DNA of 64,000 nt. It comes from Perlabentimonas gracilis. Lineage in GTDB: Bacteria; Bacteroidota; Bacteroidia; Bacteroidales; Tenuifilaceae. This document shows, piece after piece, positions 1 to 64,000 of the stretch. The stretch is from assembly GCF_011174675.1 (NCBI RefSeq), contig NZ_JAANIG010000018.1, forward strand, positions 21,217 through 85,216, written 5' to 3'. The notes beneath the pieces were generated by a model. That model worked only from the letters and a program-made list of their open reading frames with translations, was not told the origin of the DNA and ran no database searches. The stretch's first letter is position 1. Each line of letters opens with the position of its first letter. A program made the translations under genes and the position numbers.

Positions 1-562
1 CTATCTGATTAATGATTGTTCCCTCTTCACTATCGCCCATGGTGGCAAGCACTATCATCACTATGATTACAACAATATCTTGTACAATAAGGAAACCAAC
101 GGCAATCTGGCCATGTAGCGAATCAATCTCCTTCTTGTCGGAAAGTAACTTTACAATGATAATGGTGCTTGAGAAGGTAAGGGCAAGCGCAATGTAAAAG
201 TTGTGAAGACTAGAAAACCCAAGCGATATGCCAATAAAGTAACCAATCAATGAGGTAAATAGCACTTGGCCGAGGCCAGTCATAAGGGCAATACGTCCAA
301 CAGATTTAATGATTCGCAGGTCGAGCTTAAGCCCAACAATAAAGAGCAGTATGGCAATGCCAATATGGGCAAGCAGCTCGATGTTCTCCTTTGATTTTAC
401 AATATCGAGCAGCGAAGGGCCTACGATAATTCCCAGCGCTATAAAAACAACAATCAACGGCTGTTTCAGAAACTGCCCAACAGCACCCAGTATGGCAGCA
501 AAAAGAAGAATAAAGGTGAACTCATAAAAAGGATTCTCCGCTAGGGTCGAAAGCCATTCCAT
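1..562 (-). CDS. Kef-type cation:proton antiporter, N-terminal part (cut by window edge)
   Basis: Reading the minus strand from an ATG at 562 gives an open frame of 187 codons that runs off the left edge. It begins MEWLSTLAENPFYEFTF and alternates long hydrophobic helices with short loops. Segments such as LLFAAILGAVGQFLKQPLIV, GIIVGPSLL, LLFIVGLKLDL and LALTFSSTIIIVKLL are typical of the CPA2 (KefB/KefC) sodium or potassium/proton exchanger membrane domain. This family exchanges monovalent cations for protons across the inner membrane. At least five membrane segments are visible. The C-terminal half, and any TrkA-N domain, lie outside the window, so the substrate cannot be judged. It is divergent from gltX. 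Confidence 0.8.
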   Translation of the reverse strand, partial: MEWLSTLAENPFYEFTFILLFAAILGAVGQFLKQPLIVVFIALGIIVGPSLLDIVKSKENIELLAHIGIAILLFIVGLKLDLRIIKSVGRIALMTGLGQVLFTSLIGYFIGISLGFSSLHNFYIALALTFSSTIIIVKLLSDKKEIDSLHGQIAVGFLIVQDIVVIIVMIVLATMGDSEEGTIINQI

Positions 563-608
563 ATATAAAAATTTAGATGCATAAGTTATGTGAAATTATG
601 TAACTCCC

Positions 609-616
609 CAAATTTA
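609..616 (-). promoter_or_regulatory. Possible -7 element for the antiporter gene
   Basis: On the minus strand these bases read TAAATTTG, matching the Bacteroidota -7 consensus TAnnTTTG. They lie about 45 bases upstream of the antiporter ATG. No TTG is found at the expected distance for the -33 element, so the call is weak. Confidence 0.3.
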
Positions 617-637
617 TAACAAATGGCGTACATTTAG

Positions 638-645
638 TATCTTTG
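638..645 (+). promoter_or_regulatory. Promoter -7 element of gltX
   Basis: TATCTTTG matches TAnnTTTG and lies 23 bases before the gltX ATG, which implies a short leader of about 15 bases. The -33 region is not clear. Confidence 0.55.
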
Positions 646-668
646 CAACAAAACTAAAGTACAAAATT

Positions 669-2195
669 ATGTCGCAACAAAACGTAAGGGTACGGTTTGC
701 CCCAAGTCCCACTGGACCACTACATATTGGCGGTGTGCGCACCGCGCTTTTCAACTACTTTTATGCTCGCCAGCACGGCGGAACCTTTATTCTGCGTATA
801 GAAGATACCGACTCGCAGCGATTTGTGCAGGGTGCCGAGGAGTATATCAACGAATCGTTGAAGTGGTGCGGAATTCATATAGATGAGGGCGTTGCCGAGG
901 GTGGCGAATTTGGACCCTACCGCCAGAGCGAGCGTAAGGCAATTTACAAGCAGTATGCCGATCAGCTGGTTGAGTCGGGCAATGCATACTACGCCTTCGA
1001 TACTGCCGAGGAACTGGATGCTATGCGCAAGGAGGCCGAGGCCAAGGGCGAAGCCTTTACCTACGGTTACAAAATCAGAAACAATATGCAAACCTCGCTG
1101 GCTCTTTCTGCCGATGAGGTTCAGAAACGCATTGATGCAGGCGAGCAGTGGGTTATCCGATTTAAAATGCCCGAGAACGAGGACGTGGTGATGAACGATA
1201 TAATCCGTGGCGAGGTAACCGTAAATACATCTACCCTTGACGATAAGGTGCTGTTTAAAAGTGCCGATATGCTACCCACGTACCATCTGGCCAACGTTAC
1301 CGACGACTACCTGATGCAAATTTCGCACGTTATTCGTGGCGAGGAGTGGCTACCATCGTTGCCGCTTCACGTTTTGCTTTACCGTGCTTTGGGGTGGACC
1401 GATAAAATGCCGCAATTTGCTCACCTTCCGTTGCTGCTAAAGCCCAGTGGAAATGGTAAGCTAAGCAAGCGCGATGGCGATAAGATGGGATTCCCCGTTT
1501 TTCCGCTTGAGTGGAAATCGGCACAGGGCGAAATTTCCCGTGGTTACCGCGAGGATGGATATCTGCCCGATGCCTTTGTAAACTTGCTGGCACTGCTGGG
1601 GTGGAACTCAGGGACCGATCAGGAAATCTTCTCTATGGATGAGCTTGTTGAAAAGTTCTCGCTTGAGCGAGTAAACAAGTCGGGTGCGCGATTCGACCCT
1701 GAGAAGGCCAAGTGGTTCAATCATCAATATCTTATAAAAAGAGATGATAAAGATTTGGCCCGGGAATTTGCCAAAATAGTTGAGGCAAATGGAGCAAGTG
1801 CCGATATTGATAAGGTGGAAAAGATTGTTGGGCTGGTGAAGGAGCGCGTAAGCTTTACCCACGAGCTTTGGGAGCAGGCATCGTTCTTTTTTGTGGCACC
1901 AAGTGAGTACGACGAAGCACCTGTGAAAAAATTCTGGAAAGAGGACACAGCTTCCATTATGCGTGAGCTGATAGAGGTGATACAGAGTGTTGAAACCTTT
2001 GAAACTGCCAATATAGAGCCAGCAATAAAAAACTTTATCAACGAGAAAGGATATGGAATGGGCAAGGTGATGAATGCGCTTAGGCTAAGCCTAGTGGGCG
2101 AGTCGAAAGGCCCTGGTGTTGCCGATATTTGCGAGCTGCTTGGGCGCGACGAAACGGTTAGCAGAATAAATAGTGCGGTAAAAGTTTTGGGGTAG
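669..2195 (+). CDS. gltX: Glutamyl-tRNA synthetase
   Basis: This 508-residue class I aminoacyl-tRNA synthetase charges tRNA-Glu with glutamate in the cytoplasm. The start is the ATG reading [18 protein letters not shown]. The HIGH signature appears as [14 protein letters not shown] around residues 14-27. The KMSKS signature appears as KLSKRDGD near residues 263-270. The length is normal for bacterial GluRS. A separate glnS gene sits at 61435-63135, so this organism charges tRNA-Gln directly, and this enzyme is probably discriminating. It has its own promoter and is divergent from the antiporter. The downstream HEPN gene has a separate promoter and a different base composition. Confidence 0.97.
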
Positions 2196-2247
2196 GCTGC
2201 TTAACTACACAGCTTACCTGATGTGCTAAAGTTAAAGCAATTGTTTG

Positions 2248-2255
2248 TATCTTTG
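2248..2255 (+). promoter_or_regulatory. Probable -7 element of the HEPN/MNT pair
   Basis: TATCTTTG fits TAnnTTTG exactly. It lies inside the first codons of the longest possible HEPN frame (from 2223). A transcript starting about 7 bases downstream would lack that ATG, so this site argues for translation from the ATG at 2277. Confidence 0.5.
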
Positions 2256-2276
2256 GATTCTAAGTCCAACTTGCTA

Positions 2277-2663
2277 ATGGATGAAAAGGTAAAGTATTGG
2301 TTAGACTTGCCGGATTACGATTTGGAAACTGCTGTAGCAATGCTCAAAAGCCGCAGATTCCTTTACGTTGGCTTTATGTGTCATCAAACAATTGAGAAAA
2401 TTTTCAAGGCTTTTTATACTTCTAGCTTATCGGAAGTTGCTCCTTATTCTCACAGCTTGTCTTATTTGGCAAAAAAGGGAGGTTTTTACAACCTATTCTC
2501 CGAAGATCAAAAAGATTTTATTGATCAAATTGAACCTTTAAACATTGAAACTCCTTATCCTTCACATAAAGAAAGGCTTCTGAAAAGCTTGAATGAGCAA
2601 AAATGTATTGAACTAATTAACCAAACAAAAGCGTTACAGCAGTGGATAAAAGAAAGGCTATAG
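2277..2663 (+). CDS. HEPN domain protein (partner of MNT nucleotidyltransferase)
   Basis: This 128-residue all-helical protein begins MDEKVKYWLDLPDYDLETA. I chose the ATG at 2277 over the in-frame ATG at 2223 because a good TAnnTTTG promoter lies between them and because HEPN proteins usually begin at this point. The central block CHQTIEKIFKAFY followed by PYSHSLSYL matches the PF05168 HEPN pattern. The gene overlaps the nucleotidyltransferase gene by 22 bases, so the two are co-translated. HEPN/MNT pairs are known as toxin-antitoxin modules in which HEPN is an RNase and MNT adenylylates it. I do not see the clear R-x4-6-H catalytic motif of HepT toxins, so toxicity is uncertain. The pair is AT-rich compared with gltX, which suggests transfer. 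Confidence 0.8.
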   Translation: MDEKVKYWLDLPDYDLETAVAMLKSRRFLYVGFMCHQTIEKIFKAFYTSSLSEVAPYSHSLSYLAKKGGFYNLFSEDQKDFIDQIEPLNIETPYPSHKERLLKSLNEQKCIELINQTKALQQWIKERL

Positions 2664-2944
2664 AAATTGCAAAAAAATACAGTGATTTGCTAAAAGAGCA
2701 CTTCCTTGTTGAAACTGTTTATCTTTTTGGTTCATATGCAAAAAACACGAACCACGAGGATAGTGATATAGATGTGGCCATTATTGTTGATAAAATTGAA
2801 GGCGATTTTTTTTCCACACAACCTTTGCTTTGGAAATTAAGGAGACAGATAGACGACAGAATTGAACCCATTTTATTTTCAAAAGATAGCGATTCAAGTG
2901 GATTCCTATCTGAAATTAAAAGAACAGGAATTCAAATCTGCTAA
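2642..2944 (+). CDS. Minimal nucleotidyltransferase (MNT, MntA-like)
   Basis: This 100-residue protein starts at a GTG that overlaps the end of the HEPN gene. The active-site motif GSYAK followed by SDIDVA gives the GSx10DxD arrangement of minimal nucleotidyltransferases. The two aspartates of DID bind metal. In MntA/HepT modules this enzyme adds AMP to the HEPN partner and neutralises it. The size is normal for the family. The gene order is HEPN first, then MNT. A bidirectional terminator follows 30 bases downstream. The alternative is a pair with a non-toxin nucleotidyl-transfer role, because PF05168-type HEPN partners are less well studied than HepT. Confidence 0.85.
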   Translation: MDKRKAIEIAKKYSDLLKEHFLVETVYLFGSYAKNTNHEDSDIDVAIIVDKIEGDFFSTQPLLWKLRRQIDDRIEPILFSKDSDSSGFLSEIKRTGIQIC

Positions 2945-2974
2945 ATAGTTTTAATTGCTAGAATATTGAAAAGA

Positions 2975-3014
2975 CACAAAAAAGGGCTACCGTAATTGGT
3001 AGCCCTTTTTTGTG
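2975..3014. terminator. Bidirectional intrinsic terminator
   Basis: A perfect stem, AAAGGGCTACC with GGTAGCCCTTT around a 6-base loop, is flanked by A-run and T-run tracts on both sides. It can therefore end both the HEPN/MNT transcript and the convergent peptidase transcript. Confidence 0.85.
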
Positions 3015-3030
3015 CATTATGCAGATTTGT

Positions 3031-5847
3031 TTACTCTACCAATTCGTATCCCATTTCCCCTTTTTCGGTTTGGGGAATTCCGTACTTCAGCCATTTGGGT
3101 GCAGGTGCATCCTTTAGGTAATGGTCAAAAAACTGCTGCATACGTATGGTCCAGTCAATTCGATTGGCGCGGCGTACCAAGTTGTGCGCCTCGTCGTTGT
3201 AGTTTATCATCCAAACGGGCTTTTCGAGCCTGCGCAGGGCAAGGAATAGCTCAATGCCTTGGTACCATGGCACTGCCTCATCGGCATCATCATGGCGAAT
3301 AAGCAGCGGGGTGTTTACCCTTGGCGCATAGAACAGGGGCGAGTTCTCTATGTAGTGCATTGGCCGATCCCACAGCGTAGCTCCAATTCGGCTCTGGGTG
3401 CGCTCGTACTGGAACATACGCGCCAAGCCGCTCCCCCAGCGAATTCCACCGTAGGCGCTGGTCATATTGCTAACCGGCGCACCCGCCGAGGCGGCTTTAA
3501 ACAGGTCGGTTTGGGTAACTAGGTAGGCAATTTGGTAGCCACCCCAGCTCTGACCCTGAACGCCAATCCTATTAATATCAACAAAACCTCTGTTAACCAT
3601 TGCCATGGTGCCGCTAATAATGGCATCGTAGGCACTTCTTCCCGGAAGCCCCTCGAGGTATGCAATATCGGGCATAAATACGATGTACCCATTGCTAACG
3701 TAGAATGTGGGGCAGATAACCGAGCGCCCGGGCGCTGGCTTGTGGTGTGTGTGCAGGTTATCGGCATGGCGCTCGTAAAAGTAAACCATCATGGGGTACT
3801 CTTTGGTGGGGTCGAAATTTTCGGGAAGGTAAAGCAACCCTTCCACCTCATTGCGGTTAAAGTCGTACCACTTGGTAAGCTCCACGGATCCCCATAAGTA
3901 TTGACTTTGCTGCGGATTGGTGCTAGACAGCTTGGTGCTGTTGGTAAAGTTAGCGGTGCTAACCCAAAGATCGGGGTACTCATAATACGACTGGCGTGTC
4001 CACAGCAGTGTGGATAGATCCTCGCTGTTGGCCCTTACCGAATATCGGTATGGCTCCTTCAGCATCACCCTTGGGGTGGTTGACCGTCCAGGAACCACCA
4101 TCGCAAAACCCGATTGCTTGGTCATCTCATCGAAAAGTGATACCATCATCGATTCGCCCGAAGGGATTCCTTCGTTTTCAGTGCTTAACCTTTGGTATCG
4201 ATACCTTATTTTATTGGCCTCTCCGTGGCCATTGGTAAGGCAAATGGGGCTTCTTCGACCACCAACATCCACCTGCCAAATATCGTAACGGTCATATATC
4301 AATAGTGTTCTTCCATCAGTAAGCCAATCTGCCATTCCGTATGGTCGGGGCTCACTTGGCCTATCATCTGCCTCGTTGTAAAAATTAGTGTTAATGCCGT
4401 TTGTAAGGGGAAACGATTTCATATTTCGCGTATTCATCCCATACCAAGTACTGTCCGATGGTTGGTAAAAAGCCAAATACTTATCATTGGGCGATATGGT
4501 TGGAAAGCTAGAGTTATTCTTTGCAATTAGCCTTCGCTCACCCGAATCAATATCTACTAAATAGTAATCGCTTCCCGTGGGGTAATCCCAGGTCATACTC
4601 CACATATAGGGCGTTCTATCTACGCCAATGGCGTATTTGGCATTGCCCCTGGGGTCGGTTCTAACCATCTCCATACGCCTATCGGCAAGCTGCGTGTAGG
4701 TTTCCTTTTTGATATCATACACCCCGAGAAATGACTTTCGCTGCTCCCTTCTTAGGTTTACCTTTTGCTGTGTCTGCAACAGGGTATCAGTCCAGCTCCA
4801 AAGGTCAAATATTACCTTTTCGTCGCTAGTAAGCGTATCCTTGGGCTGTTCCATCGGTTTGGGAAAGGTTGATAGAAACAGCCGGTTTCCACTGTCGCTA
4901 AAGCGAAGCTTACCATACTGGCTAACCACCCAGCCACTTGGTACTCCTGCCGATGAGGCGTCGAGTATTTTGGTAGCTTGCTCCTGCTCCTCTTTCCATA
5001 GGTACAAATCGAAAATCTTTACCTTTCCAGAATCGGCGCTAAAATGGAAGGTCAACATTTTACCATCCTTGCTAAAGGTAAGGTTCATCAATTCACCTTT
5101 CTCCTGAAAGATTTGTTTGCCCTGTCCTAAGTTGGCATCAAAAAGCGTTAAAACATTTTGCTCTAGGGAGTCGGCACTGGTATGCGATATGGCGACATAG
5201 TTCCCTTGCTCGGCAAAAACGTAATCCTCTACGTACAAAAACTCTTGGGTAGATTTATCATTTGTATTTAGAAGGGTTAGTAGGGTTTCCTTCTTTTTCG
5301 ATTTCTTCTTCGGCTTGCGCGCAGGCTTGTCTTCAATCTTTGTGGAATCAGCTGCTTCTTCGGCTTTGGGCTCTTGTGCTTTATACTCGGTTAAAATACC
5401 AACCCATTGTCCATCCTTCTCTCCAAATCCAAAGTTCTTAACCTTGCTATAGCCAAACCACTCGTCGGAATGTGGGAAGTACACTCCACCCGAGTCCTTT
5501 GGCATTTGGTCGGGCTTCTTTTTGGCCAGCTTGGCCTTGCGAACCTCAGCCTTGGTGGGTTTAATGGTAAAAGCGACAAAATTGCCATTGGGGGCGAGTT
5601 GGGCACGGGTTCCGCGCTCAAACATCTTCTCAAAATCTCTATTCCGATTAGTAATATGCAGCACTCCATCGCCATCCTGCGGATTTATCTCAAAAGAAAT
5701 TAAACCGTTACGTAGCGAGATGTTTGGTCTTTCCATATCTTTCCACGAGTCGTACACATCGTGGGTTAGGGGAATTTTTTGCCCATGGGCAAATGTTGAA
5801 GCAAGCAGCAATGCTGCAGAAAACAAAGTGAAAATGGTTCTATTCAT
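3031..5847 (-). CDS. Secreted S9 family (prolyl oligopeptidase-like) serine peptidase
   Basis: This protein of about 938 residues begins MNRTIFTLFSAALLLASTF with an N-terminal signal peptide ending near AHG-Q, so it is exported to the periplasm or beyond. Another in-frame ATG lies three codons upstream, at 5856. The long middle region carries repeated WD-like beta-propeller blades, such as TISPNDKYLAFYQ and DLWSWTDTLLQ. The C-terminal alpha/beta hydrolase has the nucleophile elbow GQSWGGYQ near residue 765, an Asp in HDDADEAVPW near 853 and a His in NDEAHNL near 890, giving a complete Ser-Asp-His triad. Such enzymes cleave peptides, often next to proline or as dipeptidyl peptidases. A lysine-rich insert (PARKPKKKSKKKE) near residue 180 is unusual. 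The gene is transcribed alone. Confidence 0.92.
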   Translation of the reverse strand: MNRTIFTLFSAALLLASTFAHGQKIPLTHDVYDSWKDMERPNISLRNGLISFEINPQDGDGVLHITNRNRDFEKMFERGTRAQLAPNGNFVAFTIKPTKAEVRKAKLAKKKPDQMPKDSGGVYFPHSDEWFGYSKVKNFGFGEKDGQWVGILTEYKAQEPKAEEAADSTKIEDKPARKPKKKSKKKETLLTLLNTNDKSTQEFLYVEDYVFAEQGNYVAISHTSADSLEQNVLTLFDANLGQGKQIFQEKGELMNLTFSKDGKMLTFHFSADSGKVKIFDLYLWKEEQEQATKILDASSAGVPSGWVVSQYGKLRFSDSGNRLFLSTFPKPMEQPKDTLTSDEKVIFDLWSWTDTLLQTQQKVNLRREQRKSFLGVYDIKKETYTQLADRRMEMVRTDPRGNAKYAIGVDRTPYMWSMTWDYPTGSDYYLVDIDSGERRLIAKNNSSFPTISPNDKYLAFYQPSDSTWYGMNTRNMKSFPLTNGINTNFYNEADDRPSEPRPYGMADWLTDGRTLLIYDRYDIWQVDVGGRRSPICLTNGHGEANKIRYRYQRLSTENEGIPSGESMMVSLFDEMTKQSGFAMVVPGRSTTPRVMLKEPYRYSVRANSEDLSTLLWTRQSYYEYPDLWVSTANFTNSTKLSSTNPQQSQYLWGSVELTKWYDFNRNEVEGLLYLPENFDPTKEYPMMVYFYERHADNLHTHHKPAPGRSVICPTFYVSNGYIVFMPDIAYLEGLPGRSAYDAIISGTMAMVNRGFVDINRIGVQGQSWGGYQIAYLVTQTDLFKAASAGAPVSNMTSAYGGIRWGSGLARMFQYERTQSRIGATLWDRPMHYIENSPLFYAPRVNTPLLIRHDDADEAVPWYQGIELFLALRRLEKPVWMINYNDEAHNLVRRANRIDWTIRMQQFFDHYLKDAPAPKWLKYGIPQTEKGEMGYELVE

Positions 5848-5962
5848 GCGAAACAAATTTTGGATTTCGATTGTTACTTATTATGACAGCATACCATTTG
5901 ATAAGTTTAATACCCTTAGAGAGGCATTATTCCCAAATAATCTATTTGTATTACAAATTATT

Positions 5963-5970
5963 TATATTTG
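5963..5970 (+). promoter_or_regulatory. Probable -7 element of the cys leader transcript
   Basis: TATATTTG matches TAnnTTTG and lies 20 bases before the leader ATG at 5990. It sits in a run of ATTTGTA/TACAAAT half-sites at 5944-5971 that could bind a regulator. No -33 TTG is present at the usual spacing, so confidence is moderate. Confidence 0.5.
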
Positions 5971-5989
5971 TACCCTAATAAACAGGCAG

Positions 5990-6082
5990 ATGATTCATTT
6001 ACAAAATTATATTAATACCGTTTGTTGTTGTTGGTTTGCAAACCAAACGCGAAGGGTATGCCCATACACAATGCATCTGTAA
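5990..6082 (+). CDS. Cysteine-rich leader peptide of the cysE-cysK operon
   Basis: This 30-codon ORF reads MIHLQNYINTV, then Cys-Cys-Cys-Trp, then FANQTRRVCPYTMHL and stop. The three adjacent TGT codons at 6023-6031 are followed by a fourth Cys codon at 6059. It lies between a promoter-like element and an intrinsic terminator, and the next gene is serine O-acetyltransferase, the first step of cysteine synthesis. This is the layout of a ribosome-mediated attenuator: scarce Cys-tRNA would stall the ribosome on the Cys run. CGTTTG at 6019-6024 can pair with CAAACG at 6044-6049 around the Cys codons. GAAGGG at 6051-6056 can pair with CCCTTC at 6112-6117, the 5' arm of the terminator, forming an antiterminator. 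The function is inferred from architecture only. Confidence 0.72.
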   Translation: MIHLQNYINTVCCCWFANQTRRVCPYTMHL

Positions 6083-6109
6083 TAGATTAATTTGACAGGT
6101 AAAATAGTG

Positions 6110-6138
6110 AGCCCTTCCATTCTGGAGGGGCTTTTTTT
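6110..6138 (+). terminator. Attenuator terminator upstream of cysE
   Basis: The stem AGCCCTTCC/GGAGGGGCT (one G-U pair) has a 5-base loop and is followed by a run of seven T. It ends 16 bases before the cysE ATG, so readthrough is needed to express cysE from the upstream promoter. The 5' arm is also complementary to GAAGGG in the leader ORF. No other gene lies upstream on this strand for it to terminate. Confidence 0.8.
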
Positions 6139-6154
6139 ATAATATCATCACGCC

Positions 6155-6925
6155 ATGAAGCACGAGAAATTTAAAACATTGCCATCGAAGTTAAGCACCA
6201 TTAGTTTTACAAATAATTTGGTTCACAATCTTTTCCAATTTATTGATGGCGGAAGGCCCAAAAGTATTAGCAGAAGGAAACTCGAAAAGCAGCTAAAGGC
6301 TTTGCTAAAAAAAACGCCCACGGTTGAGCGCTACGCCCAACAAGAATTAGCCAAAAAATTTATGCTTTCGTTGGATAGCATAAAAGAACAGCTTCTTACC
6401 GATGCTACCTTTATTGAGGGAAACGATCCTGCAACCACATGCGTTGAGGAGGTGGTAATGACCTACCCCGGATTTTTAGCCATTGCGGTTTACCGGTTAG
6501 CCAATAGGCTGAAAACATTGGGTGTACCTCTTATTCCAAGGATAATGACCGAGTACGCTCACTCCCAAACGGGAATTGATATTCATCCCGGGGCAAGTAT
6601 CGACAGCCCATTTTTTATCGACCATGGAACCGGTATAGTGATTGGCGAGTCGGCAGTAATTGGAAAAAGAGTAAAACTTTACCAAGGAGTAACCATTGGT
6701 GCACTTAGCGTAAGCAAGGAGTTGGCCAGAGTTAAGCGCCATCCCACAATTGAGGATGATGTGGTAATATACGCTGGTGCTACCATACTTGGTGGCAAAA
6801 CTACCATTGGTATGCGATCCGTAGTAGGTGGTAATGTTTGGCTTACCGAGAGTGTACCCCCTTTTTCCATTGTACAACACGACAATAAGGTGAGGATAAC
6901 AACCCGGGATTACTCGTTGAGTTGA
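6155..6925 (+). CDS. cysE: Serine O-acetyltransferase (EpsC/CysE type)
   Basis: This 256-residue protein transfers acetyl from acetyl-CoA to serine, making O-acetylserine for cysteine synthesis in the cytoplasm. An N-terminal helical region of about 135 residues precedes a left-handed beta-helix of hexapeptide repeats. The family signature is EYAHSQTGIDIHPGASI near residues 129-145, followed by DHGTGIVIGESAVIG and GVTIGALS. The active-site His is in this block. The C-terminal GGNVWLTESVPPFSIV is also typical. cysK follows in the same direction, separated by repetitive sequence. Upstream is a leader peptide and terminator, so cysteine-responsive attenuation is likely. The ATG follows the terminator closely and has no clear ribosome-binding site, as is usual in this phylum. 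Confidence 0.95.
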   Translation: MKHEKFKTLPSKLSTISFTNNLVHNLFQFIDGGRPKSISRRKLEKQLKALLKKTPTVERYAQQELAKKFMLSLDSIKEQLLTDATFIEGNDPATTCVEEVVMTYPGFLAIAVYRLANRLKTLGVPLIPRIMTEYAHSQTGIDIHPGASIDSPFFIDHGTGIVIGESAVIGKRVKLYQGVTIGALSVSKELARVKRHPTIEDDVVIYAGATILGGKTTIGMRSVVGGNVWLTESVPPFSIVQHDNKVRITTRDYSLS

Positions 6926-6931
6926 AAGATA

Positions 6932-6990
6932 GGAAGTCGGAAATTAGAAGACAGAAGTCGAAAGTCAGAAAGTCGAAAAGTCAAAAGTCA
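6932..6990 (+). repeat. Degenerate GAAAGTC tandem repeat
   Basis: Short units resembling GAAAGTC or GAAGTCG recur about seven times with small changes just after the cysE stop codon. The frame can be read through as a lysine/serine-rich peptide, but it shows no protein-like pattern. It looks like an intergenic repeat of low complexity. Confidence 0.6.
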
Positions 6991-7020
6991 ATAAACACAA
7001 TCATTCAACCAATCAATCAT

Positions 7021-7110
7021 CCCTGCCTGCCGCAAACGTCAGTCAGGCAGGCAATCAATCAACCTGCCCTCCGACATCAGTCAGGCAGCCTGCCTGCAGG
7101 CAAGCAGGGT
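7021..7110. repeat. Palindromic CCTGCCTGC repeat cluster
   Basis: Several copies of CCTGCCTGC and its complement GCAGGCAGG or CAGTCAGGCAGG form overlapping hairpins between cysE and cysK. Related words occur at 15953-16040 and 37250-37320, so this is a dispersed repeat family in the genome. It may affect mRNA stability between cysE and cysK. Confidence 0.75.
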
Positions 7111-7127
7111 CAACCAATCACTTAATC

Positions 7128-8039
7128 ATGAAAATAACAACATCAACACAGCTAATTGGTAACACACCGCACTTGCGGTTAGGTAAACTTTTCCCAAATC
7201 ACGAGGTGTGGATAAAATTGGAACGTGCCAACCCAGGTGGCAGCATAAAGGATAGAATTGCGCATGCCATGATTTCCGATGCCGAAGGCAAGGGACTGCT
7301 AAAACCGGGGGGTACAATTGTTGAGCCTACCTCGGGCAACACGGGCATTGGCCTTGCGCTGGTTGGAGCGGTAAAGGGCTATCGGGTTGTTTTGGTAATG
7401 CCAGAGTCGATGTCGGCTGAACGGCGAATGCTGCTGAAAGCATACGGAGCAGAGCTTGTTCTCACATCAAAAGAAAAGGGCATGAAGGGAGCAATAGCTA
7501 AGGCAAAGGAAATTGTAGCCAATACACCGTGTGCATTTATGCCTATGCAGTTCGAGAATTTGGCAAACCCAGAGGTGCATATGCGCACTACCGCAGTGGA
7601 GGTTATTAACGATTTTCCCGAGGGCATCGATTATTTAATCACCGGTATTGGAACTGGTGGGCATATTACGGGTGTGGGCAAAACGCTTAAGGAGGCATTT
7701 CCACAGGTTAAGGTGATAGGCGTTGAGCCATCTGCCTCAGCTGTAATAAGTGGTAATGCATCAGCACCGCACCCATTGCAGGGCATTGGCGCTGGGTTTA
7801 TCCCACCAATACTTGCTTTGGATATCCTAGATGAGATGGTGCAGGTACAGGGCGATGAGGCATATTCAATGGCTCGGCAATTGGCAAGAACAGAAGGGGT
7901 TTTGGCTGGCATTTCAACAGGTGCATCGCTGGCTGCCATTGCAAAAGTGCTAGCTGCTATTCCGTTTGGTAAAACCATTCTCACTTTTGCCTACGATACG
8001 GGTGAACGATACCTAAGCGTTGAGGGGCTCTGGGAATAG
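7128..8039 (+). CDS. cysK: Cysteine synthase (O-acetylserine sulfhydrylase)
   Basis: This 303-residue PLP enzyme of fold type II converts O-acetylserine and sulfide into cysteine and acetate. The PLP lysine lies in [14 protein letters not shown] (about residue 42). The substrate loop is [13 protein letters not shown] near residues 64-76. The phosphate-binding loop is [14 protein letters not shown] near 173-186. The C-terminal ISTGASLAA is also conserved. The length fits CysK/CysM. Both names are used for such proteins and the subgroup cannot be decided by eye. It lies downstream of cysE, its metabolic partner, and is presumably under the same attenuator. A large perfect inverted repeat ends the operon. 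Confidence 0.93.
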
Positions 8040-8047
8040 TTTTAAAT

Positions 8048-8092
8048 ACTCACGGGGTGATTACTTGCTATGTAGATAATCACCCCGTGAGT
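8048..8092. terminator. Long perfect inverted repeat between convergent genes
   Basis: A 16-base perfect stem (ACTCACGGGGTGATTA and its complement) surrounds a 13-base loop between cysK and the convergent DUF1847 gene. It has no T-run on either side, so it may act as a bidirectional terminator or an mRNA 3'-end stabiliser. Confidence 0.6.
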
Positions 8093-8095
8093 GGT

Positions 8096-8644
8096 TCAAG
8101 TTAGCTTTTTCTGGTAGCAGCTCGAGTAAAGCGTGGCGACGGTATTGTGCCTGGTAACCCTATCCTTTACTATAAATGTTGTAACGGGTGCTTGGGAATA
8201 CTTGGTAAAAAGTATATCATGGCCAATGCATAGCCCAACAATTATGTTCAAATCGGTTTTTAAATCGTTAAGCACCATGGCTTGTCCTATTGGGTTACAA
8301 ATGGCTTCATACCTATCGCACATAATTTGAGGTAGGTCTAAATCTTTTTTGTTGACACCTGAAAATTTGCAGCAGATGGTATGCACGGTAAATTTTTTAT
8401 CAGGCACATCCTTTAGCAGCTTGGCCTCGTTGTTTAGTCCAACGCAGTGGGCGATGCCAATTTGCTTATAACCCATTTGCTCGGCAAAGCCCATAATTTC
8501 CTCAAGCCGTGTCCATTCCGTGTAGTGCTCGCCCTCAATACGGGTCGATACCTCAAGAATTTTTCTGTTATCTGGATTTTTATACTCTTCCAATGTACGT
8601 GGTGCGAACCCCTTTAGGTTTTGGCCGCTTAAAAAACTTTTCAA
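8096..8644 (-). CDS. DUF1847 family protein lacking the N-terminal Cys cluster
   Basis: This 182-residue protein has the DUF1847 core: RKILEVSTRIEGEHY, GIAHCVGLNNEAKLL, CNPIGQAMVLN and LNIIVGLCIGHDILFTK. The family is of unknown function and usually begins with a Cys-rich, metal-binding segment of roughly 30 residues. That segment is missing here. The frame has a stop two codons before a TTG, which is the only possible start. I see no Cys-rich peptide in the minus-strand reading of the upstream 150 bases. The gene may therefore be 5'-truncated next to the restriction-modification operon, or a short variant. Internal cysteines (HCVGL, TICCK, CNP, GLCIGHD) remain. Confidence 0.8.
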   Translation of the reverse strand: MKSFLSGQNLKGFAPRTLEEYKNPDNRKILEVSTRIEGEHYTEWTRLEEIMGFAEQMGYKQIGIAHCVGLNNEAKLLKDVPDKKFTVHTICCKFSGVNKKDLDLPQIMCDRYEAICNPIGQAMVLNDLKTDLNIIVGLCIGHDILFTKYSQAPVTTFIVKDRVTRHNTVATLYSSCYQKKLT

Positions 8645-8856
8645 AGTTTAGAGGGAGTATCAATCTTCAAGTTAACCCTATCCGTCAAAAGTTTTATATA
8701 CCGCATTGTATGTGGTTGTTTATCTAATTTAGGTTACTCGCCAATTACTTAAGCCTTTAATTAACAGTATGTCTAGCCGCACAAATCTCCTTATGAAGCA
8801 CAAATTTGATTTTTTATCCCCATCGACACCAATGTTCTGGGAGGGAAAAAAGGCGG
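8645..8856. other. Junction between DUF1847 and the type III RM operon
   Basis: This stretch holds no convincing gene or terminator. Small open frames here show no recognisable pattern. It marks the boundary between an apparently truncated DUF1847 gene and the AT-rich res gene, and may be the downstream edge of an inserted defence cassette. Confidence 0.4.
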
Positions 8857-11800
8857 CTATTGGGTTGATTCACTTAAAAATTTCGTTAATATTTTCCTCA
8901 CTAAAAATTTACAATCGGTTGCTTTATCTCTTGAAAGTAGCATTGTGTGTGCAGATTTATTTCTGTACTTTCTCAATAACTCTGTCAAGTCTGCTATAAA
9001 ATCATCTGCATATAATTCCGGTGAATAATTCTCATTTATGAACTCGTAAAAGTCTTTAGTAATCTCGCTTCTATCGAGCAAAAAATCATCATTAAGATTC
9101 GAGAGAATATGACACATATTACCTAAGGTATAGGTGGTGCGATTATTAACTACCATATTGGCAAATAGTGAGGTCCTTTTACTCTGTAAATCGTATTCGT
9201 AAGTAATATTTGTATGTGGATTCTCTGCACGAATAAAATTAGTAAATGGTATAAATAATTTTAAAAGCATTTCGCTTTCTACTGCCCTTGACATTTGAAG
9301 AATGTAGGGGCTAAAGTCTTCCGAAGATTGGAAAACAAGAGTATCGTTTAAGTATTCGGCAGAAATTAAAAAGCTGAAACTTTGCTTTTCAAGTTTTTTG
9401 GCATCTTTCAACATGCTCCGAATACGGGCATCAAAAGTTTTGGTATCGGTTGGAGTTACCCCGTCAAGGAATGTATAAATCTTTTCTTGCAATTCTTCAT
9501 TGTCGACAAAATCTTCACCCGATTCTTTGGATACTTCTTTTATGGTTCTAATTATATTTTCAATATTAGAAGTAAGCAATTCTTTCATCACCACTTTTAC
9601 CATTTTTTCCAATGAGCCAGCAGACTTTATTTTATCTTTTGGTAAGCTATAGAATGTAGCAAGTTGCTCCCCCTGAGTTTTAATTTCTTCCGGTTTAGCA
9701 TCTTCCTTTTGGGGTAAGAAGGCGACGGTAGGGAATTCTTTGTATGAATTTAAAACATCATGAACCTCTGAAGAATTAAAAACAACTGCCCAATGCCATT
9801 TGCCAAAACGTTTTGTTTCATTTACAGCTTTTACCCAAAGGTTTAAGAATTCCCGTTTAACGCGGTTCTCATCACTATCCTGTCCTTTTACTTCAAGAAT
9901 TAGCTTATCTCCATTTGTCAATTCAATTATATAATCAGGGATGTAATTCTTTAGAACTCCACGATAATTGTATTTTACAAAGAATCCTAAATGGTCGTTT
10001 TTTACAAAAGCACGCACCATTTCATGCTTGTTGATGATGCTTGCATTGTTGGCTTCCCATGTACTGTCAAAAACGGTGTAGTTCACGTGCGATTTTTCGT
10101 GCCATTCATTGGGTTTAGAGCTATACCATGTTGGCATATCGGAGGTTGACCGAATAGGTCGCTCGGCATCAAAAACAGGTGAAAGCACTTCGGCGTTCTG
10201 GTCTTTGATAGCCATACCAAAATGCTGAATGATTCTTGAAACATTAAGGGTTAGCAGAATATTTCTTCGTACTTTGTCACGATTGAAAAGGTTACTTTTG
10301 ATTATTATGCGGTTGGATTCTAAAAATTCCTCGGTAAGTTTTAACAGTTGTGCTAAAAAGTCGTATTGATTTCCTTTCCAATTGTATTTTTGAGTACCGA
10401 AAATACTAGTAGCCACTTTAAAAATGACAGATTGTAAGCGATACCTTTCGGTGAATTCTTTAATATCAATCTCACTCATTTTTGAAGGGATGATAGCTTC
10501 TTTTAGTTGATAGCCAAACTCCACTTCTGTAATGGTATCTTCTGGGTTTATCTCAATGGGTTTTACTTCGTTGTAATCAATTTGCAGCGATGATTTGTAA
10601 ATGGTATCAATCCGTAATATATTCGGAAACGACAATTTAAAATTACTCTTTTCCTTAGTTGGTTCAATCTGCATTTTTGGTTTTGGAGGACGAGGTGTAG
10701 ATGCTCCACCTTCATGAGGGATAAAGGAGAAAGGAACACCAAATATGTTTACATATTCCGGCTCCAACATTAGATTCTCGTCAAATTCATAGCTTACACG
10801 GCGTAAACCACGGCCAACAACCTGTTCGCAGAGTAACTGACTAGAAAATGCCCGTAATCCCATTATCTGGGTAACATTTTTAGCATCCCAACCTTCGGTT
10901 AACATGCCTACACTAATTACATTTTCTATTTTTTCTCCGGGTTTTCCGGGTTTTCCAACTGTATCGACTTTTTCGCGGAGTTGTTGAGCCTGTTCCAGCT
11001 TTGAACCGGAAAGGGTATCATCTTCATTTTCTATTTTACCTATAATCTGGCTGTCGATTTGCAAGGTTCTTTCTGTGTTGCATATCTCTTTTACGTTGCA
11101 GCTACCAGAATCGAAATAGTGTTTAATACGGTCAGCAGTTACGGTTGTATTGGCAATGGTAATCATTACCGGGGGAATATTGATGTTTTTTACCTTTTCC
11201 CATTCCTTTTTTGTTTTTAGCCAATCGCTGGCCAATAAGTCATATGCATTAGTAACTAATTCTGGCAAAACGGTTTCTTTTGGAACCTGTTTTTGATTCA
11301 GGTCAACCTTTACATCCTCATCCATATAGATGTGATACAAACGGGATTTATAGTCGGAAGTATATTTCCCATCATCACGAAAAACAACACGTGGTGTTTT
11401 TACCAAACCCGATTCGATAGCATCATTTAACCCAAAATCACTGATTATCCATTCGTACAATCCACCTTCGGTAGTTTTTTTACCCGTTGGGGCATAAGGC
11501 GTAGCAGAAAAATCATGGCAACGTAAGATATTTACCTGTTTGCTTAGTTTATCTAATCCCCCAATCCAAACCGTATTGTCAATATCTTCTTTTTTAACCT
11601 GCTTAACCTTACTTTCACCTGCTGTACGCCATGCATGGTGGGCTTCGTCGTTAATTACAAGAATATTGCGTACATTGGCCATATTGCCTAATACAGCTTT
11701 TGCATATGCCGAATCGCTAATCTCCATTTGCTTGCGTTTGTCCACGCTACGAAGCTGACCTTTTTCTACTTTAGCGTCCAATTTATCCTGCGAATCCCAG

Positions 11801-12486
11801 GCCAGCATGTGCCAGTTTATAATTTTAACCTGTCCAAGCCTGAGCTTGTCCATTAAGGTTGTTGGCACAATATTAAACTCATTGTAATAGTTGTTCTCAT
11901 CGGCAGGTTGTAAAACCGCAAGTCTGCTCTTTACTGTCAGGCCAGGAGCAACCACCAAAATATTTTTCGAAAACCGGGAATCTTGCTTATAAGATACCTT
12001 GTTAAGAATATTGTATGCAATAAGCATGGCCATTACGGTTGTTTTTCCTGAACCAGTTGCCATTTTATTACACCAGCGGATAAATTCCCCACCATCGGAT
12101 GGAATTGTAATACCAGTTTTATAGTGTTCGGGGGCTTCAATTAGGAACATAATTACCTGAATGGCCTCCAATTGGCAAAAGAAGAAAGGGTTTGTTCGGA
12201 GGTTTTTGTCTTCCCAATGCTCCAGCAGCTCGCGGCTAACACCGGTAAGGCCGGGACGGTTATCCGCCTGCCATTCTTTAATTCTTTTCCGAATATGGTT
12301 TACTAAAGGAATCTCAATAAATTCGCCTACAACTACACCTTTTTTTGAACTAGGACTTGCTATAGTATATCCTGCGGGGCGACGGCCTTCTTGCTGAAAA
12401 AACTCCTGTGTTTGGGCATCTCTGTCCCAATAAGCGTGAGGCTCATTATAGGGCGAACAGAGGATTAGTTTGTCAATTTGTTTCAT
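8857..12486 (-). CDS. res: Type III restriction endonuclease subunit with C-terminal HEPN-like domain
   Basis: This 1209-residue protein is the restriction subunit of a type III RM system and cuts unmethylated foreign DNA with the Mod subunit. The superfamily 2 helicase part has Walker A MATGSGKTT near residues 143-150, DEAH near 280, SAT near 327 and the motif VVGRGLRR. A PD-(D/E)xK nuclease follows: PDYIIELTNGDKLILEVKG near residues 849-867. Type III Res proteins usually end within about 100-150 residues of this point. Here about 200 extra residues (roughly 1005-1209) form a helical domain beginning near SRAVESEMLLKLF and containing YRNKSAH at 1174-1180. RNxxxH is the catalytic signature of HEPN ribonucleases. 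The gene is the last of mod-dinD-res, five bases after dinD. Confidence 0.93.
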   Translation of the reverse strand: MKQIDKLILCSPYNEPHAYWDRDAQTQEFFQQEGRRPAGYTIASPSSKKGVVVGEFIEIPLVNHIRKRIKEWQADNRPGLTGVSRELLEHWEDKNLRTNPFFFCQLEAIQVIMFLIEAPEHYKTGITIPSDGGEFIRWCNKMATGSGKTTVMAMLIAYNILNKVSYKQDSRFSKNILVVAPGLTVKSRLAVLQPADENNYYNEFNIVPTTLMDKLRLGQVKIINWHMLAWDSQDKLDAKVEKGQLRSVDKRKQMEISDSAYAKAVLGNMANVRNILVINDEAHHAWRTAGESKVKQVKKEDIDNTVWIGGLDKLSKQVNILRCHDFSATPYAPTGKKTTEGGLYEWIISDFGLNDAIESGLVKTPRVVFRDDGKYTSDYKSRLYHIYMDEDVKVDLNQKQVPKETVLPELVTNAYDLLASDWLKTKKEWEKVKNINIPPVMITIANTTVTADRIKHYFDSGSCNVKEICNTERTLQIDSQIIGKIENEDDTLSGSKLEQAQQLREKVDTVGKPGKPGEKIENVISVGMLTEGWDAKNVTQIMGLRAFSSQLLCEQVVGRGLRRVSYEFDENLMLEPEYVNIFGVPFSFIPHEGGASTPRPPKPKMQIEPTKEKSNFKLSFPNILRIDTIYKSSLQIDYNEVKPIEINPEDTITEVEFGYQLKEAIIPSKMSEIDIKEFTERYRLQSVIFKVATSIFGTQKYNWKGNQYDFLAQLLKLTEEFLESNRIIIKSNLFNRDKVRRNILLTLNVSRIIQHFGMAIKDQNAEVLSPVFDAERPIRSTSDMPTWYSSKPNEWHEKSHVNYTVFDSTWEANNASIINKHEMVRAFVKNDHLGFFVKYNYRGVLKNYIPDYIIELTNGDKLILEVKGQDSDENRVKREFLNLWVKAVNETKRFGKWHWAVVFNSSEVHDVLNSYKEFPTVAFLPQKEDAKPEEIKTQGEQLATFYSLPKDKIKSAGSLEKMVKVVMKELLTSNIENIIRTIKEVSKESGEDFVDNEELQEKIYTFLDGVTPTDTKTFDARIRSMLKDAKKLEKQSFSFLISAEYLNDTLVFQSSEDFSPYILQMSRAVESEMLLKLFIPFTNFIRAENPHTNITYEYDLQSKRTSLFANMVVNNRTTYTLGNMCHILSNLNDDFLLDRSEITKDFYEFINENYSPELYADDFIADLTELLRKYRNKSAHTMLLSRDKATDCKFLVRKILTKFLSESTQ

Positions 12487-12491
12487 GCGCC

Positions 12492-13343
12492 TTACTTTTT
12501 CTTCTTCTGTTCTTTTTGGGCTTCTTTCAATACTTTCTTTTCATCACTGGCCAGCCTTCGTTCTATTTTCTTTATATCTTCTGCCGGTGGAAGTTCTTCA
12601 GGCTTTACACCCCGTTCGAGTAGCATTTTTCGTACAGCCATGTTGTTATCAATATGCTCTTTTGATATTTGCCGGTCGCCCTTTAAATCTTTTTCAACCA
12701 CATTATGGCTGGTTAATTCGGTAGCAAAGTCTTTGGCTTTGATGGTAAGGGTAGGCAGAAAATCGGCCAATGGCCTGCCGGTGGGCACCATTAGCCGGTT
12801 TTTCATAAACAAGGTTGTCTTTCCGCCAAATAAAGCCTGGTCGCCTTTGGAACGAATAATGGCAAAACTCTTCTCGTTTACGCCCCGTTCATAAATAATC
12901 CCCGATAATTTTTTTTCAGTTTTCGATAGCTTGTTACGGGCAGAAACCCTAGCTACATCCAGTAAGCGTTGCTCAATTAATTCCTGTTTGCGGGTTTGTA
13001 CGGCAAAATAGGTTTGGGCAAAAGCTACTTCGGGTTTTGAGGGGTCGCCATTTTGAGCTATCAGATAGCATGCATATCTTGTGAGCGCAATGTCTTTTAT
13101 CTCTCTTTCCGCACCCTTAGCGAGTTTTATCATTTTGTTGACATCAACAAAATGATTGGAAATTGTTTCTCCGGCATTATCACAAGATTGGGCTGCTTTT
13201 TCAATCACTTTCTGAAAATTTCGCCATTCGGTGTAATTGAATATTTCTTGCAGATCCCTTGCGCTCCAACACTCCAAACCCTCGTGAACATAACAGGCAT
13301 CTTCAAATTTTTGAAACAGTTCTTGAATAAATTCCTTTTTCAT
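12492..13343 (-). CDS. dinD: DinD-like DNA-damage-inducible protein
   Basis: This 283-residue protein matches the DinD family: CWSARDLQEIFNYTEWRNF near the N-terminus, then NHFVDVNKMI, DIALTRYACYLIAQNGDP and AFAQTYFAVQTRKQE. The N-terminal part resembles a Bro-N/phage antirepressor DNA-binding domain. E. coli DinD is LexA-controlled and removes RecA from DNA. The C-terminus is a highly charged lysine-rich tail. The gene sits between mod and res, with 7- and 5-base gaps, so it is translated as part of the RM operon. Its role there is unknown; regulation of restriction or a link to DNA damage can be proposed. No LexA box was recognised upstream. Confidence 0.9.
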   Translation of the reverse strand: MKKEFIQELFQKFEDACYVHEGLECWSARDLQEIFNYTEWRNFQKVIEKAAQSCDNAGETISNHFVDVNKMIKLAKGAEREIKDIALTRYACYLIAQNGDPSKPEVAFAQTYFAVQTRKQELIEQRLLDVARVSARNKLSKTEKKLSGIIYERGVNEKSFAIIRSKGDQALFGGKTTLFMKNRLMVPTGRPLADFLPTLTIKAKDFATELTSHNVVEKDLKGDRQISKEHIDNNMAVRKMLLERGVKPEELPPAEDIKKIERRLASDEKKVLKEAQKEQKKKK

Positions 13344-13350
13344 GATTGGA

Positions 13351-15873
13351 TTATCGAGTGATAATTTTTAAACTCTCAATGCCCCTGTCATCGATTATTT
13401 TTATGGCTATTTGTTTGCCCGGTGCAAAGGGCAATGACTCTGTTCCCCGGAATGCTTCAATTTTTTCTTCATCAATTTCGGCTTTCAAGTTTTTGGCCAG
13501 TTTTGCCCAACCATCGGTAGCCCCGGCCATAGGGAAAAATACCTGTTTTGGGAAAAGGCTGCGGCCATCGTAATCGGTATCGAGTAACCACATGGCAATG
13601 TTTTTCTTGCCACCACTTTCAATGCTTCCGTTTTTGGGATTGAAATAGTCGAAGCCCATTACTTCAATTCTCACCATTCCTTTATCTTCGCCATCGGTAA
13701 TTTCATGCAAACGGACATCGGGCTGGCCAATAAGCCAAAAACTTTGGTTGGTATTACGGTTCTTTTTTAGGTCTTCGGTTTGCAAGTCCATGTTCATTTG
13801 GGCTTTGAGCAGCTTGAAACCAATACTTGCTTCCGGTATTTCATCAATATCTTTGGCGGCTTCTTCATCGAACTGGAATGCACAAAACAGTAAAATATCG
13901 GGCTTCATATAGCGTGCTTCATCAATGGCCAGCTCAACAGTGCGTTGCTCCAACGGGGCATGTTCGGGGCCAAAAACCACTAAAACCTGTTCGGGTTTGC
14001 CTCCACCTTCGGCTGCGCTCAGGGCAGGCTTAGTTTCACCCTGAGCCTGAATATATTTTGTGCCCGATATGGCTTCCATGCGGCTAAACTCAATCATGGC
14101 ACCCCCTTTGGCGCGCACACCTGTGCGTGCTAATTCATCGCGCCATTGGTCTTGCCGTAAGGTTTCTCCTGTACGGGTAACCGATTTGTCGGCTTCCATT
14201 TCGCTCTCCAATGCTCCTTCCAAATCTTTTACGAAGGGTGCTGGGATGCTTTCTACGGTGAAAGGGCCGGTTATACGGGTTTTCTTCGAGTCTATTTTAG
14301 GTTGGTCGTAAAGAACCTCTTCACCGGGTGGTTCGTTGTTAGCTATACTTTTTAACGTAATATGAGGAACAGTTTTGTAATTAAAACCACCTGATATTCC
14401 TTCGTCCAACCTTGCAAGTTGATAATAATCAAAATTAGATGTCATTAATCTTTGCTTTGCTAATGTTAAGGCTATTCTTGAGGTATCACAGGTTATCCAT
14501 CGTCTGCCCCATTGTTCAGCAGCAAATGCAGATGTACCACTACCACAAGTAATATCAAACACAATATCTCCTGGATTTGTCGTCATTAAGATACAGTTTT
14601 GAATAACCTTATATGAAGTTTCAACGACATAGTTCTTTTGAGTACCTAACATCATTGACTCCCATCTATCTGTGATAGGAATTACTGGAAAGTCATCAAC
14701 AAACCTTCTATATCGAAGCACAGAGCCCATAATCTCTATTCTATTCGCCTCTGCGAGTTTTTTCATGCCTTCTAAGGTGGTTTTCCAATGTGTATCAGAG
14801 CGTGGTTTATAAATCTTTCCTTCGAATTCAAAAGCCTGTTCTTTTGATGATGCCCCATCAGAATACAAGGCTGCTAATTGGTATCTCTTACCTGATTCAT
14901 CTATAATACCTGTTTCTACTTCTTTCTTTGATAATCTCCGTGTTGTCCCATCTTCTTTTAGAAGCATGTCATATCTATCAAGAGATGTATCTCCAATTTC
15001 GCGAAAACGATAAAGTTGATTATATTTTACCTTTCCCTTATCCTTTGAATACCATAATAAATAATCTACAGTTGAAGCTAAAACCTTTGTTTCCTGTCCA
15101 CTTGTTTTTTGAAAACTTATTATTCTAACGAAGTTTTGAACTCCAAATACCTCATCCAAAATCTCTTTTACATGATGCATATTTTCATCAGAGATTTGAA
15201 CAAACACACTTCCGCTTTCATGCAACAGCTCTCTTGCGAGAAGTAATCTATCCCTCAAGTAAGTTAAATATGAATGAATTCCTAATTCCCAAGTATCACG
15301 AAATGCTTTAATCATTTCAGGTTCATGTGTCAAATCATCATCACTACCATCCTTAACATCCTTTTTATCGATAAATGGTTGAAAATTACTACCATATTTA
15401 ATACCATAAGGAGGGTCAAAATAGAGCATCTGCACCTTGCCGGCCATTCCTTCCTTTTCAAGAAGGGAATTCATTACCAAAAGGCTGTCGCCGGCAATAA
15501 GGCGGTTTGTCCAGCCTTCCTTGTGTTTGTAAAATTCTATGGCTTCGCGCAAGGGTTTGTCGTGTTGCTCAAACAAGGACATTTGCTGGTGTTTTGCACC
15601 TTCCTTCTTTACCGTATCTATTATTGATTTTGGATCGATACGCTCATGAACATGCAGCGAAACGGTAGGAACTTCAAACGAGGTATGTTCGGCTTTGCCT
15701 GCCCATTGCAGCTGTGGGTCGAGGTGTGGGTCGTACTCGTATTTTTTCTTTTTTTGTCCGGTTTCTTTGTCGGTGTTTTTATTTACCAGCCCAACAGGTG
15801 GGTTGTTTAACCTTTCTTTGTCGGAGTGCTTGTATTGCTCTATGCTTATCGCCTGTTTTGCTTTTTTTGCCAT
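13351..15873 (-). CDS. mod: Type III DNA methyltransferase (Mod)
   Basis: This 840-residue adenine N6-methyltransferase recognises the target site for both methylation and restriction. The catalytic motif is DPPYGIKYG near residues 153-161. The S-adenosylmethionine motif is DITCGSGTSAFAAEQWG near 437-453. DPPY before the FxGxG-like motif is the beta-class order of type III Mods. The region between them (about 160-430) should hold the target-recognition domain. The protein is longer than the usual 600-700 residues because of N- and C-terminal extensions. A palindromic repeat is inserted in frame near residue 615. mod is the first gene of the operon. Its ATG lies 15 bases from a MITE-like element that could carry its promoter. 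Confidence 0.94.
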   Translation of the reverse strand: MAKKAKQAISIEQYKHSDKERLNNPPVGLVNKNTDKETGQKKKKYEYDPHLDPQLQWAGKAEHTSFEVPTVSLHVHERIDPKSIIDTVKKEGAKHQQMSLFEQHDKPLREAIEFYKHKEGWTNRLIAGDSLLVMNSLLEKEGMAGKVQMLYFDPPYGIKYGSNFQPFIDKKDVKDGSDDDLTHEPEMIKAFRDTWELGIHSYLTYLRDRLLLARELLHESGSVFVQISDENMHHVKEILDEVFGVQNFVRIISFQKTSGQETKVLASTVDYLLWYSKDKGKVKYNQLYRFREIGDTSLDRYDMLLKEDGTTRRLSKKEVETGIIDESGKRYQLAALYSDGASSKEQAFEFEGKIYKPRSDTHWKTTLEGMKKLAEANRIEIMGSVLRYRRFVDDFPVIPITDRWESMMLGTQKNYVVETSYKVIQNCILMTTNPGDIVFDITCGSGTSAFAAEQWGRRWITCDTSRIALTLAKQRLMTSNFDYYQLARLDEGISGGFNYKTVPHITLKSIANNEPPGEEVLYDQPKIDSKKTRITGPFTVESIPAPFVKDLEGALESEMEADKSVTRTGETLRQDQWRDELARTGVRAKGGAMIEFSRMEAISGTKYIQAQGETKPALSAAEGGGKPEQVLVVFGPEHAPLEQRTVELAIDEARYMKPDILLFCAFQFDEEAAKDIDEIPEASIGFKLLKAQMNMDLQTEDLKKNRNTNQSFWLIGQPDVRLHEITDGEDKGMVRIEVMGFDYFNPKNGSIESGGKKNIAMWLLDTDYDGRSLFPKQVFFPMAGATDGWAKLAKNLKAEIDEEKIEAFRGTESLPFAPGKQIAIKIIDDRGIESLKIITR
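14003..14050. repeat. Palindromic repeat inserted in the mod reading frame
   Basis: A stretch with the inverted words CTTCGGCTGCGCTCAGGG and CCCTGAGC is translated in mod as KPALSAAEGGGKPE, a low-complexity linker unlike its surroundings. Short GC-rich palindromes of this kind are common between genes in this phylum. Here the length keeps the frame open. Confidence 0.5.
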
Positions 15874-15888
15874 ATTTTTTTATAATAA

Positions 15889-16075
15889 ATGAGTTCAGTA
15901 TAAAAAGCCCCCAAGCTGCTGATTTTTATCTTTTTTACCCCTAACCCTAAAGCCTGCCTGAATGCTGCGCAAGCGGCAGGCAGGGTAAAGCCTAAAAATA
16001 AGCAACTTGCAAAAGCCCCCCCCTGCCTGCAGCAGGCAGGTTTAGGGGTAAAAGGGCTTTTTAGACTGGGCTCAT
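15889..16075. mobile_element. MITE-like foldback element upstream of mod
   Basis: The ends at 15889-15910 and 16054-16075 are inverted copies matching at 19 of 22 positions. Inside them TTTTACCCCTAA (15933-15944) pairs with TTAGGGGTAAAA (16042-16053), and CCTGCCTG hairpins fill the middle. The whole 187-base unit can fold into one long stem. It encodes nothing. It lies 15 bases from the mod start codon, so it may supply the promoter or be a relic of insertion. The 274 bases that follow, up to the next gene, show no feature I can name. Confidence 0.65.
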
Positions 16076-16349
16076 AAATTCAAGTCTAAAATCAATAAAA
16101 ATACACATTAGTATTTAAAATTGTAGCTGTTGACCAGCAAAAAACAATTTTTTTCAATCTTTGGCTTACAGGGCAAGGTTGCCGGGGTTTGTCAATCTGT
16201 TGTTTTGTAGGTTAAAACCACTAATGTCTTTGAACGGCAAACAGAAATGAAATAAGTTTGCTCGCATTGCACCAACCTATCTACGGAGCACCTACAAATC
16301 CGTTTATATTGCTTATTCTGTTTGTTAATGTTATTGCACTTCCCGCCAG

Positions 16350-16964
16350 CTAAAAATTATACTTAAGGTAGAATTGCAGCGCGTTGTTGAACTGCCCTCT
16401 GTTTAGCCTATAGGAAATGTTCCCCTTGTGCGGTCGTACGGGAAAAGTGGAGTACGAGTAAGAGGTACAGAAGCTGAAGTTTTTATTAATAATATACACT
16501 ACCCCAGCTGATGCAGCCACCTCAACCTTGCGGAATTGGGCAATATCCTCCTCGGGGTAGGTACCATCCATATTGCTCTCAGTGGCTTTCCATAAGTAGC
16601 CTACGGATATACCCGCAAAAGGAACTATATTTTCGCGAAAGTGATACTCAATAAGGTATGGCATATGGATGTAGTTTAGCCGCATGCTGTAAAAGCCTAT
16701 AACACCACCAATATCATCTTTAAACTGTTGATAACTGCCTTTTTGCAAAAATTTCAGCTCTGTGCGAATGGCCCACTCTGTCGATATAGTCCTACCAACC
16801 CAAACACCTGCCGCTAGGCCAGCGCGTTTGTATCCTCCATGCCCATCGCCATCGACCTGCGTTGCGGATATCCCCGCCAGCAAACCACCATTAAAGTTCT
16901 GAGACAAAGCGGCTGAGGTAACGGTAAATAGCGCAAAAGCTAAGATAATTCTTCGAGAATTCAT
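16350..16964 (-). CDS. Small outer-membrane beta-barrel protein
   Basis: This 204-residue protein has a signal peptide, MNSRRIILAFALFTVTSAAL, cleaved near SQ. Alternating amphipathic strands follow, such as FNGGLLAGISATQVDG, IRTELKFLQKGSY and GISVGYLWKATES. It ends in LQFYLKYNF, an aromatic C-terminus typical of barrel proteins inserted by the BAM complex. It resembles the OMP_b-brl_2 (PorT-like) group common in Bacteroidota. Its function is not recognised. Its start overlaps the end of the sirtuin gene (ATGA), which suggests co-translation, although a functional link is not evident. Confidence 0.8.
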   Translation of the reverse strand: MNSRRIILAFALFTVTSAALSQNFNGGLLAGISATQVDGDGHGGYKRAGLAAGVWVGRTISTEWAIRTELKFLQKGSYQQFKDDIGGVIGFYSMRLNYIHMPYLIEYHFRENIVPFAGISVGYLWKATESNMDGTYPEEDIAQFRKVEVAASAGVVYIINKNFSFCTSYSYSTFPVRPHKGNISYRLNRGQFNNALQFYLKYNF

Positions 16965-17650
16965 TCCATTTGGTTTAGCATTTCCAGCATTTTCTTAACC
17001 CCCGTAGAGGCTGGCTCCTTAATGAAAGTGACATCGCGGCGCGAGTAAACGGCCACATCGTGCGGATCGATTAGAAAAATTGGAATACCCATGGGAGCGT
17101 AGTCGAGCAGTCCTGCCGCAGGATATACGTTTAGCGAAGTGCCCACCACTGCAAAAATGTCGGCTTGCGCAGCAACCTCAGCGGCCTGGGCAATCATGGG
17201 TACAGGCTCGCCAAACCAAACAATATGTGGCCGAAGCTGATGCCCCTGTTCACACACATCGCCTATTTTTAGCTCCCTGTTACCGATATCGTATATAATG
17301 TTTGGATCACCCGTGGATTGTGCCTTGGTAAGCTCCCCATGAAGATGGATAATTTGGGTGCTACCCGCCCGTTCATGCAGGTTATCTACATTTTGTGTAA
17401 TGATATGTACTTCAAAATCTTTCTCGGCTTGAGCCAGAGCAATATGCCCAGGGTTTGGCTCAACGGTATATAGCTGTTTGCGACGGTCGTTGTAGAATCG
17501 CTGCACAAGCGCTGGGTTTTTGTTCCAGCCCTCGATACTTGCCACCTCCATCACATCGTACTCCTCCCACAGGCCTCCCATATCACGGAAGGTTCTAATG
17601 CCGCTCTCGGCCGATATACCTGCACCAGTAAGCACTACCAATTTCTTCAT
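16961..17650 (-). CDS. cobB: Sir2 family NAD-dependent protein deacylase
   Basis: This sirtuin of about 229 residues removes acyl groups from lysines using NAD. The start chosen is the ATG at 17650, giving MKKLVVLTGAGISAESGIRT. A longer frame from 17704 adds 18 residues not seen in sirtuins. Minus-strand TATCTTTA at 17674-17667 looks like a near-consensus -7 element just upstream. The NAD motifs GAGISAESGI, TQNVDNLHERAG (with catalytic His in LHGE after it) and VGTSLNVYPAAGL are present. The zinc-binding Cys-x-x-Cys pairs of many sirtuins are reduced to a single Cys (GDVCEQGHQLRPH), as in CobB-like class III members. The Y53/R56 desuccinylase pair may correspond to the segment after FYNDRRKQ but cannot be aligned by eye. 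Confidence 0.93.
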   Translation of the reverse strand: MKKLVVLTGAGISAESGIRTFRDMGGLWEEYDVMEVASIEGWNKNPALVQRFYNDRRKQLYTVEPNPGHIALAQAEKDFEVHIITQNVDNLHERAGSTQIIHLHGELTKAQSTGDPNIIYDIGNRELKIGDVCEQGHQLRPHIVWFGEPVPMIAQAAEVAAQADIFAVVGTSLNVYPAAGLLDYAPMGIPIFLIDPHDVAVYSRRDVTFIKEPASTGVKKMLEMLNQME

Positions 17651-17698
17651 ACACATCAATTTTGTGTAAAGATATTGATAATTTGAAAAAACAGAAAC

Positions 17699-17724
17699 GG
17701 GCATCCAACACCAAATGGATGCCC
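17699..17724 (-). terminator. Intrinsic terminator of the threonine dehydrogenase gene
   Basis: The stem GGGCATCCA/TGGATGCCC with an 8-base loop is followed on the minus strand by GTTTCTGTTTTTTC. It separates the dehydrogenase transcript from the sirtuin gene. Confidence 0.75.
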
Positions 17725-17751
17725 GCTTAAATATCTTTTGATATTTTTACT

Positions 17752-18714
17752 CTAGATCAACCCCTTCGCGTGCTTCTCACCAATAACCTTTAGCATATCG
17801 TCGGTCATGGTCTCCAGGTTCCATTTCGGATTCCATCCCCACTCCTCGCGGGCACAGCTGTCGTCCATGTAGTTTGGCCAGCTGGCCGAGATGGCCTTCT
17901 TCACAGGATCTACATCGTAATCCATAATAAATTCGGGGATTCGCTTCTGAATAGCAGCCATAATTTGCGAGGGCTCAAAGCTCATAGCTGACACGTTGAA
18001 ACTGTTTCTGTGCACCAACTTGCAGGGGTCGGCCTCCATTAAATCAACACAAGCGTTAAGCGCATCGGGCATATACATCATATCAAGGAAAGTTCCTTGA
18101 GGCAAGGGGCACGTAAACTTCTTCTCCTTAATGGCACCATAATATATCTCCACTGCGTAATCGGTAGTTCCACCGCCTGGTAGGGTTACGTTTGAAATAA
18201 TCCCTGGAAATCGCACGCTTCGCGTATCGAGCCCAAAGCGCTGGAAGTAGTAATCGCTTAGCATTTCGCCAGAAACTTTGCACACACCATAAATAGTGGT
18301 TGGGCGCATTACAGTATCCTGTGGGGTGTTATCCATCGGGGTAGATGGGCCAAATGCGCCAATGGAGCTGGGTGTAAACACTGCGCACTTGTTCTCAAGG
18401 GCTATATCCAATGAGTTGAGCAGCGCACCCATATTAATTTTCCATGCAAGCTGTGGATTCTTCTCGCCAGTAGCCGACAGCAATGCCACCATATTGTATA
18501 TGGCATCTACCTTGTACTTTTTAACTACCTCAGCAAATTTCTTCCCATCCAGAGCGTCAAACTCTTCTAAGGGGCCTGCCTCACCAAGTTGCTTGCAGGC
18601 ACAGCAGTTAATATCAGAGGCAATCACATTGGAATCGCCATAAATATTTCTCAAATGAGGTGTCAACTCGGAACCAATCTGTCCGCCAGCGCCAACTACT
18701 AAAATTCTTTTCAT
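17752..18714 (-). CDS. L-threonine 3-dehydrogenase, SDR type
   Basis: This 320-residue short-chain dehydrogenase starts with the NAD motif GAGGQIGSEL. It has the family blocks YNMVALLSATGE, PSSIGAFGP, the YGVCK catalytic Tyr-x3-Lys, RFPGIIS and PGGGTTDYAVEIYY. These match the epimerase-like threonine dehydrogenases of Flavobacterium and Thermoplasma, which oxidise threonine to 2-amino-3-oxobutyrate. That product is normally split to glycine and acetyl-CoA by a CoA ligase encoded elsewhere. An unusual CCAC run near residue 37 follows the NAD-binding DIN. On the minus strand TACTTTTG at 18789-18782 could be its -7 element. Confidence 0.88.
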   Translation of the reverse strand: MKRILVVGAGGQIGSELTPHLRNIYGDSNVIASDINCCACKQLGEAGPLEEFDALDGKKFAEVVKKYKVDAIYNMVALLSATGEKNPQLAWKINMGALLNSLDIALENKCAVFTPSSIGAFGPSTPMDNTPQDTVMRPTTIYGVCKVSGEMLSDYYFQRFGLDTRSVRFPGIISNVTLPGGGTTDYAVEIYYGAIKEKKFTCPLPQGTFLDMMYMPDALNACVDLMEADPCKLVHRNSFNVSAMSFEPSQIMAAIQKRIPEFIMDYDVDPVKKAISASWPNYMDDSCAREEWGWNPKWNLETMTDDMLKVIGEKHAKGLI

Positions 18715-18883
18715 AGGGAAACCCTTTTTAACTGTTCCAATTTATAATTAAATCTCTTGCGTTTACAGAAAATTTATTAGACAAAAGTATATTTTTCCGA
18801 TTAACTGTAACACATCAATTGTCATTACTACAATTATTTTTTTTGCTCGACCCATAATAGACCTTAATTTGCAGATAATTAAA

Positions 18884-18974
18884 CCAATAGATATGTGTTG
18901 AAAAACATTTTAGACCATTTAATGATTTTAGTCGAAAAATCTATTGGCACAATAAAATTTTGTCTATACCTTTG
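18884..18974 (+). promoter_or_regulatory. Promoter and likely operator of the TetR-RND operon
   Basis: The -7 element TACCTTTG (18967-18974) has a TTG at 18944-18946 exactly 20 bases upstream. The -33 site lies inside ATCTATTGG (18939-18947), which is an inverted copy of CCAATAGAT at 18884-18892. The 12-base word TAGTCGAAAAAT occurs at 18929-18940 and again at 18991-19002, just before the start codon. These repeats are good candidates for binding by the TetR protein encoded next. Confidence 0.6.
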
Positions 18975-19002
18975 GACCAAAACAAACGAATAGTCGAAAA
19001 AT

Positions 19003-19611
19003 ATGGATAACGATAATAAAACTATGGCTCACAGCAATATGCAAAATGCCATTGTGAGCATTGCCTCGGAGGTTTTTGCAAAGTTTGGGTTTAAGAAGAC
19101 AACAGTTGATGATATAGCGCAAGCGCTTCGCAAGGGGAAGAGTTCAATATACTACTACTTTAAAAGTAAGGAGGATATTTTTAAGGCTGTGGTAGAGAAG
19201 GAGGCGGATGCTCTTCGCGAAAAGATCAACGTGATTTTAAATAGTGACCTAACAACCATTGATAAGGTTAGGGCATACGTAAATACCCGAATGCAAGCTA
19301 TACAGGTTATGGCAAATTATTACACTCTGGTAAGCGAAAGGGATGTTAATAATTTGGATTTGATTGAAAAACTCCGCTCCAAGTACGATACCGAGGAGGT
19401 ATCAATCATTAAAGCCTTGCTAACCGAAGGGGTTGAGCAGAAGGTTTTCCAAGTTAAGGATATTGAACTCTCATCGGTTGTGTTGCTAACGGCAATGAAG
19501 GGTCTTGAAGTTCCTCTCTTCCTGGAGCATTGGCGTACCGAAAGCTTGGACACCATACTTAACGATATGCTCAACATGCTTTTCTATGGAATTGTAATTC
19601 GAAACAGCTAA
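19003..19611 (+). CDS. TetR/AcrR family transcriptional repressor
   Basis: This 202-residue protein has an N-terminal helix-turn-helix, EVFAKFGFKKTTVDDIAQAL followed by KGKSSIYYYFKSKEDIF (about residues 22-59), the TetR DNA-binding signature. The remaining helical domain should bind a small ligand and dimerise. It precedes and is co-directional with a complete RND efflux set, starting 4 bases before tolC, so it most likely represses the operon and itself until a pump substrate is present. The start ATG follows the 12-base repeat noted above. An alternative ATG seven codons later (MAHSNMQN) is possible. Confidence 0.92.
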   Translation: MDNDNKTMAHSNMQNAIVSIASEVFAKFGFKKTTVDDIAQALRKGKSSIYYYFKSKEDIFKAVVEKEADALREKINVILNSDLTTIDKVRAYVNTRMQAIQVMANYYTLVSERDVNNLDLIEKLRSKYDTEEVSIIKALLTEGVEQKVFQVKDIELSSVVLLTAMKGLEVPLFLEHWRTESLDTILNDMLNMLFYGIVIRNS

Positions 19612-19615
19612 TACG

Positions 19616-21088
19616 ATGAAAAAAGGCTTTCTATTTACCCTTTGTCTTACGGTTGTCATACCCCTTGTGGCTCAGCAAACTCTCTCCCTCAACGATTGCA
19701 AAAGGCTTGCTTTGGAGCATAACTACACGATTCGTATTGCAAAAGAGGATATTGGCTCAAGTGAGGCTATGGCTAGTTCGGCTCGAACCAAATACTTTCC
19801 AAACATCAGCGCAACGGGGCTCTACAATCGAACCAATAGAAATATCCAGCTGCTCGAGAACGATATGCTCATTCCGGTAGTACCATTTAGTGCAATCAAT
19901 CCCGAAACGGGCGAGTTCGACCCCAATCGCGATCCTGCCAACACATTTGTGTTTAACCCCATAAGTGGTGGGTTGATTTACGACAAAGATGGCAACCCCG
20001 TTTTCACCAACTACGCCTGGCTGCCTAAGGATCAACTACAATTTGGTGGTAAGAATCTGTTTATGGCGGGCATTAGCATAACCCAACCCATTTACACTGG
20101 GGGTAAAATACGAGAGATGCACCGTATCAGCCAGCTAAACAACCAAATTGCTAAGTTTTCGCTAACCAAGGAGCAGAACGAGCTGCTTTACGGGGTGGAG
20201 GCAAACTACTGGCGTATGGTATCGCTGCAGGAAAAGGTGAAAACAGTTGAGAGCTATATCGCCCTGCTTAACAAGCTTAAAACCGATGTGCAAAACCTAT
20301 ACACCGAGGGTATAGTCATAAAAACCGATGTGCTAAGGGTTGATGTAAAGGCCAACGAGGCGCAGCTAAATCTGCTTAAAGCGCAGAATGGACTAGAACT
20401 GTCGCGCATGGCGCTATGCCAAATGGTTGGGCTTCCGTTCGAGTCAAACATCATGCTTAGCGATAGCCTGGACAAAACCCCCAGCAGTATTGATGCGGAA
20501 CTTCTAGCTGATAGTACCAATACTACCCGGCCCGAGCTGGCCATGCTTAGCCAAGCGGTAAGCATAGCGCAATCGGGGGTAAACATTATGAAATCGAGAT
20601 ACCTCCCAAATGTCGGACTTACCGCTGGATACACCTTTCTAAACCCTAATCCTTATAGCGGTTTTTCCAACAGTTTTGGTGGCGATTGGAACGTAGGTGT
20701 GGCTATAAACATCCCCATTTTCCACTGGAACGATAGAGCACACACCCTTAGGGCTGCGCAACACGAACATAAAAAGGCTGAGCTACAGCTGGCCGAAGCT
20801 CGCGAAATGATAGACCTACAGGTTCGGCAGGCTATCTTTGCCGCTAACGAAAGCTACAAAAGGGTTTCGATGGCCGAAGAAAATCTATTGCTTGCAACCG
20901 AAAACCTTAGAATAACCAGCAATGCCTTTGCCGAGGGAATGGTTAAAACCACCGATGTGCTAGAGGCTCAAGCCTTGTGGTTAGAGGCAAACAGCAACCT
21001 TATTGATGCTCGAATGGAGAGCCAACTGAGTACCGTTAACCTCCGAAAGGTAACGGGGCAAATTAACATTGACGAGGAAATCTGGTAA
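19616..21088 (+). CDS. TolC family outer-membrane efflux channel
   Basis: This 490-residue protein has a signal peptide (MKKGFLFTLCLTVVIPLVAQ) and then TLSLNDCKRLALEHNYTIRI, the typical OEP entry. Two OEP repeats with long coiled-coil helices follow: ELLYGVEANYWRMVSLQEKV and, in the second half, LAEAREMIDLQVRQAIFAA. Glycine-rich strand segments such as NVGLTAGYTFLNPNP belong to the barrel. It forms the outer-membrane exit of the tripartite pump with the adaptor and permease that follow. Confidence 0.93.
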   Translation: MKKGFLFTLCLTVVIPLVAQQTLSLNDCKRLALEHNYTIRIAKEDIGSSEAMASSARTKYFPNISATGLYNRTNRNIQLLENDMLIPVVPFSAINPETGEFDPNRDPANTFVFNPISGGLIYDKDGNPVFTNYAWLPKDQLQFGGKNLFMAGISITQPIYTGGKIREMHRISQLNNQIAKFSLTKEQNELLYGVEANYWRMVSLQEKVKTVESYIALLNKLKTDVQNLYTEGIVIKTDVLRVDVKANEAQLNLLKAQNGLELSRMALCQMVGLPFESNIMLSDSLDKTPSSIDAELLADSTNTTRPELAMLSQAVSIAQSGVNIMKSRYLPNVGLTAGYTFLNPNPYSGFSNSFGGDWNVGVAINIPIFHWNDRAHTLRAAQHEHKKAELQLAEAREMIDLQVRQAIFAANESYKRVSMAEENLLLATENLRITSNAFAEGMVKTTDVLEAQALWLEANSNLIDARMESQLSTVNLRKVTGQINIDEEIW

Positions 21089-21143
21089 AATTTCGAAATG
21101 CATACTTATCTGCCAACAAAGAAATCACTATAATAAACAGGAT

Positions 21144-22178
21144 ATGAAGGTTAAACCATTAATACTATTAACCGCAATTGCCCTAATCAGCTGTAAAGGC
21201 ACAAAAAACGAGGGCGAGGAAATTCTTGCGGAATTCCCCGTGGTAAAAGTTGCCAAGGCAACCGAGATGCCCTACTCACCCACTCTTAGCTTCACAGGCA
21301 CTGTATTTGCCAATCGCGAATCGAATTTGGGTGCGGCAATGCCCGGAAAAGTGGAGAAGATACACTTTGCTGAGGGGGCCAAGGTTAGGCAGGGCGATTT
21401 AATTGTGGAACTGGCCGACGAGATGCTCACCCAGGCCGAGGTGGAGAATCAGGCGCTGCGAAAGGATTACGAGAGGGTAAAGCGACTTCGTGCGCAGGAG
21501 AGTATCAGCCAAATGGAGTACGACCACATAAAGGCCAAGCTCGAAGCATCGGATGCTAAAACCGAAATGATTCGTAAAAACACAAGGGTTTACGCCCCCT
21601 TCTCGGGAACCATTGTTGAGCGGATGATGGAGGAGGGTGAGATATACTTTATAAACCCTGGCCTCGACCCTGGCTACTCCATGCGCTCGGGCATTGTACG
21701 GCTTATGCAGCTCGACCCGGTTAGGGTAAAATTCGATGTGAACGAAAAGGACTTATCCACAATAAAACCTGGTTTAGCCGCAGAAATTACCATCGACGCA
21801 CAGCCCAATAAGCGTTTCAATGCCAAAATTAACAGCGTTAAACCAATGCTCTCAACCTTAACCCGAACTGCCTCGGCAGAAATTGTACTGAGCAATGCGG
21901 TTGGCGAGCTAAAGCCTGGTATGTTTGCACGGATTAACATATCGCTTCCTGAGCAACAATCGGTATTTGTGCCATTAAGCAGCATTGGCCAGCTACCCGG
22001 AACTGGCGAAGAGTGTATTTACGTTATCGAAAACGATGTTGCCCAAAGGATAGTAATTAGCCGTCTGCACACAATGGGCGATATGGTAGCCGTTACAGGC
22101 GCTAAGCCCAACCAGCTAATTGTTGTAGAGGGAAAGGCAAAAATTAAGGACGGGCAAAAGGTTGAGGTAAGGAATTAA
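21144..22178 (+). CDS. RND efflux membrane-fusion lipoprotein (HlyD/AcrA type)
   Basis: This protein of about 344 residues begins MKVKPLILLTAIALISCKG with a lipobox (LISC, Cys17), so it is a periplasmic adaptor anchored by lipid. The longer frame from 21069 overlaps tolC and adds 25 residues before the signal peptide, so I reject it. The biotinyl-lipoyl half motifs GAAMPGKVEKIHFAEGAKV and RVYAPFSGTIVERMMEEGE flank a short helical hairpin (RLRAQESISQMEYD). Beta-barrel and membrane-proximal domains follow. It connects the permease to the TolC channel. Confidence 0.93.
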   Translation: MKVKPLILLTAIALISCKGTKNEGEEILAEFPVVKVAKATEMPYSPTLSFTGTVFANRESNLGAAMPGKVEKIHFAEGAKVRQGDLIVELADEMLTQAEVENQALRKDYERVKRLRAQESISQMEYDHIKAKLEASDAKTEMIRKNTRVYAPFSGTIVERMMEEGEIYFINPGLDPGYSMRSGIVRLMQLDPVRVKFDVNEKDLSTIKPGLAAEITIDAQPNKRFNAKINSVKPMLSTLTRTASAEIVLSNAVGELKPGMFARINISLPEQQSVFVPLSSIGQLPGTGEECIYVIENDVAQRIVISRLHTMGDMVAVTGAKPNQLIVVEGKAKIKDGQKVEVRN

Positions 22179-22271
22179 TCTGTGTTACAAGCAGCATCTC
22201 GCCAAAGTATATTGTAAATCAATATCGTATAATTTATACGAGTTCAGTAGAAAACAAGAAATTCAACGAAT

Positions 22272-25200
22272 ATGAATCTCCCCAGAATATCTGTTCGCCG
22301 ACCCGTAGCCATTGCCATGGTGTTCCTCGCCACGCTCCTATTTGGGTTGGTATCGCTCACCCGGCTACCACTCGATGTTATGCCCGAGATGGAGTTCCCA
22401 TCGCTCACCGTTATCACCCTTTACCCCGGTGCATCGGCCATTGAGGTGGAGCAGCAGGTAACCCGTCCGCTTGAGGCTGCACTGGGAGGCACCGAGAACC
22501 TTAAGGAGATAAGTTCTCAGTCGAAGGAGAACGTTTCTTTTATCTCGCTACAGTTCGAATGGGGCTCCGATATCAGCGAGTCGGCCAGCAATGCCCGCGA
22601 CCTCATTGAGCTGGTGAAAACCCGTTTACCCAGCAACGCATACAACCCCGTTATTTACAAGATAAACTCGTCGCTACTTCCGGTTCTGGTATATGGCGTG
22701 TCGGCCAACGACAGCTACAATGGGCTCGATAAGATTATTCAGGATCAGATTGCAGCACCACTGCGCAAGCTTCCCGGCGTGGGAACGGTAATGGTTCTGG
22801 CCACTCCCAAAAGGGAGATAAAGGTTGATGTCGACCCTCACAAGCTTGCCGCCTACAATATCACCATAAGCCATATTGAAACTATCCTTAGCGCCGAGAA
22901 TATCACTATTCCCGGGGGGAATATTCGAGTGGGCGATAATGATTTTGCCATTCGCATACCCGGCGATATTGAGCATGTTGATGAGCTGGGCGAGCTGGCG
23001 CTCATCAACTTCAACAATAGAATTATCCGCCTTAGTGATGTGGCCACCATTACCGATGGGTTCAAGGAGCTCGACGAGCACTCGCGCACCATAAATGGCT
23101 CGGGGGTGGGTATTATGATTCAGCGCCAGTCAGGCGCCAACACCCTTGAGGTGGTACAAGCCGTAAGGCAAAAGATATCGGAAATTCATCCCACTTTACC
23201 TGCCGATATTGAAATTGCCGAGATTATGAACTCCGACGAGCTGATTGTGGAGAGTATTAAAAACCTTACCCAATCGTTCTGGTATGCCCTAATCTTTGTG
23301 GTGCTGGTGGTTTTTGCTTTTCTGCGTGAGTGGAGGCTAAGCCTAATCGTATTCCTAACCATCCCCTTTTCGCTTATTACATCGTTTATTCTGATGTACG
23401 CCATTGGCTGGACTATCAACATCTTTAGCCTAATGTCGCTTATTATTGCAATGGGTATGGTGGTAGATAATTCCATTGTGGTACTCGAGAATATCACCCA
23501 GCATATCGAGAGGGGGTCGCGGCCAAGCCAGGCGGCCATTTTTGGAACCAGCGAAATGGGTTCGGCCATTACCGCATCAACCCTTACAACGCTTATGGTG
23601 TTTATCCCCATGATATTTATGGGAGGATTGGTTGGGGTGATGTTTAAGCAGCTGGCCATCATCACGTCGGTAACCATGGTGGCATCGCTTATAACTGCCC
23701 TAACGCTAACGCCCATGGCCTCGTCGCAATTGCTGAAGGCCAAAAAAAGGGGAGAGGAGCGAAAGCGCTACCTACTGTACCAATTAAGTGAGAAGCTATT
23801 TGTATATCTAGAGATTATATACCAAAAAACCCTTGGCTGGGCGGTTTACCATAAAACCTTCACCCTAACCATTGTAGGCCTTGCGCTAGGCGCTAGCCTT
23901 TGGGTTGGCAAGGGGTTAGGCACCGACTACATTCCCGAGTTCGATGCTGGGGATATTATTGCTACCATTGAGATTGATATTTCGGCAACGGCTTCCAAAA
24001 CCGACAGCATTTCGCAGGTGGTGATGGATATTTTTGAGCGCGAGGTTCCAGAGATGATGCCCGGCAGCTTGGCTTCCATTTCGGGGCAATCGGAAAATGG
24101 AATGCTTACCTCAGTTGGGTTTCGCGAGGGGAAGAACATTGCCACTGTGCTTTGTCATCTTTCGCTACCCAATAAGCGGGCACGCTCGGCCAAGCAAATA
24201 GCACACGAGCTTCGCCCACATATTGCCCAAATACCCGAGGTGGAAAACTTCAACATTGTGGGCGGAAGCATTATCTCACAAGCGGTTACGGGCAACCTAA
24301 AGCCCATCGAGTTTCATATCTCAGGGTCAAACTACGAGCACCTAAATGCGATTGCAACGAACCTAACCCAAAACTTGTCCGGCTCGCCAAACTTTATCGA
24401 TGTGGTAAACACCATTGACAAGGGCAAAATGGAGGTTCAGGTTCGGGTCGATAGGCAAAAGGCATCAGCCCTAGGGCTAAATACCGGAATGATAGGCTTA
24501 CAGGTTCGCCAGAGTATCTATGGAGCCGAGGCGGGTGGGTTTAAAGAGGAGGGTAACGAGTTTCGGATTGTGGTTCGCTACCACCCCGACTACCGAAGCG
24601 ATATTGAGTCGATTAGAAACATTAGCCTTACCAACCTGTTGGGGCAACAGATTCCTCTCTCGTCGGTTGCCGATATTGAGCTGGGGATGGGGTCGCTACA
24701 AATCGATAGGCTTGCGCAGGAGCGTATTGTTAGGGTTATGGCCGAGCTCAACGGCATATCTTTAGGAGAAGGCCAGGGCGAAGCCCTGCAAATGCTGAAA
24801 GACTTGGATATACCTGCTGGAACCGAGGTGAAGTTGGCAGGCCAAACCACCGAACAGGGGGCTTCGTTCGCCGATTTGTACCTAATCTTCTTCCTGGGCA
24901 TTGCGCTGGTGTACATGGTCATGGCTGGTCAGTTCGAGTCGTTTCGCGACCCATTCATCATTATGTTTGCCGTTCCACTAACCTTTATTGGAATAATATG
25001 GGCTTTTAAGCTAACCGGTGTAACCCTAAGTGTAACCACCTTTGTGGGTGTGATTATGCTTATAGGAATAGTTGTGAACAACGGCATTGTGCTGGTAGAT
25101 TACACAAACCTGCTTCGTAAACGAGGCCTAAAGGTATACGAAGCGGTGCAGGAGGCTGGTCGTAGCCGCCTTCGTCCAGTGCTCATGACCAGCCTAACCA

Positions 25201-25370
25201 CTATGCTGGGGATGTTGCCCCTCGCAATGAGCGAAGGAATGGGGCGCGAGGCATATCAGCCATTGGGAATTACAATGATTGGTGGGTTATTGGCCTCTAC
25301 TTTTATTACCCTGCTAGTGGTACCTACTGTTTATGCAGTTTTCCATGCTAAGAGCGTTAGTAACCAATAA
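22272..25370 (+). CDS. RND multidrug efflux permease (HAE family)
   Basis: This 1032-residue proton-driven pump has the twelve-helix RND layout with two large periplasmic loops. It starts [22 protein letters not shown] signatures include [14 protein letters not shown] near residue 36, [14 protein letters not shown] near 396 and, in the second half, [15 protein letters not shown]. In AcrB the proton-relay site of helix 4 is an Asp-Asp pair. Here it is Asp-Asn, as in a number of other RND subfamilies. The substrate may be drugs, lipids or bile-like compounds and cannot be read from the sequence. A 90-base gap separates it from the adaptor gene. Confidence 0.95.
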
Positions 25371-25381
25371 ATCTGTTTGTA

Positions 25382-25687
25382 ATGAAGCTAATATACTGCA
25401 CTTGCAACGTAAGCGTTCTCGACGCTTTAGTAAAGAGAATAGATGAACTCGGGATTGGAAGTTACCAAATCATAGAGCAGGTTCTGGCCAAAAATTCTAA
25501 AGGCGATAGTCGGCTAAATACCGCTGTTTGGCCAGGGTACAACTCATCCATTGTTATGCAAATACCCAACCACAGCAAAGCAACGGCCGTAATGGAAGCC
25601 ATACGAGAATTTAACAAATCGGCGTTTAATGACAACGAGTTGGTAACTGCCGCCCTATTACCTATGGAGGATTTCTGCTGCGACTAG
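25382..25687 (+). CDS. Small PII-like protein linked to the RND pump
   Basis: This 101-residue protein starts 11 bases after the permease. It reads MKLIYCTCNVSVLDALVKRI, then GYNSSIVMQIPNHSKATAVM, and ends DFCCD. The alternating beta-alpha-beta pattern suggests a ferredoxin-like/PII-like fold as in the DUF3240 and P-II-related proteins found beside RND pumps. Cysteines at 6 and 8 and a C-terminal Cys-Cys pair could bind metal or a thiol. A sensory or regulatory role for the pump is an inference. The family assignment is tentative. Confidence 0.65.
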   Translation: MKLIYCTCNVSVLDALVKRIDELGIGSYQIIEQVLAKNSKGDSRLNTAVWPGYNSSIVMQIPNHSKATAVMEAIREFNKSAFNDNELVTAALLPMEDFCCD

Positions 25688-25752
25688 TAGAGAAATCGTT
25701 CAAATAAGCCAAAGGATTTGTATCGTTTTGCTAAACAAAGCCATTCGCTAGG

Positions 25753-25782
25753 TTGTTATATCCTAAATTATCTATATCTTTG
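25753..25782 (+). promoter_or_regulatory. Promoter of the NYN-cold-shock gene
   Basis: TTG at 25753-25755 and TATCTTTG at 25775-25782 are separated by 19 bases, a near-ideal Bacteroidota promoter. A leader of about 78 bases follows before the ATG at 25867, long enough for an RNA-based control element. Confidence 0.6.
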
Positions 25783-25866
25783 TATTTGTTTCTACTTGAA
25801 GAGGAAAAAGTGTTCTTTCTACATCATGAAAACCATTAGTTTATAACAAAAATTACTTAAAAATTT

Positions 25867-26787
25867 ATGAACAGCTCAAAAGAATTAAAACGAATAGGAG
25901 TATTTTACGATGGAAACTACTTTCTACATGTAAGCAACTACTACAACTACTTTCACCCAAGGCGCAAACGCCTTAACATTGCCGGACTACACAACTTTAT
26001 CCGTAACCTCGTGGCCAAGGAGGAGGAGGTTCCTGCCCGTTTCTGCCAGGTTATCGAGGCGCACTACTTCCGTGGCCGCATCAGCGCGCAGGAGGCTAGC
26101 CAGCGAGGAAATCAACTTTACAACGATAGGGTTTTTGACGATATTTTGATGTCGGAAGGTGTGGTAACACACTACCTGCCCATTCGCAACCGTAGTGGCA
26201 AAAAGGAGGAGAAAGGGATTGATGTGTGGTTGGCTCTTGAGGCCTTTGAGCAGGCTTTCTACAAACGCTTTAGCGTGGTGGTTCTCATCACCTCCGACGG
26301 CGATTATGTACCCCTTATTCGTAAGCTCAACTCACTTGGCACCAAGGTTATGGTGCTTAGCTGGGACTTCGAGTACACCGACGATATGGGCCGCGATGTG
26401 GTTACACGCACCTCGCAGGATCTTATTCAGGAAGTGACTTACCCCATAGCAATGCACGAACTTATCAACAGCGGCCTAAAGGCAAGTAACCCATTAGTTA
26501 CAAATCTATTCGACCTGCCAGAATACTCACAACCCAAGCGAGTAACCTCGATAGAGGAGGATGGTGAGGTTCATGAGGGCAAAGCAATGAATATGAATAA
26601 TGGCTATGGGTTTATCCAGTTCCCGCCCAACAACTTATTCTTCCACTATCAGGATGTTGTGGAGGGCGATTTTAACGAGATTAGCAATGGCGACCTGGTT
26701 GAGTTCACCATCGAGACCAACGAGCGCGGGCAAGAAGTGGCCAAAAACGTTCGTAAAATTGAGTCGGCCGATCCAAACCTGTATTAA
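25867..26787 (+). CDS. NYN-domain RNase fused to a cold-shock domain
   Basis: This 306-residue protein starts GVFYDGNYFLHVSNYY after a short lead. The Asp in FYDGN and the later DVWLALE and LITSDGDYVPL acidic residues are the metal-binding set of NYN/LabA PIN-like nucleases (about residues 10-200). The C-terminal part (about 230-300) carries NNGYGFIQFPPNNLFFHYQD, the RNP1/RNP2 pattern of a cold-shock OB fold, followed by GDLVEFTIE. The whole looks like an RNA-binding endoribonuclease of the cytoplasm. Such fusions occur across Bacteroidota but their RNA targets are unknown. The gene has its own promoter. Confidence 0.9.
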   Translation: MNSSKELKRIGVFYDGNYFLHVSNYYNYFHPRRKRLNIAGLHNFIRNLVAKEEEVPARFCQVIEAHYFRGRISAQEASQRGNQLYNDRVFDDILMSEGVVTHYLPIRNRSGKKEEKGIDVWLALEAFEQAFYKRFSVVVLITSDGDYVPLIRKLNSLGTKVMVLSWDFEYTDDMGRDVVTRTSQDLIQEVTYPIAMHELINSGLKASNPLVTNLFDLPEYSQPKRVTSIEEDGEVHEGKAMNMNNGYGFIQFPPNNLFFHYQDVVEGDFNEISNGDLVEFTIETNERGQEVAKNVRKIESADPNLY

Positions 26788-26855
26788 ACATAGTGCTAAC
26801 GGGGTAAATGTTTGCCAAGCAAATATTTGTCCTGTCAGTAAAACAATATAATCCA

Positions 26856-27908
26856 ATGCAAAATATACTAATTACAGGCGGTGCGGGCTTTATAGGCTCG
26901 CACGTGGTACGCCGTTTTGTGAATAGCTACCCAAACTACAACATCATCAATATGGATTGCCTTACATATGCTGGTAATCTTGAGAACTTGAAAGATGTTG
27001 AGGGCAAACCCAACTACCGCTTTGTTAAGGTGGATATTAGGGATGAAGAGGGCGTAGCTAAGGTTTTTGCCGATTATAGTATCGATGGCGTTATCCACCT
27101 TGCGGCCGAGTCGCACGTAGATAGATCCATCACAAATCCTATGGATTTTATTAAAACCAATATTGAGGGCACCGTGGTGCTCCTAAACGCAGCCCGCAAG
27201 CAGTGGGGTAGTAATTTCGAGGGCAAACTTTTCTACCACATATCCACCGATGAGGTTTACGGCAGCTTAGGTGATGAAGGATTATTTACAGAAACCACTC
27301 CCTACGATCCCCGTAGCCCCTACTCTGCATCGAAGGCCAGCTCCGACTTCTTGGTTCGGGCATACAACCACACCTACAAGCTACCCATCGTAATATCGAA
27401 CTGCTCCAACAACTATGGCCCAAATCAGTTCCCCGAGAAACTAATACCTCTGGTAATTAGCAATATTCAGCAGTTGAAACCCCTGCCCATATACGGCAAG
27501 GGGCTTAATGTGCGCGACTGGCTTTACGTGGAGGATCATGCCCAAGCCATTGATACCATTTTCCATAATGGGGTAATAGGCGAAACCTACAATATTGGCG
27601 GCGAAAATGAGTGGAAAAACATCGATTTGGTTAAGCTGCTTTGCAAGATAATGGATAGCAAGTTGGGACGTGAAGCTGGCACATCGGAAAAACTTATCAC
27701 TTTTGTAACCGATAGGGCTGGCCATGACCTAAGGTACGCCATCGACTCATCGAAAATTGCCAGAGAGTTGGGGTGGAAGCCCACAGTAACCTTTGAGCAG
27801 GGGCTCGAGAAAACGGTAGATTGGTATTTAGATAACAAATCATGGGTTAACGATATTCTCTCCGGCGAGTATGCCAACTACTACCAACAGCAGTACGGTG
27901 GGCGATAG
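26856..27908 (+). CDS. rfbB: dTDP-glucose 4,6-dehydratase
   Basis: This SDR enzyme of about 350 residues converts dTDP-glucose to dTDP-4-keto-6-deoxyglucose, a precursor of rhamnose and other deoxysugars. The start at the ATG 26856 gives MQNILITGGAGFIGSHVV. The frame from 26808 adds 16 unlikely residues. Key motifs are GGAGFIGS, HLAAESHVDRSI, STDEVYGSLG with the catalytic Asp-Glu, and YSASKASSD with the catalytic Tyr-x3-Lys. RfbA, RfbC and RfbD partners are not adjacent. It probably supplies the surface-polysaccharide cluster at 49-59 kb. Confidence 0.95.
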   Translation: MQNILITGGAGFIGSHVVRRFVNSYPNYNIINMDCLTYAGNLENLKDVEGKPNYRFVKVDIRDEEGVAKVFADYSIDGVIHLAAESHVDRSITNPMDFIKTNIEGTVVLLNAARKQWGSNFEGKLFYHISTDEVYGSLGDEGLFTETTPYDPRSPYSASKASSDFLVRAYNHTYKLPIVISNCSNNYGPNQFPEKLIPLVISNIQQLKPLPIYGKGLNVRDWLYVEDHAQAIDTIFHNGVIGETYNIGGENEWKNIDLVKLLCKIMDSKLGREAGTSEKLITFVTDRAGHDLRYAIDSSKIARELGWKPTVTFEQGLEKTVDWYLDNKSWVNDILSGEYANYYQQQYGGR

Positions 27909-28063
27909 CGGGTGGAATATAGCAAGTGAAAGAAAGCAAGCAAATTTTTATTCCCAACGATTTCATTCAGGTTGAGCAGAGTGATTCAAACCTCCCAACT
28001 TAAACCCATCAAATCTAATATTAACAAGCCGTCGCCCTACAATGTAACCTGGGCTTATAGTCT

Positions 28064-28468
28064 TTAATGTTTGTAAATCAAATTAATTTCGGATAGTTCT
28101 TGTCCTATCTGACGAATTCCATGCAGAATTTTCTCTGTTTGTGTTGCAGATGGCTTTTTATGCCCTTGTACATATTGTGACAAAAGCGTTGGATTCATTC
28201 CTATTTTATCTGCTAAAAATTTTGAGTTTAGCACTTTGTAGTATTGGAAAAACTGTTTAAAATCAATTTCAAATTTCAAGTTTTCTTGAGTGATTACAAT
28301 ATTCTCTTCTTCAAAATTTAAATTTGTGGCTTCTAACGCATTATTCATTAGCTCAGTAATACTCCTGCCTGTAGTATAAATAGGATATTCTTCAGCGAAT
28401 GCAGAAAAACCAGTATCTGTTTTCTCCACAATAATTTTTATTTTTTTTCTTGAGGTTTTCATAGCCAT
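28064..28468 (-). CDS. hicB: HicB-type antitoxin with C-terminal helix-turn-helix
   Basis: This 134-residue protein has an N-terminal HicB fold: KIIVEKTDTGFSAFAEEYPI and TTGRSITELMNNALEA. A C-terminal Cro/C1-type helix-turn-helix follows: ADKIGMNPTLLSQYVQGHKK. The first part binds and blocks HicA and the second binds the operator. It starts 8 bases after hicA. The order toxin then antitoxin is normal for hicAB. It is low in GC compared with the flanking genes, as expected of a mobile module. Confidence 0.88.
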   Translation of the reverse strand: MAMKTSRKKIKIIVEKTDTGFSAFAEEYPIYTTGRSITELMNNALEATNLNFEEENIVITQENLKFEIDFKQFFQYYKVLNSKFLADKIGMNPTLLSQYVQGHKKPSATQTEKILHGIRQIGQELSEINLIYKH

Positions 28469-28476
28469 CTTTTTTA

Positions 28477-28671
28477 TTAATCCAACAAATCTATTCCTGC
28501 GTCCTTTAAAATTCTCTTTTCTAACCCTTTACCCATTTCTTGGCTGCCGTGGTTCGGAAAAATTATTACACCCTTCTTTACGTCATGTCTTAGCTTTACG
28601 TGAGAACCTTTTTGCGATATTGGATACCAACCATCTTTAGTTAATATTCGGTATAGCTCAGAGCATTTCAT
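28477..28671 (-). CDS. hicA: HicA-type mRNA interferase toxin
   Basis: This 64-residue protein has the YcfA/HicA double-stranded-RNA-binding fold: GWYPISQKGSHVKLRH, then GVIIFPNHGSQEMGKGLEKR and ILKDAGI. The His in GSH is the catalytic residue of HicA toxins. The toxin cleaves mRNA when HicB is lost. The length and start are normal. It follows a palindromic operator on the minus strand and precedes hicB. Confidence 0.9.
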   Translation of the reverse strand: MKCSELYRILTKDGWYPISQKGSHVKLRHDVKKGVIIFPNHGSQEMGKGLEKRILKDAGIDLLD

Positions 28672-28697
28672 CAGATTACTTTAATCATTAATCATAA

Positions 28698-28730
28698 CGC
28701 AAAGGTAAATATTTATTTACCTTTGCGCAA
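28698..28730 (-). promoter_or_regulatory. hicAB promoter with embedded palindromic operator
   Basis: CGCAAAGGTAAATA at 28698-28711 is repeated in perfect inverted form to 28727, giving a 14-bp palindrome with a 2-base centre. On the minus strand, TTG (28730-28728) and TACCTTTG (28707-28700) are 20 bases apart. The promoter and palindrome therefore overlap, as expected for autorepression by HicB. A start codon follows at 28671. Confidence 0.8.
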
Positions 28731-28783
28731 GGGTTTTCGCACTATCTAATGACAATTTTCGTTTAGCCTGTTGTCTATGTAAC

Positions 28784-31700
28784 TTAAAACAGCGCCCTTG
28801 CCTGCATCGAGCCGCTGTGAACCACGGTTCCATCGCTGAGGTAGCGACCATTGTAACCCAACTCCAGTTCAAAAAGCTGCGAGAGTCGGCGCCTTACCGA
28901 TATCTCCCAAACAATGTTTTTGCCGTTTTGCAACCCCTTCATCATCTCGTAGGCCACGGCGGTTTGCTGGATCCCCTCGAATGTGTGCGCCACGTAGGTT
29001 CCCTTGCCCATAATGCTGCCCTTGCCTGCAAAGGCAAAATCGGTTTGTAAAGATATCGACTGTGAACTTAACTCCTCGCTGCCAATAGTATTCTCGGACC
29101 GATTCCATTTGTAAACCAACTCGGCAGTATGCAGCTTGCTGCTGATAAACCTTACGCTTTGCTGTGCGCTCTGTCCTGCTATGGCGTAGTTCCGCGTTAC
29201 AAAGTACTGCGATTGTGCCTCGGTTGCGTAATCCTCAGCTTCGGTACGGGTTGAAATGTGGTTTCCAATTCCCAGCCACATTACCACCCTATGCGAATGC
29301 ATCTGCTTAAGCTCAAAACCGTTGGCTAGGATTGACTTATTTACCCCTTGCAGATATATATACTCCACCCCAAAGACTCGGCTGGCTCGGTTATACGCCA
29401 GCGAGTTCCGGATATTGCTACGCATACTCACAATTAGCGAATCGGTTGCGTGCTGAACTACTGGGTTGGCCGATTGCCAAAAATCATCGACCTGATTCTT
29501 TTGCTGCGCCCTATAGGATGTTTGGTTACTAAGCTTGGCTACTTGATTTAAGAAACCCTTTTTATCTTTTAGAATAGCGGCAGGACTGATGTTACTTCTT
29601 AAACTTAACGCATTGTTACGCACGCTTATCATTTTGGCTCCGGGGATATTAATGCGGATAAAGCGAGCCTCGTCGGGGTAGTTGGCAATCTCAAACTCGG
29701 CCAGCTCCATAATGCCGTTGCCATTGTAATCGACCCAAGTATAAACCCCTTGACCTGCTGGAACCTCAACAAAGTAGTACTCCATATCGGGCTCTAGACC
29801 CGAACCCAGCTCGTAGCTACCTGCAAAAGTCCACAAACCCTTGGCAAAGCGGTTGGAGTATTCCAAACGAGCAAGGGCAGTGCGCTCCTCCTTTTCCACC
29901 TCCGTAAACTGTTTAGAATTTGGAGAAAAAACCCTGTACCCAAGCGACGATGATACCTGACCTACTCTACTGTGGTTAGCATTTGCGCTTAGCGCAACCT
30001 CCTGCGATGAACCAAAAATAGCGTATGCGTTCTCGAATGGCTTGTAATCGTTTCGGTAGATATACCAAGCCATAGCTTGGGCGGAAAGGGTATCGGGTGT
30101 TGACACCGATGCTTTTAGCTGATACCACCCAAAGCTTTGCGCCAACATACTATCGACACTCTGCGAGGTTAACGTATTACTCTCCAGCTCACCCTCCACC
30201 CCAAAAACTAGGAAGCCTTTGGTATTCCTTAGGCCTACCTTGGCCTTATAAAAATCGGACGCGATAGCTGTATCGGCAGCATTTACCAATGAGGCCTCCC
30301 ATTTTGCAGTCAATAGCTTTCCTCTGCTCCACCCCGAAAGACCCATTCTATTACCAGCGTACCAATCGCCCAGCGAAAGCCATTGGCCCGTTAGCCTGCT
30401 GAAGAGCTTTTGCGGCTTGCTCACATCGGCCCAAGCACCCAGCATACGTTCGCCACCTCCATCCAAAGGAACTGATATGCTCCAGTTACGCTCAAACTCA
30501 ACGGGTCGAAACCTGTCAATGTTCCTAAATCCTTGCGATGTGGTGTTAAAATCGGTACCAACTCCAAGCTGTAAGTCGTTGGCAATGGGTTTAAATCGAT
30601 GCGCAAGAGCCAGCTGTAGGCCATGCCCAATATTATCATCGGAGTTGAGGCTCGAAAAGGTATTAAGGTCGGTGTTGCTTAGCGCATAGCTGGCGCTAAT
30701 GAGCGAACTATCGCTCCAAGTGCGGGTTAGCCCAGCCTGAACCATCTGCTTTTTCTGTGGCGTTACCAACCTTCGGATGGGCTCGTAGCTGCCCTGTGGC
30801 ACGCCGTTCTGGGGTGCCACCCAGCGATATATCCGCCCATTGGCCGTTCCAAAATCGGGGGCGTAGTTACCCTTGCCCTGCCCAACGTACGAAAAGTAAA
30901 CTCGATAATTAGCAAATGTTGGATTTGTAGAATATCTGAAAACAGAATATGTGGTTCCATTCACCGTTGTGTCGAGCTGTTGGTACAGCAACTTTTCGGG
31001 GTCAAAATCAACCCTATCGGCTTGCGAAAGGAACGCTTGGCTTAAGTCGTCGCCAATTGAGGCTAGATACCGCTTTTGGTCGTTGGTTAGCTCCTGATCG
31101 AATGGCTGGTTTCGGCTGTCGTGCTCCGAGAAAACCGAAAAATCCCATTGCCACTTATCGCCCTTGCTATGCACGCTACTAAAGGTTGTAAAACGCGAGT
31201 AGCTCCGCTCGGAATATTCAAACTCAACCACAATACGGCTATTTCGGTTTATGGGCATGCGGTGGGTAAAGGTTACCTCAGCCGCATTGTAATCGATGGT
31301 GTAGTGCTGGTCGTCGCCACGGTTTAGCAATGTGCCATCAACGTACACCCGCTCGGAGCCAGAGAGAACGATAATGTATGGCTCTCCGCTTGCACCCTGT
31401 AAACGGTATGGCCCTTGGTTGCCCTCGCTGCCCTGCAGCTGGTTGCGGGCAAACTTCCCCTTGGGAACCGATAGCGCAGCCGTAACCGAAAGGGTATCCT
31501 TTGGGCTGCTAAACTGTCCGTTGTAGGCCAGACCCTGCACGTTGCGGGTAAACGACAGGAGTTGCCCCTGCCCACCAGCCCGCAGGTCGATATCGCCAGC
31601 CTGAATGGAAAAATCTTTACCATAAACCCTTAAGTAAATCCTATCGAACTCCTCCAAACGCCGAGTGGTACCCTCGGGCTGCAGCGGTATGGATTGATCC

Positions 31701-32242
31701 GATATGGCTCCCTCAATATTTAAATCCTTACCCAAATCGCCCTGAAAGGTAAGGTTCATACTGGAGTTTACCGATAGGTTTTGCCCATTGCCAAAGCGAA
31801 TGCCCCGCATGATGGAGCCATTGGTTTGTATCTGGTCGCCAAAAATGGGCTCTTGCACACCGCCAACCACGTAGCGTGGCGAAGCGCGCCCCATAAGGCT
31901 ATCGGGCGAGAGGTGCTGCTGGTAGTTGCGCTTTTGGTAGGTTTGCTCAAAAAGAATTGGAAAAACCCTGTACTCAACATCAATATCATTATGCATTTTG
32001 CGCAGCTGGTCAGTAGGGTAAAACTGGGAACTTCCAAAGCTATAGGTGTACAAATTCTTATCGATGATATTGCCCTGCAAATCGGTTACCACAAAGCTGC
32101 TGGGGATTATGCTAAGCGAATCAAGGGTAATTGTATCAGCAGCAAGAGCAATTGTTTTGCGGCGAAGATTGCTTAAATCTTGCCCCTGCGCACCCTGAAA
32201 GAAGAGAGAGATAGCTATAAATATGAAGAGTCGCTTTGCCAC
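28784..32242 (-). CDS. Large uncharacterised outer-membrane protein
   Basis: This 1152-residue protein has a signal peptide (MAKRLFIFIAISLFFQGAQG, cleaved before Q). Short-turn beta-strand segments occur throughout, and the ending MQARALF is compatible with an outer-membrane barrel. Central segments include YVDGTLLNRGDDQHYTIDYN and EFEYSERSYSRF, resembling a periplasmic plug or a set of beta-sandwich folds before a long barrel. No TonB box or plug signature was recognised. The family is widespread in Bacteroidota to my knowledge but I cannot name a function. It is transcribed alone, opposite to dnaG. Confidence 0.65.
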   Translation of the reverse strand: MAKRLFIFIAISLFFQGAQGQDLSNLRRKTIALAADTITLDSLSIIPSSFVVTDLQGNIIDKNLYTYSFGSSQFYPTDQLRKMHNDIDVEYRVFPILFEQTYQKRNYQQHLSPDSLMGRASPRYVVGGVQEPIFGDQIQTNGSIMRGIRFGNGQNLSVNSSMNLTFQGDLGKDLNIEGAISDQSIPLQPEGTTRRLEEFDRIYLRVYGKDFSIQAGDIDLRAGGQGQLLSFTRNVQGLAYNGQFSSPKDTLSVTAALSVPKGKFARNQLQGSEGNQGPYRLQGASGEPYIIVLSGSERVYVDGTLLNRGDDQHYTIDYNAAEVTFTHRMPINRNSRIVVEFEYSERSYSRFTTFSSVHSKGDKWQWDFSVFSEHDSRNQPFDQELTNDQKRYLASIGDDLSQAFLSQADRVDFDPEKLLYQQLDTTVNGTTYSVFRYSTNPTFANYRVYFSYVGQGKGNYAPDFGTANGRIYRWVAPQNGVPQGSYEPIRRLVTPQKKQMVQAGLTRTWSDSSLISASYALSNTDLNTFSSLNSDDNIGHGLQLALAHRFKPIANDLQLGVGTDFNTTSQGFRNIDRFRPVEFERNWSISVPLDGGGERMLGAWADVSKPQKLFSRLTGQWLSLGDWYAGNRMGLSGWSRGKLLTAKWEASLVNAADTAIASDFYKAKVGLRNTKGFLVFGVEGELESNTLTSQSVDSMLAQSFGWYQLKASVSTPDTLSAQAMAWYIYRNDYKPFENAYAIFGSSQEVALSANANHSRVGQVSSSLGYRVFSPNSKQFTEVEKEERTALARLEYSNRFAKGLWTFAGSYELGSGLEPDMEYYFVEVPAGQGVYTWVDYNGNGIMELAEFEIANYPDEARFIRINIPGAKMISVRNNALSLRSNISPAAILKDKKGFLNQVAKLSNQTSYRAQQKNQVDDFWQSANPVVQHATDSLIVSMRSNIRNSLAYNRASRVFGVEYIYLQGVNKSILANGFELKQMHSHRVVMWLGIGNHISTRTEAEDYATEAQSQYFVTRNYAIAGQSAQQSVRFISSKLHTAELVYKWNRSENTIGSEELSSQSISLQTDFAFAGKGSIMGKGTYVAHTFEGIQQTAVAYEMMKGLQNGKNIVWEISVRRRLSQLFELELGYNGRYLSDGTVVHSGSMQARALF

Positions 32243-32302
32243 GTACCAAAGGATTTATATGCTAAGTAACGAATAAATGGGGGAATTAGCGTAGACAACC
32301 AA

Positions 32303-33511
32303 CTAATCCATCAGCAAAAAATCCTCAATATTTTTCCACATAATTCCCTTTCGGTTTGTATCAAAACCCTTATCGAGCGAAAGTACAAGCTTAGGAAAGT
32401 GGTCGTTTATCTGCTCAAGTGAGCGGTACTCCCTGTCAATGGTTTTATCGCTCTTAAGCCATGAGCAGACCTGAAGGTATAACCTCTCATCGCCACGTTG
32501 AGCAACAAAATCAACCTCGAACTCTCCTGCTTTCCCTATATTAACCATATACCCCCTATGCAGCAGCTCGAGTAAAACAATGTTTTCAAGTTGACCCGAT
32601 ATATCCTGAGGGGAGTAGCCCAGAAGGGCAAACCTAAATCCATGGTCTGTCATATAGTACTTTTCAAATGTTTCGAGCAGACGCTTTCCCTTTATATCGA
32701 ACCGTTTAACCTTGCGTATTACCTCGCCATTAATGAAATGTTGGATATAGCTTTGCACAGTCTCCACCGATGCCTTTCGTTGCTGCGACTTCAGAAATTG
32801 GCTAATGGAATTTGCGGTAGTTATGTTGCCAGCATTGTCTACTATATACTCGGCTATCTTCTCGAGCAATGCTGCATCGCGGATACTATTTCTAACAATT
32901 ACATCCTTTAGCAGCACCGTACTATACAGCGATTGAAGATACTGACGCACTATGCTATCTTCCCACTCGATGTGGTGCAAACCGGGGAAGCCGCCATATC
33001 GCTGGTACAGGGTAAAAGAGTTCTTGAGCTCTTGCTGCCTACCGCGGTGTAGCAGCAGCGCTCTGAACTCCTTGTAACTCATCGGAAGGATTCTAAACTC
33101 CACGTATCGTCCCGAAAGCAAGGTGGCCAACTCCGATGACATTAACGATGCATTGGAACCCGTAATGTATATATCTATTTTATTACTTGCCAGTAGCGAG
33201 TTTATGGCACGCTCCCACTGGTCAATCTCTTGTACTTCATCAACAAATAGGTAGCATTTCTTTGATTTAAAGTCTAAGTTATTTTGAACAAACTCGTGTA
33301 AGTTGATGTAGTTTTTTATCGCGTCAAACTCAAATAGCTCCTTATTGATGTACAAAATTTGATTATCAGCAACTTCGGAGCTCTTAATTTTTTCGATAAT
33401 CTGTGCAAGTAGAGTGCTTTTACCACTCCGCCTAATGCCAGTAATTACCTTAATCATGGGTGCTCCAATAAAAGGAGTAATTTGCTTCAGGTAGTTTTCT
33501 CGCCTAATCAT
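32303..33511 (-). CDS. AAA ATPase with DUF4143 domain
   Basis: This 402-residue protein begins with the P-loop VITGIRRSGKSTLLAQII near residues 22-39, then a Walker B (LFVDEVQEID) near 100. The C-terminal region, LENIVLLELLHRGYMVNIGK and FEVDFVAQ, matches DUF4143, which has a restriction-endonuclease-like fold. These proteins are common accessory genes of unknown biochemical role. A winged-helix-like segment (SQFLKSQQRKAS) lies between. It is divergent from dnaG and has no co-transcribed partner. Confidence 0.87.
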   Translation of the reverse strand: MIRRENYLKQITPFIGAPMIKVITGIRRSGKSTLLAQIIEKIKSSEVADNQILYINKELFEFDAIKNYINLHEFVQNNLDFKSKKCYLFVDEVQEIDQWERAINSLLASNKIDIYITGSNASLMSSELATLLSGRYVEFRILPMSYKEFRALLLHRGRQQELKNSFTLYQRYGGFPGLHHIEWEDSIVRQYLQSLYSTVLLKDVIVRNSIRDAALLEKIAEYIVDNAGNITTANSISQFLKSQQRKASVETVQSYIQHFINGEVIRKVKRFDIKGKRLLETFEKYYMTDHGFRFALLGYSPQDISGQLENIVLLELLHRGYMVNIGKAGEFEVDFVAQRGDERLYLQVCSWLKSDKTIDREYRSLEQINDHFPKLVLSLDKGFDTNRKGIMWKNIEDFLLMD

Positions 33512-33713
33512 TTTTTATTTCAAAAGTACGACACATTTCGATTATAACCCAATCTGCATATGTAAAATTTCTACTGTTTCTACTACACTCGAATTAAAGG
33601 CTGCCAACAAGTTCCTGTTTCGATTATATTCGAATTAGAATTAAACGAATTTGTTGCATATCTTTTGTACCTTTACAATTCGAAACAACCAACCATAGCA
33701 AGTGTAATTCCCA

Positions 33714-35684
33714 ATGATTGACCAGCTTACAGTAGATAGGATTATGGCCGCCGCCGATGTGGTGGAGGTGATAAAGGATTTTGTATCGCTTAAGAAGCGG
33801 GGTGTCAATTACCTTGGGCATTGTCCGTTCCACAACGAGAAAACCCCCTCGTTCTCTGTAAGCCCGGCTAAGGGAATATACAAATGCTTTGGCTGTGGTA
33901 AGGGTGGGAATGCTGTGAACTTTATTATGGATCACGAGCAGATGACCTACGTGGAAGCGCTCAAGTTCCTAGCAAAAAAGTACAATATTGAGGTTGAGGA
34001 GAAGGAGCTAACCCCCGAGGAGATTAAGCAACGCACCGAGCGCGATAGCCTGATGGTGGTTACAGCCTGGGCGCAGCGCCACTTTACCGATAACCTGCAA
34101 AAGCATAGCGAGGGCAAAAGCATTGGGCTAAGCTACTTCCGCGAGCGCGGATTTAGAGACGATATAATAGAAAAGTTTCAGCTGGGCTACAGCCTCGAGC
34201 AGCGCGATGCGCTTACACAAGCAGCGCAAAAAAGCGGCTACAAGCAGGAGTATCTCACCAAAACGGGGTTAAGCATTGCCCGAAACGATGGCACGGCCTT
34301 CGACCGTTTTTTTGGCAGGGTAATATTTCCCATTCACTCCATGAGCGGACGGGTAATTGCCTTTGGTGGCCGCATCATGAAGAGCGATGCCAAGGCTGCC
34401 AAATACCTCAATAGCCCCGAAAGCGATATTTACCATAAAAGCCATGTGCTTTACGGAATTTTTTTTGCTAAGAAGGCCATTACCCAAAGCGATAAGTGCT
34501 TTCTGGTGGAGGGTTATACCGATGTTATCTCGTTACACCAGGCGGGCATCGAGAACGTGGTGGCCAGCTCCGGAACGGCACTTACTCCCGATCAGATTAG
34601 GCTTATCAAGAGGTTCACACCCAATATTACTGTGCTGTACGATGGCGACCCGGCAGGGATAAAAGCCTCGCTAAGGGGTATCGACCTAATTCTGGAGGAG
34701 GGGCTAAACGTAAAAGTGGTGCTACTCCCCGAGGGTGAAGATCCCGACAGCTACGCCAAAAGCCATAGCGCAACACAGGTGCTTGATTACATTGAGCAGA
34801 ACGAAGCAGATTTTATCAATTTTAAGGCAAAGCTACTCCTCAACGAAGCCAAGAACGACCCGGTGGAGCGCGCCAACCTTATCCGCGATATCGTTAAGTC
34901 CATTTCGGTAATACCCGAGAATATTACCCGCTCCGTGTACATAAGGGAGTGTGGTAAGATTCTGGATATCGACGAGTCAATTCTATACTCCGAGGTGGGC
35001 AAGATAAGGAGGGGTAAGATGGAGAAAATATTGGGTAAAGCCCAATACTCAAATACGGATACACCCCCCGTGAAAGCGAAAGAAACGCCTGCCCTACCCA
35101 GCTTTGTTGAAAATGTTTTTTGCGAAGAACAGGAGAAGGAAATCCTCTACTACTTGCTAAAATTTGGGCAAAACGTATTTTTCGAAATTCCACCACCCGA
35201 GGATGTCGAGGAAGACTTGCCCCCTCAACAAGTAACTGTGGGTCAACACATCATCTCTGAGATTCTGAACGACGACCTTGAGTTTAAAAATCTTGTTTAC
35301 AAAAAGGTATTTGATGAGTATCAGAAGCTAATGGAGGATGGAAGAGAGATAGACTATCGAACATTTACTAACCACCCCGATGCTGAAATTAGCCAGCTGG
35401 CCGTAAACCTGCTCACCACTCAGCATAAGCTAAGCAAGATATGGAGTAAGCATCAAGCAATGCCAGTTGAGGAGGAGAATGCACTACACGAGTCGGTTCC
35501 CAAGGCCATCATGGTATACAAAAGCAAGGTAATGCAAATGGTTTTAGGTAAGCTTCACGAGGAGTTACGGAGCCTAAACCCCAAGGATCAGATTGAAGAG
35601 GTAAACCAGCTTTTGGTTAGGCTAAAAACCATAAATGAACTTAAAAACCATATTTCTAAAGAGCTGGATCGTATAGTTTTGTAG
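33714..35684 (+). CDS. dnaG: DNA primase
   Basis: This 656-residue protein makes RNA primers at the replication fork. An N-terminal CHC2 zinc finger is seen as CPFHNEKTPSFSV and CFGCGKGG, with Cys37, His40, Cys58 and Cys61. The TOPRIM catalytic core has CFLVEGYTDVISLHQAG near residue 261 and VLYDGDPAGIKAS near 305. The C-terminal part is a helicase-binding domain. The start ATG matches the family N-terminus MIDQLTVDRIMAAADVVEVI. The upstream 200 bases are rich in ATTCGAAT-like words. In many bacteria dnaG is part of the rpsU-dnaG-rpoD operon; here it stands alone. Confidence 0.96.
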   Translation: MIDQLTVDRIMAAADVVEVIKDFVSLKKRGVNYLGHCPFHNEKTPSFSVSPAKGIYKCFGCGKGGNAVNFIMDHEQMTYVEALKFLAKKYNIEVEEKELTPEEIKQRTERDSLMVVTAWAQRHFTDNLQKHSEGKSIGLSYFRERGFRDDIIEKFQLGYSLEQRDALTQAAQKSGYKQEYLTKTGLSIARNDGTAFDRFFGRVIFPIHSMSGRVIAFGGRIMKSDAKAAKYLNSPESDIYHKSHVLYGIFFAKKAITQSDKCFLVEGYTDVISLHQAGIENVVASSGTALTPDQIRLIKRFTPNITVLYDGDPAGIKASLRGIDLILEEGLNVKVVLLPEGEDPDSYAKSHSATQVLDYIEQNEADFINFKAKLLLNEAKNDPVERANLIRDIVKSISVIPENITRSVYIRECGKILDIDESILYSEVGKIRRGKMEKILGKAQYSNTDTPPVKAKETPALPSFVENVFCEEQEKEILYYLLKFGQNVFFEIPPPEDVEEDLPPQQVTVGQHIISEILNDDLEFKNLVYKKVFDEYQKLMEDGREIDYRTFTNHPDAEISQLAVNLLTTQHKLSKIWSKHQAMPVEEENALHESVPKAIMVYKSKVMQMVLGKLHEELRSLNPKDQIEEVNQLLVRLKTINELKNHISKELDRIVL

Positions 35685-35857
35685 GTCTGCAACATTTTGG
35701 AGTAGATGTGAACCACGTTATTAAAGCCTCGTTTAAAAAAATAGAACGTTTGTGTTTAAAAAATATAATAGACTTTACTGGGCATACAACTAAGATTTTT
35801 CATAAATTAGCACGGATTTAATTAACCTGAAATTTGTAACTAAAAAACCATAGAAGC

Positions 35858-36691
35858 ATGAAAACAATGTATAGCAAAGCGCTCTTAACAAAAACTTTGG
35901 CTTCCCTACTTGGGGCCGCCGTAGTGGTTGTAATGGTTAGCTGCGGTGGAGGTGCCAAGCAGGCCGAGACCGATAAGACAGTTGAATCGAAGGAGGAGGC
36001 TTTTAAAAGTGTAACCAATTACCCAATCCCCACTGCTTTCGAAGTGGTTAAACTCCTTAATAAAGCAGGGGCTAGCTATATCCTAAGCCTCAACAATCCA
36101 GTAGAGAACGTTGATAAGTACTTCACAGAGAAAAGCAAGGCGCTTAACCTTGGTGTGTATGGTGCCAACCTAAGCTACGCCAGCACCTACCAGATGAAGC
36201 AGGAAACGATGAGCTACCTCAACGTATCAAAGAAACTAATTGAGGATCTGCAGATAACATCAGCCTTCAATAAGGATTTTGCTGATAGGGTTGAGGGTAA
36301 TTTAGATAACAAGGATGAGCTTATCCAGATTATCACCGACTCATTCTACGACACGTATGAATTCCTAGTTAATGAGGGTAAAGACAATATCTCACTACTT
36401 GTAATGACCGGCAGCTGGTTAGAGGGGCTATACATTACCACCCAAATAGCTATGGTTAGCAAGAACAATGAGGATATCCTAAAAATTATTGCCAACCAAA
36501 AAGATCCAATTAATAAGCTATTTGAGCTTATGGAACCCGTTACCGATGATGCTGCAGTTGCTGAGGTTATGGAAATGCTCAAGCCACTAAAAGCATTATT
36601 TGATGGTGTTGAGGGAGAAACCATCACTCCTGAGCAATTCGAAAAAATTGAGCAAGAAATTAATAAGGTGCGAACTGCCATAGTAAGCTAA
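35858..36691 (+). CDS. Lipoprotein of unknown function
   Basis: This 277-residue protein starts MKTMYSKALLTKTLASLLG and has a lipobox VMVSC, with the acylated Cys at position 29, so it is a membrane lipoprotein. The mature part is predicted mainly helical, with blocks such as YPIPTAFEVVKLLNKAGASY and LLVMTGSWLEGLYITTQ. The pattern recurs in Bacteroidota genomes to my knowledge, but no function is known. It has its own terminator at 36710-36732. Confidence 0.75.
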   Translation: MKTMYSKALLTKTLASLLGAAVVVVMVSCGGGAKQAETDKTVESKEEAFKSVTNYPIPTAFEVVKLLNKAGASYILSLNNPVENVDKYFTEKSKALNLGVYGANLSYASTYQMKQETMSYLNVSKKLIEDLQITSAFNKDFADRVEGNLDNKDELIQIITDSFYDTYEFLVNEGKDNISLLVMTGSWLEGLYITTQIAMVSKNNEDILKIIANQKDPINKLFELMEPVTDDAAVAEVMEMLKPLKALFDGVEGETITPEQFEKIEQEINKVRTAIVS

Positions 36692-36709
36692 GTGCACCAA
36701 CAAATAGAG

Positions 36710-36732
36710 AAAGCCTGCTTTTTGCAGGCTTT
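36710..36732 (+). terminator. Intrinsic terminator of the lipoprotein gene
   Basis: AAAGCCTGC and GCAGGCTTT form a 9-bp stem with a 5-base loop, followed by a T-run. It ends the upstream transcript 20 bases after the stop codon. Confidence 0.85.
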
Positions 36733-36739
36733 TTTTTGT

Positions 36740-37517
36740 GGGTAGCAATCGCCGTTTTGTTAAAAGAACAGGTACTTTGTGTTTTATGCACCACTACGAT
36801 GCTTTGGGAAATGGCCCCTGATAGTTACTGTGTTGTTTTGTCTTAAATGTAATTTTGGGTGACTCGTTGCAATTTAAGTGATGCTTGATCCCTGAAAGCG
36901 CCCTACTTTCTTTTGCTACCACCAAAAGAAAGTAGCAAAGAAAACTCACCGCTGCCAGAGCGGTCTCTTGAACTCTACGAGATCCCCCTCTGAATGCGGA
37001 ATGAAACCAAAGACGAGGCCTTGCGATGTGCGCGGGCATTGTAAAACGGCGGGAGGCGAGGGCGTGAATGCTGAACCCTTAGCCCTATGTGCGATGGCGC
37101 TTGCGCTCGATATGGAACACGCTTGCAGGAGGTATATGCCGAATTGAAAAACATCTCTTAATCCTAATGCCCATAGGTTATCCATACCACTGTTCCATAT
37201 CGCCTACATCGCCATAGGGCTTGGGGTTCAGCAGGGCGGGCAGCAGCATCCCTGCCTGCCGAAACGGCAGTGCAGGCAGGGTTTTACATTCCCGCCTGAC
37301 CGCTTCAGTCGGGCAGGGATTCTTTGCTTACTTTCTCATCAAGGAGAAAGTAAAGGGGGTGTTTTGCTTTTACCTATTGCTTAGTAATAAAGCTTTGACT
37401 ATATTGATTAGCTAGATGCGCTATATTGGGCGTGTAATATAGATTCTGATTTGGGTAACCCAATGCACAAAATATGGGTAGCAATCACCGTTTTGCTAAA
37501 ATAACAGATACTTTGTG
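36740..37517. repeat. Direct-repeat-flanked non-coding region (906 bases without a gene)
   Basis: A 42-base sequence beginning GGGTAGCAATC occurs at 36740-36781 and again at 37476-37517 with four mismatches. Between them is no convincing coding frame. The interval holds a foldback element, and a short GGGTAACCC palindrome near 37453. The repeats lie too far apart to be a simple target-site duplication and could be recombination endpoints. Confidence 0.7.
36903..37355. mobile_element. Foldback (MITE-like) element
   Basis: Both ends carry small palindromes built on CTACTTTCTTTTG (36903-36936) and CTTACTTTCT/AGAAAGTAAAG (37328-37355). Inside, GAACCCTTAGCCCTATG (from 37073) is inverted near 37213-37231, and GATATGGAACA (37109-37119) pairs with TGTTCCATATC (37191-37201). 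CCTGCCTGCCG hairpins at 37250-37280 belong to the dispersed repeat family seen elsewhere. No transposase is encoded, so it would need one in trans. Confidence 0.6.
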
Positions 37518-37542
37518 CATAATATTTGCATGCAGCATACCG

Positions 37543-37550
37543 TATTTTTG
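37543..37550 (+). promoter_or_regulatory. Possible -7 element of the ABC transporter gene
   Basis: TATTTTTG fits TAnnTTTG and lies 48 bases before the start codon. The -33 spacing is off (TTTG only 14 bases upstream), so this is a weak call. Confidence 0.35.
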
Positions 37551-37597
37551 TAAGTCTTTATAACTTGTAACCCGAAACCAACCCTTTTATATCGGTA

Positions 37598-40500
37598 ATG
37601 AGTGAATCTATCCTAAATGCGTTAATCCAACTCTACGCTCTAATTGCAAATGCCACAGGCACTTCAACACAGGGACGAAAACTTGTGGAGGCAATGCTTA
37701 AGGAGCAGCTAAACGCTAGGCTAGTTGCCGACTACCTTGTACTATACGATAGTTTTCTAGACTTTTTCTCGCGCGACACCCCAAGTAACCTGGTAGATAC
37801 TGAGGAGGGAAAGTCGTTGCTAACGGCATACGTTGAAAAGGTATGCACACAGCTGAGAAAGGGACTAAATCTTTCCGAGCGCATAGTGGTAATTATCAAA
37901 CTTCTCGAGTATGTTAACGATGACTCAAAAGTTACTCCGCTTGAGGATCACATAATAAATAGCCTAGGGCATTGCTTTAGCATTAATGAAGCGGAGTTGC
38001 AGAACCTCAAATACTTTGTTTTTCATACCGATTGCCAAGAGATAGAGCCCGACAAGCTGCTCACCATCGAAAGCCATCGGCAGGTTGGTGAGGATTTGCT
38101 CGAAGGTATTTGGGTAGAGGAGAACAGACCCGAATGGCAATATGAGGACAGGAAAATTCATAATGCCGCCATTGAGGGTAAGCTCAGCTTTCTTCACATA
38201 AAATCTATTAACAATTTCATTCTTCGGTACTTTGGCACATCCGAACTATACATAGACGGTAAACGAATTGAGTCGGGTCGTCCTTTACTAATGGAAACGG
38301 GCTCAATTGTTAGGGGAGCAAACATTGACCCTATATACTATACCGAGCTAACACAGCGATTTAGCAACGCACATAAGCGGAGCCGAATTGTTTTTACTGG
38401 CGAAGACATCGAATTCCGATTCAAAAACAGTGACAACGGTATACAAACCTTCAACTTCTCCGAGGAGTCGGGTCAGCTGGTAGGCATTATGGGTGGCAGC
38501 GGAGTGGGAAAGTCCACCCTGCTCAACCTGCTAACGGGTAAGCTTACCCCCAATAGCGGCCGGGTGCTCATTAATGGTTATGATATCCACCGCAACAAGT
38601 ACGCAGTTGAGGGTATTATTGGCTACGTTCCCCAAGACGATTTGCTGTTTGAGAACCTTACCGTTTACCAGAACCTTTACTACAATGCCAAGCTATGCTT
38701 TAGCAACTTTACCGAGTTTAAGGTAAGGCAATCGGTTAAGCGCATACTCGACGACCTAGACCTTTGGGAGATTAAAGATCTTAAGGTGGGGTCGCCCCTT
38801 AACAAAATGATTAGCGGTGGGCAGCGTAAGCGGCTAAATATTGGCTTGGAGCTGCTGCGCGAACCCAGCATTCTGTTTGTTGATGAACCCACCAGCGGAC
38901 TATCGTCGAGCGACTCGCTCATGGTGATGCGCCTGCTTAAACAACAAGCCAATAAAGGGCGGCTGGTTATAGTTAATATCCATCAGCCCTCATCAAAAGT
39001 ATTCCGATTGCTCGATAAGCTGTGGGTGCTCGACAAGGGTGGGTACCCCATATACCAAGGAAACCCACAGGATGCCATAGTGTACTTCAAGACCATGAGT
39101 ACTCAGGTTAATGCCACCGAAAGCGGATGCCCGCAGTGCGGTACGCTTAACCCCGACCAGATACTGGAGATAGTTGAGGCCAAGGTGGTTGATTCGGCTG
39201 GGAATGTTACGTACGAGCGTTTGAAGGATCCACAAGCATGGTACTGCCTATACCAAAGCAATATCGAAAATGGATTCGAACCTAAGCAGCACAAGGGGCT
39301 GCTTCCTAAGAACTTCTTTAATATCCCCAACATCGAGGTTCAGTTCAAAATATTTAGCATTCGAAATCTGCTATCAAAGATCTCCAATAAGCAGTACGTT
39401 ATCATCAACCTTATTGAGGCGCCAATACTGGCATTCATTCTATCGTACTTCACCAAGTACATACCAGGTGATGCTTACGTGTTTGCCGACAACAAGAACT
39501 TTCCTGCCTACCTGTTCATGAGCATTGTGGTGGCCATGTTCCTTGGGCTAACCGTTAGTGCCGAGGAGATAATTAGCGATAAAAAGATACTAGAACGTGA
39601 ATCGTTCCTGAACCTTAGCCGATTCAGCTACCACACCTCCAAGGTGCTCTACCTTTTTGCACTGTCGGCAGTGCAAATGGGAATGTTTGTGCTGGTGGGT
39701 AACACGATCCTCGAAATTCAGGGGATGATGCTGAACTACTGGCTAATCCTTTTCTCCACGGCCTGCTTTGCCAACATGATGGGGCTAAACATTAGCGCAG
39801 GGCTCAACTCCGTAGTAGCTATATACATTACCATTCCCTTTATTTTAGTGCCCCAAATTCTACTCAGCGGTACCATTGTGCAGTTCGACAACCTACACCC
39901 CACCATAACCAAGCGCATATACGTGCCGGTAGTTGGCGATCTCATGGTGTCACGATGGAGCTACGAGGCTCTCGCCGTTGAGCAGTTTAAAAAGAATCCC
40001 TTTGAAGCACACCTCTTCGAACATGAGCAGCGTGCTAGCGATGCCACGTTTGTTTCAACATTTCTAGTTCCGCGCCTACAAACCTTGGTAGAGGAGTGTA
40101 TACGATTGAACGAGCAAGAACAGCAACTTGACCACCGGTATGAAAGGAATCTTGGGCTTGTGCGCAATGAGCTGCTCTCCCTAGCCCGAACGGGCAATGT
40201 TCCACCCTTTGAGTTTCTGCAGATGCTAAACCCCGTTTCGTTTACCCAAGATATTGCCGATGAGCTGGCTGGATACCTATTCTTTGTGCGGATGAGCCAC
40301 AACAATATTGCTGGTGAGGCAAAGCAGAGGCGCGATAGCGTGTACAACGCCCTAGCCGATAGCCTTGGTAGCGATGGGCTTTTCGACCTTAGGCGCAAGA
40401 ACTACAACAAGGCCCTTGCCGATTGGGTGCTAAACACCCATGAGGTGAATAAATACCTAGAAACCGATGGTAGGGTGATAAGAAAGTACGAGCCAATTTT

Positions 40501-40732
40501 TATGAGACCCGAGCACAGCTGGGGTCGAGCACATTTTTATGCTCCAGTAAAAAAGTTTAATAACCAATACGTTGACACCATTTGGTTTAACTTGGCAGTT
40601 ATTTGGATGGCCTCGTTGCTTCTGTTTGTCACCCTACAGGTAAATCTGCTGGGCTGGGTAATCTCACATATCGAAAAGATAAAAATTCGCAAGCAAAGCA
40701 AAATACAGGAAAAGATTCTGGCCAAGAGGTGA
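37598..40732 (+). CDS. ABC transporter, ABCG-like ATPase fused to permease
   Basis: This 1044-residue protein joins an ABC ATPase and a membrane part. Walker A is GGSGVGKSTLL near residue 298, the signature ISGGQRKRL near 404 and Walker B ILFVDEPTSG near 426. It is of the White/ABCG type with NIHQPSSKVF. About 290 N-terminal residues precede the ATPase; TELYIDG-like strands near 215-240 suggest a small regulatory domain of FHA-like type, but this is uncertain. A Cys-x2-Cys pair (SGCPQCGTLN) near residue 510 could bind zinc. Six or so membrane segments follow from about residue 605. Substrate unknown. Confidence 0.9.
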   Translation: MSESILNALIQLYALIANATGTSTQGRKLVEAMLKEQLNARLVADYLVLYDSFLDFFSRDTPSNLVDTEEGKSLLTAYVEKVCTQLRKGLNLSERIVVIIKLLEYVNDDSKVTPLEDHIINSLGHCFSINEAELQNLKYFVFHTDCQEIEPDKLLTIESHRQVGEDLLEGIWVEENRPEWQYEDRKIHNAAIEGKLSFLHIKSINNFILRYFGTSELYIDGKRIESGRPLLMETGSIVRGANIDPIYYTELTQRFSNAHKRSRIVFTGEDIEFRFKNSDNGIQTFNFSEESGQLVGIMGGSGVGKSTLLNLLTGKLTPNSGRVLINGYDIHRNKYAVEGIIGYVPQDDLLFENLTVYQNLYYNAKLCFSNFTEFKVRQSVKRILDDLDLWEIKDLKVGSPLNKMISGGQRKRLNIGLELLREPSILFVDEPTSGLSSSDSLMVMRLLKQQANKGRLVIVNIHQPSSKVFRLLDKLWVLDKGGYPIYQGNPQDAIVYFKTMSTQVNATESGCPQCGTLNPDQILEIVEAKVVDSAGNVTYERLKDPQAWYCLYQSNIENGFEPKQHKGLLPKNFFNIPNIEVQFKIFSIRNLLSKISNKQYVIINLIEAPILAFILSYFTKYIPGDAYVFADNKNFPAYLFMSIVVAMFLGLTVSAEEIISDKKILERESFLNLSRFSYHTSKVLYLFALSAVQMGMFVLVGNTILEIQGMMLNYWLILFSTACFANMMGLNISAGLNSVVAIYITIPFILVPQILLSGTIVQFDNLHPTITKRIYVPVVGDLMVSRWSYEALAVEQFKKNPFEAHLFEHEQRASDATFVSTFLVPRLQTLVEECIRLNEQEQQLDHRYERNLGLVRNELLSLARTGNVPPFEFLQMLNPVSFTQDIADELAGYLFFVRMSHNNIAGEAKQRRDSVYNALADSLGSDGLFDLRRKNYNKALADWVLNTHEVNKYLETDGRVIRKYEPIFMRPEHSWGRAHFYAPVKKFNNQYVDTIWFNLAVIWMASLLLFVTLQVNLLGWVISHIEKIKIRKQSKIQEKILAKR

Positions 40733-40877
40733 GGAAGGCTTAATTAACAATATAAATGAACACTTCTTTGGCTCAACCTAACAAATATTATCCACATCAG
40801 ATCTACGTGTTTGCCTTAAGTCGGATTGATAAACTGGTGTTAAATAATAGTAATACCTTCTAATAGAGTAAAAAAAA

Positions 40878-40901
40878 TACCGCCCACACATTGGGGCGGT
40901 A
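40878..40901. terminator. Bidirectional intrinsic terminator
   Basis: TACCGCCC and GGGCGGTA form an 8-bp stem between the convergent ABC transporter and TonB receptor genes. Runs of T flank it on both strands, strongest on the minus side. Confidence 0.8.
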
Positions 40902-40924
40902 TTTTAGATACGCTTTGATAAGTG

Positions 40925-43900
40925 TTAAAACACTAACCTTAGACCAAGCAAAGCGCCCCAAGTACTGCCTGTGTTGATACTCTTGCTTAGTGTGGTTTTG
41001 TCCTGAAAATCCTCAATAGAATTTGCATTTAATCTAAACGTTGGTGCTGTTGTTGAAGTAGGAAGTGCAACGCGTGTTAGTGGGCGCACATTATCATAAC
41101 TAGCTAGAGGATTGTATACATAAGTACCCCAACTGTCGTTAATAATGTTGCCAATGTTTAGAATGTCAAGGGATACCTGAAGGGTATATCTACGATCGGT
41201 TCCAAAATTAGTGAATACATCTTGCAAAACCTTGATATCGAAACGATGTATCCAAGGACGAATGTGTCCAAATCGTTCGGCGTACATCCCCTTTCGGCTG
41301 CTTAGATACTCGTTACTATTAATGTAACTCCAGAAAGCATCGGCCTGTTGTTCAGCGGTCATCTCATTAAAATCTACAAAAGTAATCTCGTTTTTAGTAG
41401 CGGGGATATACATTAAATCGGATGAGATACCATCGTTGTTTAAGTCATTTGAGTATGTGTACGACCATCGCCCCTGTTGGAAACCACGATACGATAAGGT
41501 GAAAGTAGTAGCCAGCGTTCTAAAGTACTCGACTCTGTATGAAGCATAGCCCACAAGTTGATGAGGGGTGGAGAAATTAGAATAGCTAAGGCCAGGATCG
41601 TTAAGAGAACTTACCGAGGTGTTACTCGAGAATGCTGAGTATGCAGCAGAGCCCGGGTTAGAGGTAATGTCTTTGGCCATTGTATAAGTGTACGCAAACA
41701 TACCAGAGATGCCGTGGCTAAAGTTTTTAGTAAGTTGAGCTGTAAGCGAGTACTGATACCCCTCATTGGTATTGGTTAACACCATAGCATTTCCAACAGA
41801 ATCTTCGTATTTTCTATCGTCTGATGTTTCCCAGTAAGGTCTCTGGTCGGAGCCTATCATATTGCCAGTAGCGGGTCTTTCGTTAATGTTTACCTGCTTT
41901 ATCGCGTTAATATCCTTGCCAAATAAGGCTTCACCAGTGAACACCATATCGTATGGCAACTTATAGTCAAAAGCTAAGCCTGTGCGCCATATCTGTGGCA
42001 TTTTAAAGTTTTTTGATACCATAGCTAGACCAGCATTGTTTGGCAGTGTGCTTGGGCTTTGTGGGAACAAATCGGGCCGACTTAAGATAAACTGTTTGAA
42101 GTCTGGGTTAAACTCAAGTCCTTCCAAATTGGAGTTACCTGGACCCCAACCAATTTCAGGCGCCTGAATAACACCTGAGTTGGTGGGCTGGTTTGTAAAC
42201 CATACAAAAGGAAGCATTCCGGTAAAAATACCCGATCCGCCCCTTACCTGAAGCGATCTATCGCCCATTACATCCCAATTGAATCCGAAGCGTGGTGAGA
42301 ATAGCAACTGAGTTTTGGGCCAGGTACCAACATCAATTTTCTGACCCGATGGGTCCTCTGGGCTCCACCCAAAGCTGAGTGCTGAGATGGAAGGGTTACC
42401 TTTCACGTCATCAAGAAACAGGGGCAATTCGAAGCGAGCACCATAGGTTATCTTCAACCTTGGGTTAACCGTCCACTCATCTTGTGCGTATATAGCTGCA
42501 AGACCAAATGTGAGTTCAGCTCCAGGTGCGTCATTCCCATCATACCCATAGGTTATGCCAAACCCCATCGGGTCAGCTCCATTAATAAAATCATCAACTG
42601 AAGCATATCTATAGTACGATGTACCCTCACGAATGTATGAGTTGCGGAAGAAAAGATGATCAAACGAACCGCCTATGGTTACTGTATGCCTATTGAGGTT
42701 TATTGTTGTGTTATTTACGATACTTAAGGTTTTATTGGTAACATCGTTGTTGTAACTGAACAGCTCATAGCCAAAAGACATATACTGGTCACCACCCTCC
42801 CAGATATCAACAAATGGGAAAATATCGGATGGGCTCGTACGAGTATCCTGAATGAATGTGTAACTGGCTAAAAACTTATTTGAAATATTCTGCCGTAGTG
42901 AACTGTTCAGTTCGCTTGTAAATGAGCGAACAGTGTTTTTAAACCCATAAAAAGCGTTCGAAAAGGCCATCGACTGACTGCTTATCCTTCCCGAGTTTCG
43001 GGCATTGCTTGGAGGGCCACTGTTGAAATTGGTCTGCTGATCGGAAGTTCCAACCACATCGTTATAACGCAGTGTTAAGCGATGCTTGTCGCTAATGTTC
43101 CAGTCGATGCGGGCCAGAATTTTAGTGTTTAAATCTTGGAATGGTTCAAAGTCTTTGTATTTCCCAGGATCGTATCCATATTGGCTTATTAGGTGATCAC
43201 GAACCCTAATCATATCGGCCTCTGTCGTTCTAGAAATCATCATATCAGGATTTGCTATTCCATCACTACTTGGACTCCATGAAACACCAGGCACATTCTC
43301 CTGCTCTATCTCAGCATTAACAAAGAAGAACAACTTGTTTTTAATAATTGGGCCGCCAAGAGTAAACCCGTAGTTTTGGCTATTTCTATCATTAGCTCCT
43401 GTAACTTCAAGACCCTCAACAGTGTTTCCTGTGAAAGACTTGGGTCTTATGTAAGAGTACGCCGAACCTTTGAAGGTATTATCTCCACTACGCGTAACTG
43501 CGTTGATACTGGCTCCCGTAAATTGCGATAACCTAACGTCGTAAGGGGCTATGCTAACAGTAATCTGTTCAATGGCATCAAGGGATATAGGTTGAGCATT
43601 TCCACCGGGAAGCGGGTTACTGCTAAGGCCAAAGTTGTTATTAAAGGCAGCTCCGTCAACTGTGATGGTATTGAAACGACCATCGCGACCGGCAAACGAG
43701 TTTCCTTGAGCCTGTGGTGTTAGCCTTGATAGATCGGTGATGCTTCGGCTAATTGATGGTAAACTGCTAATGTCTCGTCGACTAATGTTGGTTTGAGCTC
43801 CAGTTCTATCGGAATTCAGAATGGGATTACCTAACCCTGCCGAGATAATTACCTCATCGAGTTGTGTTGCAGACTCCCTAAGCACAATGTTTTGAGCGTA

Positions 43901-44203
43901 AGATTCACCAAGATTCAGGAAGATATCAGAGAATCCACCAGTAGCATAACCAACGAACGAAACGGTAATAGTGTATGGACCTCCAATCCTCATATTCGAG
44001 ATTCGGTAGTTGCCTGCAATATCAGTAACTGTTGCATATTGTGTTCCTGATGGAACATGCACCGCAACAACTGTAGCTCCAGGGAGAGACTCCCCTCCCT
44101 CATCCGAAACAAAGCCATTCATCTCAGATGTGGTAACCTGCGCAATGCTAAACAGGCTCACCGCTGAAAACAGCATTAACAAAACTAATCTTCTCATTTT
44201 CAT
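40925..44203 (-). CDS. TonB-dependent receptor, Oar-like
   Basis: This protein of about 1092 residues has a signal peptide MKMRRLVLLMLFSAVSLFSI; the frame from 44269 adds 22 residues upstream that I reject. A CarboxypepD-like regulatory domain (MNGFVSDEGGESLPGATVVA) occupies roughly residues 25-105. A plug-like block follows, with DRTGAQTNISRRDISSLPSI and RFNTITVDGAAFNNNFGL, and a long barrel ends in the aromatic LRLVF. This pattern matches Oar-type receptors that move large substrates or help secretion. It has terminators on both sides and no lipoprotein partner, so the substrate cannot be guessed. Confidence 0.88.
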   Translation of the reverse strand: MKMRRLVLLMLFSAVSLFSIAQVTTSEMNGFVSDEGGESLPGATVVAVHVPSGTQYATVTDIAGNYRISNMRIGGPYTITVSFVGYATGGFSDIFLNLGESYAQNIVLRESATQLDEVIISAGLGNPILNSDRTGAQTNISRRDISSLPSISRSITDLSRLTPQAQGNSFAGRDGRFNTITVDGAAFNNNFGLSSNPLPGGNAQPISLDAIEQITVSIAPYDVRLSQFTGASINAVTRSGDNTFKGSAYSYIRPKSFTGNTVEGLEVTGANDRNSQNYGFTLGGPIIKNKLFFFVNAEIEQENVPGVSWSPSSDGIANPDMMISRTTEADMIRVRDHLISQYGYDPGKYKDFEPFQDLNTKILARIDWNISDKHRLTLRYNDVVGTSDQQTNFNSGPPSNARNSGRISSQSMAFSNAFYGFKNTVRSFTSELNSSLRQNISNKFLASYTFIQDTRTSPSDIFPFVDIWEGGDQYMSFGYELFSYNNDVTNKTLSIVNNTTINLNRHTVTIGGSFDHLFFRNSYIREGTSYYRYASVDDFINGADPMGFGITYGYDGNDAPGAELTFGLAAIYAQDEWTVNPRLKITYGARFELPLFLDDVKGNPSISALSFGWSPEDPSGQKIDVGTWPKTQLLFSPRFGFNWDVMGDRSLQVRGGSGIFTGMLPFVWFTNQPTNSGVIQAPEIGWGPGNSNLEGLEFNPDFKQFILSRPDLFPQSPSTLPNNAGLAMVSKNFKMPQIWRTGLAFDYKLPYDMVFTGEALFGKDINAIKQVNINERPATGNMIGSDQRPYWETSDDRKYEDSVGNAMVLTNTNEGYQYSLTAQLTKNFSHGISGMFAYTYTMAKDITSNPGSAAYSAFSSNTSVSSLNDPGLSYSNFSTPHQLVGYASYRVEYFRTLATTFTLSYRGFQQGRWSYTYSNDLNNDGISSDLMYIPATKNEITFVDFNEMTAEQQADAFWSYINSNEYLSSRKGMYAERFGHIRPWIHRFDIKVLQDVFTNFGTDRRYTLQVSLDILNIGNIINDSWGTYVYNPLASYDNVRPLTRVALPTSTTAPTFRLNANSIEDFQDKTTLSKSINTGSTWGALLGLRLVF

Positions 44204-44337
44204 TGATTTTATGGTTAGTTTAAAGTATAATCCAACTGTAAATATACGGCAACTTACCATTGCCACCATTTACAAAAGATTAACAAATTGTTAACAACGC
44301 CTCAAGCACACCAGGCGAACCTACCTGTTAAACAAAA

Positions 44338-44368
44338 AAAACCTGCATAGCAGGAGCTGTGCAGGTTT
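44338..44368 (-). terminator. Intrinsic terminator of the receptor-lipoprotein operon
   Basis: AAACCTGCA and TGCAGGTTT form the stem, with further AGC/GCT pairing near the loop. On the minus strand the stem is followed by a run of eight T, so it ends the transcript of the lipoprotein gene at 44389-46320. Confidence 0.8.
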
Positions 44369-44388
44369 CTAACATAATGTAACTAACT

Positions 44389-46320
44389 CTATTCTACCAC
44401 CTCATCGGAGATGTATTCGAATTGTGGAGGAGTATCGCCCGAAGCGGCAGCGGTACACTTAAAGGTGTAGGTACGGAAGCCATCATCGGCTGAGTTTAAT
44501 CCATTGGAGTAGTAAATCTTTGTGGTAACCTTGTAGTATACCTCAATGCCACTAACTGTAGGAATTGCCTCGGGGAATCGAAGTTGGGTAAATATTTCCA
44601 TTCCTTCCCTCAGGCGCTCATGAAGAAGAGCTATTTTTTCTTCGTTAGACTCCAGTGCGCCTAGCTCAGTGTCATACTCAACGTAAGGATCTCTATAGTT
44701 TAGGCGTAGGCTAACATTACCGTAGTAGCTACCAAATCCATAGTAGAATTCAGCGGTTCCATAGCTGTCAATGTAGTTCTCGTTGATGTTCTCCTTTACA
44801 TAGTCTACAATAATTTGATAGTCGGAGTTAACCATAGTGTAAACAACCGTTGGATCGAACACCCAGCCATCGTTGGATACAAGGAATTGCTCGGTTTTGT
44901 TCTCGATGAAATCCTCGGTTTCCCACTCCATACCATTATAAGTGTACTGCGTGGCACCAGAGTAGGTTGGATTGCTACCAGTTCTATAAACTACGGTTTT
45001 AACATCGCCCGCTTGAGCGTAGGGGAATTTATTGAGCAAAAAGGTGGGAATGTATAGGGGTACATCGGCCGAAGAGAAATAGTCCTTGCCAATTGCAGCG
45101 TAGTCTGCAAGCTGAAGGGCAACAAAAATTTTGCTATCTGCTGGCCTCCAAGTGGTGCCATCGTAATTATAAACTACATACTGATTTTCTCCTGTTGGCA
45201 ACGACGATATAGCTATATTGTCAATTTGATAGGTTGTGGTTCTCAACGGGTCATCACCTCTATCGTCTGCCGAGCGGCCATCGCCGTCGTACTTAAAGGC
45301 TATGTGAACCTTTTTCCCCTCGTAGCTGCTCATATCTGCAACTCCAGCATTCCCCCAGGGAGAGTAGCCACCTGCAAACTCAGGTAGGGTAAAGTTAGAG
45401 GTTAGGTTAGTCCAGGTAGCCTCCCCAATTCCACTCTCTGTCCCATCAAAGTCATCAGATATCCATACGGTTAGGCAATTTGCATTCCAATAACCAACAG
45501 CAACATCAAAGGTAAACTTTGCACCAGATGCATCTGTCAAATCAATCTCTGGTGAGATGAGGTATGCCTCATTAATTGCTCCTGAGTTATGCGATGATGC
45601 TTGTGCAAAATTATTGCCGCTAAAAACTCTGCACTGCCAGTCCAATTCTCCTTTAAGATCTACAGTCATCCAACCTTCCTCGCTAATTGGTATATGAGGC
45701 GATGATGTTGATACTGAGTGGTCGGTCCAGTCTTGCTTGTAAAACTCCTGTCCCACAGGATTCTCCTCGTCGATGTATTCATACTGAACAAACTTGAATT
45801 CACCTTCGGTGGCGCTGGGGAATTTTGATTTAAGAACTAGGGGAAGCTTCTCGGCAGGAGTATGCTTGCGAGTAAGCGCCTCTAGGTAGTCAGTTTGGCT
45901 ACCCCAAGCCAGCTGGTAGTCCTCGGTATTGAGAATGTTAATTGAACGTAGTTGCGATAAATAGGCAGGTCTATCGCTACCAAAAGCATAGGTAACCATA
46001 GCCGACGAGCCCATATCGCTGTACTTGTACATTGATTCTAGGATATAGGGAACGTAGTCGGCAGCAGGTACGGTTTCGGTAAAGTACTTATAATCGGCAA
46101 TCGACTTGGCCTTGGCGCTATCCTCCTTGGTTTCGGCTTTGGCAAGAGCCATCTTGCTAATATCAGAGTAGTTTGCCTCGGTTAATGTGTAGTTATAGGT
46201 AACTAGGTTCTTGGGCTTGGTCATATCCTCTAGCCCCTCAAACTGGTCGTTGAAGTCGGTACAGCTAAACTGTACCAGAGCTAAAGCTAAACCAGCAAGT
46301 AAAATATTTAATTTTTTCAT
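44389..46320 (-). CDS. Choice-of-anchor J domain lipoprotein
   Basis: This 643-residue protein starts MKKLNILLAGLALALVQFSC with a lipobox Cys at 20. The central region WMTVDLKGELDWQCRVF and EAYLISPEIDLTDASG, then DNIAISSL, is a typical choice-of-anchor J beta-sandwich (about residues 205-375). The flanking parts share repeated YNYDGTTW-like strand motifs. The gene lies 14 bases after the TonB receptor gene, so the two products probably form a receptor-lipoprotein pair at the cell surface, analogous to SusC/SusD but with a different lipoprotein. It likely captures the ligand; the ligand is unknown. Confidence 0.87.
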   Translation of the reverse strand: MKKLNILLAGLALALVQFSCTDFNDQFEGLEDMTKPKNLVTYNYTLTEANYSDISKMALAKAETKEDSAKAKSIADYKYFTETVPAADYVPYILESMYKYSDMGSSAMVTYAFGSDRPAYLSQLRSINILNTEDYQLAWGSQTDYLEALTRKHTPAEKLPLVLKSKFPSATEGEFKFVQYEYIDEENPVGQEFYKQDWTDHSVSTSSPHIPISEEGWMTVDLKGELDWQCRVFSGNNFAQASSHNSGAINEAYLISPEIDLTDASGAKFTFDVAVGYWNANCLTVWISDDFDGTESGIGEATWTNLTSNFTLPEFAGGYSPWGNAGVADMSSYEGKKVHIAFKYDGDGRSADDRGDDPLRTTTYQIDNIAISSLPTGENQYVVYNYDGTTWRPADSKIFVALQLADYAAIGKDYFSSADVPLYIPTFLLNKFPYAQAGDVKTVVYRTGSNPTYSGATQYTYNGMEWETEDFIENKTEQFLVSNDGWVFDPTVVYTMVNSDYQIIVDYVKENINENYIDSYGTAEFYYGFGSYYGNVSLRLNYRDPYVEYDTELGALESNEEKIALLHERLREGMEIFTQLRFPEAIPTVSGIEVYYKVTTKIYYSNGLNSADDGFRTYTFKCTAAASGDTPPQFEYISDEVVE

Positions 46321-46334
46321 AATCCGTCGGGTAT

Positions 46335-49025
46335 TTAGAATTTAATTTTTAGGGAGGTGGAGAATGTTCTTCCAAATCCATAGAAAACAGTTGAGGTTAA
46401 CCAGTCGTGGTTAACTCCATCCGTTGCGTCAGTAATATATTCAGCATCAAATAGGTTATTGATGTTGCCAACAATTGTTGCATCGAAATCACCAATTTTA
46501 AAGCGGTAGCTTGCATGAAAATCGAAGGTGATGGCATCGGGAATCATCCAGGGTTGAGCAAAGTTCAAGGGGTTAAGGTTTGAACCAACAGATGAGATGT
46601 TGTAGTAAGCATAGTTGCGTCCAAAGTAGTTTCCATCGATCCCCATCCTGAAGCCCTTAATAAGCTCGTACTTGGCTCCAATGGCAGCGGTAGTTTGCGC
46701 CGAGTTACCAACCCTAATTCCGCCAATATTAACCTCAATTTTTGCGTGCTCTTCGCTTTGAATTTCAACCACGTTACCGCGAGAATCAGTAGGCTCTCCC
46801 TGGCGATTGTATAGGTAACCAGCAGCATCCTCCTTCCATTTCCAGTCGCCAAGAGAAACCATACCAGTAATCTCTAGCTTCTTAATTGGTCTAGCCACAA
46901 AGTCGAGTTCAACACCTTGGTGAAGAGCATTAACGCCCTCCATGTTGGCAACCAAACTTTCGGGGCTATTGGCATTGATGGCACGTACCAACGTTTTGTC
47001 TCTCCACTCGGTTCTGTATACGTTAAGGTTAGCCGAGATAATAGATGAAACGAAACCATAACCGAGTTCAACCGAAAGAGCCTTCTCGTTTACAGCGTTG
47101 GGGTTGGTGATATTACTAGTGGTAGACTGCAAGAAAGCTCCACCTGAGAAGAAAGGTGCACGTGATATCATGCCAATATTGGTGAACACGTTATGATGAT
47201 CGTCGATATTGTAGTTGGCCCCCCCCTTGGCGCTAAAACCAAAGAAGTTGATCTTTTCCGACATAGCATCCGCCTCGTTGTAGTAAAAACGATCGTACCT
47301 CCAGTAGGTAGTGTTCGATCCGGAGAATGATAGGAATGCACTTAGGTTGTACTTGTTATACTCTGCCTGCATAAATACTCCCTCGCTACGAACAAAGCCA
47401 TCGTAATCGCGGTAAACCACATCGCCCACTGTAAGTTTCTGGGTTTGCCAGTCGGTGCTGCTAAGCGCTGGGCGAGAAGTTTGGTCGATAAAGTAAGACG
47501 CTCCGTAAAGGTCAACCAGCTCGTTGGTGTGAATCCCTTTGTAGTAACGGAAGTCAACCCCACCGTAAAAATCAATATCATCGGTAAGCCTAGTGGTGTA
47601 TGTTGATAGCAAGCCGTACCAGCGATGCTGGTTTACACTCTTCGACATGGCCATCATAGCACCATTAATATCATTTGTCGATTGATTCAGCTCGTAAATA
47701 GTTCCATAGTCGAAAGTTCCATCAACTGAGCGGAAGTTATACTCGGTATCATTAAACATGTAGGTTGAGTTTGGAATACCGCTGCTGGCACCGTACCATG
47801 CAGTCCTGTGTGCCGAGGTAAAACCTTGACCACTATAACCAAATCCGTTACCAATTGAAACATAGGCCGAAGTAGAAAGGTTAGACTTGTCGTCAATTTT
47901 CCAAAAGTGGTTAAGCGAGATTTGTGGCTTATGGTACACGTTGTAGGCCGATGCGTGCTGCTGACCATTCATATCGAAACCGTAGGTGGGATTGTACTTG
48001 TACTTACCAGGCACCATTTGCCACTGGGCTATGGTTAACCTATCGTTCCTGTTACGCTGGTTGTGCTTTTGTGGAGCTCCAAATGCGGTGAACGATAAGT
48101 GGTGGTCTTCATTCAATCTCTTTGAGATGTTAACAAAGTATGAGTACGACTCAAATTCGGTTCCCTGGATATAACCATCACCTGTTGTTTTAGCACCAAG
48201 CAACGATATTGCCCAGTTGTTCTCTGTTAAACCTGTTGACACAGAGAAGCTAACCTTATTATAGTTGTCGTTACCAATACCGTACGATACCGACCCTCCC
48301 TTTTTGGCGTCGGTTGAGTTGGTAACAATATTAATTGACCCCCCAAGCGATGGTGCCGCTACTTTTGAAGCACCCAAACCACGCTGAACCTGCATTAATC
48401 GAGTAACATCGCCCAAACCAGCCCAGTTCGACCAGTATACGCCTCCCCACTCCATATCGTTCATGGGTACACCGTTAATCATAACAGCGATGTTGGCCGA
48501 TTCAAAACCACGAAGGTTAATACGCGAGTCACCAAATCCACCACCCTCTTTGGTGGCATAAACACCGGGGGTCGATTTAAGAATTTCTGGAAACTCTTGA
48601 GTTCCTAGCTTCTCCTCAAGCACAATGGGTTCAATCCTCGACTGTGCAACGGGTGTTCTTCTTGATACCGCAACCGATGCGAAAACTTTTACCTCGGCAA
48701 TACCAATCTGATCGGGTACAATGGCTATCGTTCCTAAATCTATGGTTTCGCCATTTTTAATAGAAAAGTCAATGTCTAGATTAATGTATCCAACAAACTG
48801 AACCAAAAGAGTTTGTTCGCCTGCTGGAACTGTCATCTCGAATGCACCAAAAGCGTTACTTGTAACACCCTTAGATGAGCCTTTTAGTATTACTGTGGCT
48901 CCAATTAGCTGCTCGTTGCTGCTTGCATCAACTACAACCCCCTTTACAGTACCTTGCGAAAAGACCAGGCTGGCTACACCAGCTAGTGTAAGGGTTAATA
49001 GGATCTTCTTGATTGTTCTGATCAT
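46335..49025 (-). CDS. TonB-dependent receptor
   Basis: This 896-residue protein begins MIRTIKKILLTLTLAGVASL. A CarboxypepD_reg-like domain (GTVKGVVVDASSNEQLIGAT) precedes the plug, where STPGVYATKEGGGFGDSRIN, RGFESANIAVMINGVPMND and GASKVAAPSLGGSINIV are all TonB-receptor signatures (about residues 150-235). The barrel ends FSTSLKIKF. It imports a substrate across the outer membrane using TonB energy. The lipoprotein gene follows immediately. The Asn-Gly-Val-Pro-Met block resembles iron- and cobalamin-type receptors but this does not fix the substrate. Confidence 0.93.
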   Translation of the reverse strand: MIRTIKKILLTLTLAGVASLVFSQGTVKGVVVDASSNEQLIGATVILKGSSKGVTSNAFGAFEMTVPAGEQTLLVQFVGYINLDIDFSIKNGETIDLGTIAIVPDQIGIAEVKVFASVAVSRRTPVAQSRIEPIVLEEKLGTQEFPEILKSTPGVYATKEGGGFGDSRINLRGFESANIAVMINGVPMNDMEWGGVYWSNWAGLGDVTRLMQVQRGLGASKVAAPSLGGSINIVTNSTDAKKGGSVSYGIGNDNYNKVSFSVSTGLTENNWAISLLGAKTTGDGYIQGTEFESYSYFVNISKRLNEDHHLSFTAFGAPQKHNQRNRNDRLTIAQWQMVPGKYKYNPTYGFDMNGQQHASAYNVYHKPQISLNHFWKIDDKSNLSTSAYVSIGNGFGYSGQGFTSAHRTAWYGASSGIPNSTYMFNDTEYNFRSVDGTFDYGTIYELNQSTNDINGAMMAMSKSVNQHRWYGLLSTYTTRLTDDIDFYGGVDFRYYKGIHTNELVDLYGASYFIDQTSRPALSSTDWQTQKLTVGDVVYRDYDGFVRSEGVFMQAEYNKYNLSAFLSFSGSNTTYWRYDRFYYNEADAMSEKINFFGFSAKGGANYNIDDHHNVFTNIGMISRAPFFSGGAFLQSTTSNITNPNAVNEKALSVELGYGFVSSIISANLNVYRTEWRDKTLVRAINANSPESLVANMEGVNALHQGVELDFVARPIKKLEITGMVSLGDWKWKEDAAGYLYNRQGEPTDSRGNVVEIQSEEHAKIEVNIGGIRVGNSAQTTAAIGAKYELIKGFRMGIDGNYFGRNYAYYNISSVGSNLNPLNFAQPWMIPDAITFDFHASYRFKIGDFDATIVGNINNLFDAEYITDATDGVNHDWLTSTVFYGFGRTFSTSLKIKF

Positions 49026-49361
49026 AATTAACTTTTAGATTTAATGAAATTGGGTAGAAATTTTTCGAAGCTTATTAATTCAATTACTCTTTAGTGAAAA
49101 AATGGACGGTAAATTTAATTTTAATACTTATTAATAGTAATAAACATTATTTAACAGCGGTGTATTTACCCTCAAACGTTTGCAATATGGTGTTGCAAGT
49201 CATTATACCGATACAAATAATACTAAATCTGAAGATTAACTATCGTAATTTAAAGGTGCATTTAAATTTTGGGGTAAAAATTTGCAAAAATTGAAAGGCT
49301 GTTTAATTTTCATAAGGTAAAAAACTGTCAAAACGAGCGGCAGTTTATTCTAAATCGTTTG
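49026..49361. other. 336-base intergenic region upstream of the receptor operon
   Basis: This AT-rich stretch should hold the minus-strand promoter of the receptor operon. I saw no clear TAnnTTTG element on that strand and no strong hairpin, and no coding frame. Confidence 0.4.
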
Positions 49362-50957
49362 TTAAGCACTGAATAATGATTGGGCTCTGCCCAGCTTGGG
49401 GTAAATGTAGCAGTAGAAGAGGGTAAAGAAAATAAACATGCTCTGGCCTATTTGTCCCTCAATGGGGTCGTTAACCAAACCATTTATAGCAAAAACTATT
49501 AGGAAAATAGTGAAGGGGAAAGCCCTACACACCCTAAAGCGCATAACTATATATATATAGATTGCTAGGAATGCCGTAAAACCGAGAACTCCCCATAGCA
49601 GCATTAAGGAAAGGTACTGGTTATGCGAACGGAGGTTATTGCCGGCTAGAACAGACCCATTTTTATTTAGCCCATACTCAACCGCCCTCTCAACATGCCC
49701 TGTGCCCCACCCAAAGACTGGACGGGTTTTAATCGACTCCAACGACGCTTCCCAAAGGGCAAACCTCTCTGTAAAAGTGCTCCAGCTTGGACTCGCTCCA
49801 TTGCTTGAGGTATACATATAGATCCCCATCATTAGTTGATATACCCTATTGTACAAACCTGGCCACTCGAGGAAGAGGTAATTGGTGTAACCATCTTCAA
49901 TAGCCACAATATCAGCCTTACTTAACTTCGAAAGGCCCTCCTTGTCTTTGGGTAAACCCATTGACGCCATGTACCTATATAGCGTATGCTTAAGGGATTC
50001 GTTGCTTCGGGTTAGACTATCGAATGGGACTGTGCTGCACACATTCCACGCATCTCTAAGCTCCTCATCGGCAATAAGAACATATACCAAATTCCCATTC
50101 TCGCGAAGGGGGTTCGAAACATCATGCTTATACTCCGAGCCGTAGCTTGTTTCACGTGGAAGATTATTGAAATCTATATCGTTCTGGCTATGCGTGAGGT
50201 TATACATAAAAAGAAACAACCACACCAGAAATCCTACAACACCAATAAGCCCAGCTGCAAAGGCAGCTTTAAGCCATCGATTTTTATGATACAAAAGGAT
50301 AATTAATAGGGTATAACCCAGCGCCCCCCCCAACGATGCCAAACCGGTGAACGAGCGGAGGTATACAATAAAGAACACGAGCCAGCCCGAAACTGCTAAA
50401 GAAAGATATAGGTGTATACGCTTCGATGATATTTGCCTAACCAGAAGTGGCAGCTGAAAGGCCGCAACGATTAGCAGCATGCTAAAGTTGGTAGCTGGCA
50501 CAAAGGGCGATGCCTCACGAAAGTCCACAGGGTTATCAACCAGCCGAATGCCCAAACCAATAAAGGACACCACAACGACCGATGAAGTAAAGAGGACAAG
50601 CAATCCTACGATCTGCTTCTTAGATAGTGCTGGCGATGTTAGTAAAACTAGCGGAAGCAAAAGCGTGGGCAGCTTATGATGCAAAGACTGCAAGGCAAAC
50701 ATCCGATCGTGCGCCCAAAGTATTCCCAAAAGGCTTAACCCAAACATCAGCAAAAAAGCACCAGCTGCTTTTTGGTTGCAAAACCGATGGTATTTATCCT
50801 TAAAATTTCCCTCTACCAGCCAATTGACCCCTAAAAGCACAATGCTTACCGTAAGCAAAAAACGTGAGGTGGAGAGAGAAACAACAAAAAGGCTTAGGCT
50901 TAAATAGTATATCCAAAAGTGAACATTACTCCGCGAGATTGAGCTAGGATAAGCCAT
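49362..50957 (-). CDS. O-antigen ligase/polymerase-like membrane protein
   Basis: This 531-residue protein has about ten hydrophobic segments starting at HFWIYYLSLSLFVVSL. A large periplasmic loop (about residues 240-425) leads to TRPVFGWGTGHVERAVEY and SHNQYLSLMLLWGVLGF. The HNxYL block is the signature of the Wzy_C/WaaL O-antigen ligase-polymerase family. Such proteins join or polymerise glycan chains on the periplasmic face of the inner membrane. It marks the start of a polysaccharide cluster, although it is transcribed in the opposite direction to the Stealth genes. Confidence 0.87.
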   Translation of the reverse strand: MAYPSSISRSNVHFWIYYLSLSLFVVSLSTSRFLLTVSIVLLGVNWLVEGNFKDKYHRFCNQKAAGAFLLMFGLSLLGILWAHDRMFALQSLHHKLPTLLLPLVLLTSPALSKKQIVGLLVLFTSSVVVVSFIGLGIRLVDNPVDFREASPFVPATNFSMLLIVAAFQLPLLVRQISSKRIHLYLSLAVSGWLVFFIVYLRSFTGLASLGGALGYTLLIILLYHKNRWLKAAFAAGLIGVVGFLVWLFLFMYNLTHSQNDIDFNNLPRETSYGSEYKHDVSNPLRENGNLVYVLIADEELRDAWNVCSTVPFDSLTRSNESLKHTLYRYMASMGLPKDKEGLSKLSKADIVAIEDGYTNYLFLEWPGLYNRVYQLMMGIYMYTSSNGASPSWSTFTERFALWEASLESIKTRPVFGWGTGHVERAVEYGLNKNGSVLAGNNLRSHNQYLSLMLLWGVLGFTAFLAIYIYIVMRFRVCRAFPFTIFLIVFAINGLVNDPIEGQIGQSMFIFFTLFYCYIYPKLGRAQSLFSA

Positions 50958-51003
50958 ACACCTTACTTATTAAAGATGACTATGTAATATGATTGTATAG
51001 ACG

Positions 51004-51852
51004 CTATACCACCCCCCTAAAGCGTTCGGGAATCATTACAATTGGGTTCTCCCGAAGCATACCGGGTTTATTAATGGCGTATACTGGCCGAAAAAGGCTT
51101 TGCCTTAGCCTTGCCTTTGCGAAGAAAGTGTCGCCATCAACAGCTTTGCCATTGCGAATCAGCTCAAAAAGCCTAAGTCTGCGGTCGAGGTGCCCGGTCC
51201 AACCATCCTTATGCAGCGAGTTATCGCCAATCTTTTCTTTTGATCTTTGGTAGTCGAGCATACCAAAATGGAATAAAAACAGATGCTTATCAATACGAAA
51301 GTTTCGGCCCTTTACCCTATGGAATCCCGACCCCCAGCGCAGTGGTTTAAGGGCCACCACGGGTTTAGTGTAGCGTGCCGACACATGCGCGAAGTGCCGT
51401 TGCGTAAGGAATGGCTTGGATGTATCTATTGCTCCCTCCAAATCGATATGCTGCCCCACATCCAGTCCCAATGCCGATTTTGATGAGCCACCCCAGGGCC
51501 GAGTGAGATAATCAATCAGATTTGTATTTAGCTTAGGGTCAACCACAAGAATCTCGTCAATATCATGGGCAATAACTACCTGGTAGCGATGAAAAAGTGA
51601 TTTGGCAAGGTGCGAAACAAGCCGAGCTCTATTCCTATCCCCCTTGGCTCGCTTAAGCTTCCGGTGGGGCAGTCTTATCACATTAACTTCATCACAGTTA
51701 GCAGGTAGCTCCTGGTCATGGCCATCGAGAATAAGGAATAGGTTTTTTTCCCCCAGCTGCTGTCCGTAGTACTCAATCCATTTGGCAACAAAAAAATTAT
51801 CGTTACGCATCATCGATACGGCAGCCACCTTGTCGTTTTCTGTCGAGGTCAT
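51004..51852 (-). CDS. Glycosyltransferase family 2-like protein
   Basis: This protein of about 282 residues starts MTSTENDKVAAVSMMRNDNF. The ORF could start eight codons upstream at 51876 but the ATG at 51852 fits better. The block AAVSMMRNDNFFVAKWIEYY followed by VVIAHDIDEILVV contains the DxD-like metal site of the Glyco_tranf_2_4 (PF13704) group. Acceptor and sugar are unknown. It ends 47 bases upstream of the ligase gene start on the same strand, so they may be co-transcribed. It is divergent from the first Stealth gene. Confidence 0.75.
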   Translation of the reverse strand: MTSTENDKVAAVSMMRNDNFFVAKWIEYYGQQLGEKNLFLILDGHDQELPANCDEVNVIRLPHRKLKRAKGDRNRARLVSHLAKSLFHRYQVVIAHDIDEILVVDPKLNTNLIDYLTRPWGGSSKSALGLDVGQHIDLEGAIDTSKPFLTQRHFAHVSARYTKPVVALKPLRWGSGFHRVKGRNFRIDKHLFLFHFGMLDYQRSKEKIGDNSLHKDGWTGHLDRRLRLFELIRNGKAVDGDTFFAKARLRQSLFRPVYAINKPGMLRENPIVMIPERFRGVV

Positions 51853-51878
51853 AAATGCCAATTTAATTATTGGCAAAG

Positions 51879-51910
51879 TTGCGAAAAAATGTAAAAAAGC
51901 AATACTTTTG
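51879..51910 (+). promoter_or_regulatory. Promoter of the first Stealth gene
   Basis: TTG at 51879-51881 and TACTTTTG at 51903-51910 are 21 bases apart. The ATG follows at 51925, giving a leader of about 8 bases. Confidence 0.55.
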
Positions 51911-51924
51911 AAAGAAAAACGGTA

Positions 51925-52956
51925 ATGTCAATAGCGAGATCCGCTGAGTCAACCCCCATAGATGTGGTGATATCCTGGGTTGACGGCAGCGATTCTTCAT
52001 TTACTCAAAAGCTTAAGCCTTACTTGAATGGCAGGCCTCGTAGCACGATACCCGGGGCAAGCCTCACCCGTTTTGCTTCGGTAAACGAGATTAGGTACTG
52101 CGTGCTAAGCATATTAACCTTTGCTCCCTTTGTGCGAAGAATCTTTATTATTACCGACAATCAAAAACCACCAATTTTTGAAGATGTCGAAAAGCTTTTC
52201 CCCGAACGGTTAGGCTCAATATCAATTGTTGACCATCGCGAGATTTTTACTGATTACCAGGAGTATCTCCCCACCTTTAGTAGCCGCAGCATCGAAAGTA
52301 TGATGTGGCGAATTGAGGGGTTAGCCAATCACTTTGTGTACTTTAACGACGACAACTTTTTGGTTAGGCCAGTGCAACCCAAAGACTGGTTTACAGATGG
52401 TAAGCCTGTGCTTAGGGGCAAATGGGGAATTGCACCCATCCCCAGGCTTTGTTGGTACTGGGCAACTTGGTTCGTACAGCGTTACGTACTGCGAAAAGTC
52501 AACTTTGAGCCACGCCCCTCATTCCATATTGGGCAATGGCATGCCGCACAGCTAGCTGGATATACGCTGCGGTACTTTGTAAGCAGCCACACTCCCCACG
52601 CCGTTGAACGAGAAACCGTTGCCAATTACTTTACACAAAACCCAAGCTCGCTCAAAAAGAATATTTCGCATAAGTTTCGCAACCATAGTCAGTTTAATTT
52701 TGTTTCGCTATCGAATCACCTGCAGATCAACCGGGGTAATAGGCAATTTGCAAAACCCAGCCTAGTGTATATGCAGCCCGTAAAGCGGAGCAAAGGGTAC
52801 ATCGACAAAAAAATTGCGCAATGCCAACGTAACGAACAGATTAAATTCCTGTGCGCTCAAAGCCTTGAGCAATGCTGCCCTAGCGATAGAGATAAGTTAT
52901 TCGGGTGGTTGGATAGTATTCTTAAGTTAGAATGCAATGGCTTAAATGATCAATAA
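51925..52956 (+). CDS. Stealth family sugar-phosphate transferase (copy 1)
   Basis: This 343-residue protein has the Stealth CR1 block PIDVVISWVDGSD (residues 11-23), CR2 RFASVNEIRYCVLSIL (about 49-64) and CR3-type FNDDNFLVR near 140. The segment SSHTPHAVE near 221 is also conserved. Stealth proteins transfer hexose-1-phosphate from a UDP-sugar to a glycan and are known from capsule synthesis in bacteria and from the eukaryotic GlcNAc-1-phosphotransferase. The acceptor here is unknown. It is the first gene of a plus-strand run of seven genes and is related to the copy at 58304-59317. Confidence 0.88.
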   Translation: MSIARSAESTPIDVVISWVDGSDSSFTQKLKPYLNGRPRSTIPGASLTRFASVNEIRYCVLSILTFAPFVRRIFIITDNQKPPIFEDVEKLFPERLGSISIVDHREIFTDYQEYLPTFSSRSIESMMWRIEGLANHFVYFNDDNFLVRPVQPKDWFTDGKPVLRGKWGIAPIPRLCWYWATWFVQRYVLRKVNFEPRPSFHIGQWHAAQLAGYTLRYFVSSHTPHAVERETVANYFTQNPSSLKKNISHKFRNHSQFNFVSLSNHLQINRGNRQFAKPSLVYMQPVKRSKGYIDKKIAQCQRNEQIKFLCAQSLEQCCPSDRDKLFGWLDSILKLECNGLNDQ

Positions 52957-53010
52957 CAGTATAATGTCGATAACCTAACCTGCATTAAAACACTTATATA
53001 ACTAGAAAAT

Positions 53011-53895
53011 ATGTACATCCTAAATAATTTTAAGCGTAAAAGATCAGCAACAACTATTCTTGCAAAAAATATTTTATTCTTTTTAAAATGGGGTATAAAT
53101 ATAATCCTTACAGGGAATAGGGTTAAAACGGTGCTACTATATCCACAGTTGCCCAGTGGTAAAGCAGTAATATCAAAAATATTAGTAAGTCTTAAGTGTA
53201 ACGTTACCAACAACCCACAAAAGAAGCACAACCTTGTGATTTACTGGCATGATACTACTTATCGAAATCCGGACCAAGCCATTAAAAGTTTTGCGGAGAA
53301 AGAACTTGTGGTAAACCTTAACTGCACAGACATCTCCAAAAGCAATGTGGAGAAAGTGTTCAGCGAGGTGTTTGGCTACTCAAGCATAGTTAACCCTGAA
53401 TCGATTGCTGGCCCCATGGTAAAAAAGAATGAAGTAAATGCCTCGCATGATGGCGTAATTGTGCAAGGGCCGCGTACTTCTGAACAGGGGTTTGTTTACC
53501 AGAAGGTTATTAATAATGAACTTGATGAGCATTTTGTTGTTGATATGAGAATACCGGTTATAAATGGCAAGATGATTTTTGGCTACCTCAAGTTTAAACC
53601 CATAACATCGCGATTTGCCAATTTCACAAAGAACATTCTCAACTCAAAAGAACCTGAGGTACACACCATTGAAGAATTACTTTCGGGTGAAGAGATGGGG
53701 TTGATTAAAGAGTTTTGCCAACGCATAGGGCTCGACTATGGTGAGCTGGATGTGCTACGAGACAACGACGATAAAAAGATTTACATCATTGATGTGAACA
53801 ATACTCCAACCGGCCCGACTGTTAATAAAAACCTTAAAAAGCAATGTGTAAACCAAATGGCCAACTTGTTTAACGAGGAATTTATACAGAATTAG
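53011..53895 (+). CDS. ATP-grasp-like protein of the polysaccharide cluster
   Basis: This 294-residue protein has an N-terminal region rich in Ile and Lys, then HNLVIYWHDTTYRNP, and a C-terminal ATP-grasp-like part: VVDMRIPVINGKMIFGYLKF, GLDYGELDVLRDNDD and IYIIDVNNTPTGP. The Asp-x-Asn pair in DVNNTP is the metal-binding site of the ATP-grasp fold. It may ligate an amino acid or another acyl group onto a sugar, as in related surface-polysaccharide genes. That is an inference from its place between two Stealth genes; the substrates are unknown. Confidence 0.65.
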   Translation: MYILNNFKRKRSATTILAKNILFFLKWGINIILTGNRVKTVLLYPQLPSGKAVISKILVSLKCNVTNNPQKKHNLVIYWHDTTYRNPDQAIKSFAEKELVVNLNCTDISKSNVEKVFSEVFGYSSIVNPESIAGPMVKKNEVNASHDGVIVQGPRTSEQGFVYQKVINNELDEHFVVDMRIPVINGKMIFGYLKFKPITSRFANFTKNILNSKEPEVHTIEELLSGEEMGLIKEFCQRIGLDYGELDVLRDNDDKKIYIIDVNNTPTGPTVNKNLKKQCVNQMANLFNEEFIQN

Positions 53896-53955
53896 CAAAT
53901 CTAAACACACTAGGAACTCAAGTTAAAGTGAAAAGCGAACAAAAACTAGCTAAGA

Positions 53956-54978
53956 ATGAAGATAGATTTGGTTTACCTATGGGTTGATGGCAGCGATGAG
54001 CAGTGGTTGGCAAAAAAGAATGCAGCTCTTGCAAAGGATGTGGGTAACCTTCCTGCATCGTCGGTGCGTGGCACCCGTTGGGCAAACCACAACGAGCTGC
54101 TTTACTCCCTACGCAGTGTTGAAAAATTCGCCCCCTGGATTAATCATATTTTTATAGTAACCGATGGCCATAAGCCCCATTGGCTAAATACAAGCAACCC
54201 AAAGGTTAGCATAGTTGATCATAAAGAGATTATCCCTAGCCATAAGTTGCCCCTCTTCAATAGCAATGCCATAGAAATGTTCTTATGGAAAATCCCTAAC
54301 CTCTCTGAGCATTTTTTGTATGCATGCGATGACATGTTTTTGGGGAAAGAGGTAAGGCCTGATTTCTTCTTCGATGAAAAAGGAGACCCCATTGTAATCA
54401 TGAAGCAGCGCACAAGAAGCTTTGCAAATTTAGACGATAAATCGCCAGTAAACCGCAGGCTATTTAGCATTAAAACTGCTCGCACCATAAAATTTGTATA
54501 CAAACAGCTAGGGGTAAAGTTTAACTTATCGTTTAAGCACGCCATTGAACCCATTAGGAAAAGTTATATGGCGAATAATTTTATCACGTTAGAACAGTAC
54601 CTACTGGAAACCACCATCACACCTTTTCGCGATGTGAATAACTTGCAACGCATTGTCATGCCGCTATACGACAATACCTTTGGACGAAACACCATTGTGC
54701 TTAACTGGCGCGTAGGCTCCCAAAGAATTACATACAACCACAAGGAGGACTCCCTGCCCAAACGAATATACAACAGCCTTTTGTGGTTTACAGCAACCAT
54801 CTTGGGGTATATTCAATATGACTGCATTGATAAGCAATGGAACCTAATCCGAAATATCAAAAAATATCAGCCTACGCTGTTTACCATTAACGATTTTTCC
54901 GATAAAGAATCATCGTTTAGGCAGGCTTCCGAATTTATCCAATCCATGTTCCCCACCAAATCAGAGTTTGAAAAGTGA
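53956..54978 (+). CDS. Stealth family sugar-phosphate transferase (copy 2)
   Basis: This 340-residue protein starts KIDLVYLWVDGSDEQWLAKK, the CR1 block, and has NHNELLYSLRSVEKFAPWI (CR2), IVTDGHKP and CDDMFLGKEV near 124-133. It is more divergent from copies 1 and 3 than they are from each other, and has a different insert in the middle. Its stop overlaps the start of the next gene (GTGA), so the two are translated together. Its role is the same as described for copy 1: sugar-phosphate transfer to a glycan. Confidence 0.88.
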   Translation: MKIDLVYLWVDGSDEQWLAKKNAALAKDVGNLPASSVRGTRWANHNELLYSLRSVEKFAPWINHIFIVTDGHKPHWLNTSNPKVSIVDHKEIIPSHKLPLFNSNAIEMFLWKIPNLSEHFLYACDDMFLGKEVRPDFFFDEKGDPIVIMKQRTRSFANLDDKSPVNRRLFSIKTARTIKFVYKQLGVKFNLSFKHAIEPIRKSYMANNFITLEQYLLETTITPFRDVNNLQRIVMPLYDNTFGRNTIVLNWRVGSQRITYNHKEDSLPKRIYNSLLWFTATILGYIQYDCIDKQWNLIRNIKKYQPTLFTINDFSDKESSFRQASEFIQSMFPTKSEFEK

Positions 54979-55979
54979 TAACACCCAAAGTTTCGGTAAT
55001 TGTTCCCATTTACAATTGCGAACAATACCTTTCCGACACCCTGCTATCGATACAAAATCAGGCTTTTTCCGGTTTTGAATGCATCTGTGTGAATGATGGC
55101 TCAACCGATAACAGTGAAGCAATTATTGACCGATTTACCCAGAACGACAAGCGATTTGTAAAGATAAATCAGACCAACGCAGGGGTTTCCGTTGCGCGCA
55201 ATGCTGGTCTGGATATGGCAAATGGTGAGTATCTTTACTTCGTGGATCATGACGACCTAATCCTTGAGGATACCCTACACAACTTACTAAACGCAGCAGA
55301 AAGTTACCATGCCGACATGTCGCGCGGGCGAATGATTACCATTCCAGAAAACTACGCATTAAGCGACCGCCCCAAGCAGCAAGTGCCAAACCACACGCAA
55401 CTTTTTGAGAATCCGTTAACCGACTTCTACCAACACGCCCGTGGCAAGTACAAAACCTGGTGCTACATATGGCAGTGCCTTTACCGGCGTTCGGCCATAC
55501 AAAACATCCGATTTCTCGATAGCTTACGCTCAGGCAGGGAGGATAATCTATTCATGTACGAAGTGGTGGCAAACATCAGCAACTATGTGCAAATAGATAA
55601 CATTGTGGCGTGCCACAGGCACTCCAGCAGTAGCGTTATGCTTGGTGGCTACAGACCAGTACAAGTGGAGATGTTTGACATTGCCATTCCGTATGTTTAC
55701 CACAAATATGCGTTGGCACCAAATATCGATAAGCGCTTACTGTGGTGGGTGTATCACAAGGAGTCTTACGGGGTATATCGGTTCTTAATTCGCAACACCA
55801 TACGTTCTAATCAAAAGAGTCTTATATTATTAGCTCGGGAAGTTTTACTCAAGTACAAGAACACTCCTGAATTCATCGAAATAAAAAAACGTTGGAGCTT
55901 AAGGCAGGTGCTTTTTTACAAGCTGTTTATGCTTGAGCATTATAGGGTATTAAGGTTTTTTAGGTTTTTAATGTTTTAG
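54975..55979 (+). CDS. Glycosyltransferase family 2
   Basis: This 334-residue GT-A enzyme starts at a GTG. It reads PKVSVIVPIYNCEQYLSDTL, then CVNDGSTDNSEAIID and YFVDHDDLI, which is the DxD-type nucleotide-sugar site. The GT2 catalytic domain covers about residues 5-210. It is translationally coupled to the second Stealth gene. Donor and acceptor sugars are unknown. Confidence 0.92.
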   Translation: MITPKVSVIVPIYNCEQYLSDTLLSIQNQAFSGFECICVNDGSTDNSEAIIDRFTQNDKRFVKINQTNAGVSVARNAGLDMANGEYLYFVDHDDLILEDTLHNLLNAAESYHADMSRGRMITIPENYALSDRPKQQVPNHTQLFENPLTDFYQHARGKYKTWCYIWQCLYRRSAIQNIRFLDSLRSGREDNLFMYEVVANISNYVQIDNIVACHRHSSSSVMLGGYRPVQVEMFDIAIPYVYHKYALAPNIDKRLLWWVYHKESYGVYRFLIRNTIRSNQKSLILLAREVLLKYKNTPEFIEIKKRWSLRQVLFYKLFMLEHYRVLRFFRFLMF

Positions 55980-56243
55980 GCTATACCCATTCACCTTTCA
56001 GGGGGGCGTGAATCCTGCTCAAGGCCAATTCATCCTGAGCCATACCAACAGCACCATACCCCCTCCGCCCGAAATAATTTCGCTTAATGGAGATTATTTT
56101 GCTATTTTTAAGCTCTTAAATGTGGTTTATATCAGAATAATGCTGGGTAGCAATAGGTAAACCAAAAACATTTAATTTAAGCAACAGGGAAATTGCTTGC
56201 TCTTTTATACAAATCAGTAATTTTTAGGTAATATTTTAGTACG
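55980..56243. other. 264-base gap inside the polysaccharide cluster
   Basis: No coding frame or strong terminator is seen here. The word GGGTAGCAATAG near 56144 resembles the start of the long direct repeats at 36740 and 37476. This may be only a short coincidence. Confidence 0.35.
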
Positions 56244-57236
56244 ATGCGCATTGGTACCATTTTACCCCACACCAAACTTTATGGAGGAGTAAGACGCTTT
56301 CTGGAGTTGGGTAACTTATTCGAGAAAGCTGGTCATACACCTATAATCTACACACCCGAGGGGCTAGCCCCAACCTGGTTCGACTACAGGGGTGAGGTTA
56401 AAACCTTTGAATCGCTAGGAGACGAAACACTTGATGCACTTTTCTTTACCGAACCAGAATATCTGCAGCTAGCTTTAACGGCAAAGGCCAAGCGTAAAAT
56501 TTTTTATTTTATTCACCCAAAGGAGAGATTAACGATTTTTCGAAAACATCCTTCAATTGAAATCTTTGCCAATTCAACTAATCTGCTAGAGTTAGCCCAG
56601 AAAAAATATAAGGTAAAAGCATTCCCTGCATTTGGAGGCATAAACCTATCTACGCACAATCCAAAACCACATTTTGAACGTAACTCTTCAGAGCCTTTTG
56701 TTGTAATGGCCTATGGACGATTAGCGAGAAAGGTTAAGGGAACAAAATATGTAATTAACGCCTGTAAAAGACTTGTGAAAAAAGGGTACAACATTGAACT
56801 CCTCTTGTTTGATACGCCTGTGAGCGAAAAGATGAAAAAAAAGAATGGTAACTTGAAGCTGAATATCCCCTTTAAATTTATTCAGAATCATCCGGTTGAA
56901 AAAAATCAGGATCTTTACCATAAAGCCCATGTTTTTGTCTCGGCTGAATGCAGCGCAGGATGGAGCAATACGGCTGCCGAAGCAATGGCCTGTGGAACCC
57001 CAGTAATTGGGACCATAGCTGGTACCAAAAACTTCTTACTAGATAACCAAACAGGTATTATAATAACTCAAAGTTCAAGAAAAATTGCTGCCGCCATTGA
57101 ACTGTTAATAAAAGATGAACCTTTTAGACAGGCACTTGCCAAAAATGGCCGTATGAAGATTGAGGTGTTCGACTGGTCATGCCTTGCAGAAACAATAATT
57201 AATCGCATTGCTGAACCAATAGATAGTAACGATTAG
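56244..57236 (+). CDS. Glycosyltransferase family 4
   Basis: This 330-residue GT-B enzyme has an N-terminal acceptor domain (LPHTKLYGGVRRFLELGNLF) and a C-terminal donor domain with MAYGRLARKVKGTKYVI. The segment CSAGWSNTAAEAMACGTPVI is the conserved GT4 nucleotide-sugar-binding region. The glycine-rich GGV near residue 14 is typical. It lies 4 bases before the next glycosyltransferase, so both are in one operon. Specificity is unknown. Confidence 0.9.
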   Translation: MRIGTILPHTKLYGGVRRFLELGNLFEKAGHTPIIYTPEGLAPTWFDYRGEVKTFESLGDETLDALFFTEPEYLQLALTAKAKRKIFYFIHPKERLTIFRKHPSIEIFANSTNLLELAQKKYKVKAFPAFGGINLSTHNPKPHFERNSSEPFVVMAYGRLARKVKGTKYVINACKRLVKKGYNIELLLFDTPVSEKMKKKNGNLKLNIPFKFIQNHPVEKNQDLYHKAHVFVSAECSAGWSNTAAEAMACGTPVIGTIAGTKNFLLDNQTGIIITQSSRKIAAAIELLIKDEPFRQALAKNGRMKIEVFDWSCLAETIINRIAEPIDSND

Positions 57237-57240
57237 CGTT

Positions 57241-58149
57241 ATGAAATTCGTTAGAATATTTTTTGCCAACATCATATCTGTCTTTTTCCTTAATAAGGTA
57301 AGGCGTAGGCGTATTCGTGGGATTGTTGAGTTTGGCTTGCTACGTGCCCTCAGAGTAGCTGTTAGGAACAGGGAAATGCGCAATCTACAACCCTGCAACT
57401 ACCTAACGGTATGCGCCATTGCTAAGAATGAGGGGGCATATTTTAAGGAGTGGATTGAGTGGCATTTGGCACACGGCGTGGAAAAGTTTTACATATACAA
57501 CAACGAATCGACCGATAATACCATAGAGGTTTTGCAGCCATACATTGATTCGGGTATAGTTGAGTACCATTTTATTACAGGAAAGAGAAAACAAACCACA
57601 GCATACAACCATTGCCTTAAGCAATACCGATACGATGCCCGCTGGATTGCATTTATTGATTTGGACGAGTTTATTGTCCCCATTAAAACCAAATCGATTC
57701 CTGAGTTTTTAAAACCCTTTGAGGGTTTCGCTGCAGTAGAAATTAACTGGCTTTGCTATGGTAGTGGAGGGGCCAAAACCCGCATGCTGGGTGGAGTAAT
57801 GGATCGATTCCGTACCCACTCCTACCCCAACAGCCAATTGAACCGACACATCAAAAGTATTGTAAACCCAAGGCTCGCACTCAACTTCCTGTCATCGCAT
57901 CACCCCACACTGTTGTCGGGACATGCTGCTGATACCAACGGGCATAAGGTGCGTAAGTACTTTTTCCAACGCGAACCCTTACACGATAAGATTAGGATTA
58001 ACCACTACGCCGTAAAATCATTCGAGGAGTTTCTGGAGAAAAAAGCGCGTGGACGCGGTATGTCGCTAAGCCAACGCGGGCTAGATTACTTTAATCTGTT
58101 CGACCAGAATGATGTGAACGAAGACGAAAAAGAAGCAGGAATGGCCTAG
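57241..58149 (+). CDS. Glycosyltransferase family 92-like protein
   Basis: This 302-residue protein has LTVCAIAKNEGAYFKEWIEW near residue 58 and FYIYNNESTDNTIEVL, then WIAFIDLDEFIVP with a DxD-like site, which are signatures of GT92/DUF23. It is a GT-A fold transferase. The N-terminal 40 residues are basic and hydrophobic and may touch the membrane. It follows the GT4 gene by 4 bases. Confidence 0.87.
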   Translation: MKFVRIFFANIISVFFLNKVRRRRIRGIVEFGLLRALRVAVRNREMRNLQPCNYLTVCAIAKNEGAYFKEWIEWHLAHGVEKFYIYNNESTDNTIEVLQPYIDSGIVEYHFITGKRKQTTAYNHCLKQYRYDARWIAFIDLDEFIVPIKTKSIPEFLKPFEGFAAVEINWLCYGSGGAKTRMLGGVMDRFRTHSYPNSQLNRHIKSIVNPRLALNFLSSHHPTLLSGHAADTNGHKVRKYFFQREPLHDKIRINHYAVKSFEEFLEKKARGRGMSLSQRGLDYFNLFDQNDVNEDEKEAGMA

Positions 58150-58303
58150 GTACTTTCCTTTTACAAGAATCAAGGTAGTACTATGTAGTGTTTTTTAAAG
58201 CTCATCCTTTTTGCTCAAAAAGAATAATTCTAGTAGATTTCGGAATCAAAACCAGCGTATAGGTAAGCTTGAGAATAGACCCAAAAGTAAAATAGGAAAT
58301 ACT

Positions 58304-59317
58304 ATGAAAACCCAATCCAACTGCAGTAGTAGTCAGCCCATAGATGCTGTTGTTGCTTGGGTTGATGGGGAAAACCTTGCTCTAGCCGCAAAGCGACAGA
58401 AATACCTAACCGACACCACACCTATAGCCAATAGCAGTGCCGATCCAACTCGTTTTGCTTCGGTAAACGAGATCAAGTACTGCGTGCTATCCATCATAAA
58501 ATTTGCGCCATTTGTGCGCAATATCTTCATTGTTACAGATAAAGTGGATCCACAAATCTACGATGATGTAAAACGATACTACCCCGAAAGGCTCTCGTCA
58601 ATTCGAATTGTTGACCACACCGAGATATTTGAAGGTTTCGAGGAGTTCCTCCCTACCTTCAACAGCATCACCATTGGTAATATGATATGGAGAATTAAGG
58701 ATCTAGCCAATAACTTTGTTTACTTTAACGACGACACGTTCCTTGTGCGCAGCATAAACCCCAGCGATTGGTTTGTTGGCGACCGACCCGTTATCCGTGG
58801 CCATTGGGCTGGGATACCCCTACACCGAATGCTTTGGAATAAGCTACTAACAACTATCAACAAAAACATTAGAGGGCAGAAGAACTACCAACCCCGTGCA
58901 TCATTTCATATGGGGCAATGGAACTCAGCAAGACTAGCAGGTTACAAGTGGCGCTACTTTACCCATAGTCATACTCCCCATACGGTGGGCAAACAGGTGG
59001 TAGCCGATTTCTTTGCCAAAAACCTACAAATCCTCAGAAAGAATTTAGCGTACCGATTTCGAAACCCCTCACAATTCACATTTATTGCCCTATCGAACCA
59101 CCTGCAGCTTATTGGAGGCAACAGTAATATAGCCAAGCCCAACCTAATCTATATGCAGCCACACAACAGGTACAATGGGTATATTGAGCATAAAATTAAG
59201 CTCTGCGAACAAAACCCCAGCATTAAGTATATCTGCGTGCAAAGCCTAGATCTATGTAGCCCAAAGGAGCAGAACAGGGTTTTGGGATGGTTAGAAAAGA
59301 TAATTAAGCCCCTGTAA
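58304..59317 (+). CDS. Stealth family sugar-phosphate transferase (copy 3)
   Basis: This protein of about 337 residues starts at the ATG giving MKTQSNCSSSQPIDAVVAWV. A longer frame from a TTG at 58211 adds 31 basic residues that copy 1 lacks, so I reject it. CR1 reads WVDGEN in place of WVDGSD; the Asp to Asn change in this block is notable. CR2 RFASVNEIKYCVLSII and FNDDTFLVR are intact, as is SHTPHTVG. It is closest to copy 1 and probably arose by duplication. Its activity needs testing because of the CR1 change. Confidence 0.87.
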   Translation: MKTQSNCSSSQPIDAVVAWVDGENLALAAKRQKYLTDTTPIANSSADPTRFASVNEIKYCVLSIIKFAPFVRNIFIVTDKVDPQIYDDVKRYYPERLSSIRIVDHTEIFEGFEEFLPTFNSITIGNMIWRIKDLANNFVYFNDDTFLVRSINPSDWFVGDRPVIRGHWAGIPLHRMLWNKLLTTINKNIRGQKNYQPRASFHMGQWNSARLAGYKWRYFTHSHTPHTVGKQVVADFFAKNLQILRKNLAYRFRNPSQFTFIALSNHLQLIGGNSNIAKPNLIYMQPHNRYNGYIEHKIKLCEQNPSIKYICVQSLDLCSPKEQNRVLGWLEKIIKPL

Positions 59318-59359
59318 AAGACTATGCCCAGCTGAAGGTGTATGAAAAAAGTGTACAAG

Positions 59360-59390
59360 TTGATTTCACATTATTTTTTACCTATTTTTG
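59360..59390 (+). promoter_or_regulatory. Promoter of the HU-SPOR gene
   Basis: TTG at 59360-59362 and TATTTTTG at 59383-59390 are 20 bases apart. The TTG start codon at 59414 follows 23 bases later. The spacing supports that start. Confidence 0.6.
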
Positions 59391-59413
59391 TTGAGCACTA
59401 AACCCATAGCAAC

Positions 59414-60448
59414 TTGGAACTCTACTCTACTATAAAAGAATTGCTAGCCAGCAACGATTTTGTTAGCCTACCCGGCTTGGGTAGCTTTGTGCAAAGGTAC
59501 GAACCCGCTAAGCATTCGCCCGACGGCGCAAGCCTTTTGCCTCCTCACCAAAGCGTATCGTTCGATCCGTCTCGCACCTTCAACGATGGGCTCCTCGAAA
59601 GGTATCTATGCGATAAGCATGGCCTCACCTCCACCGAAGCCACTGAGCGGGTAAAAGGTTTTGTCGAGAATATTAAAAATAGCATTAACGCTGGAACCAG
59701 CGTAACTTTCGATTACATTGGCTCATTAAGTAAGTCATCTACAGGCAGCATTATTTTTACTCCTGCTGATGACCTACACCGATCATCGGACACTTTTGGC
59801 CTTGAACCCGTAAAGGTTACAGAAGCAGTTACATCCAAACCAGTAAAACCAACTACTACGGAACCTGTTAAGCCTCAGCCGAGCCAACCAGCACATGCCA
59901 AACAGGCCAGCCAATTTTCGTCCGTTGGAATACCCATTATGCTGGCCGCAGCGGCCATAGCTATACTTATGGTTGTTGGTGGGTTAATGATATTTGTGCC
60001 CGAGCTAAGGTTTTGGAACGATCGGGAAGTGGCCTATGCAGAGTTTCCTGTTCACAAAATTGAACTTGTTAGCCAAGAGGAAGCGCCTACGTTCACCCAA
60101 GCTGATACAACCGACACCTTAAGCGCTTTCAGCGACAACCTTGAACCAACACCCCAAAAGGTGGAGGAAAAGGTAGCGGTTATTACCGACAAGAAGCGAG
60201 CGCTATACTACGAGGAGCCCGACGACAAAACCTACTACATCATTGCAGGAAGTTTCGAGCAAATCGACAACGCGCAGGTACTTTTCAACTCGCTAGCCAA
60301 GCAAGGGTATAACCCCGAAATCCTTCAGTCCGATGGTCGATTCAGGGTGTCCATTAGCAAGTTCACCGACCGAAATCGCGCCCTACGTGAGCTGGCTCGG
60401 TTGCGTCAGCAAAAATCCACCGAATCGGTTTGGATGCTTGGGCTTTAG
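59414..60448 (+). CDS. HU-transmembrane-SPOR domain protein
   Basis: This 344-residue protein starts at a TTG. Residues 1-120 form an HU/IHF-like domain: IKELLASNDFVSLPGLGSFV, FDPSRTFNDGLLERYL and VKGFVENIKNSINAG. A proline-rich linker follows and then one membrane segment (GIPIMLAAAAIAILMVVGGL) near 172-195. The C-terminus (about 273-344) is a SPOR domain, YYIIAGSFEQIDNAQVLFNS, which binds denuded peptidoglycan at the division site. The HU domain would lie in the cytoplasm and the SPOR domain in the periplasm, linking the nucleoid or a partner to the septum. This HU-CCDC81-like class is known in Bacteroidota. Confidence 0.88.
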   Translation: MELYSTIKELLASNDFVSLPGLGSFVQRYEPAKHSPDGASLLPPHQSVSFDPSRTFNDGLLERYLCDKHGLTSTEATERVKGFVENIKNSINAGTSVTFDYIGSLSKSSTGSIIFTPADDLHRSSDTFGLEPVKVTEAVTSKPVKPTTTEPVKPQPSQPAHAKQASQFSSVGIPIMLAAAAIAILMVVGGLMIFVPELRFWNDREVAYAEFPVHKIELVSQEEAPTFTQADTTDTLSAFSDNLEPTPQKVEEKVAVITDKKRALYYEEPDDKTYYIIAGSFEQIDNAQVLFNSLAKQGYNPEILQSDGRFRVSISKFTDRNRALRELARLRQQKSTESVWMLGL

Positions 60449-60693
60449 CCGCCTAGCAAGAGGGTGGTTGCGTCTGCCCAGCACCTTACCCCTCAAGCTA
60501 ATCTGCATTTAGCGGGCCAATTTTTGACTATATGCGTATTGATTCTTCAACCCATAACATCCCACCTCCACAATACAGCTAAATGGGCGTAAAATACCCG
60601 TTGATATATCCAAAGGTATGGTTGGTTATATAGTAATTGAAAATGATTAGGATTAGGAATACCTTTCTCCTAAATCAATTAAATCAACCCACC

Positions 60694-61353
60694 ATGAAAA
60701 AGAGTATACATAACCTTGCAATAGGCTGTTTGATCATTCTATCAATGCATTCCTGTATGCCCTTTGGAGCAATCCTGATATCTAAAGCCATAATGGAGCA
60801 GAATGAGATTACGGTGGAACATGATGATGTTCGATCGGCAGTTGTGGCCAGAGCAAATTTCTATCACTATTTGGCAAAAGAGAGGAATTCTCCACTAAAT
60901 AAGATAACCCAAACTATTGTTAGGCAAGCTGGATTAAACGAACCTCAAATCTATTATGTGTATGATGTAGTTTACCTAAAAGGCTATGGGTTTCCTGTTG
61001 GTCAAGAGGTCTACCTCATTGTAGACGGAATGGCCTTTCCAATAGGTGTTGATGGTTCGGAGCACGAAACAATTACTAGAATTGATGAGCTGGCCGAGGA
61101 TATGTCTACAGCCATAAAGAACGATCAATCTGTTAACTTACATCATCTTAATAGCTACACTCAGAAGGTTAGTAGGCTAAGCTATAAAATTGACGCGGAA
61201 ATAATTGAAAAGATAAATGCTGCTGATAAGGTACTGCTGAGGTACTATGCCGGTCCCAATATGATTACGGTTCAGTTCAACGAATTTCACCTCGATAGGC
61301 TTAAGAGGTTAATCAACACACCACTAGTCCACTTCACTGCAAGTAATCAGTAG
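60694..61353 (+). CDS. Lipoprotein of unknown function
   Basis: This protein of about 219 residues starts at the ATG 60694, giving MKKSIHNLAIGCLIILSMHS followed by the lipobox Cys21. The frame from 60637 adds 19 residues before the signal peptide and is rejected. The mature part holds VYDVVYLKGYGFPVGQEVYL and MAFPIGVDGSEHETITRI but no family was recognised. It lies between an HU-SPOR gene and convergent glnS and ends at a bidirectional terminator. Confidence 0.7.
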   Translation: MKKSIHNLAIGCLIILSMHSCMPFGAILISKAIMEQNEITVEHDDVRSAVVARANFYHYLAKERNSPLNKITQTIVRQAGLNEPQIYYVYDVVYLKGYGFPVGQEVYLIVDGMAFPIGVDGSEHETITRIDELAEDMSTAIKNDQSVNLHHLNSYTQKVSRLSYKIDAEIIEKINAADKVLLRYYAGPNMITVQFNEFHLDRLKRLINTPLVHFTASNQ

Positions 61354-61380
61354 TAATATGTCGATTTTATACTCATAAAA

Positions 61381-61416
61381 AAACGGGCACAACAGATATT
61401 TCTACTGTGCCCGTTT
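61381..61416. terminator. Bidirectional intrinsic terminator
   Basis: AAACGGGCACA and TGTGCCCGTTT form an 11-bp perfect stem. It lies between the lipoprotein and the convergent glnS gene, with T-runs on the minus side. Confidence 0.85.
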
Positions 61417-61434
61417 CTATTAGCATCCCCCAGC

Positions 61435-63135
61435 CTACTTACCCGAAATCTTGGCCCAGGTATCTTTAAGCGTGGAAGTTCTGTTAAATACAAGGTTTCC
61501 AGGTTTGCTATCGTAATCGACGCTGAAGTAGCCCAAGCGCTCAAACTGGAATCGATCCAATGGCTCTACATTTTGCAATACAGGTTCCACAAACCCTTTA
61601 GCAACCTTAAGCGATTCGGGGTTAAGACCAGTTTTCCAGTCGGTGCCCTCGGGCACATCGTCGGGATCCTCGTTCTGGAACAGGCGGTCGAAAAGGCGAA
61701 CCTCTGCCGGTACGGCGTGCTTGGCCGATAGCCAATGGATAACCCCTTTCACCTTGCGACCATCGGATGATGTTCCGCCTGCCGACTCAGGATCGTATGT
61801 GCAACGCAGCTCTACCACCTCACCGTTATCATCCTTAATTACCTCGTTACATTTTATGAGATAAGCATACCGTAAACGGACCTCGCCATCGGGCTTGAGT
61901 CGGAAAAACTTTTTGGGAGGATCCTCCATAAAATCATCGCGCTCAATGTAAATCTCACGACTAAAAGGTATTGCCCTCTTGCCCGCGGCATCGTCCTCAG
62001 GATTGTTTACAGCGTGAATCTCCTCAACCTTATCTTCTGGATAGTTAGTGATAACCACCTTTATTGGATTGAGCACCGCCATTCGGCGCTCAGCACGCTT
62101 ATTCAAATCCTCGCGAATGCAAAACTCGAGTAGCGACAGGTCTATCACATTATCGCGCTTGGCCACCCCTACCCTATCGGCAAACGTGCGGATAGATTCG
62201 GGTGTGTAACCCCGGCGGCGCAGGCCGCAAATGGTGGGCATACGCGGATCGTCCCAACCGCTTACAAAACCCTCCTGCACCAGCTGTAGCAACTTGCGCT
62301 TGCTCATCACTGTGTAGGTAAGGTTCAGGCGCGCAAACTCGTACTGTTTCGATTGAAAAATCTCCAGCTTCTCAATAAACCAATCGTACAGCGGACGGTG
62401 CACATCGAACTCGAGGGTGCAAATGGAGTGGGTTATCTTCTCAAGCGAATCGCTTTGCCCGTGGGCATAATCGTACATTGGGTAAATGCACCACTTATCG
62501 CCTGTACGGTGATGGTGGGCGTGGATTATTCGGTAAAGAATGGGGTCGCGCATGAGCATGTTGGGGTGCGCCATATCTATCTTGGCCCTTAGTACCCTGC
62601 TGCCATCGGGGAATTCGCCTGCACGCATACGCGCAAACAGATCGAGGTTTTCCTCAACGGAACGAGTCCGGAATGGGCTATCCTTACCGGGTTGGGTTAC
62701 TGTTCCCCTATTTACACGCATCTGATCCTGTGGCTGATCGTCAACGTAAGCCAGATCCTTCCTGATTAGCTCCTGCGCCCACAGGTATAGCTGCTCAAAG
62801 TAGTCGGACGCATAAAACTCGTCGGCCCACTTAAATCCCAGCCATTTAATATCCTCCTTTATGGAATCGACATACTCCACATCCTCCTTGGTGGGATTTG
62901 TATCATCGAACCGCAGGTTGGTTTTGCCGCCAAACTTTTGAGCCAGCCCAAAGTTTAGGCAGATTGACTTAGCATGGCCAATATGCAAGTACCCATTGGG
63001 CTCTGGGGGGAACCTAGTAAGCACCCTACCGTCATGCTTGCCCGATTTTACGTCCTTCTCGATAATCTCTTCCAAAAAGTTGCGAGCTTTCTCGCCGGCC
63101 TCATTCACATTCACTTTTTCTGTTTCCATTTGCAT
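61435..63135 (-). CDS. glnS: Glutaminyl-tRNA synthetase
   Basis: This 566-residue class I synthetase charges tRNA-Gln with glutamine. HIGH reads [20 protein letters not shown] near residues 43-62, and the KMSKS site reads [11 protein letters not shown] near 277. The C-terminal beta-barrel anticodon domain includes [20 protein letters not shown]. The lineage of bacterial GlnRS is thought to have been acquired from eukaryotes. Presence of both gltX and glnS implies that the indirect GatCAB route is not essential for Gln-tRNA here. The start gives [20 protein letters not shown]; the second Met is also possible. Confidence 0.96.
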
Positions 63136-63322
63136 TGCGGTTTATTCAGAATGGCAAAATTAGAAAATTGCCTATAATAATTTGATTCGCAACGCTTTTT
63201 TTTGGCGATATAGTTTGCCAACGTTTTAATTGTTGACGATTAGCTGAATAATACGATTCGCTTGAAATGATAAGTTGAAATAATTTGAGTTATTTTGTGG
63301 CGTAAACCCAAAACGTAAGCAG

Positions 63323-63679
63323 ATGAACATTATTGAACTCGAGAATATGGAGTTTCGTGGCTACCATGGATGCTACCGCGAGGAGCAGGTGGTGGGCAAC
63401 CAATTCATGGTAAACCTTAGGCTCGAAACCTCATCGATGGTAGCCTCCGAAACCGACCAAATACATGATGCGCTAAACTATCAGCAGGCATATAACCTGG
63501 TGAAGAAGCAGATGGCTACCCCCTCCCATCTGCTCGAGCACGTTGGCAAGCGCATCCTCGATGCTCTTTTTGCCGAGTTAGACCTGCTCGAAAGGGCTAC
63601 CGTTAAGGTTTCGAAACTTAATCCACCCATGGGTGGAAAGATGGATAGGGTGAGCATTACCCTAACGCAACAAAGGTGA
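63323..63679 (+). CDS. folB: Dihydroneopterin aldolase
   Basis: This 118-residue enzyme of folate synthesis cleaves dihydroneopterin. The family blocks are NMEFRGYHGCYREEQVVGNQ near residues 8-27, ALNYQQAYNLV and SHLLEHVGKRI, and the end VKVSKLNPPMGGKMDRVSI. The length is normal. It overlaps the next gene start by one base. No other folate gene is adjacent in the window. Confidence 0.94.
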   Translation: MNIIELENMEFRGYHGCYREEQVVGNQFMVNLRLETSSMVASETDQIHDALNYQQAYNLVKKQMATPSHLLEHVGKRILDALFAELDLLERATVKVSKLNPPMGGKMDRVSITLTQQR

Positions 63680-63918
63680 TGGGTACGGTAAAATTCAGAA
63701 AATGCCCGGCGTGCGGCGCTGTGTTCGAATGCCATAGCCAAACCGGTAATAGGTGTTGGTGCATGGATGTTGTACTGTCTGAAAATCAGCTGGAATACAT
63801 CAAGATAAATTATGATGGCTGCCTATGTCCACAATGCCTAACGGCACTTGCAACATCAAATAAGTTGGAGAAAAGGGCTAAATATTATTTTGAGGTGCTA
63901 AGAGAAATAGTTCCTTAG
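63679..63918 (+). CDS. Cysteine-rich CWC family zinc protein
   Basis: This protein of about 79 residues starts at the ATG that overlaps the folB stop (TGATG); a GTG at 63676 is also in frame. CPACGAVFECHSQTGNRCWC and CLCPQCLTAL give the Cys_rich_CWC pattern: paired CxxC knuckles with the CWC tripeptide. It should bind zinc. The function of the family is unknown. It is coupled to folB. Confidence 0.85.
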   Translation: MGTVKFRKCPACGAVFECHSQTGNRCWCMDVVLSENQLEYIKINYDGCLCPQCLTALATSNKLEKRAKYYFEVLREIVP

Positions 63919-64000
63919 CCTAAAGTAAAAGAACTCCCGATCCCTAGTGCCCTGATTGATCATGATAAAGCGCTTAATTTTACCATTAATACATTCAGCA
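63898..64000 (-). CDS. Possible 3' end of a minus-strand gene entering from the right edge
   Basis: A minus-strand frame is open from the window edge to a TAG at 63900-63898. It reads AECINGKIKRF, then IMINQGTRDREFFYFRLRN, then YFS and stop. The residue mix looks protein-like. It overlaps the end of the CWC gene by 21 bases and no family was recognised, so it is only a possibility. Confidence 0.25.
   Translation of the reverse strand, partial: AECINGKIKRFIMINQGTRDREFFYFRLRNYFS

Follow-up and report, generated by a model that had tools for sequence, protein, structure and literature searches.

A short open reading frame with a run of cysteine codons lies between a predicted promoter and a predicted terminator, just ahead of a likely gene of cysteine synthesis, in the 64,000-nt stretch of Perlabentimonas gracilis DNA analysed here (the window). 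The locus raises the question of whether cysteine supply is sensed by a ribosome translating a leader peptide, which is how the initial annotation had read it. The comparative evidence, from a gene-first scan of cysE loci and from swap tests of the alternative RNA pairings, supports that reading. We consider it very likely that the ORF and the predicted terminator form a cysteine-responsive transcription attenuator ahead of a likely cysE and probably also of cysK; by every sequence test made, the leader is a predicted, conserved cysteine-coded leader-peptide attenuator.

The features of the locus are collected in Table 1, together with the leader loci discussed further below. The leader ORF translates as MIHLQNYINTVCCCWFANQTRRVCPYTMHL, followed by a stop codon. 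Codons 12-14 are cysteine, a Trp codon comes directly after them and a fourth Cys codon is found at 6059-6061; the first Cys codon lies 57 nt upstream of the stop codon. The elements first proposed at this locus were recovered: the ORF with its Cys triplet and later fourth Cys, the TAnnTTTG element upstream of it (here a predicted promoter), the pairing of CGTTTG (6019-6024) with CAAACG (6044-6049) around the Cys run, and that of GAAGGG (6051-6056) with CCCTTC (6112-6117) in the 5' arm of the terminator. The strong terminator annotated 16 bases ahead of cysE was also found, with a hairpin of -17.5 kcal/mol starting 26 nt past the leader stop. The terminator search returned two overlapping terminator-like sites at the locus against a mean of 0.2 in shuffles, and the 183-nt leader RNA folds better than its shuffles (z -3.25; 1 of 200 shuffles equally good). 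No match to Rfam leader or T-box families was obtained in the window at gathering score, the best sub-threshold scores in 5850-6200 including Phe_leader (23.4 vs 55 bits).

Table 1. Features of the cysE leader locus and positions of related leader loci
Feature	Position or loci	Strand	Evidence or remark
-7-type promoter element TAnnTTTG, predicted	5963-5970	+	sequence TATATTTG
Leader ORF, 30 codons	5990-6082	+	translation; Cys leader with terminator at 32/168 cysE loci
Three adjacent Cys codons, predicted stall site	6023-6031	+	translation
Stem 1:2 around the Cys codons	6015-6059	+	MFE fold; swap test
Strand 2, antiterminator core GAAGGGT	6051-6057	+	longest match; swap test
Strand 3, GCCCTTC, terminator 5' arm, alternative partner of strand 2	6111-6117	+	swap test
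Intrinsic terminator, predicted	6109-6138 (hairpin 6109-6133, T-run 6134-6138)	+	terminator search
cysE-type serine O-acetyltransferase (best match)	6155-6925	+	NCBIfam best models, below cut-offs
cysK, cysteine synthase A	7128-8039	+	NCBIfam cysK 399.4 vs cut-off 350.95
asnA of the window's own genome (G000), leader locus L303	contig C62, 7971-8675	-	poly-Asn leaders upstream
Other poly-Asn asnA loci	L295-L302, L304, L306-L310		
Loci with gltX upstream of Cys leader and cysE	L007-L009, L011, L012, L014, L016, L019, L020, L116, L117, L164		

The first gene behind the terminator had been annotated as a serine O-acetyltransferase (SAT). The best NCBIfam models for its protein are indeed serine O-acetyltransferases, with both scores falling below their cut-offs (EpsC, 146.7 vs 150; cysE, 144.9 vs 210.65), so that the assignment agrees with the best models and stays short of either threshold. 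We call the gene cysE because of this best match and its adjacency to cysK, with which it is probably co-transcribed. The nearest named relatives of the window SAT include Bacteroidota and Bacteroidales metagenome-assembled genomes (MAGs), and no match to the window cysE (E 1e-20) was detected in any of four same-genus genomes (G001-G004). The gap between cysE and cysK (6926-7127) contains short repeat-like stretches (GTCGAAAGTC..., CAATCAATCA... and CCTGCCTGCAGGC...).

For the gene-first scan, SAT relatives were gathered regardless of what lies upstream of them (110 and 23 loci plus 40 fetched regions), and 168 non-duplicate cysE loci were left after dropping four duplicates and loci with less than 150 nt of upstream sequence. 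A Cys-rich short ORF was defined by at least three Cys within five codons upstream of cysE, and a terminator was counted if it started 10-45 nt past the leader stop. Such ORFs are present at 44 of the 168 loci (antisense, 4; ten shuffles, 0-5), and ORF and terminator together at 32 (antisense, 0; ten shuffles, 0). The stop-to-terminator distance is 20-33 nt across these 32 loci except for the doubtful L023 (43 nt, -10.1 kcal/mol), which was removed from later sets. The other 136 loci lack the pair. The leader-bearing loci span 13 families of the order (f1, f6, f9, f23, f32, f58, f80, f82, f93, f97, f99, f112 and f117); L048 belongs to an Ignavibacteriae MAG. Of the 16 genomes of the window's own family that carry this cysE, 14 have a leader, if L014 with its mere two adjacent Cys is included, and two (L017 and L018) have none. 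Conservation of the leader ORF and its Cys run among relatives, on which the initial annotation had made its reading depend, was looked for directly, and the reading survived. The window leader shows two traits of an attenuator of this kind, an ORF rich in codons for the amino acid made downstream (Cys-Cys-Cys before cysE-cysK) and a predicted intrinsic terminator between the leader and the first gene.

Removing L023, adding L014 by hand and including leaders found with the covariance model R1 described below gave a set of 41 leaders; nine of them were contributed by R1, which makes their Cys runs dependent on that model. In 20 of the 41, TAnnTTTG, a Bacteroidota promoter motif, is present within 70 nt ahead of the leader start, against a mean of 2.24 and a maximum of 7 in 200 mononucleotide shuffles, with the relatives not being independent of one another. 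At the window promoter element, a search for a TTTG partner spaced 17-23 nt away was negative, as was one for an E. coli-type promoter at the locus.

The codons themselves bear on two other explanations. The Trp codon that comes after the Cys run in the window leader could be the sensor, and the initial annotation had named the leader after Cys-Cys-Cys-Trp. Trp is not constant, as it directly follows the run in 6 of the 41 leaders, and the regulated genes are those of cysteine synthesis; Trp is almost certainly not what is sensed. The TGTTGTTG run might instead be an RNA element only, serving pairing or representing a repeat, with an incidental frame and a constitutive terminator, and its position within the conserved stem 1:2 would suit this. 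We regard it as extremely unlikely since Cys codons in the set vary between TGT (143) and TGC (38), several runs are interrupted and still remain in frame (Cys-x-Cys), and the stop-to-terminator distance is 20-35 nt (median 27 in the 41 leaders, selection having limited it to 10-45 nt).

Pairing was examined by swap tests, in which each species' strand was paired with its own partner and with that of every other species (20000 permutations; 34 of the 41 leaders, omitting the near relatives L003, L006, L008, L012, L014, L016 and L143). Strand 2 pairs with the terminator 5' arm at -15.04 kcal/mol within species and at -11.61 kcal/mol after swapping (0/20000 permutations), and moving the strand-2 window by -25 nt raised the count to 5809 of 20000, moving it by +25 nt to 750. 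The corresponding values for stem 1:2 are -16.17 and -11.47 kcal/mol (0/20000; its control, 14473/20000), and those for the terminator arms, which served as positive control, -18.93 and -13.29 (0/20000). An earlier test with 25 leaders agrees with these results; its controls (-20 shift, 114; +30 shift, 558; strand 2 with the terminator 3' arm, 1158, each of 20000) were low enough to indicate a weak background signal. Because the leaders are related, the permutation results should not be read as numbers of independent events. The covariation of stems that had been suggested as a check is seen for all three pairings (1:2, 2:3 and 3:4), which are better within than between species. Stem 1:2 overlaps the regulatory codons both in the MFE fold and in the swap test, and the mutually exclusive antiterminator pairing is conserved by covariation across the 34 leaders.

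These pairings also weigh on the idea that the ORF encodes a small functional Cys-rich protein, for example one acting in metal or redox chemistry, with the terminator merely marking its 3' end. Cys-rich short peptides are indeed encoded repeatedly ahead of cysE and of OsmC- and AhpC-type genes. Outside the Cys run, though, the peptides differ widely between families, and a peptide function leaves unexplained why, within species, the RNA around the run fits both of its alternative partners. A small protein of this type is highly unlikely.

In the trp- and his-type attenuators of enterobacteria, mutually exclusive 1:2, 2:3 and 3:4 pairings are set by the ribosome at the regulatory codons, and a ribosome at the stop codon typically, not obligatorily, masks strand 2. 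The window leader resembles them in its mutually exclusive pairings and differs in that its strand 2 lies inside the ORF, with 22 nt separating the end of the core from the stop (across the 41 leaders, -10 to 31 nt with a median of 18). The initial annotation had called the fit not fully classical, as a ribosome on the stop codon would already have moved beyond GAAGGG. This turns out to be the usual arrangement in the group: in 26 of the 41 leaders the core falls more than 15 nt short of the stop codon, in 11 it falls 1-15 nt short, and in 4 it overlaps or follows it, the core being picked by longest match and short or doubtful in some leaders (e.g. 4 bp in L204). Since it mostly lies well before the stop, we infer that switching off requires, in most leaders, something beyond simple masking of strand 2 by a ribosome at the stop. 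Spacing in the leaders is constrained, the distance from the first Cys codon to the core being likewise confined, to 19-45 nt (median 27). A ribosome covers about 15 nt on its leading side; standing at the Cys run or at the stop, it would leave the next element free.

We modelled the stalled state by placing a ribosome at the second Cys codon of a transcript ended ahead of the terminator 3' arm. The probability that the terminator 5' arm then pairs with RNA lying between Cys run and terminator is above 0.5 in all 41 leaders (mean 0.77; window 0.83; intervening RNA shuffled 0.46), although only 21 of the 41 individually exceed their own shuffles. With no ribosome, pairing of the 2:3 type exceeds 0.5 in 19 leaders (window 0.28), and with a ribosome at the stop in none (window 0.40), on the assumption that the ribosome bars the RNA behind it from pairing with RNA ahead. 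In the full-length RNA, the terminator is favoured in all ribosome states, so the antiterminator must form first and the switch must be kinetic.

The proposed cysteine attenuator would operate as follows. Transcription would begin near 5977 and the leader would be translated. When Cys-tRNA is scarce, the ribosome would stall at the three adjacent Cys codons and cover the 5' arm of stem 1:2; strand 2 could then pair with strand 3 before the terminator 3' arm is made, and transcription would continue. When Cys-tRNA is plentiful, the ribosome would pass strand 2 and reach the stop codon (6080-6082), where strand 2 would either be kept off strand 3 by the ribosome or be re-paired with strand 1, allowing the terminator to form.

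Twenty-three cysE leaders served to build the covariance model R1. Searched against 393 whole genomes of the order, the model yielded 19 matches above 60 bits, of which 18 are directly before cysE; 16 of these 18 are training sequences and only G010 and G048 are new, so the result demonstrates specificity more than independent discovery. The 19th match precedes an OsmC gene (leader MENMILNLHTCCCSC...). Non-training leaders found by R1 among 82 sources include L006, L012, L014, L016, L022 and L124 (50-96 bits). With the cut-off relaxed to E 0.01, some match is present in 234 of the 393 genomes, a minority of these matches having been inspected. Across 395 genomes of the phylum, a match at E 1e-6 was detected in 11, one being the window's genome.

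We read 22 further R1 matches, comprising 12 chosen non-cysE matches among the order matches listed and all 10 phylum matches outside the window. Nine are Cys leaders, located before cysK in five cases (G062, G200, G291, G569 and G448, with G569 and G448 belonging to other classes of the phylum) and before a PALP-family gene, OsmC, an AhpC-type peroxiredoxin and a carbonic anhydrase in one case each. Six are Ile/Val-rich leaders before ilv-type genes, one is a Met/Cys leader before a Cys/Met-metabolism PLP enzyme and six were set aside. The names cysK, ilv and thiM were given by eye, and OsmC, AhpC-TSA, Pro_CA, PALP and Cys_Met_Meta_PP come from Pfam. Among 30 loci of the nearer cysK, 7 lack the search motif, and the other 23 include the leaders already known from G062 and G200 and a weak one (L242); in a more distant cysK clade a Cys leader was found at 0 of 20 loci.

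The Ile/Val-rich leaders with terminators (L212, L219-L222 and L225) are found in other Bacteroidota genomes before genes that resemble ilvB, ilvE and ilvD by eye. L223 has the leader MKKQTTNMACMMCKEIYAKAIIV before the Cys/Met-metabolism PLP enzyme, likely an O-acetylhomoserine sulfhydrylase. The Cys-run leaders before the OsmC, AhpC-type peroxiredoxin and carbonic anhydrase genes (L204, L217 and L218) may link cysteine supply to redox or other functions. Matches L207 and L211 were set aside, as were L208, L209 and L214, which lie before a thiM-like gene and resemble what we take to be the 3' ends of TPP riboswitches. L215, also set aside, proved to be a poly-Asn leader, and L280-L283 show no clear leader.

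R1 also matched poly-Asn leaders before asnA. A survey of this gene gave 31 matches in 60 relatives, and 30 loci were analysed. Poly-Asn leaders are present at 15 of the 30 (antisense, 0/30), in every case with a terminator at 12-34 nt from the stop of a leader. These comprise 14 loci of the window's own family and G057; in other families, 15 of 16 loci have no such leader. Two poly-Asn ORFs occur at 9 of the 15 loci, and both have a called terminator at 4, including the window's own genome, where two tandem poly-Asn leader/terminator units stand before asnA. We regard the poly-Asn leaders as candidate asparagine attenuators; the Asn-rich leaders in the window's genome, like the Cys leaders ahead of cysK, speak for the attenuator reading of the cysE leader. 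Some of the asnA leaders proximal to the upstream gene read NNNNNNRPPP. The four same-genus genomes gave no asnA match.

Taken tentatively, and with rather less confidence than even, these leaders may be variants of one modular Bacteroidota attenuator body composed of a sensor stem, an antiterminator strand inside the ORF and a CCTTCC-type terminator, in which the sensor codons can be exchanged. In most members the antiterminator strand would be traversed by the ribosome, so that the decision would be a race rather than masking at the stop codon. It is conceivable, again short of probable, that the sensor codons are Cys for cysE and cysK, Asn, often in tandem, for asnA, Ile/Val for ilv genes and Met/Cys for O-acetylhomoserine sulfhydrylase. 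Both the tandem Asn units and the placement of the antiterminator strand within the ORF offer handles on transcription-translation coupling in this phylum.

Ribosome-mediated attenuation is well known as a kind, and a case before cysE or cysK in Bacteroidota is apparently undescribed: none was found in our searches of the open-access literature, the comparative survey of Lopatovskaya (2010) falling outside that scope. RNA-level amino-acid sensing in Bacteroidota is thinly described in the literature that we found. Leader-peptide attenuation has been noted in Flavobacterium psychrophilum and B. thetaiotaomicron (PMC9723704, PMC7366714), which belong to the same phylum and resemble the present case in having amino-acid operons or long 5' UTRs with leader-like ORFs; the text passages on this attenuation give no Cys example.

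The uORFC-8-2 motif is a predicted ribosome-mediated attenuator before cysS in Rhodobacterales (PMC8632094). As described there, it has a short ORF with adjacent Cys codons, a first stem holding them and a U-run terminator, as does the window leader, but it occurs in another phylum, ahead of the cysteinyl-tRNA synthetase gene, and has two Cys codons at positions 14-15. The description, from which rather than from sequence the likeness is drawn, gives two stems and no cysE or cysK. The window leader precedes a cysE-type gene and cysK in place of cysS and falls outside this motif.

Actinobacteria have leader peptides with Cys runs before cys operons (PMC1262725). According to that account they share with the window a short ORF, runs of Cys codons and genes of cysteine synthesis, but their Cys run is near the stop and no conserved terminator hairpin accompanies it; in the window, the run begins 57 nt before the stop and a terminator is present. 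Together with translation attenuation of cys genes in M. smegmatis, reported from the mycobacterial experiment of Canestrari (2020) as cited in PMC13236596, such leaders without clear terminators (PMC1262725) give some ground for supposing that the window leader acts on cysE translation or via Rho rather than through intrinsic termination. The strong hairpin and T-run 26 nt past the leader stop, and a terminator 5' arm whose alternative partner fits it within species, make this very unlikely. If the attenuator reading is true, a cysE attenuator in 13 families of the order, with cysK attenuators elsewhere in the phylum, would constitute a directly testable cysteine-supply sensor.

The genomic surroundings provide a further parallel. 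Bacillus methanolicus has the arrangement gltX-(T-box)-cysE-cysS (Table 5 of PMC4342826), which resembles the leader loci in placing a cysteine-linked switch behind gltX and before cysE. Its T-box reads uncharged tRNA directly, whereas the window has a predicted leader peptide and no T-box match. This suggests that the place taken in Bacillus by a T-box, between gltX and cysE, is filled in other bacteria by a leader peptide. A gltX on the same strand, ending 9-442 nt ahead of the leader, is present at 12 of 169 loci, many loci having too little upstream DNA to tell, and all 12 are among the 32 leader loci. The window's own gltX (669-2195) lies 3.8 kb upstream of the leader, with other genes in between.
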